This document shows, one piece after another, positions 1 through 64,000 of a stretch of DNA of 64,000 nt. The position numbers and the translations under genes were made by a program. Under the pieces are notes generated by a model, which saw only the letters and a list, made by a program, of their open reading frames with translations, was not told the DNA's origin and searched no databases. Position 1 is the stretch's first letter; each line of letters starts with the position of its first letter. The DNA is from Prevotella sp. (lineage in GTDB: Bacteria; Bacteroidota; Bacteroidia; Bacteroidales; Bacteroidaceae): NCBI GenBank assembly GCA_017619375.1, contig JAFZSL010000045.1, forward strand, positions 1 through 64,000, given 5' to 3'.

Positions 1-80
1 CAAGTGGGGATGTCTAAGGAAAACAATAGGGTTTAAGTTATTCAGATAGGGAAAATAATACCCCAAAATGGTTACGAAGC

Positions 81-160
81 GGACTAATGTCCCTTTAACT
101 TCCTTTTAACTACCTTTTAACTTCCCTTTAACTTCCGAAAGCTGAGCGAATGCGAAACTT
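81..160 (+). repeat. TTTAACTTCC microrepeat element, copy 1
   Basis: Four head-to-tail units of about 11 bases (CCTTTTAACTT variants) are followed by a conserved tail reading GAGCGAATGCG and AACTT. The same layout recurs at 7703-7776, and the front part at 39460-39500. It lies downstream of the hydrolase gene and holds no reading frame. The rest of 1-258 shows nothing recognisable. Confidence 0.75.
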
Positions 161-258
161 GAAATATTTACCTAACAATTCAAGGCTTCATGTGATACAG
201 TGTATCAAACTCCGTCCCTGCGATATCACGAGTAGGGCAAACATCCCCACTCACATGG

Positions 259-939
259 TCATCCTTTCAAAAACTCCATTACTATGCGGTTGAACGACTG
301 AGGACATTTGTTGGCGACGAAATGGTCCCCCTTGATGAAGGCGAGCCGGGCGTCAGGGATGCTGCGGGCTATCAGTCGTGTATGCTCCTCCTTGATCATG
401 TCCTTGGTGCCGGCCACAACCAGTGTCTTTGCTTGGATGCCGTGAAGTTCTTCCGGCTGCACGTTGGGGTCGTTGACCATCAGCCCCAGCATCTCTGCGT
501 TCTGCTTGGCAGACTTGCTCCATCTTGCAAAAAAGCCCGCGATTTTGTAACCCAACTCGATGGGGAGTTGCACGGAGCGTTTCACGCCTTTCGCATCCAG
601 ATTGGCACCATTGAGAATCAAGCGGTTCACACGACCAGGATATTTCATGGCAAAGACCATGGCGATGTTGCCTCCATCGGAAAAACCAAGCAGATGGGCC
701 TTTCCTATTTGGTGCGCATCCATAAAAACCAAGAGGTCGTCGGCAAACTGCCTGATGGTGAATGGTGCATCGCCCCTCGGGGTCTTCCCGTGACCTCTGG
801 TGTCTATGGCAAGGACGCGGAAGTATCGGGAAAACTCATCAATCTGACCTCGGAAATAGTCGCTGCTCTCACCATTGCCATGGAGGAGAATCAGCGCCTC
901 GCCCCGGCCTTTTTCGATGAAGAAATGCTTGATGTCCAT
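259..939 (-). CDS. alpha/beta hydrolase
   Basis: A 226-residue single-domain alpha/beta hydrolase without signal peptide, so probably cytoplasmic. Visible features are the oxyanion-loop HGNG (20-23), the nucleophile elbow G-F-S-D-G with Ser88, Asp180 in the strand LVVAGTKD, and His206 in GDHF, which together make a complete Ser-Asp-His triad. Length fits small carboxylesterase or lactonase-like members. The substrate cannot be told from sequence. It is the last of three minus-strand genes (methyltransferase, ZIP transporter, hydrolase); the gap to the ZIP gene is 25 bases, so co-transcription is likely. Confidence 0.88.
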   Translation of the reverse strand: MDIKHFFIEKGRGEALILLHGNGESSDYFRGQIDEFSRYFRVLAIDTRGHGKTPRGDAPFTIRQFADDLLVFMDAHQIGKAHLLGFSDGGNIAMVFAMKYPGRVNRLILNGANLDAKGVKRSVQLPIELGYKIAGFFARWSKSAKQNAEMLGLMVNDPNVQPEELHGIQAKTLVVAGTKDMIKEEHTRLIARSIPDARLAFIKGDHFVANKCPQSFNRIVMEFLKG

Positions 940-964
940 GACAATCTGTTTTCAATCGTGTCTT

Positions 965-1747
965 CTATCCCAGCACCATATCGAGCACCATCATCAAGAC
1001 GAAACCGATGGCAAAGCCGATGGTGCTGAGATTGCTGTGTTGGCCGCCGGAGGCTTCGGGTATCAGTTCCTCTATCACCACATAGAGCATGGCTCCTGCG
1101 GCAAATGAAAGCATGTAGGGGAGGACAGGTGCCAACAGGGAGGCCAGCAACAGGATGGTGACCGCACCGATGGGTTCCACGGTTCCACTCAGCGCACCTA
1201 TGAGGAAAGAGCGCCAACGGCTATTGCCTGCCGCCCGCATCGGCATGGAAATGATGGCCCCTTCGGGAATGTTCTGGATGGCAATGCCCAGGGAGACGGT
1301 CAAAGCGCCGGCAAGGGAAATGCTCGTCGCTCCGGTGTCGGCCCCGGCGAACACCACGCCGACAGCCATCCCTTCCGGGATGTTGTGTATGGTGACGGCC
1401 AGGGCGAGCATCGCTGTCTTGGAAAGATGGGAGCGCATGCCTTCCGGTTTGTCTGTTCCCATGTGAAGGTGCGGTGTCACTTCGTCAATCAGTAGCAGAA
1501 AGCCCATGCCCAACAAGAATCCGATGGCTGCGGGCACGACCGACCATCTGCCGCTGTCGGCTTGCATCTCCATCGCTGGTATCAATAGCGACCAAACCGA
1601 TGCCGCCACCATCACGCCCGAAGCGAAACCCAATAATGACTTTTGCAGCCGCACCGACATGTCGCCTTTCATCATGAAGACAAAGGCGGAGCCGAGCACC
1701 GTGCCCAGCACCGGTACAAGCAGTCCTATAATCAATGTAGTAATCAT
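965..1747 (-). CDS. ZIP family metal transporter
   Basis: A 260-residue polytopic membrane protein of the ZIP family (ZupT-like), which in known members imports divalent metals such as zinc, iron or manganese across the inner membrane. The two family signatures are intact: HNIPEG at 121-126 in TM4 and QNIPEG at 158-163 in TM5, which form the metal-binding centre. About eight hydrophobic segments are seen, with a short His-containing loop (HLHMG, 93-97) between TM3 and TM4. The gene starts 3 bases after the methyltransferase gene ends, which points to one transcript. Metal preference is not deducible. Confidence 0.92.
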   Translation of the reverse strand: MITTLIIGLLVPVLGTVLGSAFVFMMKGDMSVRLQKSLLGFASGVMVAASVWSLLIPAMEMQADSGRWSVVPAAIGFLLGMGFLLLIDEVTPHLHMGTDKPEGMRSHLSKTAMLALAVTIHNIPEGMAVGVVFAGADTGATSISLAGALTVSLGIAIQNIPEGAIISMPMRAAGNSRWRSFLIGALSGTVEPIGAVTILLLASLLAPVLPYMLSFAAGAMLYVVIEELIPEASGGQHSNLSTIGFAIGFVLMMVLDMVLG

Positions 1748-1750
1748 GAC

Positions 1751-2413
1751 CTATCTCTTTTTTGCTCTGAAATATAACATGGCTCCCTCTATGTGGAAGT
1801 CGAGGATGTCGTAGTGTGGCTCCAAGCGACAGCGCACGTCGCTTGCGGTGTCAAAGGGTGGGGTGAACCATCCCATGCGGGTCATCACGGTGTTGGCGAG
1901 CCAGTCGGCTATCTTCTGCTCTCCTGCTATGTAGAAGCACGCCAGCAATTCGCCGCCAGGTCTTAATGTGCGCAGAATCTCATCATAAGCCTTTTCCTTG
2001 TCGGGGAAGACATGGAGACCGTTCATGCAGAGCACTTTGTCAAATGTCTCATCTTTGAAGGGTAGGGCACCGACATCGCCTTGCATCGTTCTGACATGGG
2101 GCAGGCCGGCCTCGCGAAATCTTTCTTCCGCACGCTCCAGCATGTCACTACTGTAGTCCACACAAGTGATGTCGGCCTGTGTCATGTGTTTGTACTTCTC
2201 AACCGTGAAAACGGCTGTACCCACGGGGACGTCGAGCAATCTGCCCTTGAAATCATCGGGAATCCAACCCAGCACCCTGCGGGCTATCTCGTTGTCGTCG
2301 ACTCCACCCCAAAGCAACTTGAAATAGATGCGGCTCCACCACTTGCCTTGTGTGATGGCATCATCGTAAAAACTTTTGCTGAACTTGTATGAACTCTTGA
2401 TCTTGTCTGCCAT
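1751..2413 (-). CDS. class I SAM-dependent methyltransferase
   Basis: A 220-residue Rossmann-fold methyltransferase. Motif I is LLDVPVGTAV (about 59-68), a slight variant of the usual D/E-x-G-x-G; the ribose-binding acidic loop is VDYS (85-88); a GDVGALPF-type motif follows, then the post-III segment LRPGGELLACF. It resembles the UbiE/Methyltransf_11 group of soluble enzymes. The acceptor is unknown. It is first in a tight operon with the ZIP transporter and an alpha/beta hydrolase. Sequences like TACCTTTG on this strand (2516-2509 and 2593-2586) may be promoter -7 elements. Confidence 0.85.
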   Translation of the reverse strand: MADKIKSSYKFSKSFYDDAITQGKWWSRIYFKLLWGGVDDNEIARRVLGWIPDDFKGRLLDVPVGTAVFTVEKYKHMTQADITCVDYSSDMLERAEERFREAGLPHVRTMQGDVGALPFKDETFDKVLCMNGLHVFPDKEKAYDEILRTLRPGGELLACFYIAGEQKIADWLANTVMTRMGWFTPPFDTASDVRCRLEPHYDILDFHIEGAMLYFRAKKR

Positions 2414-2508
2414 GATTCTTTTTTTTGTTTATATAGCAAATCTTGTCGCCCGAATGTCATAATTGCTATAACATTCCTTTTTTTTCGGGGTCGCCGAAAA
2501 AGACGCTG

Positions 2509-2593
2509 CAAAGGTACGTATAAGAAAACGCAACCCGGTTGCAAAGTGCGAGGCATCGACGGAAACGTGGCTTTCTTTCAGCGTGCAAAGGTA
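2509..2593 (-). promoter_or_regulatory. two candidate -7 elements upstream of methyltransferase
   Basis: The minus strand holds two copies of TACCTTTG (2516-2509 and 2593-2586), each in the context GTACCTTTGCA. Both match the Bacteroidetes -7 consensus TAnnTTTG. Neither has a TTTG at the ideal 19-20 base spacing, so the assignment is tentative. Confidence 0.45.
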
Positions 2594-2605
2594 CGATGTT
2601 TCAAC

Positions 2606-2651
2606 AAAGTGCGCAATACCTAAAACGAGTGTTTTTTGCATTGCGCACTTT
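2606..2651. terminator. stem-loop between divergent-end genes
   Basis: AAAGTGCGCAAT (2606-2617) is the exact reverse complement of ATTGCGCACTTT (2640-2651), with a second inner hairpin AAAAC/GTTTT. It sits just beyond the stop of the GPx-nitroreductase gene and upstream of the methyltransferase. It could terminate the fusion gene; the U-tract is weak. Confidence 0.5.
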
Positions 2652-2680
2652 CATTTGCCAAAGAGGACGGGCGTGGGCGC

Positions 2681-3817
2681 TCACTTGATGTACTTCACCT
2701 TGGAAGCATCACGGGGTTTGGCAGCGGGTTGCTCATCGGGGTAGCCGATGGCGATGATGTAGTTGAGTTTGTAGTCGGCAGGGATGTCGAGGCGGTCGAT
2801 GAAGAACTTTGCCTTTTCGTTGGCGACAAGCCATCTCACAGGACCACCGAGACAACAGGTGCCGAGACCCATGGACTGGGCGGCAAGCATGATGTTCTCT
2901 CCCAACAATCCGGCATCAAGTTCGCCACCGCCATTTGCCGGTGTACAGACGCAGATGAGGTTGGGGGCATTGCGGAACATGTTCTTGAAATTCTTGTCGC
3001 GGTTCACCTGTTCGGTATTCTCCTGCTTGAAAATCTCGGTCACTTCGGCTATCAGTTTCTGGTCTTCCACCACCCTTACAATCCACGGCTGGCGGTTGCC
3101 CCCGCTTGGGGCGTTGATGCCTGCACGGACGACGACTTCCAACTTCTCATGCTCCACGGGTTTGTCGAGGTATTTGCGCACGGAGCGACGGGCCATGATG
3201 TTGCTCAGCACGGGATTGACTTCCATCTGCACATCGGCTTCCACGTCGCTCATCTTGTCCGTCGGTTCGTAGCGCTTGACGACCTGTCCGTCGCGACTGA
3301 CAAGAAACTTGGTGAAGTTCCATTTGATGTCTGATTTCTTGTCATACTCGGCATCCTGCCTGCGGAGCATGCCGTCCATCATCTTGCCCCGTTCGTCTGT
3401 CACGTCGAAGCCGCCGAAGCCCTTCTGGGATTTCAGCCACACGTAGAGCAGATGGGCGTTGTCTCCGTTCACCTCAATCTTGTCGAACTGAGGGAAGTTG
3501 ATGTTGAAATTGGCCGTGCAGAATTGATGAATCTCCTGGATTGTCCCAGGGGCCTGCTCGCCAAATTGGTTGCAAGGGAAGTCGAGAATCTCGAAACCTT
3601 CCTTGGCATATTTCTCATAGAGCGCCTCCAACTCCTTGTATTGGGGCGTGAAACCACATCGTGTGGCGGTGTTGACAATGAGCAGCACTTTGCCTTTGTA
3701 GTCGGAGAGCGATACTTCCTGCCCGACGTCGTCCTTCACCTTGAAATCATAAATACTTTGTGCCGACAGCGCCAGCACGCTTGTCATTGCCATAAGGCAA
3801 AGAAACAGTCTTTTCAT
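2681..3817 (-). CDS. glutathione peroxidase-nitroreductase fusion
   Basis: A 378-residue secreted protein joining two redox enzymes. A signal peptide (1-20, ending ALSAQ) is followed by a glutathione peroxidase domain (22-185) with peroxidatic Cys54 in ATRCGFT, Gln84 in PCNQFG, Trp166-Asn167 in KWNFTKF, and Cys100 in the position of the resolving Cys of thioredoxin-dependent GPx enzymes. After a short linker a nitroreductase domain (205-378) starts with RRSVRKY, the FMN-contact motif, and contains APSGGNRQPW. In the known families the first domain reduces peroxides and the second is an FMN NAD(P)H oxidoreductase. All key residues are kept in both. The gene follows GH2 by 60 bases and may share its transcript. 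Both family calls are secure; the joint role is inference. Confidence 0.9.
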   Translation of the reverse strand: MKRLFLCLMAMTSVLALSAQSIYDFKVKDDVGQEVSLSDYKGKVLLIVNTATRCGFTPQYKELEALYEKYAKEGFEILDFPCNQFGEQAPGTIQEIHQFCTANFNINFPQFDKIEVNGDNAHLLYVWLKSQKGFGGFDVTDERGKMMDGMLRRQDAEYDKKSDIKWNFTKFLVSRDGQVVKRYEPTDKMSDVEADVQMEVNPVLSNIMARRSVRKYLDKPVEHEKLEVVVRAGINAPSGGNRQPWIVRVVEDQKLIAEVTEIFKQENTEQVNRDKNFKNMFRNAPNLICVCTPANGGGELDAGLLGENIMLAAQSMGLGTCCLGGPVRWLVANEKAKFFIDRLDIPADYKLNYIIAIGYPDEQPAAKPRDASKVKYIK

Positions 3818-3876
3818 ATCCGTTTTGTTTTGAGGGTTATGCTATTTGAGGTAATCAGGCATCCTTTGACGCCCGT

Positions 3877-6441
3877 CTATTCTTTGATTTTTATCGTCAG
3901 TTCCTGTTCTTCGAGCATGGGAGACTCTGCCCTGACGGTGATGGTGCCTTCGTCCCGCGTGGCCTCCACGTAGGCGAGGAGACGGCCCCGTACGACCCGC
4001 TGTCGCCAGTCGCGCAGGTTGCTGGTGTCGCTCATGTCGCCGCCCTCGAGACCCAATAGACGACCTCCACCGGTCACTCGGACGGATATCTCATTGTCTG
4101 AAAGTGGCACGGTCTTCCCTTCCATGTCTGTAACCTCGATGATGACATGGGCGACACGCCCGCGTCCGGCCAACACGGCCTTGTCAGTGGTCATTTTCAA
4201 GGCTGCCGGCCTTCCAGTCGTCTCTATCTTGTAGGATGCCACGACATTGCCTTGGCTGTCCAGGGCCTCTGCCTCAAGCACTCCGGGATGATAGGGGATG
4301 TCCCACCAAATGGCTCCCGAAGACTGGTCTTTCTCTTTGGACGGACCCACTTCCTCACCGTTGAGCATCAACCGTGCTTTTCCCTGGTTGGTCATGCACA
4401 CCACACGGATGGTTTGTCCTTTGCGATAGTTCCAGGTGTCTTGTGCATAGATGGACACACCCGGGTCGCGTCTACCTGACTGACGGCCGCGACCATTGCC
4501 CATGGCGGGGTAGGTGCCGATGTAGCACACTGGCTTCTCGCTCCATAATGACGCCCGCCACCAACCTTGGGGCTTTCGCTCGCCCTTCAGGTCGAGCAGT
4601 CCGGCTGATGAACCTCGTGCGGGCCATGCTCCACTCTCACCGAGGTAGTCGATTCCGGTCCAAAGAAATTGTCCGAAGATGAAGTCGTGTTGCTCTACCG
4701 CTCTCCATGCCTCAAGGTCATGGCGGTTCTCCGAACCGTAAATCACTCGCGTGGGATAGGTGCGGTGGTCCTCGTCGTATCGGCTTTCAGTGTAGTTGTA
4801 ACCCACCACGTCGACAACCTGTGGGTAGGTGGTCTCGTTGGACATCACCACGCCTGCCAACGCGCCCGTGGTGGGACGGCTGGTGTCGATCTGCTTCACC
4901 ACCTTGGTGAGCCGTTCGGCGATGCGTCCGATGCGCTGGGCGTCTGGCTGCTCGGGTTTGTATCCACCGTACATGGGCTGCGTGATACTGCTTCCATCCA
5001 ACACAGGGTGGGAGTAGGGATCGTTGGGATAGTCCACCTCGTTGCCTATGGACCAGAGGAAGATGCACGGGTGGTTGCGGTCGCGGCGCACCATGTCGGC
5101 AACGTCGCGGTCTATCCATTCCTCAAAGAAGTCGTAGGAACCTTCAAAACCCGGGGTGCCGCGGTTCCAGCCCTCAAGCCACTTGCGCTTGGGGAACTCC
5201 CATTCGTCGCTGGCTTCATCCATGACGAGGAGGCCGAGGGAGTCGGAGAGGTCGTAGACCACGGGGGCCTGAGGGTTGTGGCTCATGCGGATGGCATTCA
5301 CCCCGATGGCCTGCAGGTTGACGAGACGTCGCTCCCACACGTCGCGGGGCACTACAGCGCCGAGTACTCCGGCGTCATGGTGAAGGCACACCCCTTTCAC
5401 CTTCATGTTGTTCCCGTTGAGGAAAAATCCCTTGTCTGGGTCGAAATGCAGGGTCCGGAGGCCCATGCGCATGATGCTGCTGTCTACAACGTCGCCATTA
5501 CCGACATCCAGCAGTCGGGTTTCCACAGTGTATAGATAGCCGTTGCCTATGTTCCACAACTGCGGTTGCGAAATCTTCAGTTGCAGCGTTTGGCGTTCTT
5601 GGTTGCCAATGGTGGCTTGTTTCTGTGCCACCTGCCGGTGCTGGGCATCATAGATGGTCACTTGTGCCTTCAGGGAGGGGGAGGCTTTGCCATATCCTTC
5701 TGCCGTGGTGGTTTCCACATCCACCTCCACGGTGGCGGTCCCCCGACTGAGTTGCTTCAGCCGCCATGCGCTTCCCCATTGGGCGAGATGAACAGGTCCG
5801 GATTTCACGAGCCACACAGGGCGATAGATGCCGCTGCCGGTATACCACCGTGAGTCGGCTTGTCGGGAGTGGTCTACACGCACGGCGAACACGTTGTCGC
5901 CTTCCTTGTTGAGCCAGGGCGTCATGTCATACAGCACGGAGGCGTAGCCGTTGGGGCGCATGCCGAGCAGATGCCCGTTGAGGAAGACTTCGGCACGATT
6001 GTAGATGCCCTCGAAATAGACAAACCACTGGGTGTCGGCAGTGCTGCCCTCTTGGAGTGAAAAATGCTTACGATACCATCCCACGCCGCCGGGAAGATAG
6101 CCCGTGCAGGAGAAGAGATGGGGCGACATCGGGTGCTCCACCGACCAGTCGTGCGGAAGTTGAAGACGCCGCCATCGTGAGTCATCGTATGCGGGGGCTT
6201 CTGCTGCGATACTCTTGCCGTCGGTGTCGTGTATGTCGGTGCCGACAAGGGCGAACCGCCAGTCGCCATTGAATGGTGTGGCGTGACCGAAAGACACTTG
6301 GGCATAGGTTGCATTGGAATGGCATAGAAAGGCAATGACCGTCAATAGCATGCAGATATGCTGCCTCTTGATTCTTGGACGAAGGGGAATCGTTCTGCTG
6401 GTCTTGTTCGTCATATGGTTTGGGGTAATCGTTAATGGCAT
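3877..6441 (-). CDS. glycoside hydrolase family 2 (beta-galactosidase-like)
   Basis: An 854-residue secreted GH2 enzyme. A signal segment (ICMLLTVIAFLCHS, cleaved near TYAQ) is followed by the sugar-binding jelly-roll (about 50-210), the Ig-like domain (210-320), the TIM barrel (320-640) and C-terminal beta domains, including an Ig-like DUF4982 type module. The acid/base is Glu468 in SIGNEVDYP and the nucleophile Glu571 in YGSEN. The family covers exo-acting beta-galactosidases, glucuronidases and mannosidases; the layout suits a periplasmic beta-galactosidase. A start at 6414 (MTNKTSR) is an alternative. A strong promoter lies at 6471-6502. Confidence 0.93.
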   Translation of the reverse strand: MPLTITPNHMTNKTSRTIPLRPRIKRQHICMLLTVIAFLCHSNATYAQVSFGHATPFNGDWRFALVGTDIHDTDGKSIAAEAPAYDDSRWRRLQLPHDWSVEHPMSPHLFSCTGYLPGGVGWYRKHFSLQEGSTADTQWFVYFEGIYNRAEVFLNGHLLGMRPNGYASVLYDMTPWLNKEGDNVFAVRVDHSRQADSRWYTGSGIYRPVWLVKSGPVHLAQWGSAWRLKQLSRGTATVEVDVETTTAEGYGKASPSLKAQVTIYDAQHRQVAQKQATIGNQERQTLQLKISQPQLWNIGNGYLYTVETRLLDVGNGDVVDSSIMRMGLRTLHFDPDKGFFLNGNNMKVKGVCLHHDAGVLGAVVPRDVWERRLVNLQAIGVNAIRMSHNPQAPVVYDLSDSLGLLVMDEASDEWEFPKRKWLEGWNRGTPGFEGSYDFFEEWIDRDVADMVRRDRNHPCIFLWSIGNEVDYPNDPYSHPVLDGSSITQPMYGGYKPEQPDAQRIGRIAERLTKVVKQIDTSRPTTGALAGVVMSNETTYPQVVDVVGYNYTESRYDEDHRTYPTRVIYGSENRHDLEAWRAVEQHDFIFGQFLWTGIDYLGESGAWPARGSSAGLLDLKGERKPQGWWRASLWSEKPVCYIGTYPAMGNGRGRQSGRRDPGVSIYAQDTWNYRKGQTIRVVCMTNQGKARLMLNGEEVGPSKEKDQSSGAIWWDIPYHPGVLEAEALDSQGNVVASYKIETTGRPAALKMTTDKAVLAGRGRVAHVIIEVTDMEGKTVPLSDNEISVRVTGGGRLLGLEGGDMSDTSNLRDWRQRVVRGRLLAYVEATRDEGTITVRAESPMLEEQELTIKIKE

Positions 6442-6470
6442 CGTCGTTCTTGATTTTAGGTTTCAATGTC

Positions 6471-6502
6471 CAAAGATACGAATTAGGAAGCGAACTACCA
6501 AA
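6471..6502 (-). promoter_or_regulatory. promoter of GH2 gene
   Basis: On the minus strand TTTG (6502-6499), 20 bases, then TATCTTTG (6478-6471) match the Bacteroidetes -33/-7 promoter exactly. Transcription would begin near 6465, about 25 bases before the GH2 start codon. Confidence 0.8.
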
Positions 6503-6602
6503 TTTTTTTACGATTGTCTTTCATCGGGATGTTACCCATGCCTTGTTCCATCGCTCTTACCACAAGCGCCAAGGCGCATGAAAAACTCCCCAACTCCATG
6601 AC

Positions 6603-6887
6603 TCCGTAGACAAATTACAATGCGCTTCTGGCGCATAAAGTCCTTTCAGTCCCAAAAGTCCGTAGACAGATTACAATGCGCCTGGCGCATTAAGTCCTTT
6701 TTGTCCCAAAAGTCCGTAGACAGATAACAATGCGCCTCTGGCGCATCAAGTCCTTTTAGTCCCAAAAGTCCGTAGACAGATAACAATGCGCCTCTGGCGC
6801 ATAAAGTCCTTTTGTCCCAAAAGTCCGTAGACAATAACAATGCGCCTTGGCGCATAAAGTCCTTTCAGTCCCCAAAGTCCGTAGACC
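6603..6887. repeat. tandem array of 54-56 bp palindromic units
   Basis: Five contiguous units begin with TCCGTAGAC at 6603, 6659, 6713, 6769 and 6824, with a sixth start at 6878. Each holds a hairpin TGCGCCtctGGCGCA followed by AAGTCCTTTTAGTCCCAAAAG. There are no spacers. The unit is related to the dispersed GTCTACGGAC foldback elements at 14349, 29740, 29884 and 53956. Confidence 0.9.
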
Positions 6888-6943
6888 ATATGATAACGGC
6901 TCTCCGCAGGGGAGACGGATGCCCTTGTCATCACGAATAACGC

Positions 6944-6980
6944 AAGACTGCCTCCATGTTCATCACATGAAGGCAGTCTT
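6944..6980. terminator. strong hairpin, terminator-like
   Basis: AAGACTGCCTCCATGT (6944-6959) pairs with ACATGAAGGCAGTCTT (6965-6980) over 16 positions with one mismatch and a 5-base loop. No U-run follows directly. No gene ends next to it, so it may be what remains of a deleted gene's terminator or part of the repeat region. Confidence 0.6.
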
Positions 6981-7702
6981 GGCAATCATCACTATGATTT
7001 ACTTTGCGTTTAATTCGCAAAAAATTCTAACCTAATTATCAACCTAAAACCTAATATCTATAAACCTAAATGTTATCTTATGAAACAGATAGTCTGCTTT
7101 TGACACTACAAAGGTAAGGCGGGATTTCTTGGCTTGGAAACATTTGTAGTTTTTTCTTTTCATCACGTTGCGACAAAGAGCTGAAAATGCGACAAAACGC
7201 GGGGCTTGTGCCAAAATTTGTCTGTAGCAGGGTGTCGGGCCAATCGCTTTCCGACAAGTTTTTCTTCCAATGACTTCAAAATCGTCACTGACCTATGAAG
7301 AACAAGCGCCTGATGAGACAATTTTTTTTGAAGTTTGTCATATCTTGCCGTTTTTCCTGTTTTTGCAGGAAATAGGAATGGACTTTGTCAGGAAACGACT
7401 TTAACGAAGATTAACAAGGTATGAAACCGTTACTTGGCAACTATTGGTTACCTTTGCGATGAAATATCGCGAGAACAGGCCGCACCTCGGCATGGCAAGC
7501 AAGTTTGACTCTGCATTTGGCTTGCACTGTCCTAAACTTTGGCCCGTCATGTTGGCAGCCATTGCCATCTTGTAGGGCGGATGTTTTGCTGCTTTAAATG
7601 GATTATTCAAGTTCCGCAAGTAGGGAAAAATGAGGCGTGAAAAAGGTTTTAAAGAAGTATAGATAGCATGATTTACTCCCAAAAGGCGTTAAAAGTGAAC
7701 AT

Positions 7703-7776
7703 ATGTCCCTTTAACTCCTCTTTAACTTCCTTTTAACTCCCCTTTAACTCCTGATAGTTGAGCGAATGCGGAACTT
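7703..7776 (+). repeat. TTTAACTTCC microrepeat element, copy 2
   Basis: It starts ATGTCCCTTTAACT and carries four 11-base units, then GAGCGAATGCGGAACTT, the same order as the copy at 81-160. It lies about 80 bases upstream of the sigma factor gene. Confidence 0.75.
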
Positions 7777-7858
7777 AAATGGATTATTTTTAAAGGAGTG
7801 ACATTTTTTCTGAAAAAAATCATTTTTCTCGAAAGGAATTTTCGATTTGGGGTACTAA

Positions 7859-8365
7859 ATGTTTGAACAAACTCCAGAAAAGATGAATGCAATTGAATTA
7901 GAATTCACGAAATTGGTCCGAGACTACCGTAAGACGATATATACGGTATGTTACTTTTTCTCAGACAATCCTACTGATGTGGACGACCTCTTCCAGGAAG
8001 TGTTGGTCAACCTCTGGAAGGGCTTTCCAAAATTCCGTGGCGACAGCAGTCCCAAAACCTGGGTATGGCGCGTCAGCCTGAACACCTGCTGCAAAGTGGA
8101 GCGAGGCAAGAAACGGAATGTACCAATCGTTCCGCTTGTTATCGACAAGGATGTGTTGAGTGATTCCAATGAGGTGGGCCGGCAGGTCAAGATGCTGTAC
8201 GACAGGATCAACCGCCTTGAACTGTTCGACCGCGCCATCATTCTTCTTTGGCTGGAGAGCATGAGTTATGATGAGATTGCCGCCATAGTGGGCATCTCAA
8301 CCTCGGCTGTAACAAGCCGGCTGTTCCGAATCAAGGAACAACTCAAATCAATGTCAAACCATTAA
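7859..8365 (+). CDS. ECF RNA polymerase sigma factor
   Basis: A 168-residue sigma-70 family, ECF subfamily protein. Region 2 (about 15-85) includes the DVDDLFQEVLVNLW motif and the TWVWRVSLNTC segment; region 4 (110-165) has the helix-turn-helix SYDEIAAIVGISTSAVTSRLFRIK. Such factors direct RNA polymerase to a small regulon and are usually held by a membrane anti-sigma factor encoded next door. The following gene, 13 bases away, encodes a multi-pass membrane protein and is the natural candidate. ATG 7859 or the second ATG at 7883 could be the start. Confidence 0.93.
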   Translation: MFEQTPEKMNAIELEFTKLVRDYRKTIYTVCYFFSDNPTDVDDLFQEVLVNLWKGFPKFRGDSSPKTWVWRVSLNTCCKVERGKKRNVPIVPLVIDKDVLSDSNEVGRQVKMLYDRINRLELFDRAIILLWLESMSYDEIAAIVGISTSAVTSRLFRIKEQLKSMSNH

Positions 8366-8378
8366 AAACCGCAAAGCT

Positions 8379-9329
8379 ATGTCAGAGAATATGAACGAAC
8401 TCTATGAGTTGGAGGAATTGAAGGCTGCTTACAACCTCATGGATGAGAGGCTGGATGGTCAGGAAATCGTGTCCGACGAGCAACTCCGCGAAGCCATGTA
8501 CCGCAAATTTGCCAATATACGTGAGAATGCCAGGGAGGCACTCGTCTGGGGAAATCTTATCTTTGTGCCCGTTTTGGCGTGGTGGGCTTGGGCAAATAGC
8601 CTCCTGACGCTCTTGGGCATCATATTGCTGGGTGTGTATTGGGTGGCTTCACTGATTTTCCGGTTCGTCATCCTAAGGCGGATAAAGAAGGAGGATTACG
8701 GCTCCTATGACCTGAAGACCCTTGTGGAAAGAGAGGCGCAATACTCGAAGAACATCAAGTGGGGAAGTATCGTTACACTCGTTTTCATTACGGCATTCTT
8801 CCTGCAGTTGTTCATAGGGAGAACTGGTAGAATGGTGTTCATATTCATCATCTTGGCCTTGACCCTTATGATACCCGTTCTTTTCCGTTGGTTGGTGATC
8901 AAGTTCAAGTATGACGGCCAGGCCATCGACCCCGCTACAGGCAAGCCTCGCAAGTTAGGTGGAAAATGGTCCTCCATCATAGGCTATACACTCTTTGGCC
9001 TTGCTGCATGCCTCTTCCTTGTTGCAACTGCCATGAGTGTGATAAACAGTGCAAGTATTGGCTGGCTCGAACTGCTGAAAGGTATCAATGGCCTGACATT
9101 TATCATGGCATCAGCCGTGTTCTTATTAGGCTTGTTGCATCACAAGGAGAAAATCACCGTTTCGTACAAGCTTCTGGTCATTCTGACTGTCATCGCCATC
9201 ACACTCGCCGTATCTGTTGCAGGTATCGCAACGCTGATGGATATCAAAGATTTGATTAAGGGCAGTACCTTGCTCTCGACAGTCGCTGTTTCGGCCATAG
9301 GCCTGTCGTTCTACAAGATGCGGAAATAG
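8379..9329 (+). CDS. multi-pass membrane protein, possible anti-sigma factor
   Basis: A 316-residue protein not matched to a named family by eye. A soluble N-terminus of about 55 residues (YELEELKAAYNLMDERL..., with an acidic helix) precedes about seven hydrophobic segments (near 57-73, 78-96, 130-146, 148-168, 205-225, 235-260 and 265-300). It begins 13 bases after the ECF sigma gene, so it is almost surely co-transcribed. Position and soluble N-terminus suggest control of the sigma factor, but it lacks an obvious zinc-binding HxxxCxxC anti-sigma motif or the single-pass FecR form. A terminator follows at 9359. Confidence 0.75.
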   Translation: MSENMNELYELEELKAAYNLMDERLDGQEIVSDEQLREAMYRKFANIRENAREALVWGNLIFVPVLAWWAWANSLLTLLGIILLGVYWVASLIFRFVILRRIKKEDYGSYDLKTLVEREAQYSKNIKWGSIVTLVFITAFFLQLFIGRTGRMVFIFIILALTLMIPVLFRWLVIKFKYDGQAIDPATGKPRKLGGKWSSIIGYTLFGLAACLFLVATAMSVINSASIGWLELLKGINGLTFIMASAVFLLGLLHHKEKITVSYKLLVILTVIAITLAVSVAGIATLMDIKDLIKGSTLLSTVAVSAIGLSFYKMRK

Positions 9330-9358
9330 CAGCGCAAGCGTTTGCTAATACAAATTCG

Positions 9359-9395
9359 AGGGTTGGTGAGATTGTTTCTTACCAACCCTTTTTCC
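9359..9395 (+). terminator. rho-independent terminator of sigma operon
   Basis: AGGGTTGGTGAG (9359-9370) pairs with CTTACCAACCCT (9378-9389) with one mismatch, then TTTTTCC. It lies 30 bases after the membrane protein's stop. The remaining bases up to 9569 show nothing else. Confidence 0.85.
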
Positions 9396-9569
9396 AAATA
9401 ATGCAGAGGGACAGAGCATAAAGCATCCAGACATGACCAGACACCATGTTATACATCATGTCTTTGATGCAGTATGCCTCGATTGATTCATCCAAAGCAA
9501 AGAGACAGACGAGATGGCATGGGCTGTGATAAAGTGGAGAATCGCTCCGAGTCGTAACCTTTTCTTCGC

Positions 9570-10373
9570 TTATTGTTCGAGTAATTGTTTCGCTACATCG
9601 GAAATCCGAGATTGTGATGAGGGGGTGGTGATAAAAACAGCGATTGGGAGTTGCTGACCATCATCCAATATGATAATACCCACATCGCAGATGCCTGATG
9701 GCTGACCTGATGGCAATGGATATCCTGTGCCTGTCTTATGAACGACTTTGGCTGAATTGGCGACTGCGGCAGGCAGACGGTCGCCACCAGTCTGACATTC
9801 CGCCATCAGTTTCCAGATGTAGCGAAGCGGTTCATTGACATTGTGATGTGCTGTAAACCACCCAAGGAGTTCAACCATCGACTGTGGCGTACACCAGTTC
9901 TTTCTGCTAAGAGCGGGGTTGGCATGCATCTGCTTCTCCGTCTTCTGAATATGAATATCCTTGAATCCAAGCTTTCGGATGTATTTTTCCACTGCTCTCG
10001 GCCCTCCGCATCGTTCGAAGAGAATATCGCAGGCATTGTTGTCGCTCTGTTGAAGCGACAGTGCCAACAACTCAAAATATGTGATGGACCTTTGATTCTC
10101 AAACGTACTCAACATTGGCGACCATGTATCTTGCACTAATTCCTCTTTTCTGACTATCACCTCTGTATTCAAATCAATGTTGTTCCTGATGAGAAAGTCA
10201 GCGACGAACAATGCCTGAGGGAATTTCATGACGCTATACATGGGGAAACGACTTGTCGCATTGATGCCACTCTCCGTCCCACCTTTTTTGACATAGCCGC
10301 CAATCACCTCGTTCTGAGCATCCACAGGAATTGTGGATGCAAGTGCAATGATTATGATAAAGATACGTAACAT
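9570..10373 (-). CDS. class A beta-lactamase, PER/CfxA-like
   Basis: A 267-residue serine beta-lactamase of the class A2 type. Signal peptide 1-20 (VDAQ). Active-site motifs are all present: Ser47-V-M-Lys50, Ser110-Asp111-Asn112, Glu146 in KTEKQMHAN (the position of Glu166) and Lys213-Thr-Gly. Segments TWSPML and SDNNACD resemble those of CfxA and PER enzymes. It is shorter than family norms: only a few residues separate the signal peptide from the first beta strand (EVIGGYVKK), so helix alpha-1 appears to be missing. It is last in an operon after the outer-membrane barrel protein (30-base gap). Family call secure; activity uncertain. Confidence 0.9.
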   Translation of the reverse strand: MLRIFIIIIALASTIPVDAQNEVIGGYVKKGGTESGINATSRFPMYSVMKFPQALFVADFLIRNNIDLNTEVIVRKEELVQDTWSPMLSTFENQRSITYFELLALSLQQSDNNACDILFERCGGPRAVEKYIRKLGFKDIHIQKTEKQMHANPALSRKNWCTPQSMVELLGWFTAHHNVNEPLRYIWKLMAECQTGGDRLPAAVANSAKVVHKTGTGYPLPSGQPSGICDVGIIILDDGQQLPIAVFITTPSSQSRISDVAKQLLEQ

Positions 10374-10403
10374 AATTATTATCCCTCAACAAAGGACCCA
10401 ATT

Positions 10404-12539
10404 TTACAACCTCATTCTGGCCTGCGCCTCCTTGCCTGCGCCGGTGCCTTTGTACTTGCTGCGGGTGGCATTGAGGCGATAAACGAGGGAGAGCAAGAGC
10501 TTGTGGGTGGAGAAACGGTTGCACTGACGGAACTGGTTGTAACCTAAATCTCCCGACTCATTGAGGCGGTTGCGCTGCAGGCAGTCGAGGACTGCACAGC
10601 GGATGGTGAGCGCGTTGTCTTTCAACAGACTCTTCTGTGCCACGAGACCGAGACGGAGGTTGTAGGTGTCGTTGTAGAAATTGTAGGAGTAGCCTCTGGA
10701 GCGGTACGTCAGATTGATGTCGAACTGCCAACCATGCTTTAGCGTGAAGGTGTTGAAGGCATTGAACGTGTAACTGGGCTTGTCACAATAGACGCGATAG
10801 GTACCGTCTGGGCCGGTGACGTCGAGGTAAAGATCCTGCTTCTCAATGCCCGCCGTGGCGTTGGCCGACCAGATGCCGATGCGAGGAGTGACACCGAGAT
10901 AGGCGCTGAGCGTGTTGACGGGCTTGCCGAGGTTGACGTGCTTGACAAGTGTTGCATCCGGCAGCGTGGTGTTGATATAGGTCCATTGGGTGATGGCGTT
11001 TTTGGTGCGCTCGTAGGAGGCGGTAAGGGTGAGCCATCGGTAGGACACGTTCAGCGTCAAATCGCGCAGACGTTCGTTGAGCAGTTGCGAGTTGCCTACC
11101 TGAAGGGTATAGCGGCTGATGTAGGTCACGGCGTCGTTCATGGCGAAGAAACTGGGACGCTCGGTCTTGATGCTGTATGACAGGGCGGCCTGAGCCTTGC
11201 CCATGGATACGGAATAGGCAGCGGTGGGGAACCATTCGTCCATCGAGCGATGCAGGAAATCCTGGTTCATTGTATCATCGTAGTCATAGAGCGTATGTTC
11301 ATAGCGCAGGCCGATGCTGGCGTTGCCGTACCGGCCGAAGTCGCAACCATACTCAGCAAAGGCGGCGATATTGTTCTCCTTGATGTGGGCATTGGTGTTG
11401 GGGATGGTGCTCTTGTCAATCCAATAGGTGTTGTGGCGTTTGACGAAGGTCATCTCCGTGCCCACCTCAACCTTGCCTTTCCAGAGAGGATAGGACAGCA
11501 CGAGTTTGGTGGCGTAGAGACGGCTGTTGGTGCCAGACTTGCTGAGGACGAAATCGTCGTTCACCTGACTCTGCTCAACGTTTTCGCGATCGGTATCAGT
11601 TCCGCTCGTCATGCAGTCTAAGTTGAAGTCGATGCCCAACCGGCCCACTTTGCCGTTGTAATATGTGTTGGTGAGCAGGCCGAGGGGTTTTGTCTCGTCG
11701 CTGGTCTGATGGGAGTAGAGATGGTCTATCAGCACATCGTTCTCAAACACATCTTCATCGTAGATAACCTGGTTGGTGCCGCCGAGATAGTGTGTCAGGT
11801 CGGCACGCACACCCAGGGAATGATTGTCTGACAACTGCCAGTTCACACCTGCCGTATAGGTCAGCTGGTCGTTCTTCCACGTCATGGTGTAGGGGCCACA
11901 CTGGCGGAATACCTTGTTCGTCCTGGTGATGTCCTCGATGGTGCTGTATTGTCGGTAGTCCTGATGGAAATAGTACACGGAGCCGAAGACATCGACGCCG
12001 TTCTGGCGATAGTTGGCACCCAACTTGCCCTGGGGACGTTCGAAGTTGTAGCGCAAGTCGTGCTCATTGGTCAGCGTGACATCAAGGCTCAGACCATCGC
12101 CCTGCTGCTTTCGGGTGCGGATGCGTACCACTGCCCGCACCTGTGCATCGTACTGAGCACCAGGGGTGTTGATGACCTCCACGTCGCGGATGTCTTCGCT
12201 ATGCAGACGCTTCAGTTCGCTGGCATCGCGCATCTTGCGGCCATTAATATATATAAGTGGTGAACCCTTTCCTAATACCTCTGGCGCTTCGTCGGTGCCT
12301 GTCATGCCTGGCACCTTGATGAGCATCTCTCCCAACGTGCCTGACTGAGCCAGCGGTGTGCCTTCAATGCGCGTAATCATCGCACCTGCTTTCAGACGGG
12401 TGTTGGGGAGGCCGCCTTTGACGACGACTTCCTGCAACTCCACCAGTTTGTTTACTGATTCTGTAGAGTCCTGTTCTTGTGCCCGGCCTGATATGCCTGC
12501 AAATATAAGAACTGCTGCAAAAAACAATCTTTTCATCAT
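10404..12539 (-). CDS. TonB-dependent receptor-like outer membrane protein
   Basis: A 711-residue outer-membrane protein. The signal peptide (1-20, GISGRAQ) leads into a plug domain (about 35-145: LQEVVVKGGLPNTRLKAG, then SPLIYINGRK and DVEVINTPGAQYDA) and a large barrel domain of the outer-membrane beta-barrel family (PF14905 type) to the C-terminus. There is no N-terminal carboxypeptidase-like domain and no SusD partner, so it is not a typical SusC. Known relatives are of uncertain cargo. It lies between a LiaF-like gene (37 bases upstream) and a beta-lactamase gene (30 bases downstream), which suggests an envelope-stress role rather than glycan uptake. Confidence 0.88.
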   Translation of the reverse strand: MMKRLFFAAVLIFAGISGRAQEQDSTESVNKLVELQEVVVKGGLPNTRLKAGAMITRIEGTPLAQSGTLGEMLIKVPGMTGTDEAPEVLGKGSPLIYINGRKMRDASELKRLHSEDIRDVEVINTPGAQYDAQVRAVVRIRTRKQQGDGLSLDVTLTNEHDLRYNFERPQGKLGANYRQNGVDVFGSVYYFHQDYRQYSTIEDITRTNKVFRQCGPYTMTWKNDQLTYTAGVNWQLSDNHSLGVRADLTHYLGGTNQVIYDEDVFENDVLIDHLYSHQTSDETKPLGLLTNTYYNGKVGRLGIDFNLDCMTSGTDTDRENVEQSQVNDDFVLSKSGTNSRLYATKLVLSYPLWKGKVEVGTEMTFVKRHNTYWIDKSTIPNTNAHIKENNIAAFAEYGCDFGRYGNASIGLRYEHTLYDYDDTMNQDFLHRSMDEWFPTAAYSVSMGKAQAALSYSIKTERPSFFAMNDAVTYISRYTLQVGNSQLLNERLRDLTLNVSYRWLTLTASYERTKNAITQWTYINTTLPDATLVKHVNLGKPVNTLSAYLGVTPRIGIWSANATAGIEKQDLYLDVTGPDGTYRVYCDKPSYTFNAFNTFTLKHGWQFDINLTYRSRGYSYNFYNDTYNLRLGLVAQKSLLKDNALTIRCAVLDCLQRNRLNESGDLGYNQFRQCNRFSTHKLLLSLVYRLNATRSKYKGTGAGKEAQARMRL

Positions 12540-12576
12540 TTATTATTTTTTTTGATAATCGTAAGAAAAAGTAACT

Positions 12577-13143
12577 CTAATTCTTGATAACCACGCCGCC
12601 GAGGAAATTGCTGGCGATGACGTGGAGGGTAGGGGCTGTGCTGCTGGCTTTGCCATTAGTATGATTGCCGACTCTACCGATGAAGTTTTGGCTTTTCACC
12701 TCCACATTGACCGTTGTGGGCACGACGATCTCAATGCCGCCGAAGAAGGTGTGGATGTCAATCTCCTCATCCTCAGTAATGCTTGCTTCGCGCAAGTCCA
12801 GGCGGATGCCGCCGCAGAAAGCATCGAGACGGGCACCGTGGAAGGTCTCTCCATGATAGACATATTCGTCGGCACCGTAGTGCACCGAGCAGCGGATGCG
12901 CTTGCCGTCCTCGCCGATTGGCAGTGGGCGCCGCAACCATTGGTCGGGGTCGCGACGGTAGCTCTCCACCAAGAGATGTACTCCGACATATAACAATACA
13001 ACGATACATAGATACATGGCCCAGGGGCTCTCCGACAGGGTTTCAAACCAACTCCAATGGAGAATGCCCCACAACGTTGCCAGTTTCAGCAAGCTGGCCA
13101 CAATGAATATAATACCGATTATCGTTCTTGGTTTCATCTTCAT
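12577..13143 (-). CDS. LiaF-like membrane protein
   Basis: A 188-residue inner-membrane protein. Two hydrophobic segments (about 6-24 and 40-58) are followed by a soluble beta-rich domain with the repeated pattern of LiaF C-terminal domains (DUF2154): CGGIRLDLREA, FFGGIEIVVPTTVNV and NFLGGVVIKN. In Firmicutes LiaF restrains an envelope-stress two-component system. The start at 13143 (MKMKPRTI) is chosen because the longer frame begins with a rare codon and would lie near the promoter. It leads an operon with the outer-membrane barrel and beta-lactamase genes and is divergent from the LytTR gene. Confidence 0.82.
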   Translation of the reverse strand: MKMKPRTIIGIIFIVASLLKLATLWGILHWSWFETLSESPWAMYLCIVVLLYVGVHLLVESYRRDPDQWLRRPLPIGEDGKRIRCSVHYGADEYVYHGETFHGARLDAFCGGIRLDLREASITEDEEIDIHTFFGGIEIVVPTTVNVEVKSQNFIGRVGNHTNGKASSTAPTLHVIASNFLGGVVIKN

Positions 13144-13178
13144 GTTTCTTCTTGTTGCTTCTTTGCAAAATCGCACTG

Positions 13179-13210
13179 CGAAAATACGGAATAATGTTTA
13201 TTCCTCCAAA
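13179..13210 (-). promoter_or_regulatory. promoter of LiaF-like/barrel/beta-lactamase operon
   Basis: On the minus strand TTTG (13210-13207), 20 bases, then TATTTTCG (13186-13179), one mismatch from TAnnTTTG. It lies back to back with the LytTR promoter (13265-13296), so one regulator could act on both. Confidence 0.65.
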
Positions 13211-13264
13211 TTTTAGGGATGAACAGCACGGCAAAGTGATAAATGGCAGAAAAATGAAGAATGG

Positions 13265-13296
13265 TTTGACTGTTTAAGGGAAAAAAACTACTTTTG
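13265..13296 (+). promoter_or_regulatory. promoter of LytTR gene
   Basis: TTTG (13265-13268), 20 bases, TACTTTTG (13289-13296): a full match. Transcription would start near 13302, leaving almost no leader for an ATG at 13305 and favouring the ATG at 13320. Confidence 0.75.
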
Positions 13297-13319
13297 TACC
13301 TTGTATGAAACAGGGACAT

Positions 13320-14252
13320 ATGGAAACGATAACGATGAGGATTGTCAGTGCCACGTTCGTGGCAGTGGCGTTGGCCGTGTTTAAGCCCTTCGGTCTCGAT
13401 GCATGGCAATGGCAGGGCTACGTACATCTGGCTGCTTTCTGGGTGATAGGCATCATGATATGCATGATGACCGACATCATCTTGAAGTATGTCGTCAATA
13501 TGCCGATGTCGTTGAAGAAAGGCGCTGAATATATCATCCGCCGCAACCTTTGGTTTCAGTTAATCAACACCCCGCTTGTAGCACTGGGCATCTGCCTCTA
13601 TCGCCATTTCGCCATGAGTGACCGTGTGGCGAGCAATCAGTTTTCTCTCGTTAATTTCATAGAAACCCTTGTTGTCATTGCCTTCTGCTCCTTTGCCATC
13701 GGACTCTATTGGCGCTTCAAGTTCCGCAGCAAGTATCTGGCAATGGAGCTGGAAGATACCCGGCTGCTGAACGAGGAGTTGAAGGAGATGCAAGAGAAAC
13801 TTATGCAAAACGCTGCAGCGGTAGTGTCGGATGTCAAGCCTGACAGTCAAGAGCCGGAGGATTTGTTTCCGAATGAAGTGGAGAAGCCGATTGAGAAGCC
13901 ACTTCGGCAGGAACTCACGCTTACTGGCACGACCAACGAATCCGTCACACTCCAAGTTTCCGACCTGTTATATATTGAAGCCGTCGGCAACTATGTCAAG
14001 GTCAGCCATCTGTGTGGCGGACAGGTACGTACTGACATGCTTCGCTCCACTATGAAACAGATGGATGAAACACTTCATGACTTTCCGATGATTGTCCGCT
14101 GCCATCGAGCCTTTCTGGTCAATCTCGGTCAGGTCGAGCAAATCGTCTCACATTCTGGTTCCACAAAACTGCTCATCAAGCATTGCCACGAATCACTCCC
14201 CGTCTCGCGCAGCAACATGGCACAGGTGAAGGCAGCAATTAAGCAAGGATAG
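13320..14252 (+). CDS. membrane-anchored LytTR transcription regulator
   Basis: A 310-residue regulator (314-315 if started at 13305). Four hydrophobic segments fill about 1-135, then a linker with a coiled coil (LEDTRLLNEELKEMQEKLMQ) and acidic stretch, then a C-terminal LytTR DNA-binding domain (about 205-310: LLYIEAVGNYVKV, MIVRCHRAFLVNL, LPVSRSNMAQVK). There is no receiver domain, so input is likely through the membrane part. It is divergent from the LiaF-like gene across a 160-base region with two back-to-back promoters. The start follows from promoter position and the AGGGA just upstream of 13320. Confidence 0.87.
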   Translation: METITMRIVSATFVAVALAVFKPFGLDAWQWQGYVHLAAFWVIGIMICMMTDIILKYVVNMPMSLKKGAEYIIRRNLWFQLINTPLVALGICLYRHFAMSDRVASNQFSLVNFIETLVVIAFCSFAIGLYWRFKFRSKYLAMELEDTRLLNEELKEMQEKLMQNAAAVVSDVKPDSQEPEDLFPNEVEKPIEKPLRQELTLTGTTNESVTLQVSDLLYIEAVGNYVKVSHLCGGQVRTDMLRSTMKQMDETLHDFPMIVRCHRAFLVNLGQVEQIVSHSGSTKLLIKHCHESLPVSRSNMAQVKAAIKQG

Positions 14253-14608
14253 AGCCAATCAATCTTTTTCTCAAGCGGAATCGTTATTTACTGCTGCGAC
14301 ACTTAAGGGATTCTTCCCGTCTCCCCTGCGGAAAGCCGTTCTCTTTTAGTCTACGGACTTTTAGGACAAAAAGGACTTTATGCGCCACGGCGCCTTGGAT
14401 TTTGTCATCCACCTTTCCTCCTCAACTCCGTAGACATTTCCCGAACCGATGCCAAGGATGTTCGGGCAAAACGTCTCCTCCATGCGTGCTGTGTGAATCC
14501 ACCGAACAGATACAAAATCGGAAATCGTGTTAAATTTTCTTTCGGAGCGAAAAAACTGTAACTTTTATTACTTTGTTTCGTCAAATCATCGAATAAAACA
14601 TCATTGTT
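14253..14608. other. intergenic region with foldback repeat element
   Basis: No gene is seen. It contains CCGTCTCCCCTGCGGAAAGCC (14311-14331), an inverted copy of 6896-6917, and one foldback element: GTCTACGGAC at 14349-14358 to CTCCGTAGAC at 14426-14435, with an inner GCGCCacGGCGC hairpin. A weak TTACTTTG at 14568-14575 may serve the SIMPL gene. Confidence 0.6.
14349..14435. repeat. foldback element, GTCTACGGAC family (copy B)
   Basis: Terminal inverted repeats GTCTACGGAC and CTCCGTAGAC enclose TTTTAGGACAAAAAGGACTT, a short GC hairpin, and a CT-rich part. Size 87 bases. Same family as the array at 6603 and copies at 29740, 29884 and 53956. Confidence 0.75.
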
Positions 14609-15301
14609 ATGGAAAAGTATGAAAAAATCATCGTGGCAGCCATCGTGGCTGTGGGACTTTTGCTCTTGGGCCTTTGCATAAAGGGAGGTATCGACAACTT
14701 CACCAACAAAGACCGACGCGTGACCGTAAAAGGGTTGGCTGTGAAAGAAGTGGATTCCGACAAAGTGGTTTGGACCTTGAGACTGAGAGAATCTGACAAT
14801 GAATTGAAACCCATCTTTGGCAGGTTAAACAACAAGGTCAAAATTATCCAGGACTACCTCAAGGAAAAGGGAGTGGACAAAAAAGGTGAAATCACCGTGA
14901 GCCAATTTGACGTTACAGACAACCTCGCCAATGTATGGGGTGACGATAAACCACGCTACAACTATAGTGTGGATTGCTCCGTCATTGTCTCTTCGAATGA
15001 CACGAAGTTCATCAGCGAACTGGTTGCCCAGTCTAACGACTTGATTGACCGTGACATCATCTTGGATTCCAACAGCACGGATTACGACTACACCAAGTTC
15101 CAGCAACTGAAGCCGGAAATGATGGCGGAGGCGATATCCAACGCTGAGAAAACCGCTAAACAGTTTGCTGAGAACAGCCATTCCAAAATCAACAAAATTG
15201 TGGAGGCCGGACAAGGCGAGTTCTCCATCGAAGACTCGGAAATACCCTATAAAAAGAATGTAAGGGTGGTGTCGACCATCACCTATTCACTCAAAGATTG
15301 A
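14609..15301 (+). CDS. SIMPL domain-containing protein
   Basis: A 230-residue protein with one N-terminal transmembrane or signal-anchor segment (about 6-26, IIVAAIVAVGLLLLGLCIKG) and a SIMPL (DUF541) domain over 35-230, recognised by RRVTVKGLAVKEV, the region YNYSVDCSVIVSSND, and EAISNAEKTAKQFAE. SIMPL proteins are periplasmic or membrane-anchored and structurally related to the oligomeric BP26 protein; function is not settled. It stands alone, convergent with GH30, and shares a strong terminator region. Confidence 0.88.
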   Translation: MEKYEKIIVAAIVAVGLLLLGLCIKGGIDNFTNKDRRVTVKGLAVKEVDSDKVVWTLRLRESDNELKPIFGRLNNKVKIIQDYLKEKGVDKKGEITVSQFDVTDNLANVWGDDKPRYNYSVDCSVIVSSNDTKFISELVAQSNDLIDRDIILDSNSTDYDYTKFQQLKPEMMAEAISNAEKTAKQFAENSHSKINKIVEAGQGEFSIEDSEIPYKKNVRVVSTITYSLKD

Positions 15302-15374
15302 GCATTTCACGACCGTTACGGTCAAAATGGTTTGGCCGCATCATTGTTGCCATTCCACGAACATATTCTAAAGC

Positions 15375-15414
15375 AAAAGCCTGTTCTCACATTCACGTGA
15401 AAACAGGCTTTTTT
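15375..15414 (+). terminator. terminator of SIMPL gene
   Basis: AAAAGCCTGTT (15375-15385) pairs with AACAGGCTTTT (15402-15412), extended by TCAC/GTGA, ending in a T-run. The A-run on the other side makes it able to work for GH30 on the minus strand as well. Confidence 0.9.
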
Positions 15415-15460
15415 ACGTTAGAGGCAGCATGAGGTTGCCAATATGCAGTGGCTTGAACGC

Positions 15461-16975
15461 CTAATTGTTAAAGTATACTTTCCTGGAAGAACCATCGGCC
15501 CATCGCTCGATGCATAGTCCACGCGGGCTATCTAAACGGCGGCCGTTCAAATCGTAATAGGTCTTGGGAATATCGTATTCTGGAAGAGTGAAATCCCTGA
15601 TGGCGGTACTGGCTGGGTCGATGATGAAGATGTAGGTGTTCAGGCTGCGTGCTGGCAAGGCTACCGTCAGTTCATTAACGGGTTCGCCGATTTCGATAGG
15701 CGATTCTTGCAAGAGCGCATCGTTGCCGGTTGACAACAGGTGCGTGCCGCTTATCACCTTGTAGGGCAGTTTGAGTTTGAGGTCGTGAGCGTTCTTCGTC
15801 GTGTCGATGGCCATGACGATGAGGGAGTCGCCCTTGATGTAGGCGGAAGTCTCGAAAGCCGAATTGGTGCCTGTGGCGATGCTGGAAGAGATGCCAAGAC
15901 GGGTGGAGCCAGTGACGTGTTTGGAGAAGTGTGACATGACGAAGGCGCGAGGCAGCAACTTGTTCTTGGTGTTGCCGGGATTATATTGGGTCTCGCCCGT
16001 GCCGACGAAAGCCCAGTGGGCGCGCATGTACCAATAGATGTATGCCGTGCAGCCGGCAAGCATGCATTCGTTCAGTTCCTCTGCAAAGAGCAACTGCTCG
16101 TGCCAGTTGGGCAGGTGGTCGATGTTGTCGGTAACTGAGTGTTCAGTCATCCATACTCCCTTGCCGTGCCTTTGAGCCATGAAGGAAGCGCTCTTCAAAT
16201 TGCCAAGTGGTGGATGGCCATAGATGTGTCCGGCGATGATGTCAATTTGGTTACGTGCCGTCTCGTCTCGCAAGAGCAAGTCGGAATAACTGGGGTCGAA
16301 GCCGAGAGGCTCGGCACTGATGAGGCGAACGCCATTGTATTTCTCCCTGTCAAGCATGTGGGCGTAGTTCTTGACAAGGTTGAGTTGTTGTTGGGGGGTA
16401 TAGAGGCATCCGGAATAACTCACCCACCAGTCGGGCTCGTTCTGGATGGACACGGCGTCGACTTCAACGCCATTGTTCTTCATATACTCCAGGAACGTGT
16501 TCAGCCAGGGGAAGAACTTGTCGTAGCAGTCGTCGCGCAACCGGCCGCGCTGATAGCCTTGGTCTTCGGCATTGCCGCCCTGAGCTGTTCCGTTGGTCTT
16601 GTATTCACCGGGGGGCGACCAAGGCGTGCCGAACACGATGCCGCCACGTTGCTTGACAATCTTTGCCGATGGCAAGGAACCTTTCCAGTCGTAAGGGGAG
16701 TCCCAGTTGCCCCATTCCGGAACGACGACGTCGCCGATGAAGTTGGGAGAAATCTCCATACGCATGATGTTCAACCCGATTTGTGAGGTGGGGCCGTAGA
16801 GAAGTTTGACTGGTTGAGTGTCGTTGCCGAACGGGCACATGGCGCCGTCGCAGCAGGCTGCCCCGAATCCCGTTATCGTCTGATACCGGGTGTCGTTCAC
16901 CGTAACGGTGATTACTGCGGCTTGGAGAGCCGTGACAGCAACCAGGGCGAAAAAGAAAGTAACTATTTTTTTCAT
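15461..16975 (-). CDS. glycoside hydrolase family 30, secreted
   Basis: A 504-residue enzyme with a signal peptide (1-19, VTALQA). The GH30 barrel (about 25-355) carries the opening QTITGFGAACC, acid/base Glu180 in SIQNEPDW and nucleophile Glu278 in WMTEHS; a beta-sandwich follows (about 356-460). The look of the active-site loops is closest to the xylanase-type subfamily (glucuronoxylan endo-xylanase), but the specificity call is inference. The C-terminus reads YYDLNGRRLDSPRGLCIERW, the short tail seen on many Prevotella secreted proteins. It shares a divergent promoter region with the CotH gene. Confidence 0.9.
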   Translation of the reverse strand: MKKIVTFFFALVAVTALQAAVITVTVNDTRYQTITGFGAACCDGAMCPFGNDTQPVKLLYGPTSQIGLNIMRMEISPNFIGDVVVPEWGNWDSPYDWKGSLPSAKIVKQRGGIVFGTPWSPPGEYKTNGTAQGGNAEDQGYQRGRLRDDCYDKFFPWLNTFLEYMKNNGVEVDAVSIQNEPDWWVSYSGCLYTPQQQLNLVKNYAHMLDREKYNGVRLISAEPLGFDPSYSDLLLRDETARNQIDIIAGHIYGHPPLGNLKSASFMAQRHGKGVWMTEHSVTDNIDHLPNWHEQLLFAEELNECMLAGCTAYIYWYMRAHWAFVGTGETQYNPGNTKNKLLPRAFVMSHFSKHVTGSTRLGISSSIATGTNSAFETSAYIKGDSLIVMAIDTTKNAHDLKLKLPYKVISGTHLLSTGNDALLQESPIEIGEPVNELTVALPARSLNTYIFIIDPASTAIRDFTLPEYDIPKTYYDLNGRRLDSPRGLCIERWADGSSRKVYFNN

Positions 16976-17003
16976 TGGTGTAAGGATGGTGAATTTTCGG
17001 CCG

Positions 17004-17034
17004 CAAAATTAACTATAATAGTTCGTTCTTCAAA
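17004..17034 (-). promoter_or_regulatory. promoter of GH30 gene
   Basis: Minus strand: TTTG (17034-17031), 19 bases, TAATTTTG (17011-17004). Full match to the Bacteroidetes consensus; leader of about 25 bases. Confidence 0.8.
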
Positions 17035-17234
17035 ACGAATATGAAGGAATAATCCCGTTATGAAACAAAATTAACACGATATGAAACAACTTTTTCGCCA
17101 AAATGTGGCAAAAGAGAAATACTCTATCATATTGAAGTCCTGCCAATCCAACCTGTCCTGCCAATTCTACCAATCCTACCAATCCCCACCTCTTCCTGGG
17201 TTCAGTTAATAAAACTCAATTATTTGTCACAATT

Positions 17235-17266
17235 TTTGGCGAGACGGATTATTATCCGTAATTTTG
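17235..17266 (+). promoter_or_regulatory. promoter of CotH/lamin-tail gene
   Basis: TTTG (17235-17238), 20 bases, TAATTTTG (17259-17266). Full match. Transcription near 17272 gives a leader of about 37 bases and rules out any start codon further upstream. Confidence 0.8.
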
Positions 17267-17309
17267 GCAAATTTTTGACGTACGAACACTAATAACAAGT
17301 CCATTTCCC

Positions 17310-20300
17310 ATGATGTCAACCATCCTCAGCGTCGCCCTTGTCATCAACGAATTGATGGCTTCGAATGCCGGTTCGGTGATGAGTCCGGCCTACAATTTCG
17401 ACAGTTGGATAGAACTTTACAACCCGACGGAACAGCCCGTCAATCTTTCCGGCATGTATCTGAGTGACGACGCCTATAATCTGAAACGCTGGAGGATGCC
17501 CTCCAATATCGGTACCGTGCCTGCCAAGGGGTATCTCGTGGTGTGGCTGGGTTCTGATGATATCAAGAGCAATCAGGCTCCTTTCAAACTTGACTGCGAT
17601 GGAGGCGTCATCTGCCTGAGCGACCGTGACGGACAACTCGTCACCAGCGTGGAGTATCCCGAGGCCATGAGCCGCACCTCTTGGGCACGCACCACCGACG
17701 GAGGCGACGAGTGGGGATGGACGGCCAACGCCACGCCGGGAGCCACTAACTCCACTTCGGTCTTTGCGGCCGAACGGCTCGACCCTCCGGTGGTCAGCGA
17801 GGGAAGTCGGCTGCTCAACGGCCCCCTTACCGTCAGAGTCGACATCCCTGAAGGTGCCACGCTCATGTACACCACAGACGGCAGCATGCCTGTCTACGCA
17901 CCTGACTCAGGCGCAGGAAGTGCCAATACAGGCTCGAGCAAGCAGAGCAAGGACGGACTGTTCACCGTCACCAATACCACGAACTATGTGTTCCGCTTGT
18001 TTCGCGATGGCTATCTGCCCAGCGTGCCTGTCACCCGCAGTTATATCCAAACCAACAACAATTTCACCATTCCCGTGGTTTCCATTGTCGGCGATGAACG
18101 GTACTTCACCGATGCGATGTGGGGCATCGATGTGAAAGGCAACAATGGCATACCCGGCAATGGACGTGACGATGCCGTCAACTGGAACCAGCCTTGGGAC
18201 CGCCCTGTCAACTTCAGTTATATCAGTCCGACAGACGGCATGCTCTTCAATCAGGATGTCAACGTCAGCATCTCCGGAGGATGGTCGCGAATGAGCAGTC
18301 CTCGTTCGATGAAACTGAAGTCCAACAAGATATTCGACGGGCTGAACCACCTCGACTACGCCTTCTTCCCGCAGAAACCCAATATCCGAAGCAAGGTGGT
18401 GCTCGTGCGCAATGGGGGCAACGACTCCTACAACCGTTTCATGGACCCGGCGCTGACCACCATTGTCCAGCGCTCTGGCATCGACCTTGACGTGCAGAGT
18501 TTGGTGCAAGTGGCGGAGTATGTCAACGGCCGCTTCAAGGGGGTGCTCAACTTGCGTGAGCCCAACAACGACAAGTTCGTGTATGCCAACTACGGCTATG
18601 ACGACGAGGAAATTGATATGTTTGAGAACAAAACGTTCACGAATGGCACCAACGAAGCCTATCGTCACCTCTGCGATATCAGTGAGAACATCAATGCCGA
18701 CGGGGTTTACGATGAGGTGAAGACGCTGCTCGACATCGACGAGTTCACCAACTACATGGTTGCAGAGATCTATCTCGGCAACGATGACTGGCCCGACAAC
18801 AACGTGAAAGCCTACCGCAGCCAGGATGACGGACGCTTCCGCTTCATCCTCTTCGATTTGGACCAGCCCTTCAACGCATGGGGACGCAGCCTTTCCTCCC
18901 TTGAATCGTTCAGAAGCGTGGACATGGTGCGCTTGTTCTTGAATCTGCTAAAGCACGACGAATACCGCAAGAAGTTCATCGACACCTTCTGCATCTTGGC
19001 GGGAAGCGTTTTTGAAAAGAACCGCGCCAACGCCATCGTTGACGAATTGGCTGACGCCATGCGTCCCATGCTGCAACTCGACGGCAGGAGCCCCGACGGA
19101 TCGGCCAACAACATCAAGAACAAACTGGCGAATCGGTTGGAAACCATGACGAGCCAACTGCAGCAATACAGGCCCATGCAACTCACAGGCGTGAAGAAGA
19201 TAAGCCTTCAGGTTGCTGCCGATACCGAGGGAGCCAATATCTTCATGAACGGCATCAATGTGCCGTATGCTCAATTCAACGGCAGACTCTTCGCACCTGT
19301 CAGTTTGGAAGCCAAGGCCCCGGCTGGCTACACGTTCACTGGATGGCGCAAGTCGTCAGGCAATTTCATCCCTGTGTTTGGTTATGGCGACACATGGAGA
19401 TATTACGACACCGGTGAGGCGCCTTCAGGATGGAAGACATATGGATTCAACCAGACATCATGGAAATCGGGAGAGGCACCACTGGGTTACAATATGGATG
19501 GTATAAAGACCACCATCGGTTATGGAGGCAATCCCGACCGGAAGAATCCCACCGCCTATTTCCGCAAGACGTTCACCCTCAATGCCGAGCCCAACTCCAC
19601 CGACGTTTTCATGCTCAACTACAAGGTGGACGATGGATGCGTCGTCTGGGTCAACAACCAGGAGGCAGGCCGTGTCAACATGCGGCAGGGCAACGTCAAT
19701 TACGACACTTTCTCTTCCACCTATGCCGCCGAGGTCCCCTTGGAAGGCTCGCTTGAACTGAGCCCGTCGCTCTTCAGGAAAGGTGGCAACGTCATTGCCG
19801 TCGAGGTGCATAACACCAGTTACACGTCAAGCGACCTCTATTGGGATGGCGAACTGCTCACGACCATGGGCGCCACCAACGACGACATGTTGACCGACCC
19901 TGTCATCGACCTGTCAGATGAAAGCAAACTGACGCTGACAGCCTGTTTTACACCCTTGACCGACGCGGAACGAATGGCGGAAGGCTACACGCCCGTTTGC
20001 ATCAATGAGTTGAGCGCGGCCAACAGCGTCTATGTCAATGAGTTCTTCAAACACAACGACTGGGTGGAACTCTACAACACCACCAGTGCCGACATTGACA
20101 TCGCCGGCATGTTCCTGAGTGATGACCCCGCGAATCCGAAGAAGTATCAGATAGAAAAGACAAACGACATTCCGACTGTCATCCCCGCACACGGCTTCAT
20201 TACGATATGGTGCGACAAGGTGGAACCGTTGTCGCAACTGCACGCTTCTTTCAAGTTGGACGCCGACGGTGGCGAGTTGTTGCTGACGGCTGCCGATGAG

Positions 20301-20591
20301 AGTTGGAGCGACCGCATCTGCTATGCTTCGATGGAGGGCGACGAGACCGTGGGCCGCTATCCCGACGGTGGTCGGGACGTCTTCACCATGAACGTGCCTA
20401 CCATCGGCAAGGCAAACATCATGGGTAGTTACTCTGAACCTGTCACGCAGCCGGAAGTGAACGAAATTTGCGAGGTGACGACACGTCAGCCGGGCTCTTC
20501 GCGAATCTACAACTTGCAAGGACAGGCCGTGCAAGGCAACCTTCCACCTGGCATTTACATCCAAAACGGACGTAAGTTTGTAAAGAAATGA
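17310..20591 (+). CDS. lamin-tail/CotH-domain surface protein
   Basis: A 1093-residue multidomain protein: lamin-tail domain (about 10-150, VINELMASNAG...WIELYNPTE), a chitobiase-type C-terminal repeat (about 155-240), a CotH kinase-like domain (about 240-600; NLREPNNDKFVYANYG, WPDNNVKAYR, FDLDQPFNAWG), an Ig/galactose-binding-like region (640-870), a second lamin-tail domain (895-1040, INELSAANS...WVELYNT) and the tail IYNLQGQAVQGNLPPGIYI. CotH proteins are atypical protein kinases in Bacillus spores; in gut Bacteroidetes the role is unknown. The N-terminus MMSTILSVALV is a poor signal peptide, yet no upstream start exists after the stop codon at 17259. Family call sure; export route unclear. 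Confidence 0.88.
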   Translation: MMSTILSVALVINELMASNAGSVMSPAYNFDSWIELYNPTEQPVNLSGMYLSDDAYNLKRWRMPSNIGTVPAKGYLVVWLGSDDIKSNQAPFKLDCDGGVICLSDRDGQLVTSVEYPEAMSRTSWARTTDGGDEWGWTANATPGATNSTSVFAAERLDPPVVSEGSRLLNGPLTVRVDIPEGATLMYTTDGSMPVYAPDSGAGSANTGSSKQSKDGLFTVTNTTNYVFRLFRDGYLPSVPVTRSYIQTNNNFTIPVVSIVGDERYFTDAMWGIDVKGNNGIPGNGRDDAVNWNQPWDRPVNFSYISPTDGMLFNQDVNVSISGGWSRMSSPRSMKLKSNKIFDGLNHLDYAFFPQKPNIRSKVVLVRNGGNDSYNRFMDPALTTIVQRSGIDLDVQSLVQVAEYVNGRFKGVLNLREPNNDKFVYANYGYDDEEIDMFENKTFTNGTNEAYRHLCDISENINADGVYDEVKTLLDIDEFTNYMVAEIYLGNDDWPDNNVKAYRSQDDGRFRFILFDLDQPFNAWGRSLSSLESFRSVDMVRLFLNLLKHDEYRKKFIDTFCILAGSVFEKNRANAIVDELADAMRPMLQLDGRSPDGSANNIKNKLANRLETMTSQLQQYRPMQLTGVKKISLQVAADTEGANIFMNGINVPYAQFNGRLFAPVSLEAKAPAGYTFTGWRKSSGNFIPVFGYGDTWRYYDTGEAPSGWKTYGFNQTSWKSGEAPLGYNMDGIKTTIGYGGNPDRKNPTAYFRKTFTLNAEPNSTDVFMLNYKVDDGCVVWVNNQEAGRVNMRQGNVNYDTFSSTYAAEVPLEGSLELSPSLFRKGGNVIAVEVHNTSYTSSDLYWDGELLTTMGATNDDMLTDPVIDLSDESKLTLTACFTPLTDAERMAEGYTPVCINELSAANSVYVNEFFKHNDWVELYNTTSADIDIAGMFLSDDPANPKKYQIEKTNDIPTVIPAHGFITIWCDKVEPLSQLHASFKLDADGGELLLTAADESWSDRICYASMEGDETVGRYPDGGRDVFTMNVPTIGKANIMGSYSEPVTQPEVNEICEVTTRQPGSSRIYNLQGQAVQGNLPPGIYIQNGRKFVKK

Positions 20592-20608
20592 CCATAGGTC
20601 TTTAATCT

Positions 20609-20631
20609 GGTCTTTAAGGCCCTTAAAGACC
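20609..20631. terminator. hairpin between convergent genes
   Basis: GGTCTTTAAGG (20609-20619) and CCTTAAAGACC (20621-20631) are exact reverse complements. No clear U-run, but its place between the CotH gene and a minus-strand gene fits a bidirectional terminator. Confidence 0.6.
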
Positions 20632-20638
20632 TTGGACT

Positions 20639-21232
20639 TCAGCTTATGCTGATGACCGACCCCTCTCTTGGCTCTTCCGTATCGTCGAAGTCGGAGGCGT
20701 ATTCCTTGGAGTGGCTGATTTCAATGAATTCGTACAGCATTTCGTCATAGGCCCAATGGTCTTTCTTGAACCATCGGTTCATTAGGCGTGTTTTTCTCTT
20801 CACTTGTTCTTCCCATTCCTCCGCAGGAATCATGGGTTTCAATAGTTTCAGCTCCGTCTCGAATGAACTCTTGCGGGTGTCATGGATGGCATCGTATAGA
20901 TAGTCCTTGTGTTCACGGTAGTACCATAGGCCGTTTTTTGCATGGTCATGCACATAGCGCCATTTCCTTTCATCGTCGGCCCGTCCTTTGAGTTCCCATA
21001 GGCATGACAGATGCCAGCAAATGTTCTTGCAGACCCATGTCATCAACTTTTCTTTGTTGGCAAATCGTTCTACGACATGGTCAGCCTCGCGTTCGCCTAT
21101 GCACCAGACTTCCAGAGGGTCTTTTTTCACATAATACTGTCGCATCCCGTCAAAAGCCCGTTTCACGATGTCTTGTGGAATGTCATGTGGCAATTTGCCC
21201 AGAATCCATTTTTTGTCGTACCATTCAATCAT
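20639..21232 (-). CDS. hypothetical protein, 197 aa
   Basis: Not recognised. A soluble, charged protein rich in Trp, Lys and Glu, with many predicted helices and no signal or membrane segment. Features seen are a Trp/Tyr-rich middle (MTWVCKNICWHLSCLWELKG, about 84-103) and an acidic C-terminus (DFDDTEEPREG). It follows the TIGR02757 gene by 48 bases on the same strand and may share its transcript. Codon use looks like that of its neighbours, so it is probably a real gene. Confidence 0.7.
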   Translation of the reverse strand: MIEWYDKKWILGKLPHDIPQDIVKRAFDGMRQYYVKKDPLEVWCIGEREADHVVERFANKEKLMTWVCKNICWHLSCLWELKGRADDERKWRYVHDHAKNGLWYYREHKDYLYDAIHDTRKSSFETELKLLKPMIPAEEWEEQVKRKTRLMNRWFKKDHWAYDEMLYEFIEISHSKEYASDFDDTEEPREGSVISIS

Positions 21233-21280
21233 TGCTTGGTTGCTATTTGTTTGGGTTATTACGAATTGCTCCTGTTTCGA

Positions 21281-22030
21281 TTATGTTATTTCTTGATTTA
21301 TGCCATACCCGAACAAGGCGAAATCGCCTTTCAGCGGGTCGTCAGGGAAGATGTCGGCAAGGGTGGCGGTCAAGCGACGTGCCGTGCCCATTGTTGCCGT
21401 TTTGCTTTTGAGTAGTCCCAGGCGTGCTGATTGACGGAGTACATGGGTGTCAAGCGGAATGATGAGTGTGCGGCGGTCGATGAAACCAGCCCACAACCCT
21501 ATGTCGACAGGAGAATTGTTGCGCACCATCCATCTCAGGAACAGACAAATACGTTTGCAGGCGGATTGTGTGTTTTGGGGGATGATTGTGCTGATGCCGT
21601 GATTGTTGAAGTGTCTGCTGATGGCTGCGATGGCAGTGTATCCGTCAGTGGCATGAAGCCGGACATAATCGCCAAGTGAGCCATAGGTCAGCAACAGTTG
21701 CTGGTAGGCATGGAGAAAACGATGCATGGTGTCGTTATTAAACAGACGATAGAAACATCCCATGTCTCCTTTCTTGAAATGGTCTTCATATTGTCCTGTT
21801 CTTATCCATTCATCTACTTCGCCATCCGTCCAGTCGAGAATCATTTGGATTTTGGGGTTGAATTGTTCTCTTTTTCCATAACTTAGGCTTGAAGCAATGA
21901 ACGCCATTGCTTCCTGGTTTTTGATGCCTTTTACCAGATGCATGAATCTTGATGGGTCTTCCTTCAGGAAGTCGGCAGTCTCGTATTTTTCGGCGTATCT
22001 GCGTAGGTGTTCCGTGGACTTGCTCATCAC
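21281..22030 (-). CDS. TIGR02757 family protein (DUF2400)
   Basis: A 249-residue protein of the TIGR02757/DUF2400 family, which is helical and related to the HhH-GPD DNA glycosylase fold; no enzymatic activity is established. Recognised by FLKEDPSRFMHLVKG, EAMAFIASSLSYGKREQ, the middle NNHGISTIIPQN...CKRICLFLRWMVR and RRTLIIPLDTHVLRQSARLGL. Length is typical. It abuts the preceding gene (stop at 22031, start at 22030), so the pair is probably translationally linked. Confidence 0.88.
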   Translation of the reverse strand: MMSKSTEHLRRYAEKYETADFLKEDPSRFMHLVKGIKNQEAMAFIASSLSYGKREQFNPKIQMILDWTDGEVDEWIRTGQYEDHFKKGDMGCFYRLFNNDTMHRFLHAYQQLLLTYGSLGDYVRLHATDGYTAIAAISRHFNNHGISTIIPQNTQSACKRICLFLRWMVRNNSPVDIGLWAGFIDRRTLIIPLDTHVLRQSARLGLLKSKTATMGTARRLTATLADIFPDDPLKGDFALFGYGINQEIT

Positions 22031-22561
22031 TCAGTTCATCTTGGTCATGCGGTAACCCATCCGTTTTAGTTGCATGGCGGCTCCCATCAGATAAAGCTGG
22101 TGCAGGCAGGTGACGTATGCGTTGAATGCATCCCTTGTGCCGGGTTCGATGTTCTGGTGGCGCAAGGCGTTGTAGACGCGGGAGGCGCATTCGCCGACAA
22201 TTTTCTCTAATATGGTATAGTCCACGCCGCTTAGCAGCAGCACTTCCTCGCGGATATACTCATCCATGTTGTCATATCCACGCTTGTCACGCATGAAGGC
22301 ATAGAGATTCTCTATTTTCGAGTAGATCTCCCACTCAACATCCCAGAATTTCGCGACGGCCATGCCGATGTACATCATCCATCCAAGGCTGGCGGAAGGA
22401 TAGTTGTTGAACTCCCTGATTCCATCAGGGATGTATTCTTTGGCCATCTCTTCCCATTTCTCTTCCACGTCAGGGCATTCTGGCAGACGTTCATCCACTT
22501 CCTTCATGCTGACAAGGAACTGGTGCAGGTCATTATGCAGTTGGTTTTCGAATTGTTCCAT
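22031..22561 (-). CDS. hypothetical protein, 176 aa
   Basis: Not assigned to a family. The start at 22561 (MEQFENQLHNDL) is preferred over a longer frame from 22621, which would begin inside a terminator hairpin. The protein is soluble and helical, with an Asp/Glu-rich N-terminus and the core YPSASLGWMMYIGMAVAKFW and LLLSGVDYTILEKIVGECAS. It is directly joined to the TIGR02757 gene. A possible -7 element TATTTTTG is on the minus strand at 22591-22584. Confidence 0.72.
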   Translation of the reverse strand: MEQFENQLHNDLHQFLVSMKEVDERLPECPDVEEKWEEMAKEYIPDGIREFNNYPSASLGWMMYIGMAVAKFWDVEWEIYSKIENLYAFMRDKRGYDNMDEYIREEVLLLSGVDYTILEKIVGECASRVYNALRHQNIEPGTRDAFNAYVTCLHQLYLMGAAMQLKRMGYRMTKMN

Positions 22562-22593
22562 TTTTATTGAATATAAGGGAGTGCAAAAATACG

Positions 22594-22636
22594 AAAAAAA
22601 TCCCAAAGCATCATCTGTCATGCTTTGGGATTTTTG
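22594..22636. terminator. bidirectional terminator after thioredoxin gene
   Basis: TCCCAAAGCAT (22601-22611) and ATGCTTTGGGA (22620-22630) form an 11-bp stem flanked by A7 on the left and T5 on the right, so it terminates on either strand. It ends the thioredoxin operon on the minus strand. Confidence 0.9.
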
Positions 22637-22654
22637 AGTGATGTTGAGTTTCTT

Positions 22655-22978
22655 TCATTCCATGATTCTTTCTGCCAGCCTTGTGAGTTCCTGGTAGGGG
22701 AGTGCGCCGACTTGCCGCTCGATGTCACCGTCTTTGGTGATGAAGAAGAGTGTCGGGATGGACTGGATGCGTGCAGCCACGGCCAAAGCCTGGTTCTTGT
22801 CCACATCCACCTTGAGCACTTTGACACGGCCCTCATAGTCTTGTGCCAGTCGTTTCAACAATGGTGCCATGCCCTGGCAGGGGCCACACCATGTGGCATA
22901 GAAATCGATGATGACGGGAATCTTGCCCGTGTAATCGTATCCTCTGAGATACTGCTGATAGTCTTTGATATTCTCCAT
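22655..22978 (-). CDS. thioredoxin
   Basis: A 107-residue thioredoxin with active site Trp30-Cys31-Gly-Pro-Cys34, the buried Asp in VIIDFYATW, and the cis-proline loop SIPTLFF. No signal peptide, so cytoplasmic. It donates electrons to enzymes such as peroxidases and ribonucleotide reductase. It follows an Fe-S membrane protein by 14 bases in an operon divergent from oxyR, suggesting peroxide control. A terminator lies at 22594-22636. Confidence 0.95.
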   Translation of the reverse strand: MENIKDYQQYLRGYDYTGKIPVIIDFYATWCGPCQGMAPLLKRLAQDYEGRVKVLKVDVDKNQALAVAARIQSIPTLFFITKDGDIERQVGALPYQELTRLAERIME

Positions 22979-22992
22979 AATAAATAGTATTG

Positions 22993-23685
22993 TTATTTTC
23001 TTAGTTCCATGATTTTAGTCGGGCAAGCCAACACGCACTTCCCGCATTTGATGCAGTCGGGGTGCAGATAGCCTACCGCCTCACCGCGGGAGTCGTAAGG
23101 CGTGAGTTGCATGGGGCAGACGCGGGCGCAACTCTTGCACTTCATCTGGCAGGCGCTGCTCACGTGGACGCTTTTGAATCCTTTGGGCAATGGCTCTTTC
23201 TTGGGGGCCACCCAGCGCGAGATGGTTCCCATGGGGCAGAAACTGCACCAGGTGCGGGGCGCATAGATGAACGATAACACGATGCCCACGATGGTGGTGA
23301 TGAGGATGATGGTCCAGAACACGCGCCCAACGTCGCCCCAACTCTTGGCAAAACTCAGTTGGATGCCGAACATGGTGAAGATAAAGGCCACCATGAACAG
23401 CCGGAACCCGAAGGTGCGGACGAATTTCGGTATGGGTCTGTGGGGCGAGTATTTCGAGAGCAGACGGTCGTACATGCTGCCTCTTGGACAGACATGGCCG
23501 CACCAGTATCTGCCGCGCCAAATGGAGGTCATCACAGGGCCTATCATGCAGATGAGTGCCAACAAACCAATCACCGGATAGAACCATGCGAGGATGAGGT
23601 AGGCGAAGAGTATCCAATAGAGCGGCATGCCTTTCGTCTGGAAATGCCGGTGGAAGTTCTTTTTCTTGTTCTTTTTCTGTTCCAT
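22993..23685 (-). CDS. 4Fe-4S membrane ferredoxin-type protein
   Basis: A 230-residue inner-membrane electron carrier resembling NapH/CcoG/RdxA-type proteins. Several hydrophobic segments (about 16-45, 84-108, 115-140) are interleaved with Cys motifs: CGHVCPRG, CSFCPMG, then two ferredoxin clusters CQMKCKSCARVCP and CIKCGKCVLACP. The start at 23685 (MEQKKNKKKNF) is chosen because the longer frame would begin inside the promoter at 23712-23743. First in an operon with thioredoxin, divergent from oxyR. The electron partner is unknown. Confidence 0.87.
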   Translation of the reverse strand: MEQKKNKKKNFHRHFQTKGMPLYWILFAYLILAWFYPVIGLLALICMIGPVMTSIWRGRYWCGHVCPRGSMYDRLLSKYSPHRPIPKFVRTFGFRLFMVAFIFTMFGIQLSFAKSWGDVGRVFWTIILITTIVGIVLSFIYAPRTWCSFCPMGTISRWVAPKKEPLPKGFKSVHVSSACQMKCKSCARVCPMQLTPYDSRGEAVGYLHPDCIKCGKCVLACPTKIMELRK

Positions 23686-23711
23686 GTCGTATTCGTTTTC
23701 TTTTCTGACTG

Positions 23712-23761
23712 CAAAATTATTAAGATAATAATAGAAATGCAAACGAATTTTTCTATCTTTG
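23712..23761. promoter_or_regulatory. divergent promoters of Fe-S/thioredoxin operon and oxyR
   Basis: Minus strand: TTTG (23743-23740), 20 bases, TAATTTTG (23719-23712), a full match. Plus strand: TATCTTTG (23754-23761) as the oxyR -7 element, with no clear -33. The two overlap within 50 bases, so OxyR bound at its own promoter could also control the operon. Confidence 0.75.
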
Positions 23762-23789
23762 CATCGACTTTATCTATTATAGGAAGCGT

Positions 23790-24716
23790 ATGACCTTACA
23801 ACAACTGAAATACATCGTAGCCATCGACCGCTACCGCAATTTTGCCAAGGCCGCCGAATCATGTGGCATATCGCAGCCCACACTGAGTGCCATGTTGGTG
23901 AAACTGGAAGAGGAATTGGACGTGCGCATCTTTGAGCGCAACAACAAAAGTGTCTCTCCGACGACCAACGGAGAGAAAATCATCCGTCAGGCTGAACGGG
24001 CCATTGCAGAAGCAGAGCGTATCACATGGCTGGTGAACGAGGAAAAGGGGAGCGTGTTTGGTGAACTGTCTCTTTCCGTCGGTCCTACCATCGCCCCGTA
24101 TATTCTTCCGAAGTTCATCAGGCATTACGTGGAGGACTATCCGACTGTCAAACTCAGCATCAAGGAAATGAAAGCCGACACGATGCTCAGTGAACTTTTG
24201 TTTGGGCATCTCGATGCCGGAGTTGCCATCAGCGGGAACACAAGACAAGGTGTGTTGGAGATACCGCTTTACACGGAGAAGTTCATGGTGTATCTGGCAG
24301 AGAACTGTTGGCGGAAACTTCCTGTGTTCAAACCCGAGAACCTGGAGCACGAGAAGATGTGGGTGATGAAGGAGGCGCAGTGTCTTCGAGACAGTGCTTT
24401 CAGTTTCTGCAAGGCTCGGACCAAAGGACGCCACATCTACGAGGCTGGCAGCATCGAGACTCTCATCCGCATCGTCGATGAGAACGGTGGCTTCACCATC
24501 ATCCCTGAGATGCACTTGCCTTTCCTCACCGACAAGCAACGCGAGAATGTGCGCCGTATAGAGGGCGACTACCTGTCGCAGCGCCGTGTTTCGCTTTACA
24601 TCCGCGAGGATTACATCCGTCAGAGCATGCTCAACTCCATCACGAAAACGCTCCTCCGTTTCATGCCTGATGGAATGATGGAGGAGCGGATAGTGAAGTA
24701 CGGAATCAAACTATAG
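23790..24716 (+). CDS. oxyR: LysR-type peroxide regulator OxyR
   Basis: A 308-residue LysR-family regulator. The winged helix-turn-helix is at 1-62 (LKYIVAIDRYRNFAKAAESC...QPTLSAMLVKLEEELDVRIFERN). The effector domain carries Cys198 and Cys207 in AQCLRDSAFSFC, separated by eight residues like the redox pair Cys199/Cys208 of E. coli OxyR, in a matching CLRD context. That supports hydrogen peroxide sensing by disulfide formation. It is divergent from the Fe-S protein/thioredoxin operon. Confidence 0.92.
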   Translation: MTLQQLKYIVAIDRYRNFAKAAESCGISQPTLSAMLVKLEEELDVRIFERNNKSVSPTTNGEKIIRQAERAIAEAERITWLVNEEKGSVFGELSLSVGPTIAPYILPKFIRHYVEDYPTVKLSIKEMKADTMLSELLFGHLDAGVAISGNTRQGVLEIPLYTEKFMVYLAENCWRKLPVFKPENLEHEKMWVMKEAQCLRDSAFSFCKARTKGRHIYEAGSIETLIRIVDENGGFTIIPEMHLPFLTDKQRENVRRIEGDYLSQRRVSLYIREDYIRQSMLNSITKTLLRFMPDGMMEERIVKYGIKL

Positions 24717-24747
24717 CCTTTACTCCATTTCCCACTGCTTTCAAGAC

Positions 24748-24807
24748 AACAAGCCTTCCGCAAGAGGTATGTACATCTACAATGGCAAGAAGGTGTTTGT
24801 GCAATAA
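24748..24807 (+). pseudogene. fossil C-terminal tail of a secreted protein
   Basis: Read in one frame, this stretch gives NKPSARGMYIYNGKKVFVQ and a stop, the typical end of secreted Prevotella proteins (compare the ends of the CotH and phosphatase proteins here). The residues before it do not continue into a protein. It looks like the last 60 bases of a lost gene. Confidence 0.55.
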
Positions 24808-24826
24808 TTGCGAAAATTCTAATAGC

Positions 24827-24869
24827 AAGACACGACCCGGGAACAGAAATCCACCGGGTCGTGTCTTTT
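24827..24869 (+). terminator. rho-independent terminator
   Basis: AAGACACGACCCGG (24827-24840) pairs with CCGGGTCGTGTCTT (24854-24867) over 14 bp, then TT. It sits right after the fossil tail and before the convergent PreA-type gene. Confidence 0.88.
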
Positions 24870-24901
24870 GGTTTCAAATGATTTCAACAAGTATGTGAAT
24901 G

Positions 24902-26458
24902 TCACCGCTTCTTGTTCACTCGTTTGGTGATGCCGATGGCTCCGGTGGGGCAGACAAGGCGGCATAGATGGCAGCCGACGCATTTTGTGCCGACGATGTG
25001 AGGCTGGCGGGTCTCTTTGTCAAAGGTGATGGCCTGGTGTCCGCCGTCCAGGCAGGAGACGTGGCAGCGGCCACAACCTACGCAACGGTCTCGGTCGATT
25101 CTCGGATAGGTCATCGTTTCGCGGTCGAGGTCGGAGGGCAGAACGAAGTTGGGCAACTGTTCGCCCACAAGGTCTGCCAGGTGTTCGACACCGCGCCTTG
25201 CCATGTATGTCTGCAAGCCCAATATGAGGTCATCGATGATGCGGTAGCCATATTCCATATCAGCGGTGCATACCTGTACGTTGCGGCAGCCGAGTTGGAT
25301 GAATTCCAGGGCGTCGTGCCAGGTCTCGATACCACCGATGCCACTGAATTGCACTTTCTTGCTCATGGTCGGTTGTCCGTCATGACTGGAGGAATGCGCA
25401 AGCCTTTCTCTGCTCTCCCTGTCCTGACCGTTCAGGATGGGGTTCTTCACCATTTCGAGAATGTAGCGCAGGGCGATGGGCTTCACGGCGCGTCCGCTGT
25501 AGCCGGAGAGGGTCTGCTTGCCGCTGACCTCGGCATCGGGAGACATGGTGACGCTCTTGATGGTGTTGATGGCCGAGATGGCATCGGCGCCGGCAAAGTA
25601 GGCTCCCATGGCGGGTTGGTTTATCTGCGTGATGTTGGGGGTCATCTTCGGGATGACGGGGATTTGCACGCTCCGCTTCACGTAGGCGGTGTAGAATGTC
25701 ACGAGTTCTGCGTCTTGTCCCACGTCGCTGCCCATGCCTGCCAGGCGCATCTGCGGACATGAGAAGTTTAGTTCCACGGCGTCGCAGCCGGCATCCTCGG
25801 CCATCTTGGCCAACTCTATCCACTCCTCCTCATACTGTCCCATGATGGAGGCCACGACAATCTTTGTGGGGTAGTTCTGCTTCAGTCGTCGCAGGATGTC
25901 GAAATCCACCTCGTGGGGGTTCTCGCTCAACTGCTCCATGTTGCGGAAGCCGGCAAACGTTGTTCCGCTCTTCACTGCATCGAAGCGGGGTGACACCTCG
26001 CGGATGTCCTGCTTGCAGATGGTCTTGTAGAAGACACCGGCCCAACCTTGCTCGAAGGCTCGCGCCACCATCTCGTAGTTGGTGCAAATGGCGGAGGAGG
26101 CAAGGAAGAACGGATTCTCACAGGGGATGTCGCAAAAGTCAATGGAAAGGCTGGGTAGCTCCTCATTGCTCTTTGGCTCAAAGGCCGTTGCCTGCTCCTT
26201 GTTGCTCTCTGCCTCAACGGCCGATAGTAGTTCCTTGATTCTGATGGGTTGGTCGTAGTGGATGCAAGCTTGTTCGGCTTGTTCAAGGTCTGCATCGCTG
26301 CACCCCTCCGTCCATCGCCACGCATTCATCGCGTTGTCGAATCGGATGGCGCGGATGGCACGAGCGGGGTCGCCTGTCTTACACGCTTTGGTACAAGGGG
26401 CATCATCGCACAACAGGCAGCGTGCCGCCTCTTCTCGGATATGCAACGTTTTTTTCAT
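24902..26458 (-). CDS. PreA-type dihydropyrimidine dehydrogenase with N-terminal Fe-S domain
   Basis: A 518-residue protein. An N-terminal Fe-S half-domain (CLLCDDAPCTKAC, about 14-26, as in PreT/GltD) is joined by a low-complexity Glu/Ser linker (about 80-103) to a dihydroorotate dehydrogenase-type FMN barrel (105-430; FFLASSAICTNYEM, catalytic-site Cys in NFSCPQM, SGIGGIETW) and a C-terminal 2[4Fe-4S] ferredoxin (CVGCGRCHVSC, CVGCHLCRLVC). The closest known family is the NAD-dependent dihydropyrimidine dehydrogenase subunit PreA, which reduces uracil and thymine. A polar insert of about 20 residues (near 355-375) precedes the FSGIGG motif. No preT partner is adjacent. The reaction is inferred. 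Confidence 0.83.
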   Translation of the reverse strand: MKKTLHIREEAARCLLCDDAPCTKACKTGDPARAIRAIRFDNAMNAWRWTEGCSDADLEQAEQACIHYDQPIRIKELLSAVEAESNKEQATAFEPKSNEELPSLSIDFCDIPCENPFFLASSAICTNYEMVARAFEQGWAGVFYKTICKQDIREVSPRFDAVKSGTTFAGFRNMEQLSENPHEVDFDILRRLKQNYPTKIVVASIMGQYEEEWIELAKMAEDAGCDAVELNFSCPQMRLAGMGSDVGQDAELVTFYTAYVKRSVQIPVIPKMTPNITQINQPAMGAYFAGADAISAINTIKSVTMSPDAEVSGKQTLSGYSGRAVKPIALRYILEMVKNPILNGQDRESRERLAHSSSHDGQPTMSKKVQFSGIGGIETWHDALEFIQLGCRNVQVCTADMEYGYRIIDDLILGLQTYMARRGVEHLADLVGEQLPNFVLPSDLDRETMTYPRIDRDRCVGCGRCHVSCLDGGHQAITFDKETRQPHIVGTKCVGCHLCRLVCPTGAIGITKRVNKKR

Positions 26459-26561
26459 ATGGTTATCGTAATATTATAATTTTGAGTGGTTGATATATGC
26501 TGTGATGGATATGAATGGCGCATGAAAAACTCCCATGCTCCTTAACTCAGCAGGGTGCAAC
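26459..26561. other. spacer with partial repeat
   Basis: GGCGCATGAAAAACTCCC (26518-26535) repeats the start of the block at 6573-6590, a fragment of the foldback-element family. Confidence 0.5.
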
Positions 26562-27719
26562 TTATCGTCCAATATATTTTTCCATTCTGACCAACATGCT
26601 GTCAGAGGAATCATTGCTCTTTTCGAGCCAGTTGCTGATGCGCCATGCACCCTGTTCATAATCGAGAGACAGGATGGCCTTCATGCTGAAGTCATGCGCT
26701 GTTTCCACAAGGGTGCATACGGCCTCTGCCATGTTGCCTGTTAGCAATTCCACCTTGATGTCTTTCACTTCGATGGGAGTCTCCAAGCCGGCGGTCCAAT
26801 GGAAATCGTCAATGAAAAAGCGTTGCTCCACCGTCTCTACATGGCTTTCTTTCTCGTTGACGGCATCGTATATTTCGTTCCAGTACGCTGTATAATAATT
26901 CTTGTCCAAGTCGAAGGGATTCATTTCCGACTCTTCTTCAAAAGTTTTGTTCACTGCATCGAAATACTTCCGTATCTGCTTGGCCACAGCCTCTTCCGTC
27001 CATTCGGCATCAGGAGCGGTATCCACACCGTCGGCCAGAGCTTCCACACTTTCGTTTTCTGTTTTTTCTGCCTCCACGCTCTTGATGAGTTGCAGATTGG
27101 TTTGCTCGATGATGTCTAATTTGATGGCTTTGTTGTTGTTGCCTGGCTTGTACCAGTCTATTTTGCCGAAGTAGTCCTGCAGGTCTTTCGACTCGAATCG
27201 GTAGCCGTGATAAGCCAGTATCTTGTTTCGTAACAGGCGCAACTCCTTCTTGTCTGTAACAGTGTTTGCCAGGTAGGCACGGTTGAGCAGGATGCTGTTC
27301 ACTGCGTTCCAGGGTTCCTCCTGCAACATCAACATTTGCATTTCCTCACATGTATCCTCATCGTGGGTTGTCAGTTCCATCGTCCACACCGCGTCGCCAT
27401 TGGGCTTGCGGATGGCAAGGAAATTTTTGCCGTCCTGACGGATATGTTGCACTCTCCATCCAAACTGGGCGCCAAAAGGACATTCTTCTGCCTGGCGGCT
27501 GGGAATGATCTTGTACTCCCCTTGCTTGCCAGCCACTTTTTCCAGGGTCAACTCATCGCCCTCCTTGGTGGTCATATAGACGATGGTTCCCATCCTAATC
27601 TCCTTTACGGTGTAGAGACTATAACCATCCCAGAACTTCTGGTTGACGCGAATCGTCTGTGCCTGTGCTACCATCACAGCACAAAGCATCAGCAGCGTGA
27701 ACATCAGTCTTTTCATCAT
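26562..27719 (-). CDS. YARHG domain protein, secreted
   Basis: A 385-residue exported protein. The start at 27719 (MMKRLMFTLLMLCAVMVAQAQ) gives a clean signal peptide. The central YARHG domain (about 150-215) is shown by LLRNKILAYHGYRFESKDLQDYFGKIDWY. A long acidic stretch follows, then a C-terminal alpha/beta region rich in Glu and Val. YARHG is an extracellular domain of unknown function. It begins 11 bases after the acid phosphatase stop, so the pair forms an operon. Confidence 0.83.
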   Translation of the reverse strand: MMKRLMFTLLMLCAVMVAQAQTIRVNQKFWDGYSLYTVKEIRMGTIVYMTTKEGDELTLEKVAGKQGEYKIIPSRQAEECPFGAQFGWRVQHIRQDGKNFLAIRKPNGDAVWTMELTTHDEDTCEEMQMLMLQEEPWNAVNSILLNRAYLANTVTDKKELRLLRNKILAYHGYRFESKDLQDYFGKIDWYKPGNNNKAIKLDIIEQTNLQLIKSVEAEKTENESVEALADGVDTAPDAEWTEEAVAKQIRKYFDAVNKTFEEESEMNPFDLDKNYYTAYWNEIYDAVNEKESHVETVEQRFFIDDFHWTAGLETPIEVKDIKVELLTGNMAEAVCTLVETAHDFSMKAILSLDYEQGAWRISNWLEKSNDSSDSMLVRMEKYIGR

Positions 27720-27729
27720 CCTATTGATT

Positions 27730-28623
27730 TTATTTCCTTTCTGCGGTTTTGGCATTCCCGACAATCTTCTTTCCGTCTTCTATGTATATGCCACTGTCGG
27801 GTCTTCCATTGAGTTGTTGCCCTTGAATATTGTAGATGGCGGCAGATTGTGAACCAGTGGGAGCCGTGACAGAAGGCACTGCCGCCTCGCCGGATTTCAG
27901 TTGGGCATACTCCTGACGGGCGGCGGCGATATCGGCAAGGAATTCCGCATTGGTGTGCAAACGGGCATAACCGGCAGCAGCAACGAGGCGTGACGCATCA
28001 ACGTCACTTTGCCAGTGATAGCCGGCGATGACACGGCTTTGCCCCCACTCATAACCCAGTTTCAGCAAATCGTCTTGTGCATCAGGATTGATTTCGCAGA
28101 GCAGGAGAGCCATCGCCCATCCGCGCACCGTGTGCCCTGAGGGGTAGGAACCGTTATTACGCAGACGTTCTTCACCCTCTGGAAGTAGGGTAGGCTCGTT
28201 GAAACGGCTATAAGGGCGTTTCCGCATATATTTGGTCTTGGGTTTTGTGGCGCCGAGGCGGGTGGTGAGTACGCCACGATACAGCACTTTGAAGATGGCC
28301 GGGGTCTTTTCCTTTGATATCTCCATTCCGAATGGGACGCTGAATTGTTCTGCCATCTCGTCGATTTCCTCCACGGCATTGTCGATGGCCTGTCGGGCAC
28401 GAGCGGAATCCTGCCGCTGAGTCTTGCCCCACATATACTGCGTGATGTCATAGACAAACTGAGTCGATGTGGTGTCGGGCGGCGCGGGAAGCCATACGAC
28501 GGCGTTGGGCATATCATCAATGTCGAAATACATGGCTTCTTCATCCAAAGGAATGTCTCCTTGGGCTTTGGTAATGCCGCTGAAAGCGATGATGATGGCA
28601 GTCAGGCAAAATAGTTTCTTCAT
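27730..28623 (-). CDS. class A acid phosphatase (PAP2 superfamily)
   Basis: A 297-residue secreted phosphatase. Start 28623 (MKKLFCLTAIIIAFSG) is chosen because the promoter at 28665-28696 lies inside any longer frame. The three signatures of the PAP2/nonspecific acid phosphatase family are present: KYMRKRPYSR (KxxxxxxRP), PSGHTVRGW, and SRVIAGYHWQSD. The C-terminus is AIYNIQGQQLNGRPDSGIYI, the secreted-protein tail. Such enzymes release phosphate from organic phosphomonoesters in the periplasm. It leads the operon with the YARHG gene. Confidence 0.92.
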   Translation of the reverse strand: MKKLFCLTAIIIAFSGITKAQGDIPLDEEAMYFDIDDMPNAVVWLPAPPDTTSTQFVYDITQYMWGKTQRQDSARARQAIDNAVEEIDEMAEQFSVPFGMEISKEKTPAIFKVLYRGVLTTRLGATKPKTKYMRKRPYSRFNEPTLLPEGEERLRNNGSYPSGHTVRGWAMALLLCEINPDAQDDLLKLGYEWGQSRVIAGYHWQSDVDASRLVAAAGYARLHTNAEFLADIAAARQEYAQLKSGEAAVPSVTAPTGSQSAAIYNIQGQQLNGRPDSGIYIEDGKKIVGNAKTAERK

Positions 28624-28664
28624 TTTTATAGGATTTGTGGTTGTATATATGTGATTTTGTGGAA

Positions 28665-28696
28665 CAAAGATAATGGTTTTCATTTCAATTCACAAA
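28665..28696 (-). promoter_or_regulatory. promoter of phosphatase-YARHG operon
   Basis: Minus strand: TTTG (28696-28693), 20 bases, TATCTTTG (28672-28665). Full match; leader of about 35 bases. Confidence 0.8.
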
Positions 28697-28752
28697 TATT
28701 CAAAGTCAATTTACTCATTTTTCTGAGTGTCCAAACATACAGGTGCTTTTAT

Positions 28753-29580
28753 CTACAGCGTCTTCCGACATACATCTGCCCATTTCGGATTCGTGACTTC
28801 CAGATAGCGAAGTGCGTAATGCCGTCCCAACAGCCTGTAGCCTTCTCCACTGAAATGAAGGTAGTCCTCACAGGGCAGGCAATCCTCGGAGGAGACGACA
28901 AAGGTGTTTGGATAAAGGTGCTCCATTTTGCGAATGGTTGGGTTGGCGTGTCCGCAGATGCCGCCATATTCCCAGCGCACCACTTCTCCTACCAACAATG
29001 GGACTTGCATGGGGTCAAACTGGAGTTCCTGTTGTAGGTCACAGTAAATCTTCCTTACCGTTTGGCACCACTCGATATTGTAGGCGTCTGTCTCTCCTTG
29101 GTGCAACAGGATTCCCTTGATGACGCCATCCTTGGCTGCAGTCTTCGCCATGCTCAGCAGGCGCTCATAGGGGTTGCGGCCATACTGGTCAAGGATGTCG
29201 TTCATCCAGTCTTGTTCTTCCCTGGCAATGATGGATGCGTTCCTATCCTTGTCGAAGAAGGTGATGGGACAGCCCTCCACCGCTACCGATACGATGCCGA
29301 TTCGTATGTTGTCGGGCACCACGTCTATCAGGGTGCGTCCGAAATAATCGGCGGGGCCCAGAAGGGCGTCGTGACGGCACAATGGGGGAATGGCCTTGCG
29401 CCATGTGCCCAACGTGCGTCCGTCGCCGCCATCGGTTGTCGCCATACTGAAAAAACGGTCGCTCACCATCAAGTCTTGTTCTTCTATGGGTGCCTGACCT
29501 GCCATGTTGGACTGTCCGAAACAAAGGAAAATCCAGAAATCCTGGTCTTGTGAATGTGATTGAAATGGTTCCTTGATCAT
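28753..29580 (-). CDS. SGNH/CE6-type carbohydrate esterase
   Basis: A 275-residue sialate O-acetylesterase-like (carbohydrate esterase family 6) protein. The nucleophile Ser is in GQSNMAG (about 22-28), the block II/III Gly and Asn regions follow, then HQGETD, and the C-terminal Asp-His pair is in EDYLHFSGEGY. All catalytic residues are present. There is no signal peptide, so it may act in the cytoplasm on imported acetylated sugars, or the start is mis-set; however, the promoter at 29645-29676 allows little more sequence. It stands alone. Confidence 0.85.
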   Translation of the reverse strand: MIKEPFQSHSQDQDFWIFLCFGQSNMAGQAPIEEQDLMVSDRFFSMATTDGGDGRTLGTWRKAIPPLCRHDALLGPADYFGRTLIDVVPDNIRIGIVSVAVEGCPITFFDKDRNASIIAREEQDWMNDILDQYGRNPYERLLSMAKTAAKDGVIKGILLHQGETDAYNIEWCQTVRKIYCDLQQELQFDPMQVPLLVGEVVRWEYGGICGHANPTIRKMEHLYPNTFVVSSEDCLPCEDYLHFSGEGYRLLGRHYALRYLEVTNPKWADVCRKTL

Positions 29581-29644
29581 AATGTCTATGATGATGTTTG
29601 CTGTTTCACAGGTGTGATTGGTTGAGAATTTGTTGCACGGGCTA

Positions 29645-29676
29645 CAAATATACGAAATTTTCCCTTTTTATACAAA
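29645..29676 (-). promoter_or_regulatory. promoter of esterase gene
   Basis: Minus strand: TTTG (29676-29673), 20 bases, TATATTTG (29652-29645). Full match; leader of about 60 bases. Confidence 0.8.
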
Positions 29677-29739
29677 TTCATGGCAAACGGCTTCGGAATT
29701 TGAAGGAAAGGAGGATGTACCGCTTGTGCATCAGTTTGA

Positions 29740-29805
29740 GTCTACGGACTATCAGGACTGTTAGGACTTGCCTTCAATTCCCTTGAGTCCTTTGAGTCCA
29801 TAGAC
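29740..29805. repeat. foldback element, GTCTACGGAC family (copy C1)
   Basis: GTCTACGGACT and AGTCCATAGAC form the ends of a 66-base palindrome-like element with inner AGGACT/AGTCCT pairing. Non-coding. Confidence 0.8.
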
Positions 29806-29883
29806 ATTTCATCGTTGGTGTGCATTCTCCCATACTCCTTGTCTCCGTAGATCCTTGATTCCCGGTCCGCTTCGGATAAAAAA

Positions 29884-29994
29884 GTCTACGGGCTAAAGAC
29901 TGTTAGGACTTGTCTTCAAGTCCCTTGAGTCCTTTGAGTCCGTAGACTTCTCATTCTTGGAGGGCATTCTCCCATACTCCTTGACTCCGTAGAC
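29884..29994. repeat. foldback elements, GTCTACGGAC family (copy C2 and partial)
   Basis: A second copy, GTCTACGGGC (29884) to GTCCGTAGAC (29938-29947), differs at few positions from C1. It is followed by GGCATTCTCCCATACTCCTT and CTCCGTAGAC (29985-29994), a block also found after C1 (29822-29850) and in part at 6573 and 26518. Confidence 0.8.
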
Positions 29995-29996
29995 TA

Positions 29997-30428
29997 TTAA
30001 GCCACGTACTCCACGTTGCTGAACTTCTGGGTGAAATAGTTGGAGAGCGTCACCTCGTAACCATTGTCTGTCTTCACCATCTTGACAATGGGGGTGCAGG
30101 GATAGAAGTCGTCCATGAATGCTTCGATGTTGGCGGGAATCAAGGCGGCGGGGACAGCCCCCATCTTGCAGTCGACCATCTTCCAACTGCCGTTTTCATT
30201 GAATTCCGCCTGGATGCCGTCGTTGAGGGTGACGACGTACATCATGCCCTTTGAGGTGTGTCTTGTCTCTGCGAAGGCGATGCTCCTGCTGGGGAAGTTG
30301 TGCAACACGAAGATCTTGACAGCCATGGGTAGGTCATTTGGAAGAATCATTTTGTCGCTCTTGTTTTCTGTTGTGGTTCTGGTCATCATCTGGAAGAAGG
30401 AGTAAACCGTGGAGATTGCTTTTTTCAT
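29997..30428 (-). CDS. PepSY-like (PF11396-type) protein
   Basis: A 143-residue protein with start at 30428 (MKKAISTVYSF) and an ATAAGGG just upstream. A longer frame from 30494 is ruled out by a TATCTTTG promoter -7 element at 30480-30473. One PepSY-like repeat pair is visible: LPMAVKIFVLHNFPSRSIAFAE and YVVTLNDGIQAEFNENGSW, then ALIPANIEAFMDDFYPC. Members of this Bacteroidetes family are usually periplasmic and of unknown role; here the signal peptide is weak or missing. Confidence 0.78.
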   Translation of the reverse strand: MKKAISTVYSFFQMMTRTTTENKSDKMILPNDLPMAVKIFVLHNFPSRSIAFAETRHTSKGMMYVVTLNDGIQAEFNENGSWKMVDCKMGAVPAALIPANIEAFMDDFYPCTPIVKMVKTDNGYEVTLSNYFTQKFSNVEYVA

Positions 30429-30557
30429 GCCCTTATCTTTTTTTGTTTTTTGTTTGATTTTGTTTTCTGATGCAAAGATAAGGCGGTTTTTCACTTGGGC
30501 TGGATGAAAAACGTGTTTTTCTCTTTCACTCGTTGCGACATGGCACCCATATTACGA

Positions 30558-30600
30558 CAAAAAGACTCCATATGCTTTTAATTTGTCGCAATGGAGTCTT
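30558..30600 (-). terminator. terminator of partner-switching operon
   Basis: AAGACTCCAT (30562-30571) pairs with ATGGAGTCTT (30591-30600). On the minus strand the stem is followed by a T-run. It lies 20 bases past the AraC-type gene. Confidence 0.8.
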
Positions 30601-30621
30601 GATGATGATTTTTGCAGATTA

Positions 30622-31182
30622 TCACATATCCCGGGTGAGCATTCTGCGGTATTCCACAGGGGTCATGCCCACCACCTCCTGCACACGGCGCTGGAGGGTG
30701 CGCACATTTCCTATGCCTGACTCTTCGGCCACAGCGGCGATGCTCCACTGTGGCTTGTCACGAAGCATCCGCAGGGCAGCCATCACGCGCAGGTTGTCGA
30801 TATAGGCCTCTGGTGAGCGGTGGATGGTCTGATGGCGGAACAATTTGTTGAGCCGTTCCATGCTTACGCCAAGAAGTTGGGCTAAGGCCGCCGTGTCGAA
30901 ATCCGCTTTCAGGTGCGGGCGGTCCTGCTCCACATGCAGTTCGATGAGTGCCATGAGTTGGGCATCGTCTTTCAGGTCGGCATTGCGTTGTCGCTCAATA
31001 TTGCCGTTGAGCAGTTCGCGGGCCACTTCGGTGCGGCGTCTCATCTCCAGGTCTTCCTCCAACCGTTCGGACAAATCGAGGTTTCGACTGACGAGCCGGA
31101 TGAGTTCGTTCTTCAGTTGTTCCACCTGTTTGCGCAATTCGGCATTCTCTTTTTGCAGCCGTTGGATATCTTCTTCTGTCAT
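30622..31182 (-). CDS. AraC-type helix-turn-helix protein with N-terminal coiled coil
   Basis: A 186-residue protein. A leucine-rich coiled coil (1-60, EEDIQRLQKENAELRKQVEQ...) precedes an AraC-type double HTH (about 85-182: LAQLLGVSMERLNKLFRHQ and IAAVAEESGIGNVRTLQRRVQEVVGMTPVEYRR). It overlaps the STAS gene by four bases (ATGA type), so translation is coupled. Placed as the output of a SpoIIE/STAS switch, it may be the regulated DNA-binding protein; that link is inference. A terminator follows. Confidence 0.87.
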   Translation of the reverse strand: MTEEDIQRLQKENAELRKQVEQLKNELIRLVSRNLDLSERLEEDLEMRRRTEVARELLNGNIERQRNADLKDDAQLMALIELHVEQDRPHLKADFDTAALAQLLGVSMERLNKLFRHQTIHRSPEAYIDNLRVMAALRMLRDKPQWSIAAVAEESGIGNVRTLQRRVQEVVGMTPVEYRRMLTRDM

Positions 31183-31481
31183 TGTAAAAGGAATATGTTG
31201 GTGAAACCGATTTCATCAAATACCTGGCGCAGTTCGTTGTTCAAACCGGTGATGGTGACCTTGCTGCCATGCTTGTTGGCATTCTTGAGCACAGACAGGA
31301 AAAGGCGCAGTCCGCTGGAGGATATGTATTCCAAGGCGGAGCAGTCGAGGATGATGTCGTGCCCGGCGCAATCGTAAAGCACCTGCATGTCACGTCCAGC
31401 CTGGGCGGAGGCAATGGTGTCGAGGCGCCCTTCCAGGCGCATCACATAGTTGTTGTTCTCTTCTGTGAATGTTGTGGTCAT
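31179..31481 (-). CDS. STAS-domain anti-sigma factor antagonist
   Basis: A 100-residue single STAS domain of the SpoIIAA/RsbV type. The phosphorylatable serine lies in LDCSALEYISSSGLRLFLSV. In known systems the unphosphorylated form binds a HATPase kinase; a PP2C phosphatase reactivates it. Both are supplied by the upstream gene, 29 bases away. It overlaps the AraC-type gene by four bases. Confidence 0.93.
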   Translation of the reverse strand: MTTTFTEENNNYVMRLEGRLDTIASAQAGRDMQVLYDCAGHDIILDCSALEYISSSGLRLFLSVLKNANKHGSKVTITGLNNELRQVFDEIGFTNIFLLQ

Positions 31482-31510
31482 GATTGAAGTTGTTAAGGGG
31501 TGATGGGAGA

Positions 31511-33388
31511 CTATGTATGATGTATTTTTTTTCTTAGTGTGAGGATGTTGCGGTTGTCACGTCGCTCATAGTTGATGCTGTCCATATAGCGGCGGATGAG
31601 ATGGATGCCCAGTCCGCCGATGGCGCGTTCCTCAAGAGGTTGTGCGATGTCCACCTCCTCCTTGATGGTCGGGTCGAACGGCTGTCCACTGTCGCTGACG
31701 ACAAACTTGATTCGCTCCGTGTTCGCTTCGGCCTCGATGGTGACGTCGCCATCCTTTCCGAGAGGATAAGCATAGTTCATCACGTTGACAACCGCCTCCT
31801 CCAAGGCGAGGTTGACCTGCATGGTGGCGGATGGTGGGAGTCCCACCTCGCCACACACCTCCTCCACCATTTCGACAAGGCGTGTTATTTCGTTGACGTC
31901 ACATGGGAGGGTGAGTGAGCGCCTCAGCAATGCGTCGGACGACCGGTGTGAATAGCGTATGGCAAGCATGGTGAGGTCGTCGTTTTGTTCGGTGTCGCCC
32001 ACGAAGGCCTTGACCGATGCCGTCATCCCTTCAATGAGTTGCCGTGCCGTGTCGGCCTTCAAGTGCTCTTCCATTCGAGCGGTGCCATATTGGTTGTGCT
32101 GGGCATCCTCTGCCTCTGTCAACCCATCGGTGTAGAGGAAGATGGTGGCCCCAGATGGAATCTCCACCTCTTGCGACGAGAACCGATAGTTGCTGAATGC
32201 CCCGACGGGGAGATTGGAGTCGACAGGCAGTGGCTTGCCGTCCACATACGGAGCCTTGTGCCCTGCGTTGGAGTAACGCAACCGTCCGGTAGGCAGGTCG
32301 AGGACCCCGACAAACATGGTGATGAACATGTTGTATTCGTTGTCTTGCGCCATGGTGTCGTTCATCGCAGTGATGATGCGCTCAGGGGCCGACTCCCTTA
32401 CGATGAGCATGCGGAAGGTGGAACGGGCTACCGCCATCACCAGTGCGGCAGGCACTCCCTTTCCCGAGACGTCGCCGATGCAGAAGAACAGTTTCTCGTC
32501 GCGGATGGAGAAGTCGCAAAAATCACCACCCACCTCCCATGCCGGTGTCTGAGAGGCATGGATGTCGATGTCTTCGTGCCCGGAGAAGGTTTGGCTCATG
32601 TTGGGTTGCATCGCCTCCTGTATGCCACGGGCGACATTCAGTTCTCCCGTGATGCGCTCCTTCTCAGTATTCACTTGATGCAGTCGATGGATGCCATGCA
32701 CATAGCGCTGTACAATGAACGCCAGGACAACCAGCCCGAGGATTTGCAACAGGATGACGGGCAGCAAGGTGCGTTTCTGGTTGTCAATGAGTTTTGACGC
32801 AAGTGCCGACACTTCATGGAGTGGCACATCGGCGGCCAGTACGGCCATCGACTCTCCCTGGGCGTTGCGTACAGCCCGTGAGAAAGTGCACATGAGTATC
32901 TCGTTGTATTTGCCCATATATGGCTCACTCCAGAAAGCGTCGCTGTTGATGCCCTCCGAATACCAAGAGCGCTGGGTATAATCGAAATCAATGACTTGTT
33001 CAGTGATGTCGCCATCCTTCCCGTTTTTGAAGATATACATGCCTTCATGGCGGCCGTCTTCGCCCACCAAGTCACAATAGGACACTCCAGACACATGCTC
33101 TTCCTTGGCAAGCATCTCTCGGACAATCAACCGCAGTGAGTCTTTGTCCTTCTTTGCTGCGAAACGTTCGGTCGCGGGCAGTATCTGTGCCAACGCCTCC
33201 TCCACCTTCTGCTTCAGTTGGGCGGTGCGGTTGGTTGCGCTGAGGTCGCGTTGCGCCATCTCCATCAATTGCTCGGTGATGCCCTTCCGTGTAGAGTAAT
33301 ACTGCACGGTGGTAATCAATTCCAGCAAAAGCGCGGCGACAACCAGCACCAGGATGCTTCGCAGTTGATTTTTACGGGAAGTCTCCAT
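31511..33388 (-). CDS. SpoIIE-type PP2C phosphatase fused to a HATPase kinase domain
   Basis: A 625-residue membrane protein. Start 33388 (METSRKNQLRS) fits the promoter at 33410-33440. Layout: TM1 (about 8-28), a periplasmic Cache-like sensor (30-205), TM2 (about 210-230), a helical linker (NTEKERITGELNVARGIQEAMQP), the SpoIIE/RsbU PP2C domain (about 260-465; GGDFCDF, FCIGDVSGKGVPAALVMA, LFLYTDGLTEAED) and a C-terminal HATPase_c RsbW-like domain (about 490-620; NLALEEAVVNVMNYAYP, DSGQPFDPT, GGLGIHLIRRYMD). One protein thus carries both switch enzymes. The STAS target is encoded next. Confidence 0.92.
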   Translation of the reverse strand: METSRKNQLRSILVLVVAALLLELITTVQYYSTRKGITEQLMEMAQRDLSATNRTAQLKQKVEEALAQILPATERFAAKKDKDSLRLIVREMLAKEEHVSGVSYCDLVGEDGRHEGMYIFKNGKDGDITEQVIDFDYTQRSWYSEGINSDAFWSEPYMGKYNEILMCTFSRAVRNAQGESMAVLAADVPLHEVSALASKLIDNQKRTLLPVILLQILGLVVLAFIVQRYVHGIHRLHQVNTEKERITGELNVARGIQEAMQPNMSQTFSGHEDIDIHASQTPAWEVGGDFCDFSIRDEKLFFCIGDVSGKGVPAALVMAVARSTFRMLIVRESAPERIITAMNDTMAQDNEYNMFITMFVGVLDLPTGRLRYSNAGHKAPYVDGKPLPVDSNLPVGAFSNYRFSSQEVEIPSGATIFLYTDGLTEAEDAQHNQYGTARMEEHLKADTARQLIEGMTASVKAFVGDTEQNDDLTMLAIRYSHRSSDALLRRSLTLPCDVNEITRLVEMVEEVCGEVGLPPSATMQVNLALEEAVVNVMNYAYPLGKDGDVTIEAEANTERIKFVVSDSGQPFDPTIKEEVDIAQPLEERAIGGLGIHLIRRYMDSINYERRDNRNILTLRKKIHHT

Positions 33389-33409
33389 TAATCTTTTTCT
33401 ATTTGTCCG

Positions 33410-33440
33410 CAAAAATATTAAATAAATGCGAACAGACAAA
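33410..33440 (-). promoter_or_regulatory. promoter of partner-switching operon
   Basis: Minus strand: TTTG (33440-33437), 19 bases, TATTTTTG (33417-33410). Full match; leader of about 15 bases. Confidence 0.8.
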
Positions 33441-33502
33441 AAAAAGCGTTTATTATTTCTTTTTCAAGGCGAAATAGCACCTCTTGAAATCTCCTATTGC
33501 CC

Positions 33503-34342
33503 CTATGGCTTCATGGATTGGTCGACACCAAGAACCGACTTCACATATTTCACGCTCGCCACATACTCCTCATCGGTGGAGAGATGCTCTATGATCATCG
33601 GCATGTGGGGAGCCTCGGCGGAAGCCAGACTGGCGTAATGCTTGAGGTCCAAGGCTCCCTCTCCGCATGCGCATTCCTCCAATTGGAAAGTATATTCCGG
33701 CTTCAACCTGATGTCCTTCAGATGACAACTCACAATGGTTCCATGGAGTTTCTGGAAGCACTCTTCCAAGAATTCTTCGTTGTAAAAGTATCGCCGTGGG
33801 GTGGTTATCATGTTCACCACGTCAAGGTGGGTGCCGAATTCCGCACGGTCCACATCCTCTATCAAGCGCAAGTACTCGTCAGGACTGCTTGGTATCATCC
33901 ATGGCATCGACTCAATGCAAAACTTGGTGCACACGGGTTTCGCAGCGTCTATGATTCGACGTATCATTCCCACCGCCATATCCCACAGTTCGGGACTGAA
34001 GTTGTCGCGATAGCCACCATCCCATCGCGGGCCATAGGGCGTTCCCACCACGTTCACGCAGCACGCAGCCCCTATGGCATCGGCCATGCGGAGTTGCCTG
34101 ATGGCATAGTCCGTCCAGCGCTCCCGCTCCTCGGGGGCGGCGGCCAACGTGTTGCGCCACACACCCACCTCGGCAATCGTGAGGCCGGCGTCGTCTGCTG
34201 CCTTCTTGTAAGCAGTAATGGTTTCCTCACCATCAAGGCAACTCACGGGAAACACCACCGTCTCAAGTCCAAGAGCCTTGTGTTTCAAAGCCCACTCTTC
34301 CGGTGAACCATGTTCCAAAGAGGATGAAATGCCTAAATACAT
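33503..34342 (-). CDS. sugar phosphate isomerase/epimerase-type TIM barrel
   Basis: A 279-residue protein of the xylose isomerase-like TIM barrel superfamily. The start at 34342 (MYLGISSSLEHG) overlaps the previous gene's stop as TGATG, so translation is coupled. Metal-ligand-type residues are visible: Glu in KFCIESMPWM, Asp in GTHLDVVNM, His in VSCHLKDIRL, and Glu in MPMIIEHLS. Such proteins isomerise or epimerise sugars and cyclitols. It is last in an operon with a GPH-type symporter and an FMN dehydrogenase, suggesting a small catabolic pathway for a sugar or sugar acid. Confidence 0.87.
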   Translation of the reverse strand: MYLGISSSLEHGSPEEWALKHKALGLETVVFPVSCLDGEETITAYKKAADDAGLTIAEVGVWRNTLAAAPEERERWTDYAIRQLRMADAIGAACCVNVVGTPYGPRWDGGYRDNFSPELWDMAVGMIRRIIDAAKPVCTKFCIESMPWMIPSSPDEYLRLIEDVDRAEFGTHLDVVNMITTPRRYFYNEEFLEECFQKLHGTIVSCHLKDIRLKPEYTFQLEECACGEGALDLKHYASLASAEAPHMPMIIEHLSTDEEYVASVKYVKSVLGVDQSMKP

Positions 34343-35226
34343 CAGAATGCCCTCCTGTGAATGACCGTGGGGTCCATTTCGTCCAACGAACGCACACCGG
34401 TGCGTGCCATCACACCAGCCAATTCCGCAGTCATCTCTTCTATCCGAAGGGCCACGGACTCGGCACCGGCCTTGAGCAGCGGCATCAGGTGTCGGCCTAC
34501 CGACACGGCCTTGGCGCCAAGGGCAAGACACTTGTAGACGTCCATCCCGCTCTCTATGCCGCAATCAACGAACACCGGCACGCTTCCACCCGTGGCCGAA
34601 ATGATGTCTTGCAACACCATCATTGGCGGCACGGCATACTGGATGATGCCATGATGATGCGACACCACAATACCCGCACACCCGGCCTTGAGGCCTTTCT
34701 CGGCATCGCGGGGACTGAGCACGCCTTTCAAGATGAAAGGCACCGAGGAAGCCTGGACAAAATCCGCCAACTCCTCCGTGGTCTTGGCTTTCATGGGCAA
34801 CCCGAATACATTGTCGTAGCCTCCTGTGGAATTGAAGGCGTGGTCGATATCCATTCCCACCGCCATGCACCCCGACTTCACGGCATGCTCTATCTTGCGA
34901 AACACCTCTCGGTTGTCGGCATGGGGCTTGATTATCTTGATGGTTTTGGCACCAGTGCCTACGATTCCTTCCAACTCACTTTCATCGCCCATGCCTACCC
35001 AGTGCACGGCTCCGCTCAAGGCGGCTCCACGGGCATAGACCGTCATCCCGTCGGGCGCGGTGTTGTGAAGATGCGACAGCGCAGCGGTCATGATAGGCGT
35101 GCGGAAGGTCTCGCCAAAAAGTGTCATCTGAGTGGATGGAATGACAGCATCCAAATATCGGGTCTCTACCAACAGGGAGTCGAAAAAGTCCCTCGTTATC
35201 TTGTCTGAATTTGATGTGAATGGCAT
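34342..35226 (-). CDS. FMN-dependent alpha-hydroxy acid dehydrogenase-like protein
   Basis: A 294-residue FMN_dh-family barrel. Seen: TPIMTAALSHLH, KTIKIIKP, the FMN lysine in VPFILKGVLS, SHHHGIIQ where most members have SNHGGRQ, and VFVDCGIESGMDVYKCLALGAKAVSVGR for the phosphate loop. The His base is kept, but the usual substrate-carboxylate Arg in that loop is absent, so the substrate may not be an ordinary 2-hydroxy acid. It overlaps the symporter gene by 31 bases and the barrel gene by one. Confidence 0.85.
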   Translation of the reverse strand: MPFTSNSDKITRDFFDSLLVETRYLDAVIPSTQMTLFGETFRTPIMTAALSHLHNTAPDGMTVYARGAALSGAVHWVGMGDESELEGIVGTGAKTIKIIKPHADNREVFRKIEHAVKSGCMAVGMDIDHAFNSTGGYDNVFGLPMKAKTTEELADFVQASSVPFILKGVLSPRDAEKGLKAGCAGIVVSHHHGIIQYAVPPMMVLQDIISATGGSVPVFVDCGIESGMDVYKCLALGAKAVSVGRHLMPLLKAGAESVALRIEEMTAELAGVMARTGVRSLDEMDPTVIHRRAF

Positions 35227-36650
35227 GGTTGTTTCGTTTTACTTGTTATTATTGCAGCATTGATTTCGTCCATCTTCTTGTCGGTTAGTTCGTACTTCCC
35301 TATCGCGTAGATGGCCAGGACGAACAGCATGGCGGGAATGAGTGTCACGAGCCAGAGGATGCCCTGCTCTGCCAATGGTGTCTGAACCTGCGCACCTGCC
35401 TTGAAACCCACCAAGGCCAAGGCCAGTCCGGGTATAACACCTCCAAGGGCCATCCCGGCCTTCATGAATATGCATATCAAGGCGTTCACTATTCCTGCCA
35501 CACGGCGTCCGGAGGCATACTCGCTGTAGGTCACCACCTCGGGGACGAGCGCCCACATGTAGCCGGTGGCCACCAGCACGCCCGTGCTCTTCACAAACTG
35601 CACCACGCAGAGCAGCGGGAAGCATGACTTGAGAGCAGGAAGTGAGACAAACAAATACATGAACAGCATGGCTACAATGGATATTCCAAGAAACATGCTG
35701 AACATCTTGTTCTTGCCTATCTTTCGCTTGATGGCAGGCACGAGAGGCAGGAATATGAATGCCGGAATGGTGCCGAGCCACATGAACATGGTGGTCATGA
35801 ACGGGGTGGCACCGATGTTGAAAGTCATGAAATAGGAGTCGGCGGCATTGCTGATGCTCATGGTGGTGAAGGCGATGATGAAGAAGAAAGACAACACTCT
35901 GAGAGGCCGGTTCCTCACCAACTCCATCCAAAGGTCGCTCACCTTGACTCCCGACGTCTCATTCTTGTCCATCACTATGCGTTCCTTGCTCTCAAAGAAG
36001 CAAATGATGAGCAATGCAAGGCCTGTCAGTGCGAAGATGCTCATGGTGATAAACCAGGCACGACCTGCCTCCGGAGTGTTGAAGACGGCCTCCATCCTGC
36101 CGGTCTTTTCATTCAATACTTTGGGGGCGAAAAATGCTATCACCAACGGCAGGGTTTTGATAATCAGTCCCGCTAAATTGGCCATCACCATGCGCACACT
36201 CGTGAAAATGGTGATCTCCTCGGTGTCGCGAGTCAGTGATGAACCTAATGCTCCGTATGGCACATTGATCAAGGTGAAACACATGCTCAATCCCACGTAT
36301 GTCACATAGGCGTAGAGTAGCGACCCACTGAACCCATCCCAGAAACAGAGCATGGCGAATGCCGCAAGGGGAAAACCGCCAAAGAGAATCCATGAGCGGT
36401 ATTTCCCCCAACGGGGATAGGACTTGTCGACAAATGCTCCCACCATGGGGTCCCATAGCACATCGATGCCGCGTACCACAAAGAACATCACGGCCACTGC
36501 CGCCGGGTCGAGGCCAAAAACATTGTTATAATAGAATAGCAACCAGATGCTGATGGTCTGGTAAATCAGGTTTTGGGCCAGTTCACCCGAACAGAACCCT
36601 ATTCGCTCCCGCCACGTTAGTTTGTAATATCCGTTGTCTGCACCTTCCAT
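35196..36650 (-). CDS. GPH-family sugar:cation symporter (MFS)
   Basis: A 484-residue membrane protein with about 12 transmembrane segments, of the glycoside-pentoside-hexuronide:cation symporter family. Typical segments are RERIGFCSGELAQNLIYQ at the N-terminus, VRGIDVLWDPMVGAFVDKS (cation site) and RWGKYRSWILFGGFP. It imports a glycoside, pentose or hexuronate with Na+ or H+. First in a three-gene operon with overlapping genes. The leader holds five 14-base repeats and a -7 element TATCTTTG at 36827-36820. Confidence 0.92.
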   Translation of the reverse strand: MEGADNGYYKLTWRERIGFCSGELAQNLIYQTISIWLLFYYNNVFGLDPAAVAVMFFVVRGIDVLWDPMVGAFVDKSYPRWGKYRSWILFGGFPLAAFAMLCFWDGFSGSLLYAYVTYVGLSMCFTLINVPYGALGSSLTRDTEEITIFTSVRMVMANLAGLIIKTLPLVIAFFAPKVLNEKTGRMEAVFNTPEAGRAWFITMSIFALTGLALLIICFFESKERIVMDKNETSGVKVSDLWMELVRNRPLRVLSFFFIIAFTTMSISNAADSYFMTFNIGATPFMTTMFMWLGTIPAFIFLPLVPAIKRKIGKNKMFSMFLGISIVAMLFMYLFVSLPALKSCFPLLCVVQFVKSTGVLVATGYMWALVPEVVTYSEYASGRRVAGIVNALICIFMKAGMALGGVIPGLALALVGFKAGAQVQTPLAEQGILWLVTLIPAMLFVLAIYAIGKYELTDKKMDEINAAIITSKTKQPCHSHQIQTR

Positions 36651-36676
36651 TGGCTTGATAGGTTTTAGGTGTGTTT

Positions 36677-36746
36677 CCTCCTATGTGTCTCCTCCTAAGT
36701 GTTCCCTCCTAAGTGTTCCCGCCTATGTGTCTCCGCCTATAGGTGA
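36677..36746. repeat. five 14-bp tandem repeats in symporter leader
   Basis: Five contiguous 14-base units, consensus CCTCCTAAGTGTTC (36677, 36691, 36705, 36719, 36733). On the coding (minus) strand each carries AGGAGG or AGGCGG, resembling ribosome-binding sites. The array lies between the start codon at 36650 and the putative promoter at 36820. Confidence 0.85.
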
Positions 36747-36819
36747 TGAGTAGAATCCTCCTTTTGTGAGAGTTGCAAGTCTTTTCCACAATCATGTTCT
36801 TGACTGTTGCAAGACGCTA

Positions 36820-36827
36820 CAAAGATA
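36820..36827 (-). promoter_or_regulatory. candidate -7 element of symporter operon
   Basis: TATCTTTG on the minus strand, in the usual context, but without a TTTG at 19-20 bases. It implies a leader of about 160 bases. Confidence 0.5.
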
Positions 36828-36970
36828 CGTAAAAATTTTTCATTCTTGCACGACTGCGAAAAAAAATCGCCCCTTATGTCTTTTTTCAGGAGTCATCACA
36901 GTTGTTCGGGGGGTAGGGGAGTCTTATCCATGCTTCCGCTTAAAATGGACAATGGGCAAAAGGGCGGTGC

Positions 36971-37340
36971 TCATATCCCCTCCTCAATCTCGCGTATCTC
37001 GCGGGACTTCGTTGCAAGGTCGATGGACAACTCAAAAATGTGCTTCTTCTTCGTCAGGCCGTCGATGATGTCCTGGGTCTTGCGTATTTGGTCTGCATCC
37101 TCCTCCTCCTGCTGCCTTTCGGTATAGAAGTTGATGGCATCGTCGATTTCCTTGATGTTGTTGTTCTTCCCCTCGATGTTGGCCTTGAAATAAACCTCCT
37201 TGGCCTTGTCATCAAGCTGTTGCCTTGTCCTCGGCAAGGCCGAGTTCATGAACCAACTTTTTTGAGTTGGTTGTTGCTTCGACAAGGTGATCTTTGCCGT
37301 CAACAGTGAGGTTGATTCTGAATTTTACGTCCTTAGCCAT
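36971..37340 (-). pseudogene. frameshifted small gene, possibly phage tape-measure N-terminus
   Basis: From ATG 37340 the frame reads MAKDVKFRINLTVDGKDHLV and on to ...ELGLAEDKATA, then stops at 37212. In the next frame the protein continues DDKAKEVYFKANIEGKNNN to EIREIEEGI. One base lost near 37213 explains the break. The N-terminus resembles the start of Bacteroidetes phage tail tape-measure proteins, from memory only. No other phage genes are near. Confidence 0.5.
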
Positions 37341-37411
37341 ATTTTTTCAGCCGAAAAATTGCAATTATGGAAACAATTCCTTATATTTGCGATGCCAAAA
37401 CATCCCAAACA

Positions 37412-37618
37412 ATGAAAAGGATCAGAACAAGATACATCTACTTATTGGAGGTTATTCTGATAGCCTTGACCATCATTCTCGGTTTCACTGAATATGCTGG
37501 TTGGGGAGGCGTGTGTCTGATTATTGTTTTTATCTTGTCCTGCGTAACGAAGTACCGAAAAGAAAAAAAAGCTATGGATAACGGGGAATATATTGGTACA
37601 AAACCACTTATTCATTAA
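37412..37618 (+). CDS. small membrane protein, 68 aa
   Basis: Starting at 37412 (MKRIRTRYIYLLEV) the frame encodes two hydrophobic segments (about 8-25 and 30-45) and a basic-then-polar tail (KYRKEKKAMDNGEYIG). This positive-inside pattern is plausible for a real small protein. No family is recognised. The longer frame from 37367 has no better start. It overlaps a minus-strand 28-codon frame (37608-37694), probably a fragment. Confidence 0.45.
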   Translation: MKRIRTRYIYLLEVILIALTIILGFTEYAGWGGVCLIIVFILSCVTKYRKEKKAMDNGEYIGTKPLIH

Positions 37619-37900
37619 TAGTTTCCCATTCCTTCCTCAATTCTTCCATCCTCTTCAACTGTTCCTCCTTGGTCATCCTCGGAGTGCCCCTCATTAGTCG
37701 TTTCTTGCTTTCAACCTTTAGATTTGGAATCTCTTTTCTTATTTTTGGCCTTTATTTTGGTGGATTGTTTGAAAAACACTAATTTTGCATATGTCCTCGA
37801 TGTCATGGAGGGCACAGTGCCAGGAAGGCTCATGCAGGGGGTGAGGCATCATTCATATCCTCTTTACATCCTTCTTCCCAATTTTCAACCCAAACGACAA
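37619..37900. other. spacer with promoter and a minus-strand gene fragment
   Basis: The minus strand at 37608-37755 is open and ends MTKEEQLKRMEELRKEW..., which looks like the C-terminal remnant of a lost gene. The plus strand carries the Sel1 gene promoter at 37756-37787 and a leader of about 105 bases. Confidence 0.5.
37756..37787 (+). promoter_or_regulatory. promoter of Sel1/TonB gene
   Basis: TTTG (37756-37759), 20 bases, TAATTTTG (37780-37787). Full match. It lies inside the long frame starting at 37724, so the true start must be downstream, at 37901. Confidence 0.8.
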
Positions 37901-39106
37901 ATGATGATGAGATATAAATGTATGTTCTTGCTCCTATGGGCAATACCGATCACCCTTTTCTCGCAGGGCACTGCTGGCGAGATGTATGAAACAGGCTTTG
38001 ATTTTCATTATGGCAGAAACGGCAAGGCCAAGGATGATGTAAAAGCAGTGGAGTGGTTTCGCAAGGCTGCAGACCAGGGGGGTGCTGAAGCGCAGGCACA
38101 GATGGGATATATGTATCTATACGGCTATGGAGTGAACAAGGATTTTGCCGAAGCACTTAATTGGTACCGAAAGGCGGCGGAACAGGACGATGCTTCTGCG
38201 CAGAATCAACTTGGGTATATGTATCTAAACGGCTATGGCGTGAACAAGGATTATGCAGAAGCCCTCAAATGGTATCGCAAGGCGGCGGACAAAGGCCTTC
38301 CTTCGGGACAAAACGGCCTTGGGTTCATGGCGCAGAATGGCTATGGCATGAACAAGGATTATGCAGAAGCCTTCAAATGGTATCTTCAAGCGGCGGAGCA
38401 GGGGAATGCCACGGCAAAGAACAACATTGGAACCATGTATTTCAATGGCTATGGAGTGGCCCGGGATTATGCCGAAGCCCTCATGTGGTATCGCCAGGCT
38501 GCGGAGCAAGGCGACCCCAACGGACAATACAGCCTTGGCTTCATGTACGACAACGGATTCGGGGTGGACAAGAACCTGGCAGAGGCAAGGAAATGGTATG
38601 AGAAAGCTGCCGCTCAAGGGGATGAAGATGCCAAGGAAAGGTTGAAGACAATCGAACAAGACTCCGGTGGCACGGTGAAAGTGGACAAGGCGAATGACGT
38701 GGCAGTGGTGGGCGCGGTGTCTGCTCGAAAGGATGCCGTGGATTCAGAACCATCAAGGCAAGCACCCGTTGGCGAACCCGATAATAAGGATGCCGCCGCA
38801 CAAGTGTTGGAAGTGGTGGACGTGCCGCCTGCATTCCCCGGCAATGTCCTTTCGTGGCTGGCTCACAACATACACTATCCTCCCATTGCATGCGAGAAAA
38901 ATATCCAGGGGCGCGTGATAGTGGATTTCATTGTGGAGACTGACGGTTCAGTGAGCAACGTGAAGGTGCTGAAGGGCGTTGACCCGTCGCTTGACAAAGA
39001 GGCCGTACGAGTGGTGAAAACCATGCCTAAATGGGATCCCGGCAAGCAGAATGGACAGCCGGTAAGAGTGAGGAAAAACCTACCCGTGACGTTCAAATTG
39101 AAGTAA
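37901..39106 (+). CDS. Sel1-repeat protein with TonB C-terminal domain
   Basis: A 401-residue exported protein. The signal peptide is MMMRYKCMFLLLWAIPITLF. Next come about six Sel1-like repeats of 36 residues (about 30-250; for example AQMGYMYLYGYGVNKDFAEA), a polar linker (about 255-310) and a TonB C-terminal domain (about 312-401; NIQGRVIVDFIVETDGSVSN, PVTFKLK). Sel1 repeats bind proteins; a TonB-like C-terminus normally contacts outer-membrane receptors or envelope partners. It lies upstream of the FHA/PP2C/RodA-PBP genes but has its own promoter. Confidence 0.88.
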   Translation: MMMRYKCMFLLLWAIPITLFSQGTAGEMYETGFDFHYGRNGKAKDDVKAVEWFRKAADQGGAEAQAQMGYMYLYGYGVNKDFAEALNWYRKAAEQDDASAQNQLGYMYLNGYGVNKDYAEALKWYRKAADKGLPSGQNGLGFMAQNGYGMNKDYAEAFKWYLQAAEQGNATAKNNIGTMYFNGYGVARDYAEALMWYRQAAEQGDPNGQYSLGFMYDNGFGVDKNLAEARKWYEKAAAQGDEDAKERLKTIEQDSGGTVKVDKANDVAVVGAVSARKDAVDSEPSRQAPVGEPDNKDAAAQVLEVVDVPPAFPGNVLSWLAHNIHYPPIACEKNIQGRVIVDFIVETDGSVSNVKVLKGVDPSLDKEAVRVVKTMPKWDPGKQNGQPVRVRKNLPVTFKLK

Positions 39107-39133
39107 ACGATAATCATTATAACCATTCAAGAT

Positions 39134-39280
39134 ATGAGCAACGCATCTTTCGGACAAGACGATGAGTCAAGGAGGGAGGAACTGCTTCGAAGCATCGAAC
39201 ATGCCTTGCAGAAACTGACCCTGCAGGAGTTGGAGGCCATCTATTACGACATGTCTACCAAAAACTACATCAATGACTGA
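39134..39280 (+). CDS. small acidic protein, 48 aa
   Basis: A 48-residue frame from ATG 39134: N-terminus MSNASFGQDDESRREELLRS, core IEHALQKLTLQELEAIYYDM. It is helical with a regular Leu pattern. It begins 27 bases after the Sel1/TonB gene on the same strand, suggesting co-transcription. No family recognised. Clean composition and position make it a likely real gene. Confidence 0.6.
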   Translation: MSNASFGQDDESRREELLRSIEHALQKLTLQELEAIYYDMSTKNYIND

Positions 39281-39644
39281 CTCTACTAACAAAAGTTGTT
39301 GAAATAAACGGAGTTGTCGAAGTCGTTTAGTAGTTAACGTAGTTATCGCTTCGCTCGAAGTTAACGACTAAACTTTTCTCATCCACGGTGCGCACAAGTG
39401 GAAAAGGGATTCCTACAGTGTTTCCCCGGCGTAACGCTGTGTGCAACGTGCCATTCGCAGGACTAATGTCTTTTTAACTTCTCTAACTTCAAAACTCCGA
39501 GTTTTTACATCGAAAACTCCCCAAAGACAATAAGCCATATTTTTCCCATTGGACCTCAAAAAAACAAACAGAAAGGTTGCTTTGGTCGTTTTTTTTTGTA
39601 ATTTTGTCACACCATAATAATTTAATGACAAAAAACATTTCATA
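39281..39644. other. spacer with microrepeat fragment and -7 element
   Basis: Contains GGACTAATGTCTTTTTAACTTC (the head of the microrepeat element, 39460-39481) and TAATTTTG at 39599-39606, a likely -7 element for the FHA gene; the -33 is poor (TTTG at 13-base spacing). A Thr/Ala-like GTTAACGACTAAACTT palindromic stretch near 39330-39375 is AT-rich and non-coding. Confidence 0.5.
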
Positions 39645-40610
39645 ATGGCTTCATTATTTGATAAGTTCAAACAAATGGTCTTTGGGCATTCCATACTCAC
39701 CCCTCGTGTCTTGCAATCACACATCATTGAAAATTTCAAGGAGGGGAAGAAAGAAAGTTCATTGTTGCACCATGTGTATTATCCCACTTCTTTCATCATC
39801 TTTCTTGAGAGCAGTGACTTTGAGAGGCTGAAGCAGCATTTCCCAGGCATCTTTAGCGATACTGTCGACGAATTTGTCAGATTGTTGGCCAATGAAATAT
39901 CCGATGGGAATTACATCCCCCATTCAAGAAAATGGCGCTTCCAGTTCATCAAGGTCACAGAGGGCATGCTTTTCCAAGGTAATGCCATCAACCTGCCTTC
40001 GGGCAATGTGCTCATCGTTAGTACGCTTTATCCAAAAGGGGAGGAGCCGAAAGGGACCAATACGGTTGTGGTGACAAGGACCAAGGATGGTACGATGGGC
40101 AGAAGCTTTGAAATCAACCCGGAATTGCTGAATGATATTTCAGAAAAAGGCGAGTTCATCTATGAAAGAAAACTCATCGTTATTCCACAAGGAGGCGGAA
40201 ATGATTCTAACGTTGGAATGCAAAAGCCGTCCAAAGCCTCTCTGACCTTCATCTCCAATGGCACTTTCATCGGAGGCATGAAGAGCATCGGTCTGTTCGA
40301 GCCAAAAGTGATGGTGTGTGGGAAGAGTGGGATTCCGGGTGCAGGCATACAAATCGTGCATATGGACGACGTCATGGTCAACAATCCTCATTTCATCATC
40401 TATGAGAACACTTATGACGGAACTTTCACCATAGAAGCCAAAGCCGGCTTGACATTGAATGGCAAAAACATTACAGGTTCCTCGGAAATGCTTCCCGATG
40501 GTTCCCTGATCGTCGTTGCCAACAAGTATCAACTCCGCTTTTCCGTGATTCAAAAAAACACTGAGGGGAATTTCTTCTCCATGTTGATTTCAAAAATCTT
40601 TTCCAAGTAA
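39645..40610 (+). CDS. FhaA-like protein: DUF3662-like N-terminus plus FHA-like domain
   Basis: A 321-residue cytoplasmic protein. The N-terminal 115 residues follow the pattern of the FhaA N-terminal domain (DUF3662): an amphipathic start, YYPTSFIIFLESSDFERLK, VDEFVRLLANEI, then WRFQFIKVTEG. The C-terminal part (about 225-310: VMVCGKSGIPGAGIQ, MVNNPHFIIYENTYDGTFTI, LTLNGKNITGS, LPDGSLIVVANKYQLRF) has the strand order of an FHA domain but lacks a clear GR...SxxH set, so phosphothreonine binding is uncertain. It is first in the run with PP2C, RodA-PBP and a second FHA gene. In Mycobacterium, FhaA binds the wall-synthesis regulator MviN. The assignment rests on pattern and context. Confidence 0.68.
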   Translation: MASLFDKFKQMVFGHSILTPRVLQSHIIENFKEGKKESSLLHHVYYPTSFIIFLESSDFERLKQHFPGIFSDTVDEFVRLLANEISDGNYIPHSRKWRFQFIKVTEGMLFQGNAINLPSGNVLIVSTLYPKGEEPKGTNTVVVTRTKDGTMGRSFEINPELLNDISEKGEFIYERKLIVIPQGGGNDSNVGMQKPSKASLTFISNGTFIGGMKSIGLFEPKVMVCGKSGIPGAGIQIVHMDDVMVNNPHFIIYENTYDGTFTIEAKAGLTLNGKNITGSSEMLPDGSLIVVANKYQLRFSVIQKNTEGNFFSMLISKIFSK

Positions 40611-40651
40611 ACAAAAGGAATCCAAGAGACTCCGTCATCTCTGGGAAAAAC

Positions 40652-41743
40652 ATGAAACCTGGAACAATCCTTATGAAACAATCCTCAATGAAGAACATGT
40701 TCGACGCACTCACTCACCGGGGAATGGTGAGGGACAACAATGAAGATTGTTGGATGGCACAGACGATATGGAATGACTCCTTTCTGTTGTGTGGCGTCAT
40801 TGATGGCATGGGGGGCTACGAAGGAGGAGAAGTGGCTGCCGAGATTGCCAGGACAACCATCATCGACGAGGTCGTAACGCATGAGGCGGCTGACAACATC
40901 CTCATGGTGCTCGAGGCTGCTGTGGTGAAAGCCAACAATGCCATCGTCGAACACAAGATGAAACACGCCGATGTGGGTCACATGGGCTGCGTGGCTACTG
41001 TGGGCATCCTCGATTTGAACGAGAACCAACTCTTTCTCGCACATGTGGGCGACACCCGACTTTACCAGTTTCATCAAAACGTGTTGCAGAAACTGACTTT
41101 CGACCACTCCATCGTAGGACAAAAAGAGGATTCGGGGGTGCTCACGGAAGAGGAAGCCATGAGCGACCCTGAAAGGAACATCGTCACCAAGAGCCTCGGC
41201 TTCGAGAGGCTTGCCGTACACGATGCCGACTATTTGGATTTGGGCGTCTTCCCCCTCCAGCCAGGCACGCAGTTGCTGTTTTGTTCCGACGGATTGTATG
41301 ACATGGTCACCTCACGCGAAATCTCTTCCGTCTTGCAGCAGGAAACAGGGGTGCATGAGAAAAGCAGGCAACTCATTGACTTGGCTAACGAGTGTGGAGG
41401 GAAGGATAATGTCACGGTGGTGCTGGTTCAACTCTTTCAGTCGGATTCTTCAAATGAAGGCGATGCGACAACGGTGCCGACCGAGGGTGCAGAACGTACT
41501 TCGAAGGAACTCGATACGGCAAGGGAGGATGCTGAGGAAAAGCATTGTTCGCCGAAGGTGGGAGAGGAGGCTGAGGCGAATGTCAATGGGGATGAAAAAA
41601 AGAATGATGATGACGTGCTTCCTCAAGCTCGGAAGGGCTGGCGGCATGTCAAGACGGGAAGAGGGCTCTTGGCCCTCGTCGCAATCGTGGCGTTTGCCCT
41701 CGGCGTGCTCGTCGGCTATTTGCTGAAAGTGTTTGTCTTTTAA
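40652..41743 (+). CDS. PP2C-family Ser/Thr phosphatase with C-terminal membrane anchor (PstP-like)
   Basis: A 363-residue protein. The PP2C domain (about 15-255) has all metal-site motifs: RDNNEDCW, VIDGMGGYEGGE, GCVATVGIL, AHVGDTRLYQF, LLFCSDGLYDMV and GGKDNVTVVLV. A polar, acidic linker (260-335) leads to one transmembrane helix (LLALVAIVAFALGVLVGYLL, about 340-360) at the very end. The catalytic domain therefore faces the cytoplasm, as in mycobacterial PstP. It precedes the RodA-PBP gene by 5 bases. Starts at 40652, 40673 or 40688 are possible. No partner kinase is seen in this window. Confidence 0.92.
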   Translation: MKPGTILMKQSSMKNMFDALTHRGMVRDNNEDCWMAQTIWNDSFLLCGVIDGMGGYEGGEVAAEIARTTIIDEVVTHEAADNILMVLEAAVVKANNAIVEHKMKHADVGHMGCVATVGILDLNENQLFLAHVGDTRLYQFHQNVLQKLTFDHSIVGQKEDSGVLTEEEAMSDPERNIVTKSLGFERLAVHDADYLDLGVFPLQPGTQLLFCSDGLYDMVTSREISSVLQQETGVHEKSRQLIDLANECGGKDNVTVVLVQLFQSDSSNEGDATTVPTEGAERTSKELDTAREDAEEKHCSPKVGEEAEANVNGDEKKNDDDVLPQARKGWRHVKTGRGLLALVAIVAFALGVLVGYLLKVFVF

Positions 41744-41748
41744 TTTAA

Positions 41749-44700
41749 TTGTCAGAGAATATGAAAAAGGATTTCATATGCTTGGTAATCATCACGGTGC
41801 TGACGGCGTTGGGAGCCTTGAAACTGTATGACAACCAAAAGGACTATCTCGACGAGGTGGAGCAGAAATACCAGGAGGGGATGTCCTTGAACCTGGATGG
41901 CTCGGTAACCAAGGAAGCCCTCTCCGACTTGTTGGAAAAATACAATTACATCGAGGAGAAAACGGAATGTGACTATGTGGCAGACCTTCTCGTGGACAGC
42001 ATCCTTCAGAAAAGTGGCAGCCTGCCCAACCTGGGAGAACTCAACCAATCCCGACATTGCATCCCCGAGCGTTTGATAGTCGGGCACGAGAAGGAATGTC
42101 CCGGATTGGCCAAGCGTTTGGAGGCGGCCTATAGGGCATTGGGCGTAGACGATGAGGTGAAAGGTCTTTACGAGAAGAAACCGTCCTTCAACCAAGGATA
42201 TGGCGATGTAACCCTGAACGTGAAGGTGGAGAACGGGAAAGGTGAGACCGGTTCCCTGGAAGGCATACTGGTAAGGCTGAGGAAACATACCGTAGACACC
42301 ATCAACAGTGAAATCGAAGTGTTGGAGAATGTCACCTATCAGTGGACGGACGCTGAAGGGAAGGCGTCGTTCAAGGTGTCTGCAGATTCTTGCTACAGCG
42401 TGTTCCCCATCAGGCAGGGCTATGAGTACGGGGCGGCTAAAGGAACAAGAAACGGAAAGCCTTTCACTGAAGGGCAGACCCTTGCGTTCAAGCAAAAAGA
42501 GAACAAAATCAGAATCCTGGACAATTTCACCTTCCGCAACATCAAGGAAGACAACGCGATGACGGTGAGGACACCGGCGGAGTACAAGAGTTCCTTGTTC
42601 TCCTCCGTCGCCTTCGTCCTTTTCGCTTGGTGGGTCGCCTATTTCTTGCTCAAATACATGGATAGGAAGAGAAACAAAGGTGAGAAGCATGGCATCGGCA
42701 CCATCTACGGGCTGAAGGCTTCATCCGACTATATGCTCTTCGTGATTCTCATGGCCATCAACAGCATATGCATACTTGTCACCTTCGGCATCTGCGACCC
42801 GTTGAAGGACATGCCCAATGGAGTCACCATGAGTGGCGGGACCGTGGCGGGCATCGTGGCCATGTGTGCCATGGCAAGCATCAATTACGTGAAATTCAGA
42901 AACAACAAGAGCAAGGCCCAGATGGGATTCATACACTTCGACTTCATCATGCAACCGTTGCGCTGGGTGGGGAAGAAATGCAATTCCAAGGTGCTCGACA
43001 AAGTGCCAGATGGATTCGGCTACTTGCTGGTGGCCCTATTCTTTGTCATCTTGCTCAGGCTGTTTGGCACAGGCCCCGAGGGCAGTGATGCGCACGTCAA
43101 CCTCTTCTTCTTCCAACCCAGCGAGTTGTCCAAATACTTCATCGTGATATTCATTGCCGCGTTCTTCGCCAGCAATGCCGACAGGATACGTGATTTCTCC
43201 ACCGACATCAAATACCTGAAGCCACAAATGAGGACCGTCCTTTTCGTGGCGGTGGCCATCGTCTTGCTGATGGGGATGTATCTCTTCCTGATCAGCGACA
43301 TGGGACCTGCCTTGGTCATCCTGGTCACTTTCATACTCCTCTATTCCGTGGCACGACAGGACCTGATACAACTGGTGACAGGCGTGGTCACCTTCTTCAT
43401 CGTGATGGCCGCCAGCATGGTGCTGGCTTCCTTCATGGGGGAGATGGGTGGTTTCCTGGTGAAGGTGTTCCTGCCATTGCTTTGGTTTGTCGCATGGATA
43501 CTTTATTTCTGGAAAGCGAAGCGCAAAATCTATGAGAGTGCCATCTTCCTCAACCTGCTCTTCTACATGTTCAGTTTCGCCGGCACCGTATTCAGCACAT
43601 TCAACCTGCCGGGAGGACAGCGGTTGGCCAACAGGATGGCGATGTATGGCTCAGGGGTCTGGGACAACGCCGTCGGTGGAGGCGACCAAGTGGCACAAGG
43701 CATCTGGGGGCTTGCTTCCGGTGGATGGACCGGGCAGGGATTGGGACGTGGCAATGCGAACTTCATACCGGCATTCCATACGGACATGGTGCTGGAAAGC
43801 GTGGGGGAAATCCTGGGCTTCTTTGCACTGCTCTTCATCATTGCTTGCTTCTTCTTCCTCATTTACAGGTCGCTGCTGCTGGCAAGGAAGGCGGCACACC
43901 CCTTCCTCTTCTTCACCATCTCAGGCATTGCATTGGTGACACTCGTCCAGTTCTTGGTCATCCTCATGGGAAGCCTCGGCCTCATTCCGCTCACCGGCGT
44001 GGCCGTGCCTTTCCTCAGTTTCGGCAGGGCCAGTCTCATCATCAACCTGGCGGCCTTCGGCATCGTCATCTCCATGTCTCGCTACCAACCCCAAAAGGAG
44101 CAGATAGAGCATGTCAAGGCCTACGACAACGTGTTGGTGGCGGGCATGTGTTCATTCTTGGCCATCTCGTGCTGCATCATCTGCGTCTTGTTGTATTATC
44201 AGAAAATCAAGCAGGACGAGTATCTCGTCAAGCCAGCTGCCATAGCAGATTCCGGCGGTAGGCGTTATCTGGAATACAATCCACGCATCTCCCAACTGCT
44301 GAAACATTTGAAGCAGGGCGACATCTATGACCGCAACGGAGTGGTGCTGGCCACCACCGACCCTGCCATCATCACCGGGCAACTTGACACGTTGAGCGGC
44401 AGTGGACTCCGAAGGAGTGACATGCAGGACTTGGCCAAAAAGCATTCCAAGAGGTATTATCCTTTCGGCGACGACCTTTTCTTCATGCTGGGCAATTACA
44501 ACACCAAGATGTTGTGGGGCAACACTGACCATGCCAACTATCAGGTTGGGTATTTCGCTGAAGAGCGACACTTCTCTGATTTGAGAGGATTTGACAACAA
44601 AGGAGAAAAAGTGGCACTTGTCAGCAAGAAATTCCAACAGTCGCCTTACCTGCCGCCTATTGAAATCCAGGACAGCGTGGTCAAGAGAAATTACAAAATC

Positions 44701-46014
44701 GACGTCATCATGGCTGGACTCAAAAAAGGAGTGGACTGCAAGGAGGTGAAAGAATGGAACAGCCAGAAAAATGTTGAACAACGGAAACTGGTCCTTACCG
44801 TCGACGCTGCATTGCAGAAGAGAATGCGTGAAGGCCTGAGGGAAAAAGTGCGTGAACTGGGTAAGAAATACGAAGGCGTGGACTCTTTCTACTTGCGCGC
44901 ATCGGTTGTCGTCCTCGATGCCAACCATGGCGATTTGCTTTGCTCGGCCAGTTGGCCTATGGCGGACCAAAGCCTGATGAAGGACATGATGAAGACGTCG
45001 CCCAACATCACCTACAGGGAAACAAAGGGACAAATGGCTTTTGCCGACCGTGACTTGGGGACGACGTTCCAGACCCCTCCAGGTTCAACGGCCAAAACCG
45101 TCTCTGCCATGGCGGCGTTCATGAGGGATGGAGAGGCGGCGCAGGATATTCGCATCTCATATCTGAGTGGCGAGGGCGTTGATTCGCAAGACAGAAAGAA
45201 TGCAGGAACACATTCCATCAAGTCTGCGCTGGAAAAATCTCTCAACCCCTTCTTTGTCAAATTGGTGAATCAAGGCGATGGACTATACAAGGAACTCAAC
45301 AAAATCTATTATGCCGTGGGCATTGGTGTCATGATGACCAAGAAGGAAGACAAAAAGGCTGCCGCCTTCGACGAGGATTTGTTGAAGAAAGCGCCCTACA
45401 AGTGTTTCACACCTTATTATTTCATGAAGCAGCAGCCTGCCGCTTCTCAAACCGAATTCAATCAAGTGATGAAAGTGAGGGAACAACTGGCACTGAGTGA
45501 ATATCGGAGAATCATGAAATTGCCCAATAGGGTGAAGTTGAACAACACCTTCTTTGCCATGCCGTGGGGGCAAGGCGCCATGAGGGCCACCCCGCTGAAC
45601 ATGGCAAGGGCTTATTCCGCCATTGTCAACAAAGGCAACTATGTTCCTACAAGATATACGATGAATGAGAATGTCAAACCCGTCAAATTGTTGGATGAGG
45701 GTTCTGCCAGCATGTTATGGCAAGACCTTATAAGTGCCAGTGGGTTGTCCGAATTCGGAAAAATCGATTTCGGTGGCAAGACAGGGACACCGGAGCGTGG
45801 GGCATCAAAAACGATTTTCACCAACAGGGTGGGGGATAAGAGAGACAGGAAGAATGATTCCTGGTATGCTTTCGTGGTCAAATCAAGCAAAGGCACCAAC
45901 CTCGCTGTCGCCCTCAGGATAGAAAGGACCAAACGAACTTCCACGGAGGCAAAGGCTTGGGTGCGTGACATGGTCATGCCCGTCTTGAAGGAAACCGGAT
46001 ATGTCAATTATTAA
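41749..46014 (+). CDS. RodA/FtsW-penicillin-binding protein fusion
   Basis: A 1421-residue bifunctional peptidoglycan synthase. TM1 (about 8-24); an extracytoplasmic region of about 255 residues including a beta-rich part (TLNVKVENGKGETGS...TDAEGKASFKV); TM near 283-302; a SEDS (RodA/FtsW) domain of about ten helices (320-835) with FQPSELSK (455-462), LISDMGPALVIL, GLASGGWTGQGLGRGNANF and the catalytic-site Asp679 in FHTD, and LIPLTGVAVPFLSFGRAS (745-762); then a periplasmic transpeptidase (about 870-1421) with IYDRNGVVLA, Ser1113-T-A-Lys1116, Ser1164-L-Asn1166 and Lys1344-Thr-Gly. No PASTA repeats. Normally SEDS and class B PBP are separate partners; here they are one chain. The start could be ATG 41761. 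Confidence 0.95.
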   Translation: MSENMKKDFICLVIITVLTALGALKLYDNQKDYLDEVEQKYQEGMSLNLDGSVTKEALSDLLEKYNYIEEKTECDYVADLLVDSILQKSGSLPNLGELNQSRHCIPERLIVGHEKECPGLAKRLEAAYRALGVDDEVKGLYEKKPSFNQGYGDVTLNVKVENGKGETGSLEGILVRLRKHTVDTINSEIEVLENVTYQWTDAEGKASFKVSADSCYSVFPIRQGYEYGAAKGTRNGKPFTEGQTLAFKQKENKIRILDNFTFRNIKEDNAMTVRTPAEYKSSLFSSVAFVLFAWWVAYFLLKYMDRKRNKGEKHGIGTIYGLKASSDYMLFVILMAINSICILVTFGICDPLKDMPNGVTMSGGTVAGIVAMCAMASINYVKFRNNKSKAQMGFIHFDFIMQPLRWVGKKCNSKVLDKVPDGFGYLLVALFFVILLRLFGTGPEGSDAHVNLFFFQPSELSKYFIVIFIAAFFASNADRIRDFSTDIKYLKPQMRTVLFVAVAIVLLMGMYLFLISDMGPALVILVTFILLYSVARQDLIQLVTGVVTFFIVMAASMVLASFMGEMGGFLVKVFLPLLWFVAWILYFWKAKRKIYESAIFLNLLFYMFSFAGTVFSTFNLPGGQRLANRMAMYGSGVWDNAVGGGDQVAQGIWGLASGGWTGQGLGRGNANFIPAFHTDMVLESVGEILGFFALLFIIACFFFLIYRSLLLARKAAHPFLFFTISGIALVTLVQFLVILMGSLGLIPLTGVAVPFLSFGRASLIINLAAFGIVISMSRYQPQKEQIEHVKAYDNVLVAGMCSFLAISCCIICVLLYYQKIKQDEYLVKPAAIADSGGRRYLEYNPRISQLLKHLKQGDIYDRNGVVLATTDPAIITGQLDTLSGSGLRRSDMQDLAKKHSKRYYPFGDDLFFMLGNYNTKMLWGNTDHANYQVGYFAEERHFSDLRGFDNKGEKVALVSKKFQQSPYLPPIEIQDSVVKRNYKIDVIMAGLKKGVDCKEVKEWNSQKNVEQRKLVLTVDAALQKRMREGLREKVRELGKKYEGVDSFYLRASVVVLDANHGDLLCSASWPMADQSLMKDMMKTSPNITYRETKGQMAFADRDLGTTFQTPPGSTAKTVSAMAAFMRDGEAAQDIRISYLSGEGVDSQDRKNAGTHSIKSALEKSLNPFFVKLVNQGDGLYKELNKIYYAVGIGVMMTKKEDKKAAAFDEDLLKKAPYKCFTPYYFMKQQPAASQTEFNQVMKVREQLALSEYRRIMKLPNRVKLNNTFFAMPWGQGAMRATPLNMARAYSAIVNKGNYVPTRYTMNENVKPVKLLDEGSASMLWQDLISASGLSEFGKIDFGGKTGTPERGASKTIFTNRVGDKRDRKNDSWYAFVVKSSKGTNLAVALRIERTKRTSTEAKAWVRDMVMPVLKETGYVNY

Positions 46015-46043
46015 AATCATAAAAAAACAGAAGATACGACAAG

Positions 46044-46748
46044 ATGACAAATTTGGAATTACGGCACGAGTGCCTGGATATCATCGTGGAGGAGTTGGAC
46101 AAGGTCGATTTGACACTGCAAACCCGTCTGTGGATTGCAGACGATTGCTTCGATGCCATTTTCGACACCTCTTATACGAGCGAGGCCATGGTGAAAGACA
46201 TCGTGCGCGAACTACAAAACAAAGGCAATGAGACGGGGGGATTTCGTTTGGTCATCGACCGGGGCGCTCCACCTGCCGAGGCATCTGCCAAGGCCATCAA
46301 GGATGACTCCATCTTTTTGGCCCAGGTCGTCACTGGCAATGCCGTGGTGGAGCCCATACCCTCCAGGGGAAGTTTTTATCGGCAGTCATACACTTTGGCA
46401 TTGAAAAACGGAATGGTGTACAACATCGGGCGTGGCGTAACACCCGTGATTCCCGGTGTCTTGAGGGAGAACTACATTGCCATCAAGAATGCGGATGATG
46501 AAACAGACCCTTCGTTGAGGGAGGTCAACTCCTATGTCAGCAGGGACCATGCGGACATCAGGGTGGTCAACGGGAGTTTCTATCTCCATTCCACAAAGAT
46601 AGGTCGCACAAAAATCATACGTGATGAACCCGGCTATGGCCAAAGAGTAATTAGAATCATGAATGATATGACATTCGAACAGTTGAAAGACAATGACATC
46701 ATCGTTCTGGGAAGTATGTTCATGATGAGGTTCCGACTCTGTAAATAA
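46044..46748 (+). CDS. FHA-domain protein
   Basis: A 234-residue cytoplasmic protein. The N-terminal 85 residues are helical (IIVEELDKVDLTLQTRLWIAD...SEAMVKDIVREL) and of no known family; the FHA domain covers about 110-234. FHA hallmarks: the Gly-Arg pair in YNIGRG, Ser-Arg-x-His in YVSRDHAD, and the C-terminal strand LKDNDIIVLGSMFMMRFRL. It lies 29 bases after the RodA-PBP gene. FHA domains bind phosphothreonine, which implies that a Thr kinase acts on this complex. Comparable to actinobacterial FhaB by context. Confidence 0.85.
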   Translation: MTNLELRHECLDIIVEELDKVDLTLQTRLWIADDCFDAIFDTSYTSEAMVKDIVRELQNKGNETGGFRLVIDRGAPPAEASAKAIKDDSIFLAQVVTGNAVVEPIPSRGSFYRQSYTLALKNGMVYNIGRGVTPVIPGVLRENYIAIKNADDETDPSLREVNSYVSRDHADIRVVNGSFYLHSTKIGRTKIIRDEPGYGQRVIRIMNDMTFEQLKDNDIIVLGSMFMMRFRLCK

Positions 46749-46871
46749 TCTATGATTTATAATTGATTATTGCGGGGAAAAGCAGTTGAATTTAAAAGAC
46801 ATGAAATCAAGCAGGGAATGACAAGGCTTGGGAAAATAGGACCATGAACAGGAACAAAAAAATATTGCAGG

Positions 46872-49400
46872 ATGAAAACGAGAAGCATCATTGCCGGCAT
46901 TTTGCTATGTATGGCATCGGCCATGCCGGCACAGGAGTTCAAACTCAACAAGGAAGGCTATTTCAATAGTGGAGGAGTGGATGTCATGGCGTTCAGCGAC
47001 TTCTATCCTGAAGGACATCAGGGTGGGGTGTGCGTCATCATGAACGGAAAACGTGTCGCCACCAATGGTGACATCAGGCTGGAAGCCACGCCGGGACAAT
47101 GGCAACCCGTGCCAAAACAGTTGGGAAGGAAGGTGGAGGCCAACAGCATCGTCACGACGCTGGCCTATCCAGACTCCTCACGTCACGAGACTGGCTTCAA
47201 TCCCATGACCTATCCTGATTACGTATTCAATTATGAGGTCAGGTTGGAGGCACAGGGGAAGAGCTTGGTGGTGACTGTCGACATGGACAAGCCCGTGCCT
47301 GACTTCCTCTTGGGGAAGGTGGGCTTCAATCTGGAATTCTACCCGGGGGAGTTGTTTGGCAAGCCATGGCTGATGGATGACCAGACGGGCATCTATCCAC
47401 AACAACCCAACACACCTCTGGAAATCACTAAGCCCAACAACCTGCATACTGGCGACTTCTTCACCGGGAAAGGACAGCGGGCGGACATACGCCACCTCAA
47501 TGCACAAGGATACAGTCCGCTGGTGGCCGACGACGTCATAGCGGCTCCCTATGCGGTAGGAAGGGTCTTTGTCTCGCGTCCCGACGACCCGTATGCCAAA
47601 CTGACCATCGAGTCGCAGACGGGGAATCTCAAACTGTATGATGGACGCATGAACCACAACAACGGATGGTTCGTCCTGCGTAGCGAGATACAACCCGGGG
47701 TGACCAAAGGGGCGGTGAAATGGGTCATCACTCCCCATGTGGTGGAGTCCTGGAGGTATCAGCCTGTCATCCAAACCTCGCAGGTGGGCTACATGCCCGG
47801 TCAGGAGAAGAGAGCCGTCATCGAGACCGACAAGAGGGATGGCCTCGTGACTGCCGCCACCATTGTCAGGGTGGATGCCGACGGGGAGAAGGTGGTGAAG
47901 ACGCTGCAACCCAAGGAGTGGGGGGAGTTCCTGCGCTACAAATACCTCATTGCCGACTTCTCCGACATCGTCACGCCGGGACTCTATCAGGTGAGGTATG
48001 GGGATTCTGCTTCCTCCATCTTCCGCATCGCAGAGGATGTCTATGACCGAGGGGTGTGGCAACCTGTGGTGGAGTATTTCCTGCCTGTGCAGATGTGCCA
48101 CATGAGGGTCAGCGAGAAATACCGCATCTGGCACGATGCATGCCATATGGACGACGCATTGATGGCTCCTGTGGGAAATCATATCGACGGCTATGCCCAA
48201 AGCCCGGGCATCAGTCCCTACAAGGCTGGTGACCGTGTGCCGGGTGTCAATGTGGGAGGATGGCACGACGCCGGAGACTTCGATTTGAGGGTGGAGTCGC
48301 AGGCGGGAGAGGCATACATCCTCGCCCTGGCCTATGAGGAGTTCAAACCCGAAATCGACGTGACCGCCATTCAACAGCAACAGCACAAAGTGGAGATTCA
48401 CGAGCCGGATGGGAAAAACGACATCCTGCAACAAGTGGAGAATGGCGCACTGACGGTGGTGAGGTCCTACCAAGCCCTCGGCAGGCTATACAGGGGCATC
48501 ATCTGCAACAACCTCAGGCAATATGCATTGTTGGGCGACGCTGCAGCCATGACCGATGGCGTGCCTGGCAACGACGACGACCGTTGGATCTTCACGGAAG
48601 ACAACCCCATGAGGAGCATCAGCACGGCGGCGCAGTTGTCGGGAGCGGCAAGGGTGCTGAAAGATTTCAATCCCCAACTCAGCAAAGAGTGCATCGATAT
48701 CGCCACCACCATCTTCCACCAGCCTTTGGGCAACCCGATGATGGAAGGCATGAAATGCCAGGCGGCGGTGGAACTCTATCTCACCACGGAGGACAAGGAA
48801 TACCTGGATTTCATACTCGACCGTCAAGACATGGTTGTCCGCCAGGTCGGTCGTGGAGGATGGTATGTCGCACGCCTTGCCAAGCGCTTGGAAACGAGCA
48901 AGGACGCCAAGGCCAAAAAGTTTGTCAAGGCTTTCAAGGAGGCGCTTGTTGGCTATGCCGCTGATTTGGAGAAGCGGGCGGAGGAGACACCTTATGGCGT
49001 GCCCTACAAACCCAGCATCTGGGGGGCGGGATGGGACATCCAACGCTTCGGGTTCGAATATTATTTCCTTACCAAGGCTTATCCCGACATATTCCCCAAG
49101 CATACTGTATATAACGCGCTCAATTTCGTGCTGGGATGCCATCCGGGGAGCAACACGGCTTCCTTTGCATCGGGAGTGGGGGCGAAATCGGCTACCGTGG
49201 CGTATGGACTCAATCGTGCCGACTGGTCGTACATCCCTGGAGGCGTGGTGTCGGGAACGGCACTCATCAGACCTGACTTCCCGGAACTGCTTTCTTTCCC
49301 CTTCCTCTGGCAACAAACTGAATACGTGCTGGGAGGAGGGTCGTCTCACTATATGTTCCTCGTTCTGGCGGCGCAAAAACTGACAGGCTTGGGGAGCTAA
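46872..49400 (+). CDS. glycoside hydrolase family 9 endoglucanase, secreted
   Basis: An 842-residue enzyme. Signal peptide 1-20 (MASAMPAQ). A beta-rich N-terminal region (25-290), then an Ig-like CelD_N domain (about 300-385: IQTSQVGYMPGQEKRAVI) and the (alpha/alpha)6 GH9 barrel (390-842). Catalytic Asp466 and Asp469 are in GGWHDAGDFD and the acid Glu817 in WQQTEYVLGG. Ser/Gly motif CHPGSNTASFASGVG fits the family's NPxxxSFVTG loop. Acts on beta-1,4-glucans. It lies 123 bases after the FHA gene with no clear promoter between; joint transcription is possible but not shown. Confidence 0.93.
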   Translation: MKTRSIIAGILLCMASAMPAQEFKLNKEGYFNSGGVDVMAFSDFYPEGHQGGVCVIMNGKRVATNGDIRLEATPGQWQPVPKQLGRKVEANSIVTTLAYPDSSRHETGFNPMTYPDYVFNYEVRLEAQGKSLVVTVDMDKPVPDFLLGKVGFNLEFYPGELFGKPWLMDDQTGIYPQQPNTPLEITKPNNLHTGDFFTGKGQRADIRHLNAQGYSPLVADDVIAAPYAVGRVFVSRPDDPYAKLTIESQTGNLKLYDGRMNHNNGWFVLRSEIQPGVTKGAVKWVITPHVVESWRYQPVIQTSQVGYMPGQEKRAVIETDKRDGLVTAATIVRVDADGEKVVKTLQPKEWGEFLRYKYLIADFSDIVTPGLYQVRYGDSASSIFRIAEDVYDRGVWQPVVEYFLPVQMCHMRVSEKYRIWHDACHMDDALMAPVGNHIDGYAQSPGISPYKAGDRVPGVNVGGWHDAGDFDLRVESQAGEAYILALAYEEFKPEIDVTAIQQQQHKVEIHEPDGKNDILQQVENGALTVVRSYQALGRLYRGIICNNLRQYALLGDAAAMTDGVPGNDDDRWIFTEDNPMRSISTAAQLSGAARVLKDFNPQLSKECIDIATTIFHQPLGNPMMEGMKCQAAVELYLTTEDKEYLDFILDRQDMVVRQVGRGGWYVARLAKRLETSKDAKAKKFVKAFKEALVGYAADLEKRAEETPYGVPYKPSIWGAGWDIQRFGFEYYFLTKAYPDIFPKHTVYNALNFVLGCHPGSNTASFASGVGAKSATVAYGLNRADWSYIPGGVVSGTALIRPDFPELLSFPFLWQQTEYVLGGGSSHYMFLVLAAQKLTGLGS

Positions 49401-49495
49401 CCTTTCGGTCAGGTGCGCTACACCTGACTTCCTCCACAGGGAAGGATGTGCAAACATCAATCCCTGCTCAATAGATTAACTAAAATGTTCATCTC

Positions 49496-50242
49496 ATGGA
49501 AAACGACATCATTACGCCTCCTTCCATATTCAAGGTCACAACCTATGAATATCAGAGCCCTTCAATCAGGAAGGTGAAATATCCTTGTTTCAATCTGAGG
49601 AAGACCACCTCGTCTTTCCACCTCTCGTTATATGAGGCTGAGGAGCAGGTGAGAAAAAATGTAAGGCTCGTGTTGGACACCTATGCCCATGTGATTACGG
49701 AGATACCGTTGGGAATGGCCGTCAACACGGAGAATTTCGGACAGAGTCTCGCCGAATGGGTCTATGGACGCGATGGGACGTTGCTGGGAGCGAGGGAATA
49801 TTGTAACTTCATTCCCGATAATTTCTCCCTGCCGGAAGATTATCACCAATGGTCGAAACTGTGTTTGTTCAAGGGGAGAAATCCCGAGGAAATCAAGTTT
49901 AAGTCCGGAGACATTGTCGAAATCTTCGGCTTTCCGGGAAACGACTATTGGAATGACGGAGAGGTCAACTTGGCTATCGTCGTGAAATGCCCGCAAACTC
50001 AGGAAGAAGTGTCGGCCACGCTGCGTCAGCATTTGGAAAAGCAGGGCTCTTTCGATGCTGTTGACAACCGTCTGTGGCTGCTCAACAACCAATATGAAGA
50101 CACCTATGACGTGCTGTCACTGGCTTGCGATGACATCGACCACTCGCCGACTTATGCTACGTTCAGCCCCACGTTGATGGTTTCATCGAGGTTGCGCAAC
50201 CGCTTGCAACGCCTCTATGAACAATACACGAGTGAGAAATAA
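49496..50242 (+). CDS. hypothetical protein, 248 aa
   Basis: Not recognised. A soluble protein with no signal or membrane segment. Notable stretches are FHLSLYEAEEQVRKNVRLVL, the aromatic KLCLFKGRNPEEIKFKSGDIV and the acidic C-terminal half. FKSGDIVEIFGFPGNDYWNDGEV looks like a small beta-barrel. It follows the GH9 gene by 95 bases and precedes a tiny zinc-ribbon gene. Codon use is normal. Confidence 0.7.
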   Translation: MENDIITPPSIFKVTTYEYQSPSIRKVKYPCFNLRKTTSSFHLSLYEAEEQVRKNVRLVLDTYAHVITEIPLGMAVNTENFGQSLAEWVYGRDGTLLGAREYCNFIPDNFSLPEDYHQWSKLCLFKGRNPEEIKFKSGDIVEIFGFPGNDYWNDGEVNLAIVVKCPQTQEEVSATLRQHLEKQGSFDAVDNRLWLLNNQYEDTYDVLSLACDDIDHSPTYATFSPTLMVSSRLRNRLQRLYEQYTSEK

Positions 50243-50251
50243 TTAAACAAT

Positions 50252-50290
50252 ATGGATGAGTATGTGAAATACATCATCTTGAATACCTGA
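50252..50290 (+). other. possible 12-codon leader frame
   Basis: A short frame (MDEYVKYIILNT) ends in TGAATG, directly joined to the zinc-ribbon start at 50291. It may couple translation of the next gene; it could be chance. Confidence 0.3.
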
Positions 50291-50413
50291 ATGAAAATGA
50301 AAAGAAGGGAGATTTTCTGTGAGGAGTGCGGCAGTCCGTACATCACCATCTATGAGGATGGCACATGTGTCTGTGAAGATTGCGGTTTCGTCTTTTATTT
50401 GGGCCGGAAGTAG
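50291..50413 (+). CDS. zinc-ribbon mini-protein, 40 aa
   Basis: A 40-residue frame from ATG 50291 with two Cys pairs, CEEC (9-12 region) and CEDC (28-31 region), spaced like a zinc ribbon: MKMKRREIFCEECGSPYI then GTCVCEDCGFVFYLGRK. Eighteen bases before cobT on the same strand. Role unknown; conserved Cys spacing argues that it is real. Confidence 0.6.
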   Translation: MKMKRREIFCEECGSPYITIYEDGTCVCEDCGFVFYLGRK

Positions 50414-50431
50414 TGCTTAAACTCCGAAAAA

Positions 50432-51541
50432 ATGAGATACTTTGACATACGGCCGGTGGACCCATGCTTGTCTGAAAACATACAGCGGAAGATAGACTAT
50501 TTGAATAAACCAAAAGGGTCGTTGGGGCGATTGGAGTCGTTGGCCAAACAAATCTGCCTCGTGCAACAGACCCTCTCCCCCTCGCTGTCTCATCCCTGTC
50601 ATCTCTTGATGGGAGGCGACCATGGCATTGAGCGGGAGGGAGTGAGCGTGTCACCGCGTGAGGTGACATGGCAGCAGATGGTGAACTTCACCCATGGGGG
50701 TGGCGGGGTCAACATGTTCTGCCGGCAGCATCGCTTTCACCTTCGCATCATCGACATGGGAGTCGACCATGACTTGAGCGGGGTGGAGGGCATCGAGAAT
50801 CACAAGGTCGCCTATGGCACGGCCAATTTCCTCCATGGGCCTGCCATGACGGAGGAGCAGTATTGGGAGGCCATCAACACAGGTGCCTCATTGGTGGATG
50901 AGTGTGCCGAGGAAGGTTGCAACATCCTATGCGTCGGGGAGATGGGCATTGCCAACACCTCTTCGTCGAGCATTTGGATGAGCCTCTTTGGAAACATTCC
51001 CCTGGATGAATGTGTGGGAGCGGGAGCCGGACTGAACGATGAGGGTATCCGGCACAAATGCTGCATTCTGCAAAAATCGATGGAGCGCTACCGGGAATGG
51101 TCGCAGCAGAATGGACACGCAGGATTGACGGGTCGGACGGAGCCTGCACCGACTTCTCCAACCTCTCCGAATTGCCTTCCCCGGCTTGCCATCCGTTATT
51201 TCGGAGGGTTTGAGATGGTGGGTGCCATCGGAGCCATGTTGCGTGCCGCAGAACGACGGATGTTGGTGATGGTGGACGGTTTTATCATGACAGCCTGCAT
51301 GTTGGCGGCATCACGCCTTTATCCTTCCATCCTCGACTATGCCATCTTCGGGCATTGCGGAGATGAGAGTGGGCATCAACGGATGCTCGGTATCATGCAT
51401 GCCGAACCCTTGCTCCACCTGGGATTGCGCCTCGGAGAAGGTACGGGGGCGCTCTGTGCCTATCCCATCATAGAAAGTGCAGTCAGGATGATCAATGAAA
51501 TGAACAACTTTGACAACGCCAACATCACCAAGTATTTTTGA
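50432..51541 (+). CDS. cobT: nicotinate-nucleotide:dimethylbenzimidazole phosphoribosyltransferase
   Basis: A 369-residue CobT. It makes alpha-ribazole phosphate for the lower ligand of cobalamin. Family motifs are clear: NKPKGSLGRLE, MGGDHGIEREGVSVSPREVT, GGGGVN, VGEMGIANTSSSS and GLRLGEGTGA, with the catalytic Glu336. A polar insert (about 228-255, rich in Pro, Thr and Ser) is not seen in the core family. No cobS, cobU or cobC is adjacent in the window, and no cobalamin riboswitch was found upstream. Confidence 0.94.
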   Translation: MRYFDIRPVDPCLSENIQRKIDYLNKPKGSLGRLESLAKQICLVQQTLSPSLSHPCHLLMGGDHGIEREGVSVSPREVTWQQMVNFTHGGGGVNMFCRQHRFHLRIIDMGVDHDLSGVEGIENHKVAYGTANFLHGPAMTEEQYWEAINTGASLVDECAEEGCNILCVGEMGIANTSSSSIWMSLFGNIPLDECVGAGAGLNDEGIRHKCCILQKSMERYREWSQQNGHAGLTGRTEPAPTSPTSPNCLPRLAIRYFGGFEMVGAIGAMLRAAERRMLVMVDGFIMTACMLAASRLYPSILDYAIFGHCGDESGHQRMLGIMHAEPLLHLGLRLGEGTGALCAYPIIESAVRMINEMNNFDNANITKYF

Positions 51542-51675
51542 TGGGAGGTAACGACAATGCCTTGAAGTTATTGAGGTCGTCGATGTTTCGCAAGTACACG
51601 TATATTCAGGCTACCTATAAGGCCGACGGGCAATCTGCCTTCGCCCTCTATGACGCCTGCGCTCCTCCTTCTTAA
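51541..51675 (+). CDS. possible 44-aa protein coupled to cobT
   Basis: A frame starting in the cobT stop (TGATG): MGGNDNALKLLRSSMFRKYT and on to FALYDACAPPS. It could be a remnant of a longer gene or a small protein. No family recognised; low certainty. Confidence 0.3.
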   Translation: MGGNDNALKLLRSSMFRKYTYIQATYKADGQSAFALYDACAPPS

Positions 51676-51681
51676 TGCTTG

Positions 51682-52530
51682 TTATTTTCTGTTGATGAAC
51701 CCCTTGGCCTTTAGCCATTGAAGCATATGGCCGCTCCAATTCTCTGTCGTGGTCTCACCCGTTTGGGGCATCAGTTCGTACGGGCCTTTGCCGTCGCCAT
51801 AGATATGCAGTTCCGCGTTGGCTCCAGCCGACTTCCACTCCATGAACAAGGCCACGAGACCTGCTGCTACGTTGGGATGTTCTGCACGGGTCATGATCAG
51901 CAAGGGTGGGGCATCCTTGGGAACGGTGACAGGCATCAGCGAGGGGCCGAAGTTGGTGCAAAGGAAGTCGGGGCGCTCCATGCCGTCGGCAGACATGGTG
52001 GCGGCAATGGCCACGCCACCACCAGCCGAGAAACCGAGAAAACCGATTCTTTCCTTACTGACATGCCATTCGTCGGCATGCTCCCTCACCATGCGGATGG
52101 CCGCCTTGGCATCCTTTGCGGCAAGTTGGATGATGGAGTCGCCACTTTCATTATGCAACGGATTGGCATCTGCATGTGGAAAAACTTCTGGGTGTGTCAC
52201 ATCCACCATCGGGGGCATGCTCATGCCTTGTGGCATTGGCGCTTTGTTCAAATGGTAGCGCAGGCCAATGGCGGCAATGCCGTGTTCGTTTAGGAAGGAA
52301 GCCATCTTCACCACGTCGCTTTCCCAAGACAACCATCTCATGGCTCCACCAGGGCAAAGAACGACGGCGCATCCGTTGGCCATTTCTTCTTTTGGCAGAT
52401 AGACTTCGATCATTGGTCTGTCCTTCTCGTCTGCCAATGATTCGGCGATGGGTAGTTCGTACTGCTTTTGTGCCAATGCAGCAAATGGCAGGAACAGCAT
52501 GCTGAGTAAAAAGAGTTTTCTCATATTCAT
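51682..52530 (-). CDS. alpha/beta hydrolase, esterase-like with altered triad
   Basis: A 282-residue secreted protein. Signal peptide 1-21 (FAALAQ). The esterase/BD-FAE fold is seen from LCPGGAM (oxyanion loop), the nucleophile elbow GFSAGG with Ser168, and the strand PPLLIMTRAEHPNV. In relatives the last two triad members sit in a D-D-x-x-V motif and a G-G-H-G-F motif; here these read TRAEHPNV and GDGKGPYEL, so the Asp and His seem replaced. Related enzymes remove acetyl groups from xylan. A TATCTTTG -7 element is on the minus strand at 52583-52576. Confidence 0.83.
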   Translation of the reverse strand: MNMRKLFLLSMLFLPFAALAQKQYELPIAESLADEKDRPMIEVYLPKEEMANGCAVVLCPGGAMRWLSWESDVVKMASFLNEHGIAAIGLRYHLNKAPMPQGMSMPPMVDVTHPEVFPHADANPLHNESGDSIIQLAAKDAKAAIRMVREHADEWHVSKERIGFLGFSAGGGVAIAATMSADGMERPDFLCTNFGPSLMPVTVPKDAPPLLIMTRAEHPNVAAGLVALFMEWKSAGANAELHIYGDGKGPYELMPQTGETTTENWSGHMLQWLKAKGFINRK

Positions 52531-52618
52531 GTCCTTTGTCGAAGATTATCAATTCTGGTACGCTAATAATACGCGCAAAGATAACACTTTTTCGGTGAAT
52601 CTTATCAGTGTCACCAAA

Positions 52619-52657
52619 CAAAAACGCTCCACAACCCCGAAAAACGAGGTTGTGGAG
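52619..52657 (-). terminator. terminator of Asn/His-repeat gene
   Basis: CTCCACAACC (52627-52636) and GGTTGTGGAG (52648-52657) form a 10-bp stem; on the minus strand it is followed by CGTTTTTG. Confidence 0.85.
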
Positions 52658-52706
52658 ATATTCGATGCATCATGGTCGCCCATGCTGTATATATAGGAGT
52701 AAGCGT

Positions 52707-53600
52707 TTACCTGCTTCTGCCGAAGGTGCCGCGAGAGGTGCTGCCACTACCGGCCAGGTTGCCCGACGCACGGCTGCCTGTGCGGCTGGGGGCATTGACC
52801 GTCCCGCTGCCGTGGCTGTTGCTGAAGCCGCCCACGGAGGGGTTGTGATTGCCGTTGCCCGAAGTAGTACGATGGCCGCCGCCCGTTGAGGGATTGTTGT
52901 TGTGGTTGCTGTTGCTGTTGGGGCTTCCATTGTTGTGGTTGCCGTTGTGGTTCCAGCCCCCGTTGTTGTGGTTGCTGTTGCCATTGTGGTTTCCATTGTT
53001 GTGGTTGCCGTTGTGGTTCCAGCCCCCGTTGTTGTGGTTGCTGTTGCCATTGTGGTTTCCATTGTTGTGGTTGCCGTTGTGGTTCCAGCCCCCGTTATTG
53101 TGATTTCCGTTGTTATTATGGTTGCCATGGCCCCTGGGAGGGTTGGGCTTGTCGTAGTGGTGTCCGCTGTAGAAACTGCCGCTCCTATGGCTATGGCCAC
53201 CCTTGAAGGTCACGAACACTGCGGGACGGTCGAAGAACATCCTTCCGACACCGTAGCGGCTGTAGATGGAGAAGGTCATGCCGGTGTTGGTCCAGATGAT
53301 GGGACGGTAGAACCACTCGCTGGCCATGAAGCGGTCGTATTGCCAGGTGCTGAGCACATAGCGCAGGTCGCGGTTGCGTACTTCCCACCAGAAACCGAAT
53401 ACGTCGGCGCGGGTATCGATGTTGAGCAGGTAATCGAGGTTGATCTCATACACTGCCTCATATTGTGTTGCTGTGAGTCCGAGCTCGTAGGCCATCTTGT
53501 CAGAAAGATAAAGGGCCTCGTTGCGTGCGGTGTTGTACGGCATTGCTGCGGCGGAGATGGCTATCGCCATCATCATCACCAAGGTCATCATCTTCTTCAT
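52707..53600 (-). CDS. secreted Asn/His-rich repeat protein
   Basis: A 297-residue protein from start 53600 (MKKMMTLVMMMAIAISAAA, a signal peptide). A folded N-terminal domain (about 22-145; YLSDKMAYELGLTATQYEAVYEINLDYLLN) is followed by a low-complexity region with 22-residue repeats built of NHNNGGWNHNGNHNNGN (DNA period 66 bases, about 52930-53100) and a Gly/Ser-rich end. The His/Asn repeats could bind metal; that is inference. It occurs alone, with a terminator at 52619. Confidence 0.8.
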   Translation of the reverse strand: MKKMMTLVMMMAIAISAAAMPYNTARNEALYLSDKMAYELGLTATQYEAVYEINLDYLLNIDTRADVFGFWWEVRNRDLRYVLSTWQYDRFMASEWFYRPIIWTNTGMTFSIYSRYGVGRMFFDRPAVFVTFKGGHSHRSGSFYSGHHYDKPNPPRGHGNHNNNGNHNNGGWNHNGNHNNGNHNGNSNHNNGGWNHNGNHNNGNHNGNSNHNNGGWNHNGNHNNGSPNSNSNHNNNPSTGGGHRTTSGNGNHNPSVGGFSNSHGSGTVNAPSRTGSRASGNLAGSGSTSRGTFGRSR

Positions 53601-53640
53601 ATCTCTTATCTTTTTTGATGGTTGAACTTTTCTTTCTTTT

Positions 53641-53798
53641 TCTAATGGCAAAGGGAGTGCGAACCGAATGCAGAGTCAAGCTTGCTTGCTATGCTGAGGT
53701 GAAGCCTACCTTCGCTTTTTCTAATGGCAAAGGGAGTGCGAACCGAATGCAGAGTCAAGCTTGCTTGCTATGCTGAGGTGAAGCCTACCTTCGCTTTT
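53641..53798. repeat. 79-bp perfect tandem duplication
   Basis: TCTAATGGCAAAGGGAGTGC starts at 53641 and again at 53720; the two 79-base units are identical. They lie in the leader of the Asn/His-repeat gene, between its start codon and a likely promoter at 53806. Confidence 0.92.
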
Positions 53799-53805
53799 TC
53801 TACTG

Positions 53806-53836
53806 CAAAATTAAGGCTAAATTCACGTCTATGAAA
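53806..53836 (-). promoter_or_regulatory. candidate promoter of Asn/His-repeat gene
   Basis: Minus strand: TAATTTTG (53813-53806) with TTTC (53836-53833) at 19-base spacing, one mismatch in the -33. It implies a leader of about 200 bases containing the 79-bp duplication. Confidence 0.6.
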
Positions 53837-53955
53837 GGGATTAATCCTAAACTGAAATGGTGGCTTCCCTATATGTAAGTAGGAAAACCACCCTTCGAGT
53901 GGGGAAAACTTCATAGATAGCGCGGGCTTCCCCCACATTGTATCAAGGTTGAAAT

Positions 53956-54030
53956 GTCTACGGTCTCATAGAATTCAAAGGATTCGAAGGTGAGTCCTTG
54001 TTGTCCTTAAAGTCCTAATAGTCCGTAGAC
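53956..54030. repeat. foldback element, GTCTACGGAC family (copy D)
   Basis: GTCTACGGTC (53956-53965) to GTCCGTAGAC (54021-54030), 75 bases, with inner AGTCCT/AGGATT-like pairing. Non-coding. Confidence 0.75.
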
Positions 54031-54092
54031 TCTAAGATAAGTCTTGATAATCCTATAAGTCCGACGACTACAACATATGCACCATGCCCTGC

Positions 54093-54494
54093 TTAGAACC
54101 ATGCGTCATAATGATGTTTGATGCCTTTTGAGTCGCACCACTCTCTGATTTTTGATACAGCGTTGGATTTCTCTTTGTGAAAACGTTTGTACATCTCTTC
54201 CACCAAGTCCCTGCCACTTTTCGCGCCCGTTCTGAGCATGAGAAGTTTCGTGTTCTCAGCGTCGAAGTAATCGATATGCTCCACAAAGCCGTCACGGTTA
54301 TATTCGTATTCCATTTTACTACCCCAATAGAGGTGATGGACGGAACATTTGCCATTGTCATAGACGAAGAAGATTTCTTCGCCAACCTTTTTGTTGTTCT
54401 CATAGAGAACCACAGTGTAGTGTTCATATTTTGGCTTGTAGCCGTAGTATTTTCGTCCCATATGCGTTGTTGATATTATTTTTATGTTAGACAA
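54093..54494 (-). CDS. hypothetical protein, 133 aa
   Basis: Not recognised. A soluble protein rich in Tyr, His and Lys, with a beta-rich first half (KYYGYKPKYEHYTVVLYENN, EEIFFVYDNGKCSVHHLYWG, MEYEYNRDGFVEHIDYFDAE) resembling a small repeat of toxin- or MORN-like strands, and a helical C-terminus. Start at 54494 or 54461. Lower confidence than its neighbours because it stands alone between repeats. Confidence 0.55.
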   Translation of the reverse strand: MSNIKIISTTHMGRKYYGYKPKYEHYTVVLYENNKKVGEEIFFVYDNGKCSVHHLYWGSKMEYEYNRDGFVEHIDYFDAENTKLLMLRTGAKSGRDLVEEMYKRFHKEKSNAVSKIREWCDSKGIKHHYDAWF

Positions 54495-54767
54495 TGTCTC
54501 TTATTCTTATATATGTTTCCATTCCTAAGAATATATCATTCTCACCCATTTATTTTTCATCATTTATGTCTGGTAATTGTAGGAAAAAGATACAAATGTC
54601 CGGCGTGGCAAGAGTTTGTGCCACGCAACCCTGCCTCATGTCTTCAAGATGGCTTTAGGCCGGATGAACGGCTTGCTTCATGAGGTTGTTAAAATGGGCG
54701 TTTTCTTCTTCGTATGATTTGGAAAAAACACGAAAATTAGAATTTTTGAAAAAAATACAGCGAAAAA
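54495..54767. other. AT-rich spacer
   Basis: No gene or clear element is seen before the tRNA promoter. Confidence 0.5.
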
Positions 54768-54799
54768 TTTGCATAGAATAAAAATTTGCTCTAACTTTG
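54768..54799 (+). promoter_or_regulatory. promoter of tRNA operon
   Basis: TTTG (54768-54771), 20 bases, TAACTTTG (54792-54799). Full match, about 45 bases before the tRNA-Ser. Confidence 0.82.
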
Positions 54800-54844
54800 C
54801 ACCGCATTTGAGAGAAAATGCTGCGGTAAAGGTCAACCGGTATT

Positions 54845-54931
54845 GGAAGTTTGGGTGAGTGGCTGAAACCAGCAGTTTGCTAAACTGCCGTACGGGTTAC
54901 CGTACCGGGGGTTCGAATCCCCCAGCTTCCG
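54845..54931 (+). tRNA. tRNA-Ser (GCT)
   Basis: An 87-base tRNA with a long variable arm. Acceptor GGAAGTT (54845-54851) pairs with AGCTTCC; the anticodon stem GCAGT/ACTGC holds loop TTGCTAA with anticodon GCT at 54879-54881; T-arm GGGGGTTCGAATCCCCC. Reads AGC/AGU. No CCA is encoded. Confidence 0.95.
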
Positions 54932-54965
54932 CAAGCGTAATTATGAGGTCGGCAAAATGACATAA

Positions 54966-55040
54966 GCTGGATTCATCTAATGGTTAGGATACAAGATTCT
55001 CAATCTTGGCATAGGGGTTCGATTCCCCTATCCAGTACCA
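54966..55040 (+). tRNA. tRNA-Glu (CTC)
   Basis: Acceptor GCTGGAT pairs with ATCCAGT (first pair G-U); anticodon stem CAAGA/TCTTG with loop TTCTCAA, anticodon CTC at 54999-55001; T-arm AGGGGTTCGATTCCCCT. The CCA end is encoded (55038-55040). Co-transcribed with tRNA-Ser. Confidence 0.92.
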
Positions 55041-55041
55041 A

Positions 55042-55080
55042 AAACCCTTGTAAGTCAATGACTTGCAAGGGTTTCTTCTT
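55042..55080 (+). terminator. terminator of tRNA operon
   Basis: AAACCCTTGTAAGT (55042-55055) pairs with ACTTGCAAGGGTTT (55061-55074) with one G-U, then CTTCTT. Confidence 0.85.
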
Positions 55081-55204
55081 ATATGGAACATCTAGTACCT
55101 TCATGGTGGACCCTCGCCAACCCCTCCGAGGGAAGGCCGTACCCCGTTCTCGTCCAACCCGTCTGACTTTTGAAGTATAATCAGTGTTTTTTACGCATTT
55201 TTAC

Positions 55205-55251
55205 AATAAGAAAGGTGCGGAAGCATTAGGCCTTCCGCACCTTGTCTTATT
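55205..55251. terminator. hairpin after PspC gene
   Basis: AAGGTGCGGAAG (55212-55223) and CTTCCGCACCTT (55232-55243) form a 12-bp stem extended by AATAAG/CTTATT. It ends the minus-strand PspC operon. Confidence 0.8.
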
Positions 55252-55290
55252 CCAGATGAAGGCTTATTTATGCAAGGTTTATAGCCTCTT

Positions 55291-56946
55291 TCATTTGTTG
55301 CTTGAGATTTTCACCTTGGCGATGTCCACCTCGGTACTGTTCCAAGGTGCGTTGCGAAGACCTTTGTCATTGCTGATGCCATATTTCACCTTGTCTTGTT
55401 GCGAGACATTGAATGTGCCTTCCACATGAGTCCAGTGAGCACTATGGTCGTCACTGTCGATGACCACCTCTTCGTCCTCATCGCTGAATTCGTTTGTCAC
55501 CTCTTGTATTTCCTTCAGGGGAGGAACGTCCACACGCAGCGTGTCCTTCCCTTGGTTGTAAACCACATAGAGGGCGTTGCCTTCTCCGTCGCTTCTGACA
55601 TATGCCTCCACCTTGTAGGAGCCTGGACGGAGGTCGCTTTCCTGATTCAAGTTGTAAAGCATCTTGTTGGGGTTCATGGACTCAAGATGAATGAAATTGC
55701 CTTCGCCAGTAGGCAACATTCCATATTGGTCGAGATACTTGTTCACGTTTTCTAGTGTCTCCACCTTCCATCCTTCACGATCGAGGGTTTCCCACACAAA
55801 TTTTGGCAGGTAAATGCCATTGCGGGTGTGTTGGCTTTTCTCATGTTTCTCGTATGCCTTTCCGGCTATCGTACCTCCTTTGATCACCGCTCCCATGAAG
55901 ACGCCGATGGAGGCCATCCACAACAAGATGAGCAGCACCTTTGCAGTCGTTGGCATATGGCTCCCGTCTTTGCTCTTGAACATCAGTCTTGTCAATGCAA
56001 ACAAAGGGATGCCAACCATCAGCAACGCACTTGCGACAGCGGCTATCATCAAACCTTTAGGCACTATGTTGACGCTGATTTCAAAAGGAAGGCCGATGAT
56101 CTCCAGACCGCCGAAAAGGCCGGCAGTGGCAACGCCGAACATGGCGGCGAGTATGGCAAACAAGATGATGCATAGGATGAACAGGAGGAATCCGCCAAAA
56201 CAGAACATCACGAATCTGGCGATGGCGGAGAAACAACCACGAGCCGTGTCGCGATGCTGAGGGTTGTTGACAAATTGGCTGGCACTGTTCAACCCGCGCA
56301 TCATCTCTTCGTTGATGGCCTTTGCAGAAACAGGTTTCCCATACATGCGGAGCCTGTCTTCAGGAGTGATGGCTTCTGGTATGAGCACCCATGCCACGAG
56401 GTAGATGATGGCGAAGGTTGAGAATGATAGAATGGCGAGAAGCACCATCAGAACGCGTGGCAGGAGAGGGTCCTTGATGCCTAAGTAGTGGCTGATGCCC
56501 GACATCACGCCGCCGAGAATCTTGTCCTCGGTGTCGCGGAACAGCTTGCGGGTGCCGGGGTCGGAGGCGGTGCTGAAGGCGGAGGCGCTTTCTTGCCTCT
56601 CTTCTTCAGAACCTGCTGTGGCTCCGGTGCCGGAAGGAGTGTCGTTGCTTGTATCGGTGTGGGAGGAGGAGTCGTTGACATCGCCTTCGTCCATCTCCTG
56701 GGGGTCGCCGATGCGGTTGATGATTTCTTTCACATGGTCTATCGTGATGGCGAGCACGCCTTGCGACTGCAATTCGCTCATCAGTTCGGCCACGCGGTGC
56801 TCAACGTCGTCGGCAATCTCTTCACCGCCCTCGCGGCTGCCATAATAGCGCCGCATGTTGTCGTTGTATTTCTGGAGCAGTTCGTATGCGTCTTCATCGA
56901 TGTGATAAAGCGTGCCGAATATGTTGATGGTGATGTTCCTTTTCAT
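55291..56946 (-). CDS. PspC-domain membrane protein
   Basis: A 551-residue inner-membrane protein. A cytoplasmic N-terminus (MKRNITINIFGTLYHIDEDA..., about 1-125) with a Ser/Thr/Glu-rich linker precedes the PspC domain (130-195: RKLFRDTEDKILGGVMSGISHYLGIKDPLLPRVLMVLL), then further transmembrane segments (about 240-275, 290-320, 330-360) and a large C-terminal extracytoplasmic beta domain. PspC proteins sense envelope stress. It follows the PadR gene by 77 bases, the common Bacteroidetes pair. Confidence 0.92.
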   Translation of the reverse strand: MKRNITINIFGTLYHIDEDAYELLQKYNDNMRRYYGSREGGEEIADDVEHRVAELMSELQSQGVLAITIDHVKEIINRIGDPQEMDEGDVNDSSSHTDTSNDTPSGTGATAGSEEERQESASAFSTASDPGTRKLFRDTEDKILGGVMSGISHYLGIKDPLLPRVLMVLLAILSFSTFAIIYLVAWVLIPEAITPEDRLRMYGKPVSAKAINEEMMRGLNSASQFVNNPQHRDTARGCFSAIARFVMFCFGGFLLFILCIILFAILAAMFGVATAGLFGGLEIIGLPFEISVNIVPKGLMIAAVASALLMVGIPLFALTRLMFKSKDGSHMPTTAKVLLILLWMASIGVFMGAVIKGGTIAGKAYEKHEKSQHTRNGIYLPKFVWETLDREGWKVETLENVNKYLDQYGMLPTGEGNFIHLESMNPNKMLYNLNQESDLRPGSYKVEAYVRSDGEGNALYVVYNQGKDTLRVDVPPLKEIQEVTNEFSDEDEEVVIDSDDHSAHWTHVEGTFNVSQQDKVKYGISNDKGLRNAPWNSTEVDIAKVKISSNK

Positions 56947-57023
56947 TGGGTTTCCTTTCTTCTTTTTTTTGTGAATGGTTTTGTAATAGGCATGGCTGGA
57001 TGGTGTCGCAGCCTTCAGGGTGG

Positions 57024-57350
57024 TCAGATTCCTTTCAGTACTTCTATCGTGCGAGTGAGGGCCGACCAGGTGGCATCCATCTCGTTCAAGGCATGCGAGC
57101 CTTCAGCGGTCAGGGCGTAATATTTGCGTGGAGGACCTTGAAACGACTCTTGCCATTCGTAGCTCAAGAGAGACTCCTTTTTCAAGCGCGACAGCAAAGG
57201 ATAGAGCGTACCTTCCACGACTATCAAGTCGGCTTCCTTCAACTGCTTGATGATGTCATTGGCATAGGAGGGTTGCCGGCGCAATAGAAGCAGGACACAG
57301 TACTCGAGCATCCCCTTCCGCATCTGTGATTTTGCGTTGTCTATGTTCAT
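57024..57350 (-). CDS. PadR-family transcriptional regulator
   Basis: A 108-residue winged-helix protein of the PadR family. Seen: MRKGMLEYCVLLLLRRQPSY, YANDIIKQLKEADLIVVEGTLYPLLSRLKKESLL and RKYYALTAEGSHALNEM. PadR proteins usually repress their own operon; here it lies before the PspC gene. A repeated TAGTAC sequence overlaps the promoter upstream (57432-57455). Confidence 0.95.
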   Translation of the reverse strand: MNIDNAKSQMRKGMLEYCVLLLLRRQPSYANDIIKQLKEADLIVVEGTLYPLLSRLKKESLLSYEWQESFQGPPRKYYALTAEGSHALNEMDATWSALTRTIEVLKGI

Positions 57351-57414
57351 GATGGTTACATTTATATAATGAGTCCTTTTGTCACTTGGAGCTGGCCATT
57401 CTCCTTCGACGATG

Positions 57415-57455
57415 CAAATATAATACGTTTTATAGTACCTTGCAATACATAGTAC
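57415..57455 (-). promoter_or_regulatory. padR promoter with candidate operator
   Basis: TATATTTG (minus strand 57422-57415) is the -7 element. In the -33 area two TAGTAC copies (57432-57437 and 57450-57455), the second within AGTACT, are spaced by 12 bases. Their place suggests PadR binding and self-repression. Confidence 0.55.
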
Positions 57456-57652
57456 TTGAAAAATGAATAAAATTAACAGGATTTAACGTTTTATGGTGTC
57501 AGGACAATCTCACCAACTCGCGATACTCGTACCGTTCGCCACGTGGCGTTTTGCAGCCAGAACATTCTTGGCGATGATGCAACCGAAAGTGCTTGCTCCG
57601 TCCATGTCCGTATGACGCCAAGAGGTCGTGTGTAACAAAAACGCCAAGTTAT
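57456..57652. other. spacer between padR and sbcD
   Basis: No gene or repeat is seen; a few short frames are not supported. Confidence 0.4.
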
Positions 57653-57683
57653 TTGGATAATTCAATTTTTTTTCGTATATTTG
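57653..57683 (+). promoter_or_regulatory. promoter of sbcDC operon
   Basis: TTTG (57653-57656), 19 bases, TATATTTG (57676-57683). Full match; leader of about 60 bases. Confidence 0.82.
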
Positions 57684-57749
57684 TATACTGATAAGATAAT
57701 CTACAACACATAACATATTATATTAATAGAAACTCAAAGAACAAGCACA

Positions 57750-58940
57750 ATGAAAATTCTTCATACCAGCGATTGGCACCTGGGCCATGAACATTACAAC
57801 TACAACCGACAAGACGAATTCGAAGATTTTTTTCTTCAGTTGCGCGACATTGTGAGGCGAGAGCAGCCCGATGCCATGTTGGTGTCTGGCGACATCTACC
57901 ATTCTTCCATTCCGATCATATCCACACAGACCATGTATGTAGAGGCCATCCTGGATATCCACGAGGCGTGTCCCGAGATGGAGATCATCGTCACGGCAGG
58001 CAATCACGACAGTGCGTCAAGGCTGGAAGTGGATCGCTTGTTGTGGGACCATTTCCGGGTGCGGGTCGTGGGCAATCTTGTGCGAACACCCGATGGCGTG
58101 GATCTCGACCGCCATGTGTTCGTCATCCCGGGAAAGGGCATCGTGGCTGCAGTGCCACATGTATTCAAACAAAACTTCCCGCCTTCCACCGACCCGTCTG
58201 TTGACCGCCAGGAGGCTTTCTATCATGCGCTCATGCAACATGTGGAGGAAAGGAACACCGACGGCCTGCCCGTGGTGTTGATGGCCCACCTCGCCGTCAA
58301 GGACATGAAGGATGGTAACTCGCCTGACGAAGCCGGAGGAATGGAGTTCGAACCGCTCGACATCCTGGGTGAAGGATATGACTACGCTGCGTTGGGACAC
58401 ATTCACCACCCACGGTTCATCTCCAAGGAAAGCAAAAAGGCGAGATACTGCGGCTCGCCCCTTGCCATCACGTTCCGGGAAAGTTATGAACACTCCGTCA
58501 CCATCGCACAGGTGGAGCACGGGAAGGAGCCTGTCGTGGACATCATACCCTTGCATCTCATGAGACCCGTGCGGACCATACCCGACGAACCGGTCACGTT
58601 CGAGGAGGCCATTGAAATCTTGAAGGCCCACGATGAAAACGATGCATCATACATCCAACTCAATGTCAGGTCCAACAACGGATTGCCTGTTGACTGTAAC
58701 GAAAGGGCGCTGAAGGCAGTTACGGGAAAGAGATGCAGGTTCTGCACTTTCCATCTTTTAGACGAGCGTGACAATGCCACAAAACTCCAGCAAATAGATG
58801 TCACTCCGGAGGAGTTCATGGAGATGACACCGATGGAGGTGGCAAAAAGATACCTTGAGAGTAAGGGACTGCCAACCGACGACTACCTGAGACTACTGAA
58901 GATGACTCTCGATACAATTTTAAAAGAGAAAGCACAATGA
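57750..58940 (+). CDS. sbcD: exonuclease SbcCD subunit D
   Basis: A 396-residue Mre11-type nuclease. Metal-binding motifs: DWHLG (8-12), GDIYH, GNHDS and the later LMAHLAV and ALGHIHHP. The C-terminal capping domain (about 270-396) is typical. It forms the SbcCD complex with the next gene product and cleaves hairpins and DNA ends. It overlaps sbcC by four bases (ATGA). Length is usual. Confidence 0.96.
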   Translation: MKILHTSDWHLGHEHYNYNRQDEFEDFFLQLRDIVRREQPDAMLVSGDIYHSSIPIISTQTMYVEAILDIHEACPEMEIIVTAGNHDSASRLEVDRLLWDHFRVRVVGNLVRTPDGVDLDRHVFVIPGKGIVAAVPHVFKQNFPPSTDPSVDRQEAFYHALMQHVEERNTDGLPVVLMAHLAVKDMKDGNSPDEAGGMEFEPLDILGEGYDYAALGHIHHPRFISKESKKARYCGSPLAITFRESYEHSVTIAQVEHGKEPVVDIIPLHLMRPVRTIPDEPVTFEEAIEILKAHDENDASYIQLNVRSNNGLPVDCNERALKAVTGKRCRFCTFHLLDERDNATKLQQIDVTPEEFMEMTPMEVAKRYLESKGLPTDDYLRLLKMTLDTILKEKAQ

Positions 58941-61900
58941 AATTACTGAACTTAAAAATCCATAATCTGGCATCCATAGAGGATGCGGAAATCGATTTCA
59001 ATGGCAGCGTGCTGGGTGACGAACCACTCTTCCTCATCACTGGAGCGACAGGAGCAGGAAAGTCCACCATCCTCGATGCCATCTGCCTCGCCTTGTATAA
59101 TGACACACCCAGGTTGTCAGGGGGGGAGGATAAAAAAATGAAAATCACCGAGCGTTTCAATGACGCAAAAGCAAAAGATAAAAATTACGTTCCTGGTTTC
59201 CAGGAGATTACGCTCGACCACAAGGGGCAACTCCTCAGAAGGGGAGCAGCCGAAGCATGGGTGGAACTCAGGTTCAAGGCCAAGGATACGGAATATTTGG
59301 CAAAATGGTATGTCAAGAGAAGGAAATGCAAGGCAGACGGCAAACTCGAATCGCCACAAAACTCGCTGACCAACCTTGCCACCGGGCAGGTGGTGAGTGC
59401 GAAAAGGGCTTTTGATGAAGAGATCAGCAAAGTCGTGGAACTCTCCTTCGATGAGTTCTGCCGAACAACGATGCTGGCTCAGGGAGAGTTCACACGGTTC
59501 CTCCAAAGTTCGAGCAAGAACAAGTCGGTCATCCTGGAGCAACTCACCCGAACCACGGAATACACGGAGATAGGGAAGAAAATTCACGAACTCACCAAGA
59601 CTCATGAAATCGACTACAGAGGCAAGGAGGCTTTGTTGCAGGGAATCACCGTGTTCTCGGAAGAACAGACCGCTGAGAAAATCAGGGAGAAGGATGGGTT
59701 GAAAACACTCTCCGAAACCCTTTCCGCCGACCTTGCCGAATGTGAAAGGAAACGAAAATGGCTATCTGACGACAGTCAATTTGCTTCCGAAATTGAAAAG
59801 AGAACTGAGAGTCTTCAAGGGATGATGGAGACAACCCAGACGGATGAATACAAGAGAAAAGGCAAGATGGTCGCCGACTACGATGCCACGACCGAACCCA
59901 GGGCTTGGATGGCAGACATGGAACAGGCCAGACTGCAAATACAACTGTTGAAAGATGAGGAGCCTGGAATGGCCGGGCAATTTGCGGAACTGGTTGCCGC
60001 CAACGACATGGTAGGGCAGGCGCTCGACGATGACTCACGGGAATTGGAGAAGGTGGAGGCCTGGATAGGGGAGAGGCAAGACCATGCCGGAATGTTGCAT
60101 GACGCTAAAGCCATCACCCTCAGGCTAAAGCAGGTGCAAGCAGACGAGGAATCCATCAGGGATAAGCAACAAATGGTGGAGGAGAAGAACAACCGTTTTC
60201 CTGAGATGGACGAGCGTATCGGGGAAAACCGGAAGAATGAACAGGAGGTGGCGGCCCAACTGCTACAGAAAAGTCAGGAACGCGATGAAATAACAAGAAA
60301 GAGGGACGCCTTCGACCGCAACGGCTTGGTGGAAAAAAGCAAGACACTCTCAGATAAGAGGGATGACATCAAGAAGGCGATAAGTGGCGTCATCCTGCTC
60401 GACACCAAGCGTGTCCATCTTGAGCAGCAGGAAACCGCATACAAGAATCTGATGGATGAGGAGCGGCGTTTGGAAGACGAACTCCCGGGGCTCAAGAAAC
60501 AGGTGGAATTGCAGAAAGAACTACATGAACGTGAGAAGAAAGCCTATGACAACATCCGTAGTTCCATGGAAGAGAACATCAAGGCGCTCAGGGCCACGTT
60601 GAAAAAAGGCATGAAGTGCCCGTTGTGCTTGCAGGAGGTGGAGCAGGACCATGTGCCCGACCTTGATTATGACACCTGCATCAGGCCGTTGTTAGAGGCG
60701 GAGAAGAAAAGCTGGGACGCAATGGAAAAGGCGATGGCCGAATTAAAGGCTGGCGAGAAGACGCTCATGACGTTGGGCAAACAAGTGGCCGAGGCCAAAA
60801 AGACTTGGGAGAAAGCCAGTGGGCAATTTGACAATCAGACAGAGATGTTGCGCAAAGACCTGATGAAGGTGTTGGGAAGCGAACCCGACATGGCTATGCC
60901 TTCCACGCAGATGCAAGAGATGCTCGGACTGTTGGTGGAACAGGTGGAAAAAGAACTTGACGAGGTGAATGAACGCTTGGAGGAATTGGCGAAAATCGGA
61001 AGTCAACTTGAACAGATGATGCGTGAGGAAAAGAAACTTCTCAAGAAACAGGCCGAAGCCAAGGCGGCCACCTTGGAGGCGGAGAACAAAAAGAAGCAAC
61101 TACAAGCCGACATCGATGCCGCCAATCGCGACAGGAGGCAGTTGCAAGACGGCATCAACGAGGCGATGGAACTCTTGCGCAGCGACATCTCATGGGCAGG
61201 ATGGGAAAAGGAATGGGAAAACGACCACAACGCCTTTATCAAGCGGTTGAATGACGAGGCGTCGGATTTGGACAAAGCTGAGAAAAGGAGGACGTCGCTC
61301 AACCAGGTCATTGCCACACGGAAGATGACCTTGGAGGTTGTCGGACAATCGAAGGAAGGAGTGGAGACACTCGTGCCAAAATGGGTCGGCGTGCCCAAGG
61401 TTGAGCCCGCACGTCCCCAATCCGAAGCCGACCTGCCACGATTGTGGAACACGCTTGCCAACAAGGTGAATACTTGGAAAACCTCTTTGGCCAACAAGGA
61501 AGAAGACCTTGCGAAGAATGAGGAGAGGGTCAGGGCTTTCATCGTCTCTCATCCAGACATCTCCATGCAGAGGCTTGTCGAACTGTCCGAATGTGTCAAG
61601 GATGAGGTGGAGGCAACGAGGCGATGGCATGAAGAGGTGGAGGCTGCCATACAGAATGAAAAGGGCGGACTTGCCACGTTCAAGCAGCAACGAGCGCGTC
61701 ACCAGGAGGACAAACCGGATTTCCGCGAGGAGGAGACAGCCGAATGGTTGAAGGACAAGGCTGCTGAACTGGATGAACGTTGCAAGAAAACTTTGCAGGA
61801 AATAGGGCAGTTGGAGCAACAATTGCGCGAAGACAAGGAGAAACAGAAGAAGCATGCCCAGGCTCTTGTTGCTTTGGAAAAGAGCAGGGGGGAGTATGAC

Positions 61901-62404
61901 CAATGGAAAAAACTCGACGATGAGTTGGGGAGCAGCGACGGGTCGCGATTCTGCAGGGTGGCACAAAGTTTCATCCTTCGCCATCTACTCGCACATGCCA
62001 ACAATTACCTGTCGAAGTTCACCAACCGTTATGAATTGGTGTGTGAGCCGGGAGTGTTGACCATCCTTGTGAAAGACCGCTTCAGCAGTCAGTCGCCTCA
62101 GTCGGCCAGAATTCTCTCGGGAGGCGAGAGTTTCATGGTGTCGCTCTCACTTGCATTGGCCTTGGCAAAGTTGAATGTCAACCAGTCAAGTGTGGATACG
62201 CTGTTCATCGACGAAGGTTTCGGGACACTCGATGAGGAATGCCTCAACGTCGTGATGGACACCCTTGAGCAACTGCATCAGATGGGAGGCCATCGCGTCG
62301 GCATCATCAGCCACGTGGATGCGCTCAACGACCGCATCCACGCGCAGGTGCAGGTGAAGAGGGTGAATCCCTCCAAGTCGATAATCGAAGTTGTGAGGAC
62401 TTGA
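58937..62404 (+). CDS. sbcC: exonuclease SbcCD subunit C (Rad50-like ATPase)
   Basis: A 1155-residue SMC-like protein. Walker A GATGAGKST (36-44), long coiled coils, zinc hook CPLC at 561-564, ABC signature LSGGES (1060-1065) and Walker B LFIDEG (1089-1094). Together with SbcD it makes an ATP-driven nuclease for DNA repair and hairpin removal. It overlaps sbcD by four bases. No defects are seen. Confidence 0.96.
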   Translation: MKLLNLKIHNLASIEDAEIDFNGSVLGDEPLFLITGATGAGKSTILDAICLALYNDTPRLSGGEDKKMKITERFNDAKAKDKNYVPGFQEITLDHKGQLLRRGAAEAWVELRFKAKDTEYLAKWYVKRRKCKADGKLESPQNSLTNLATGQVVSAKRAFDEEISKVVELSFDEFCRTTMLAQGEFTRFLQSSSKNKSVILEQLTRTTEYTEIGKKIHELTKTHEIDYRGKEALLQGITVFSEEQTAEKIREKDGLKTLSETLSADLAECERKRKWLSDDSQFASEIEKRTESLQGMMETTQTDEYKRKGKMVADYDATTEPRAWMADMEQARLQIQLLKDEEPGMAGQFAELVAANDMVGQALDDDSRELEKVEAWIGERQDHAGMLHDAKAITLRLKQVQADEESIRDKQQMVEEKNNRFPEMDERIGENRKNEQEVAAQLLQKSQERDEITRKRDAFDRNGLVEKSKTLSDKRDDIKKAISGVILLDTKRVHLEQQETAYKNLMDEERRLEDELPGLKKQVELQKELHEREKKAYDNIRSSMEENIKALRATLKKGMKCPLCLQEVEQDHVPDLDYDTCIRPLLEAEKKSWDAMEKAMAELKAGEKTLMTLGKQVAEAKKTWEKASGQFDNQTEMLRKDLMKVLGSEPDMAMPSTQMQEMLGLLVEQVEKELDEVNERLEELAKIGSQLEQMMREEKKLLKKQAEAKAATLEAENKKKQLQADIDAANRDRRQLQDGINEAMELLRSDISWAGWEKEWENDHNAFIKRLNDEASDLDKAEKRRTSLNQVIATRKMTLEVVGQSKEGVETLVPKWVGVPKVEPARPQSEADLPRLWNTLANKVNTWKTSLANKEEDLAKNEERVRAFIVSHPDISMQRLVELSECVKDEVEATRRWHEEVEAAIQNEKGGLATFKQQRARHQEDKPDFREEETAEWLKDKAAELDERCKKTLQEIGQLEQQLREDKEKQKKHAQALVALEKSRGEYDQWKKLDDELGSSDGSRFCRVAQSFILRHLLAHANNYLSKFTNRYELVCEPGVLTILVKDRFSSQSPQSARILSGGESFMVSLSLALALAKLNVNQSSVDTLFIDEGFGTLDEECLNVVMDTLEQLHQMGGHRVGIISHVDALNDRIHAQVQVKRVNPSKSIIEVVRT

Positions 62405-62405
62405 C

Positions 62406-63479
62406 CTAAAGCACGCCTTTCGTAGAGGGCAGTTCGTAGTGGTAAATGTCACGGCGGACTGCCATCTTCAGTGCGCGGGCGAGAGCCTTGAAGATGCCTT
62501 CTATCTTGTGATGCTCGTTGGTGCCCTCTGCCTTGATGTTCAGGTTCATCAAGGCTGAGTCGCTCAAGCTCTTGAAGAAATGGAGGAACATCTCCGTGGG
62601 CATGTCGCCCACGTACTCACGCTTGAACTCGGCATCCCATACCAGCCAGGGACGTCCCCCGAAATCGAGGGAAACGCTTGCCTGGCAATCGTCCATGGGA
62701 AGGCTGAAACCGTAGCGTTCGATGCCTCGCTTGTCGCCCAAGGCTTGGCGGAGGCATTCGCCAAGGGCGATGGCGGTGTCTTCAATGGTGTGGTGCTCGT
62801 CCACATCCAAATCGCCGTCCACGTGGATGGTGAGGTCCATCATGCCATGCTTCCCTATTTGTTCCAACATATGGTCGAAGAACCCCAGGCCGGTGTGGAT
62901 GTCGCATCGACCGGTGCCGTCGACAAGGAGGTCGATGGCGATGTCCGTCTCCTTTGTCTTGCGGCGCACACTGGCATGGCGCTCGCCGGCGAACAGTGTC
63001 TCGGCGATGCTGTCCCATGTCACTCCGGGGTCGCCTAAGATCAAGGCCTTACAACCGAGGTTGGCGGCCAACTCACGGTCGCTTTCGCGGTCGCCTATGA
63101 CGTAGCTGCCGGCCAGGTCATAGGCCTCGTTGTCCATATATTCCTTCAGCATCCCCGTGCCGGGTTTGCGGTTGGGATGGTTGTCCTCCGGGAAATGGCG
63201 GTCGATGTGTTGGGCGTCGAAGGTCACGCCTTCACTCTCCAGCGTCTGCAGGATGAACTTGTGGACAGGCCAAAAGGTGTCCTCGGGGAAGGAAGCGGTG
63301 CCCAAACCGTCTTGGTTGCTCACCATCACCAACTTGAAATCGAGTTTCTCGCGGATAAAGGAAAGGTTGCGGAAAACGCCTTTCGTGAAGCGGAGCTTGT
63401 CAAAGGAGTCTATTTGTTCGTCGGCAGGCTCTTCGATGAGTGTGCCGTCGCGGTCGATGAATAGGATTCTCTGTGCCAT
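62406..63479 (-). CDS. hisB: bifunctional histidinol-phosphatase/imidazoleglycerol-phosphate dehydratase
   Basis: A 357-residue HisB. Start 63479 ([15 protein letters not shown]). The N-terminal HAD phosphatase has Asp9 and Asp11 (DRDGT), and MVSNQDGLG; the C-terminal IGPD domain (about 170-357) has [18 protein letters not shown] and NEHHKIE, the metal-binding His clusters. It performs steps 7 and 9 of histidine biosynthesis. No other his genes are visible in the window. Convergent end with sbcC (1 base gap). Confidence 0.95.
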
Positions 63480-63489
63480 TTTCTTGGAA

Positions 63490-64000
63490 TTAGTTGAGTT
63501 GTTGGAGTGGGAGATGTGGGTCGGTGTCGTTGGGGAAAGAGTCGGTCGACGGGAATCCATCATTCGGGGTGACTTCCATGTTTCGGCGCTCCTCTTCTCC
63601 CTTTTCTATCGAACCATAGATGAAAAGATAGACAACCGTGGGGAACATGGAGATGTATTGGAGCACCATGATAACCAGCACCGTGGTGAAGAAGAACAAG
63701 GGAAGGAAATAGCCGGGAAGGGTGGCGGGGTCGCCCATCTGCTTGCCAAGGATGGAGAGCACGTTGGTGATGTTGAGTATCCCCAGCGGGATGTATGCCA
63801 CCATGGCGACGACGCCCACGATGATGGAGGTGAGCAATGTGGTGATGAAGATGAAGCCGAGATGGCGTAGTCCTGTCTTGTAACTCTTGGGCAAGTCACC
63901 CCAAAAACGGCTGTCCTTGTCATAAAGGTAGCGCATGACGATGTAGTTGAACGGTAGAAGGGCGAGCACCACCAACACCAAGACGAAAAATACTGCAAGC
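63490..64000 (-). CDS. membrane protein, N-terminus outside window
   Basis: At least 170 residues of a polytopic membrane protein (several hydrophobic segments: [38 protein letters not shown]) ending in a polar tail. The frame stays open to the window edge, so the start is missing. Length so far is unassigned. It lies 10 bases upstream of hisB on the same strand. Family not determined; the DUF4013 group is one thought. Confidence 0.65.

Follow-up and report, generated by a model that had tools for sequence, protein, structure and literature searches.

A stretch of 64,000 nucleotides from a rumen-type Prevotella sp. (GCA_017619375.1, JAFZSL010000045.1, positions 1 to 64,000, forward strand; hereafter the window) carries a run of four genes which probably encodes an accessory and sparsely distributed third SEDS-class B PBP synthase under phosphorylation control, its RodA half and its FhaA-like protein sharing ancestors with the actinobacterial wall cluster. 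The order, all on the plus strand, is FHA1, PP2C, RodA-PBP fusion and FHA2, and the four open reading frames are intact and tightly spaced, with gaps of 41, 5 and 29 bases, which bears out the run as a first, sequence-only reading had described it. The features of the region are as follows.

37724..39106, + strand: Sel1-repeat and TonB_C protein, a neighbour of the run in the window and in the relatives L009 and L170; membership uncertain
39107..39644, + strand: gap at the place where the near relative L009 has a Hanks-type kinase gene
39576..39606, + strand: putative promoter of the run, of Bacteroidota type (GTTG, 19 bases, TAATTTTG), with one mismatch to the -33 consensus
39645..40610, + strand: FHA1, 321 aa, FhaA-like, with an N-terminal FhaA_N-like domain (about 39651-39908) and a degenerate C-terminal FHA domain (about 40308-40544)
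40652..41743, + strand: PP2C Ser/Thr phosphatase, 363 aa, with a C-terminal TM helix at residues 339-357 (by hydropathy)
41749..46014, + strand: RodA-PBP fusion, 1421 aa, with SEDS at about 42991-44118 and transpeptidase at 44902-45954; its N-terminal part has a TM helix and then a TM1-TM2 region (about 41830-42594) taken as extracytoplasmic
46044..46748, + strand: FHA2, 234 aa, with an N-terminal domain of its own and a C-terminal FHA domain (about 46401-46745; GR130, S166xxH169)

The promoter was picked out by eye against the Bacteroidota consensus, and it is a weak candidate because an exact-pattern search does not list the site. The Sel1-repeat and TonB_C gene, searched for with a profile built from L009 and L170, stands as a separate gene in the window only among 11 fusion loci (L009 and L170 are outside those 11).

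The enzymatic families given by the sequence-only reading hold in Pfam. The PP2C gene matches PP2C with 1.7e-12 (NCBIfam Stp1 gives 2.5e-59, yet under the cut-off of that model) and has conserved metal-site motifs, and the single chain of the fusion matches both FTSW_RODA_SPOVE (1e-37) and Transpeptidase (5.5e-17). In 21 aligned fusions (L170, L171 and L172 left out), the SEDS aspartate, a catalytic residue, is present in all, within HTD in 20 and NTD in L041, and so are the transpeptidase motifs SxxK, SxN and KTG. The FHA family is less direct: both window genes stay under the curated Pfam FHA cut-off (E 0.2 and 0.01), as FhaA_N does at E 0.17, and the assignment is made because relatives carry recognisable FHA domains. 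Among ten FHA1 and FHA2 proteins of relatives scanned with Pfam FHA, three exceed the 20.7-bit cut-off (Spirosoma FHA1 with 22.2, L065 FHA2 with 24.1 and L071 FHA1 with 47.5 bits), four fall under it and three have no FHA match; the FHA score of L075 FHA1 is 35.8. Profiles of 18 FHA1 and of 17 FHA2 sequences (L072 omitted from the latter) match the solved FHA domain 6ar0 with E of 8.8e-6 and 0.0014, respectively, and PDB searches with four-sequence profiles of FHA1 and FHA2 gave no FHA match.

Relatives across the phylum carry the same set, FHA1-PP2C-fusion-FHA2, in Bacteroidia mostly with kinases, so the refutation first proposed, that related genomes would be without the order, fails. In a survey by alignment (E 1e-60, two candidates scored per genome), the module occurs at genus level in 4 of 299 genomes, at order level in 2 of 393 and at phylum level in 15 of 395; the samples overlap, and diverged members may be missed with this cut-off and candidate number. 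One further copy is on a Spirosoma plasmid, and a scan of genome contigs with a single protein gave one relative. Among the 24 fusion loci, FHA1 is present in 23, FHA2 in 22 and PP2C in 19, a gene being scored absent where the stretch covered has no profile-matching ORF of at least 110 aa (at least 100 in some loci); L076 has the fusion and none of these three. The presence of FHA1 beside the fusion in 23 loci shows an association beyond chance. Spirosoma, Cytophagia in the NCBI lineage, is counted here as Bacteroidia because the tree groups it with L063 and L064 (100/98). With a distant FHA1 as query, plasmids yielded a single FHA match, in Brasilonema. In the literature searched, we found no earlier description of such a cluster in Bacteroidota.

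In the unrooted SEDS tree of 48 rows, the 24 cluster sequences fall into a single group (100/100); its closest neighbour is the RodA of three actinobacterial pstP clusters (100/99), and it stands apart from the RodA and FtsW of Bacteroidota. The three clusters are the whole actinobacterial reference, and some rows are of unusual composition or sit on long branches; L169, apparently the same contig as L009, was omitted, and Microbacterium was left out for its split FtsW annotations. In the transpeptidase tree, the PBP half of the fusion lies outside the actinobacterial PbpA clade, and therefore a wholesale common cluster with Actinobacteria is not established. For FHA1, the family aligns with actinobacterial FhaA over its full length (hhalign probability 95.9, E 6e-9), and its N domain alone does so with 81.8 (E 1.1e-5), four control pairs giving 0.07-1.4%. 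Three deep-branching FHA1 proteins alone match FhaA_N with 12% probability (E 0.0025), and an FHA1 profile search recovers one of three actinobacterial FhaA proteins (E 0.045). The cluster gene is the top whole-genome FhaA_N match in three distant carriers and the second of two weak matches in the window genome; in G571 it has 25.7 bits, above the cut-off. Taken together, the likeness of the RodA half and of FHA1 to the actinobacterial cluster looks like homology, judging from these alignments and trees.

Convergent assembly, in which the common families FHA, PP2C, SEDS and PBP were joined independently in Bacteroidota, is unlikely. It would suit the placement of the PBP half, the lack of PASTA in all 14 of the 27 cluster kinases scanned with Pfam, and FHA2, whose N-terminal domain has no match to FhaA_N (hhalign 1.4%) and whose match to FhaB is weak (5.6%); it is opposed by the position of the SEDS half next to the cluster RodA, by the end-to-end match of FHA1 to FhaA and by FhaA_N found by Pfam in distant members.

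The excerpts of PMC6554272 and PMC11898655 describe an actinobacterial fhaA-fhaB-pstP-rodA-pbpA-pknA-pknB cluster, exemplified in our set by Actinomyces oris (L090) and Tsukamurella (L091). Common to both are an FhaA-like protein, a second FHA protein, a membrane-anchored PP2C and a class B PBP in similar order, a RodA that is nearest in the tree, and Hanks kinases in most Bacteroidia members. The differences are that here RodA and PBP are fused and extra to the housekeeping synthases, with the PBP half outside PbpA, that the scanned kinases are without PASTA and kinases are often absent or elsewhere, and that the FHA1 pocket of the window is degraded and the N-terminal domain of FHA2 different. 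The resemblance first drawn from gene order is borne out and is reinforced by the RodA half and FHA1; the PBP half and the PASTA-free kinases scanned depart from it. In Firmicutes, pknB is linked with fhaA or PP2C according to the excerpt of PMC6554272, so that by that description the likeness is a kinase, PP2C and, in a subset, an adjoining FhaA; Monoglobus (L176) has PP2C-pknB only. The Acetoanaerobium and Monoglobus regions add nothing to the comparison. The engineered E. coli RodA-PBP2 fusions, as the excerpts of PMC6207328 and PMC10449877 present them, also combine SEDS with class B PBP in a single chain, in their case an active one, but they are laboratory-made, whereas the fusion here is natural, has additional sequence at its N terminus and lies among regulatory genes. 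The housekeeping RodA-PBP2 and FtsW-FtsI of Bacteroidota share the same chemistry, but belong to other clades and are unfused and encoded elsewhere in the same genomes.

A spare housekeeping elongation synthase, namely a duplicated RodA-PBP2 of ordinary function with FHA and PP2C as incidental neighbours, is very improbable: the enzymatic families are the same, but both trees set the fusion apart from the genome's own RodA, FtsW, PBP2 and FtsI, the neighbours are conserved across classes, and in L075 PP2C and SEDS-transpeptidase form one chain of 1384 aa, a direct link between phosphatase and synthase. Separate RodA and FtsW are kept in all eight carriers checked. On gene content and phylogeny, the synthase is extra, sparse and accessory, and not the housekeeping wall cluster, and most same-genus relatives are without the module.

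GR and SxxH are the phosphothreonine pocket residues of FHA domains. Across 18 FHA2 sequences the Arg is kept in 17, and the Ser and His in all 18, and the window FHA2 has both motifs; for FHA1, also counted in 18 sequences (L170, L171 and L172 left out of both counts), the window has GK and NNPH where GR and SxxH are expected. By relative, L009 keeps both Arg and Ser in FHA1, L170 keeps Ser and has Lys for Arg, and the window keeps neither. Judged by these residues, the phosphothreonine signature in the window is in FHA2 only and is degraded in FHA1.

A Hanks-type kinase is found at 16 of 18 Bacteroidia loci and at one of six outer loci, with none at the outer-class loci L071-L075. No kinase is seen in the window itself, as had been read: tblastn with the L009 kinase gave no credible match, and the two kinases of the genome by PF00069 are both on other contigs. 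The supposed absence of a kinase is thus borne out for the window, yet L009 has one at that very place and the genome has two elsewhere, one of which is 55% identical to the L009 locus kinase over the kinase domain. A decayed kinase in 39107-39644 was considered, but the same tblastn lists no match there at E up to 10. In the sister L170, no kinase is seen up to the contig end 280 bases past FHA2. Among 40 same-genus genomes (36 chosen for high completeness from 100, plus four carriers), C45-type kinase domains with 52-72% identity are confined to G000, G974 and G1124, G1124 having two weaker kinase matches; this sharing may come from close kinship alone, and two of the three genomes are 7-10% contaminated. 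The C45 kinase of the window genome has Sel1 repeats and a tail that is FHA-like by eye.

A decaying remnant is quite improbable; on that view the window and L170 belong to a lineage that lost the kinase, and the other genes drift without function. Such drift would fit the lack of a visible kinase in both copies beside its presence in L009, and the FHA1 pocket residues of L009, L170 and the window given above. The pN/pS values of the four genes, compared among the window, L009 and L170, are 0.18-0.40. They exceed the flanking controls (0.13 and 0.20) or equal the upper one, excepting the fusion between window and L170, and for PP2C the value is 0.38 between the kinase-less copies versus 0.30-0.33 against L009. 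However, none of the four genes comes near a value of 1, FHA1, the fusion and FHA2 have no higher value between the kinase-less copies than against L009, and the four frames and the catalytic motifs are intact. A defence or conflict island assembled from kinase, FHA and phosphatase parts, in which the wall enzyme would be the target or the effector, is scarcely credible, and was set aside on the PADLOC results: the sparse spread, the plasmid copy and the matches of the L009 kinase (35 families) and of PP2C (PDC-M21C, 3.4e-9) would favour it, but those matches are to kinase and phosphatase models taken as generic, FHA1, FHA2 and the fusion have no match, and by Pfam the core is free of nuclease and protease families.

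For the phosphorylation-controlled accessory synthase, we infer a joint function, with phosphorylation, binding, switching, kinase identity and condition of use, along the following line. The SEDS half would polymerise lipid II and the transpeptidase half would cross-link the strand, within a single chain. A Ser/Thr kinase would mark the synthase or its partners by phosphorylation of threonines; in most Bacteroidia relatives it is encoded in the locus, and here it is most likely the C45 kinase elsewhere in the genome. On binding the mark, FHA2 would assemble the synthase or switch it, removal of the mark would fall to the membrane-bound PP2C, and FHA1 would here serve mainly as a phospho-independent scaffold.

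In the excerpts of the literature at hand, FHA proteins, phosphatase and kinase are linked with a wall synthase in Actinobacteria and partly in Firmicutes. Here a related module appears in a Gram-negative phylum, with the polymerase and the cross-linker joined by natural fusion and, in one instance, the phosphatase joined on as well. The fused module would offer a one-polypeptide system for studying the phosphorylation switching of a SEDS synthase, and it raises the question why a third synthase is kept and exchanged beside the cell's own RodA, PBP2, FtsW and FtsI. As a tentative and bolder view, possible rather than probable, Bacteroidota may hold a horizontally moving, phosphorylation-switched third synthase, kin to the actinobacterial cluster and reserved for a special wall or condition, and in the lineage of the window the kinase may have left the locus and FHA1 may have stopped reading phosphothreonine and become a plain scaffold.

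The sequence-only reading had claimed a run of four genes with a fused RodA-PBP in a Bacteroidete, and our analysis agrees in each respect. The ORF calls are exact and all on the + strand, one ORF matches both SEDS and transpeptidase profiles of Pfam, and among named relatives the closest one found is Prevotella sp. RGIG6036, a MAG from a sheep omasum, therefore the Bacteroidete assignment is right. The genes of the run are separated by 41, 5 and 29 bases.

The four-gene run and its neighbours in the window
37724-39106, Sel1-TonB neighbour (Sel1 repeats, six copies; TonB domain at the C-terminus)
39134-39280, small 48-codon ORF in the interval from the Sel1-TonB gene to FHA1
39645-40610, + strand, FHA1 (FhaA-like), ORF
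40652-41743, + strand, PP2C phosphatase, ORF, Pfam PP2C
41749-46014, + strand, fusion, ORF, Pfam FTSW_RODA_SPOVE and Transpeptidase in a single chain
46044-46748, + strand, FHA2, ORF
46872-49400, family 9 glycoside hydrolase, directly downstream of the run

Taken singly, the two FHA genes match Pfam weakly and under the cut-off (E 0.2 and 0.01), and the N-terminal 334 residues of the fusion have no Pfam match. The Sel1-TonB gene adjoins the run also in L009, the near-relative locus with a kinase, and in L170, the sister locus of the window. The glycoside hydrolase keeps its position in L009 and is likely a neighbour, not part of the module. The window is contig C61 of genome G000 (4.26 Mb, completeness 99.98, contamination 0.13). 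The Bacteroidota promoter pattern, TTTG-N17-21-TANNTTTG, occurs at 12 places in the window against 0.81 expected.

The gene order proved to recur in relatives, as the sequence-only reading had proposed to check. We classed the ORFs of 24 fusion-holding loci with profiles built from members; members outside the profile building (FHA1 of L074 and L072, FHA2 of L074 and L075) match at 3e-34 or below. On the whole, FHA1 is present in 23 of the 24 loci, FHA2 in 22 and PP2C in 19, and 12 have FHA1-PP2C-fusion-FHA2 with no other module gene interposed: the window, L009, L170, L062, L065-L070, L074 and L075. Among them, L075 has PP2C, SEDS and transpeptidase in a single chain of 1384 aa, confirmed by Pfam. 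Elsewhere, PP2C and fusion are separated by two kinases (L063, L064, L077), a kinase follows FHA1-PP2C-fusion, with FHA2 after it in L040 and without in L172, or the order is FHA1-fusion-FHA2 (L071-L073). The order is rearranged in L041, L046 and L171, the first also lacking PP2C, and L076 has the fusion without FHA1, FHA2 or PP2C.

In all 21 fusions aligned the SEDS aspartate is present (HTD in 20, NTD in L041), as are the transpeptidase motifs SxxK, SxN and KTG; none of the 16 PP2C sequences has lost the aspartate motifs, whose surroundings differ slightly, and 13 of 15 separate PP2C proteins have one predicted transmembrane helix. At the FHA positions which we take to be pocket residues, FHA2 keeps Arg in 17, Ser in 18 and His in 18 of 18 sequences. 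In FHA1 the His and an Asn further on are invariant (18 of 18), with Arg and Ser variable: the window has Lys or Gly at the Arg position, depending on the alignment, and Asn at the Ser position, while L009 has GR and SNPH and L170 has GK and SNPH. In the N-terminal part of the L074 fusion, residues 170-215 match a carboxypeptidase regulatory-like domain (1.7e-11), possibly a binding or sensing domain.

Between the window and L170, the kinase-less pair, pN/pS is 0.35 for FHA1, 0.38 for PP2C, 0.18 for the fusion and 0.21 for FHA2, and for the two kinase-less copies against L009 it is 0.40/0.40, 0.33/0.30, 0.23/0.23 and 0.21/0.26 respectively, all rough because synonymous sites are nearly saturated (pS 0.44-0.56). 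Two flanking control genes give 0.13 and 0.20 (window against L009). The run is under purifying selection, FHA1 and PP2C being looser than fusion and FHA2, and PP2C alone has a higher ratio in the kinase-less pair than against L009.

As for ancestry, an unrooted maximum-likelihood tree of 48 SEDS domains, with one long-branch FtsW row and an odd composition in L075, unites all 24 cluster sequences (100/100). They are nearest to RodA of the pstP cluster in Actinomyces, Tsukamurella and Nonomuraea (100/99), and separate from RodA (8) and FtsW (8) of Bacteroidota, actinobacterial FtsW (2), enterobacterial RodA and FtsW, and SpoVE. The transpeptidase tree (46 rows, six with odd composition) also has the cluster as one group; however, PbpA falls with PbpB and FtsI (95/83), therefore the PBP half does not share the actinobacterial link of the RodA half. 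The FHA1 family aligns end to end with three FhaA proteins (prob 95.9, E 6e-9; four control pairs, 0.07-1.4%), and its N domain alone gives 81.8 (E 1.1e-5), weaker for three deep-branching FHA1 proteins alone (12%, E 0.0025). The FHA1 profile matched one of the three FhaA proteins weakly (E 0.045). Searching the whole genomes of five carriers with FhaA_N, the cluster gene is top in G571 (over the cut-off), G567 and G716 and second of two weak matches in G000, and G804 gave no match.

At least one Hanks-type kinase gene lies in the stretch in 16 of 18 Bacteroidia loci (Spirosoma counted with them), and a kinase ORF in one of six loci of other classes (L076, about 4 kb off). No kinase gene was found in the window or in L170, whose contig stops 280 bases past FHA2. 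L009, with a fusion 80% identical to that of the window, encodes, between the Sel1-TonB neighbour and FHA1, a kinase that combines a TPM domain with a transmembrane helix. The window and L170 are sisters in the SEDS tree with L009 outside (99/91), relations which the transpeptidase tree does not separate. Since kinases are in most Bacteroidia loci, loss in the window/L170 ancestor is the simpler reading; a gain in L009 is possible, and no trace of a remnant of its kinase was seen in the window.

G000 has two kinases elsewhere: that of C8 has an FGE-sulfatase domain (38% identical to the L009 kinase over 291 residues), and that of C45 has Sel1 repeats (55% over 297) and is also matched by the Sel1-TonB profile; the C45 tail looks FHA-like by eye, FHA being absent from its Pfam listing. 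Among 40 same-genus genomes given, matches of 52-72% to the C45 kinase domain occur in G000, G974 and G1124, precisely the three with window-type clusters. Three of the other 37 have weaker matches (43-48%), one in Sel1 repeats only, and none was found in G1212, which has a different cluster with its own kinase alongside. This co-occurrence could be explained by close kinship as well as by function. Against one gene in G000, the family is much expanded in G974, with 14 places or about 12 genes, the cluster kinase included, in a genome whose kinase matches total 23, and in G1124, with 9 places or about 8 genes, of which two are 47-48% identical. The G974 and G1124 assemblies are contaminated (7% and 10%). 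Three or four Hanks kinases are clustered in G956:C136, G1019:C98, G995:C63 and G957:C95 of the same genus. Hydropathy scans of 24 cluster kinases showed one or more transmembrane helices in 22; no PASTA domain was found in the 14 of 27 scanned with Pfam, and an L062 kinase has an FHA domain (Pfam).

The module is sparse. Of 151 genomes sampled in the family, 3 have full-length relatives of the fusion, the other 139 with a match having much weaker ones in the SEDS part (E at least 1e-17 among matches listed). Alignment searches at E 1e-60 found 2 of 393 in the order, 15 of 395 in the phylum and 4 of 299 in the genus, which are minimum counts because the samples overlap and the threshold is strict. 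Among 81 matching plasmid records, only NZ_CP089545 of Spirosoma oryzicola has at least 80% query coverage, with an annotated row of FHA, PP2C, kinase, kinase, FtsW/RodA and FHA. Two carriers from one family, G570 and G804, have their cluster SEDS placed apart in the tree. From the scattered carriers, the plasmid copy and this split we infer horizontal transfer. G1124 holds a second, different copy (L171 on C15), which may come from another organism, the assembly being 10% contaminated. All eight carrier genomes examined have separate RodA-like and FtsW-like SEDS genes (on C11 in G000) and matching transpeptidases; the module is accessory, not housekeeping.

Linkage of pstP, rodA, pbpA and kinase is described as conserved across Actinobacteria, and that of pknB and fhaA in a subset of Firmicutes (PMC6554272); the open-licence literature searched gave no earlier description of such a cluster in Bacteroidota. 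Engineered RodA-PBP2 fusions, likewise one chain but not natural, are active (PMC6207328, PMC10449877), therefore it is plausible by analogy that the natural fusion is functional, and it would polymerise and cross-link glycan strands within one molecule. A circuit of kinase, FHA2, PP2C and FHA1 on the synthase is likely, of which the set of parts, its conservation and the residues are shown: the kinase would mark the synthase or a partner, FHA2 would read the mark, PP2C would erase it, and FHA1 would serve as scaffold.
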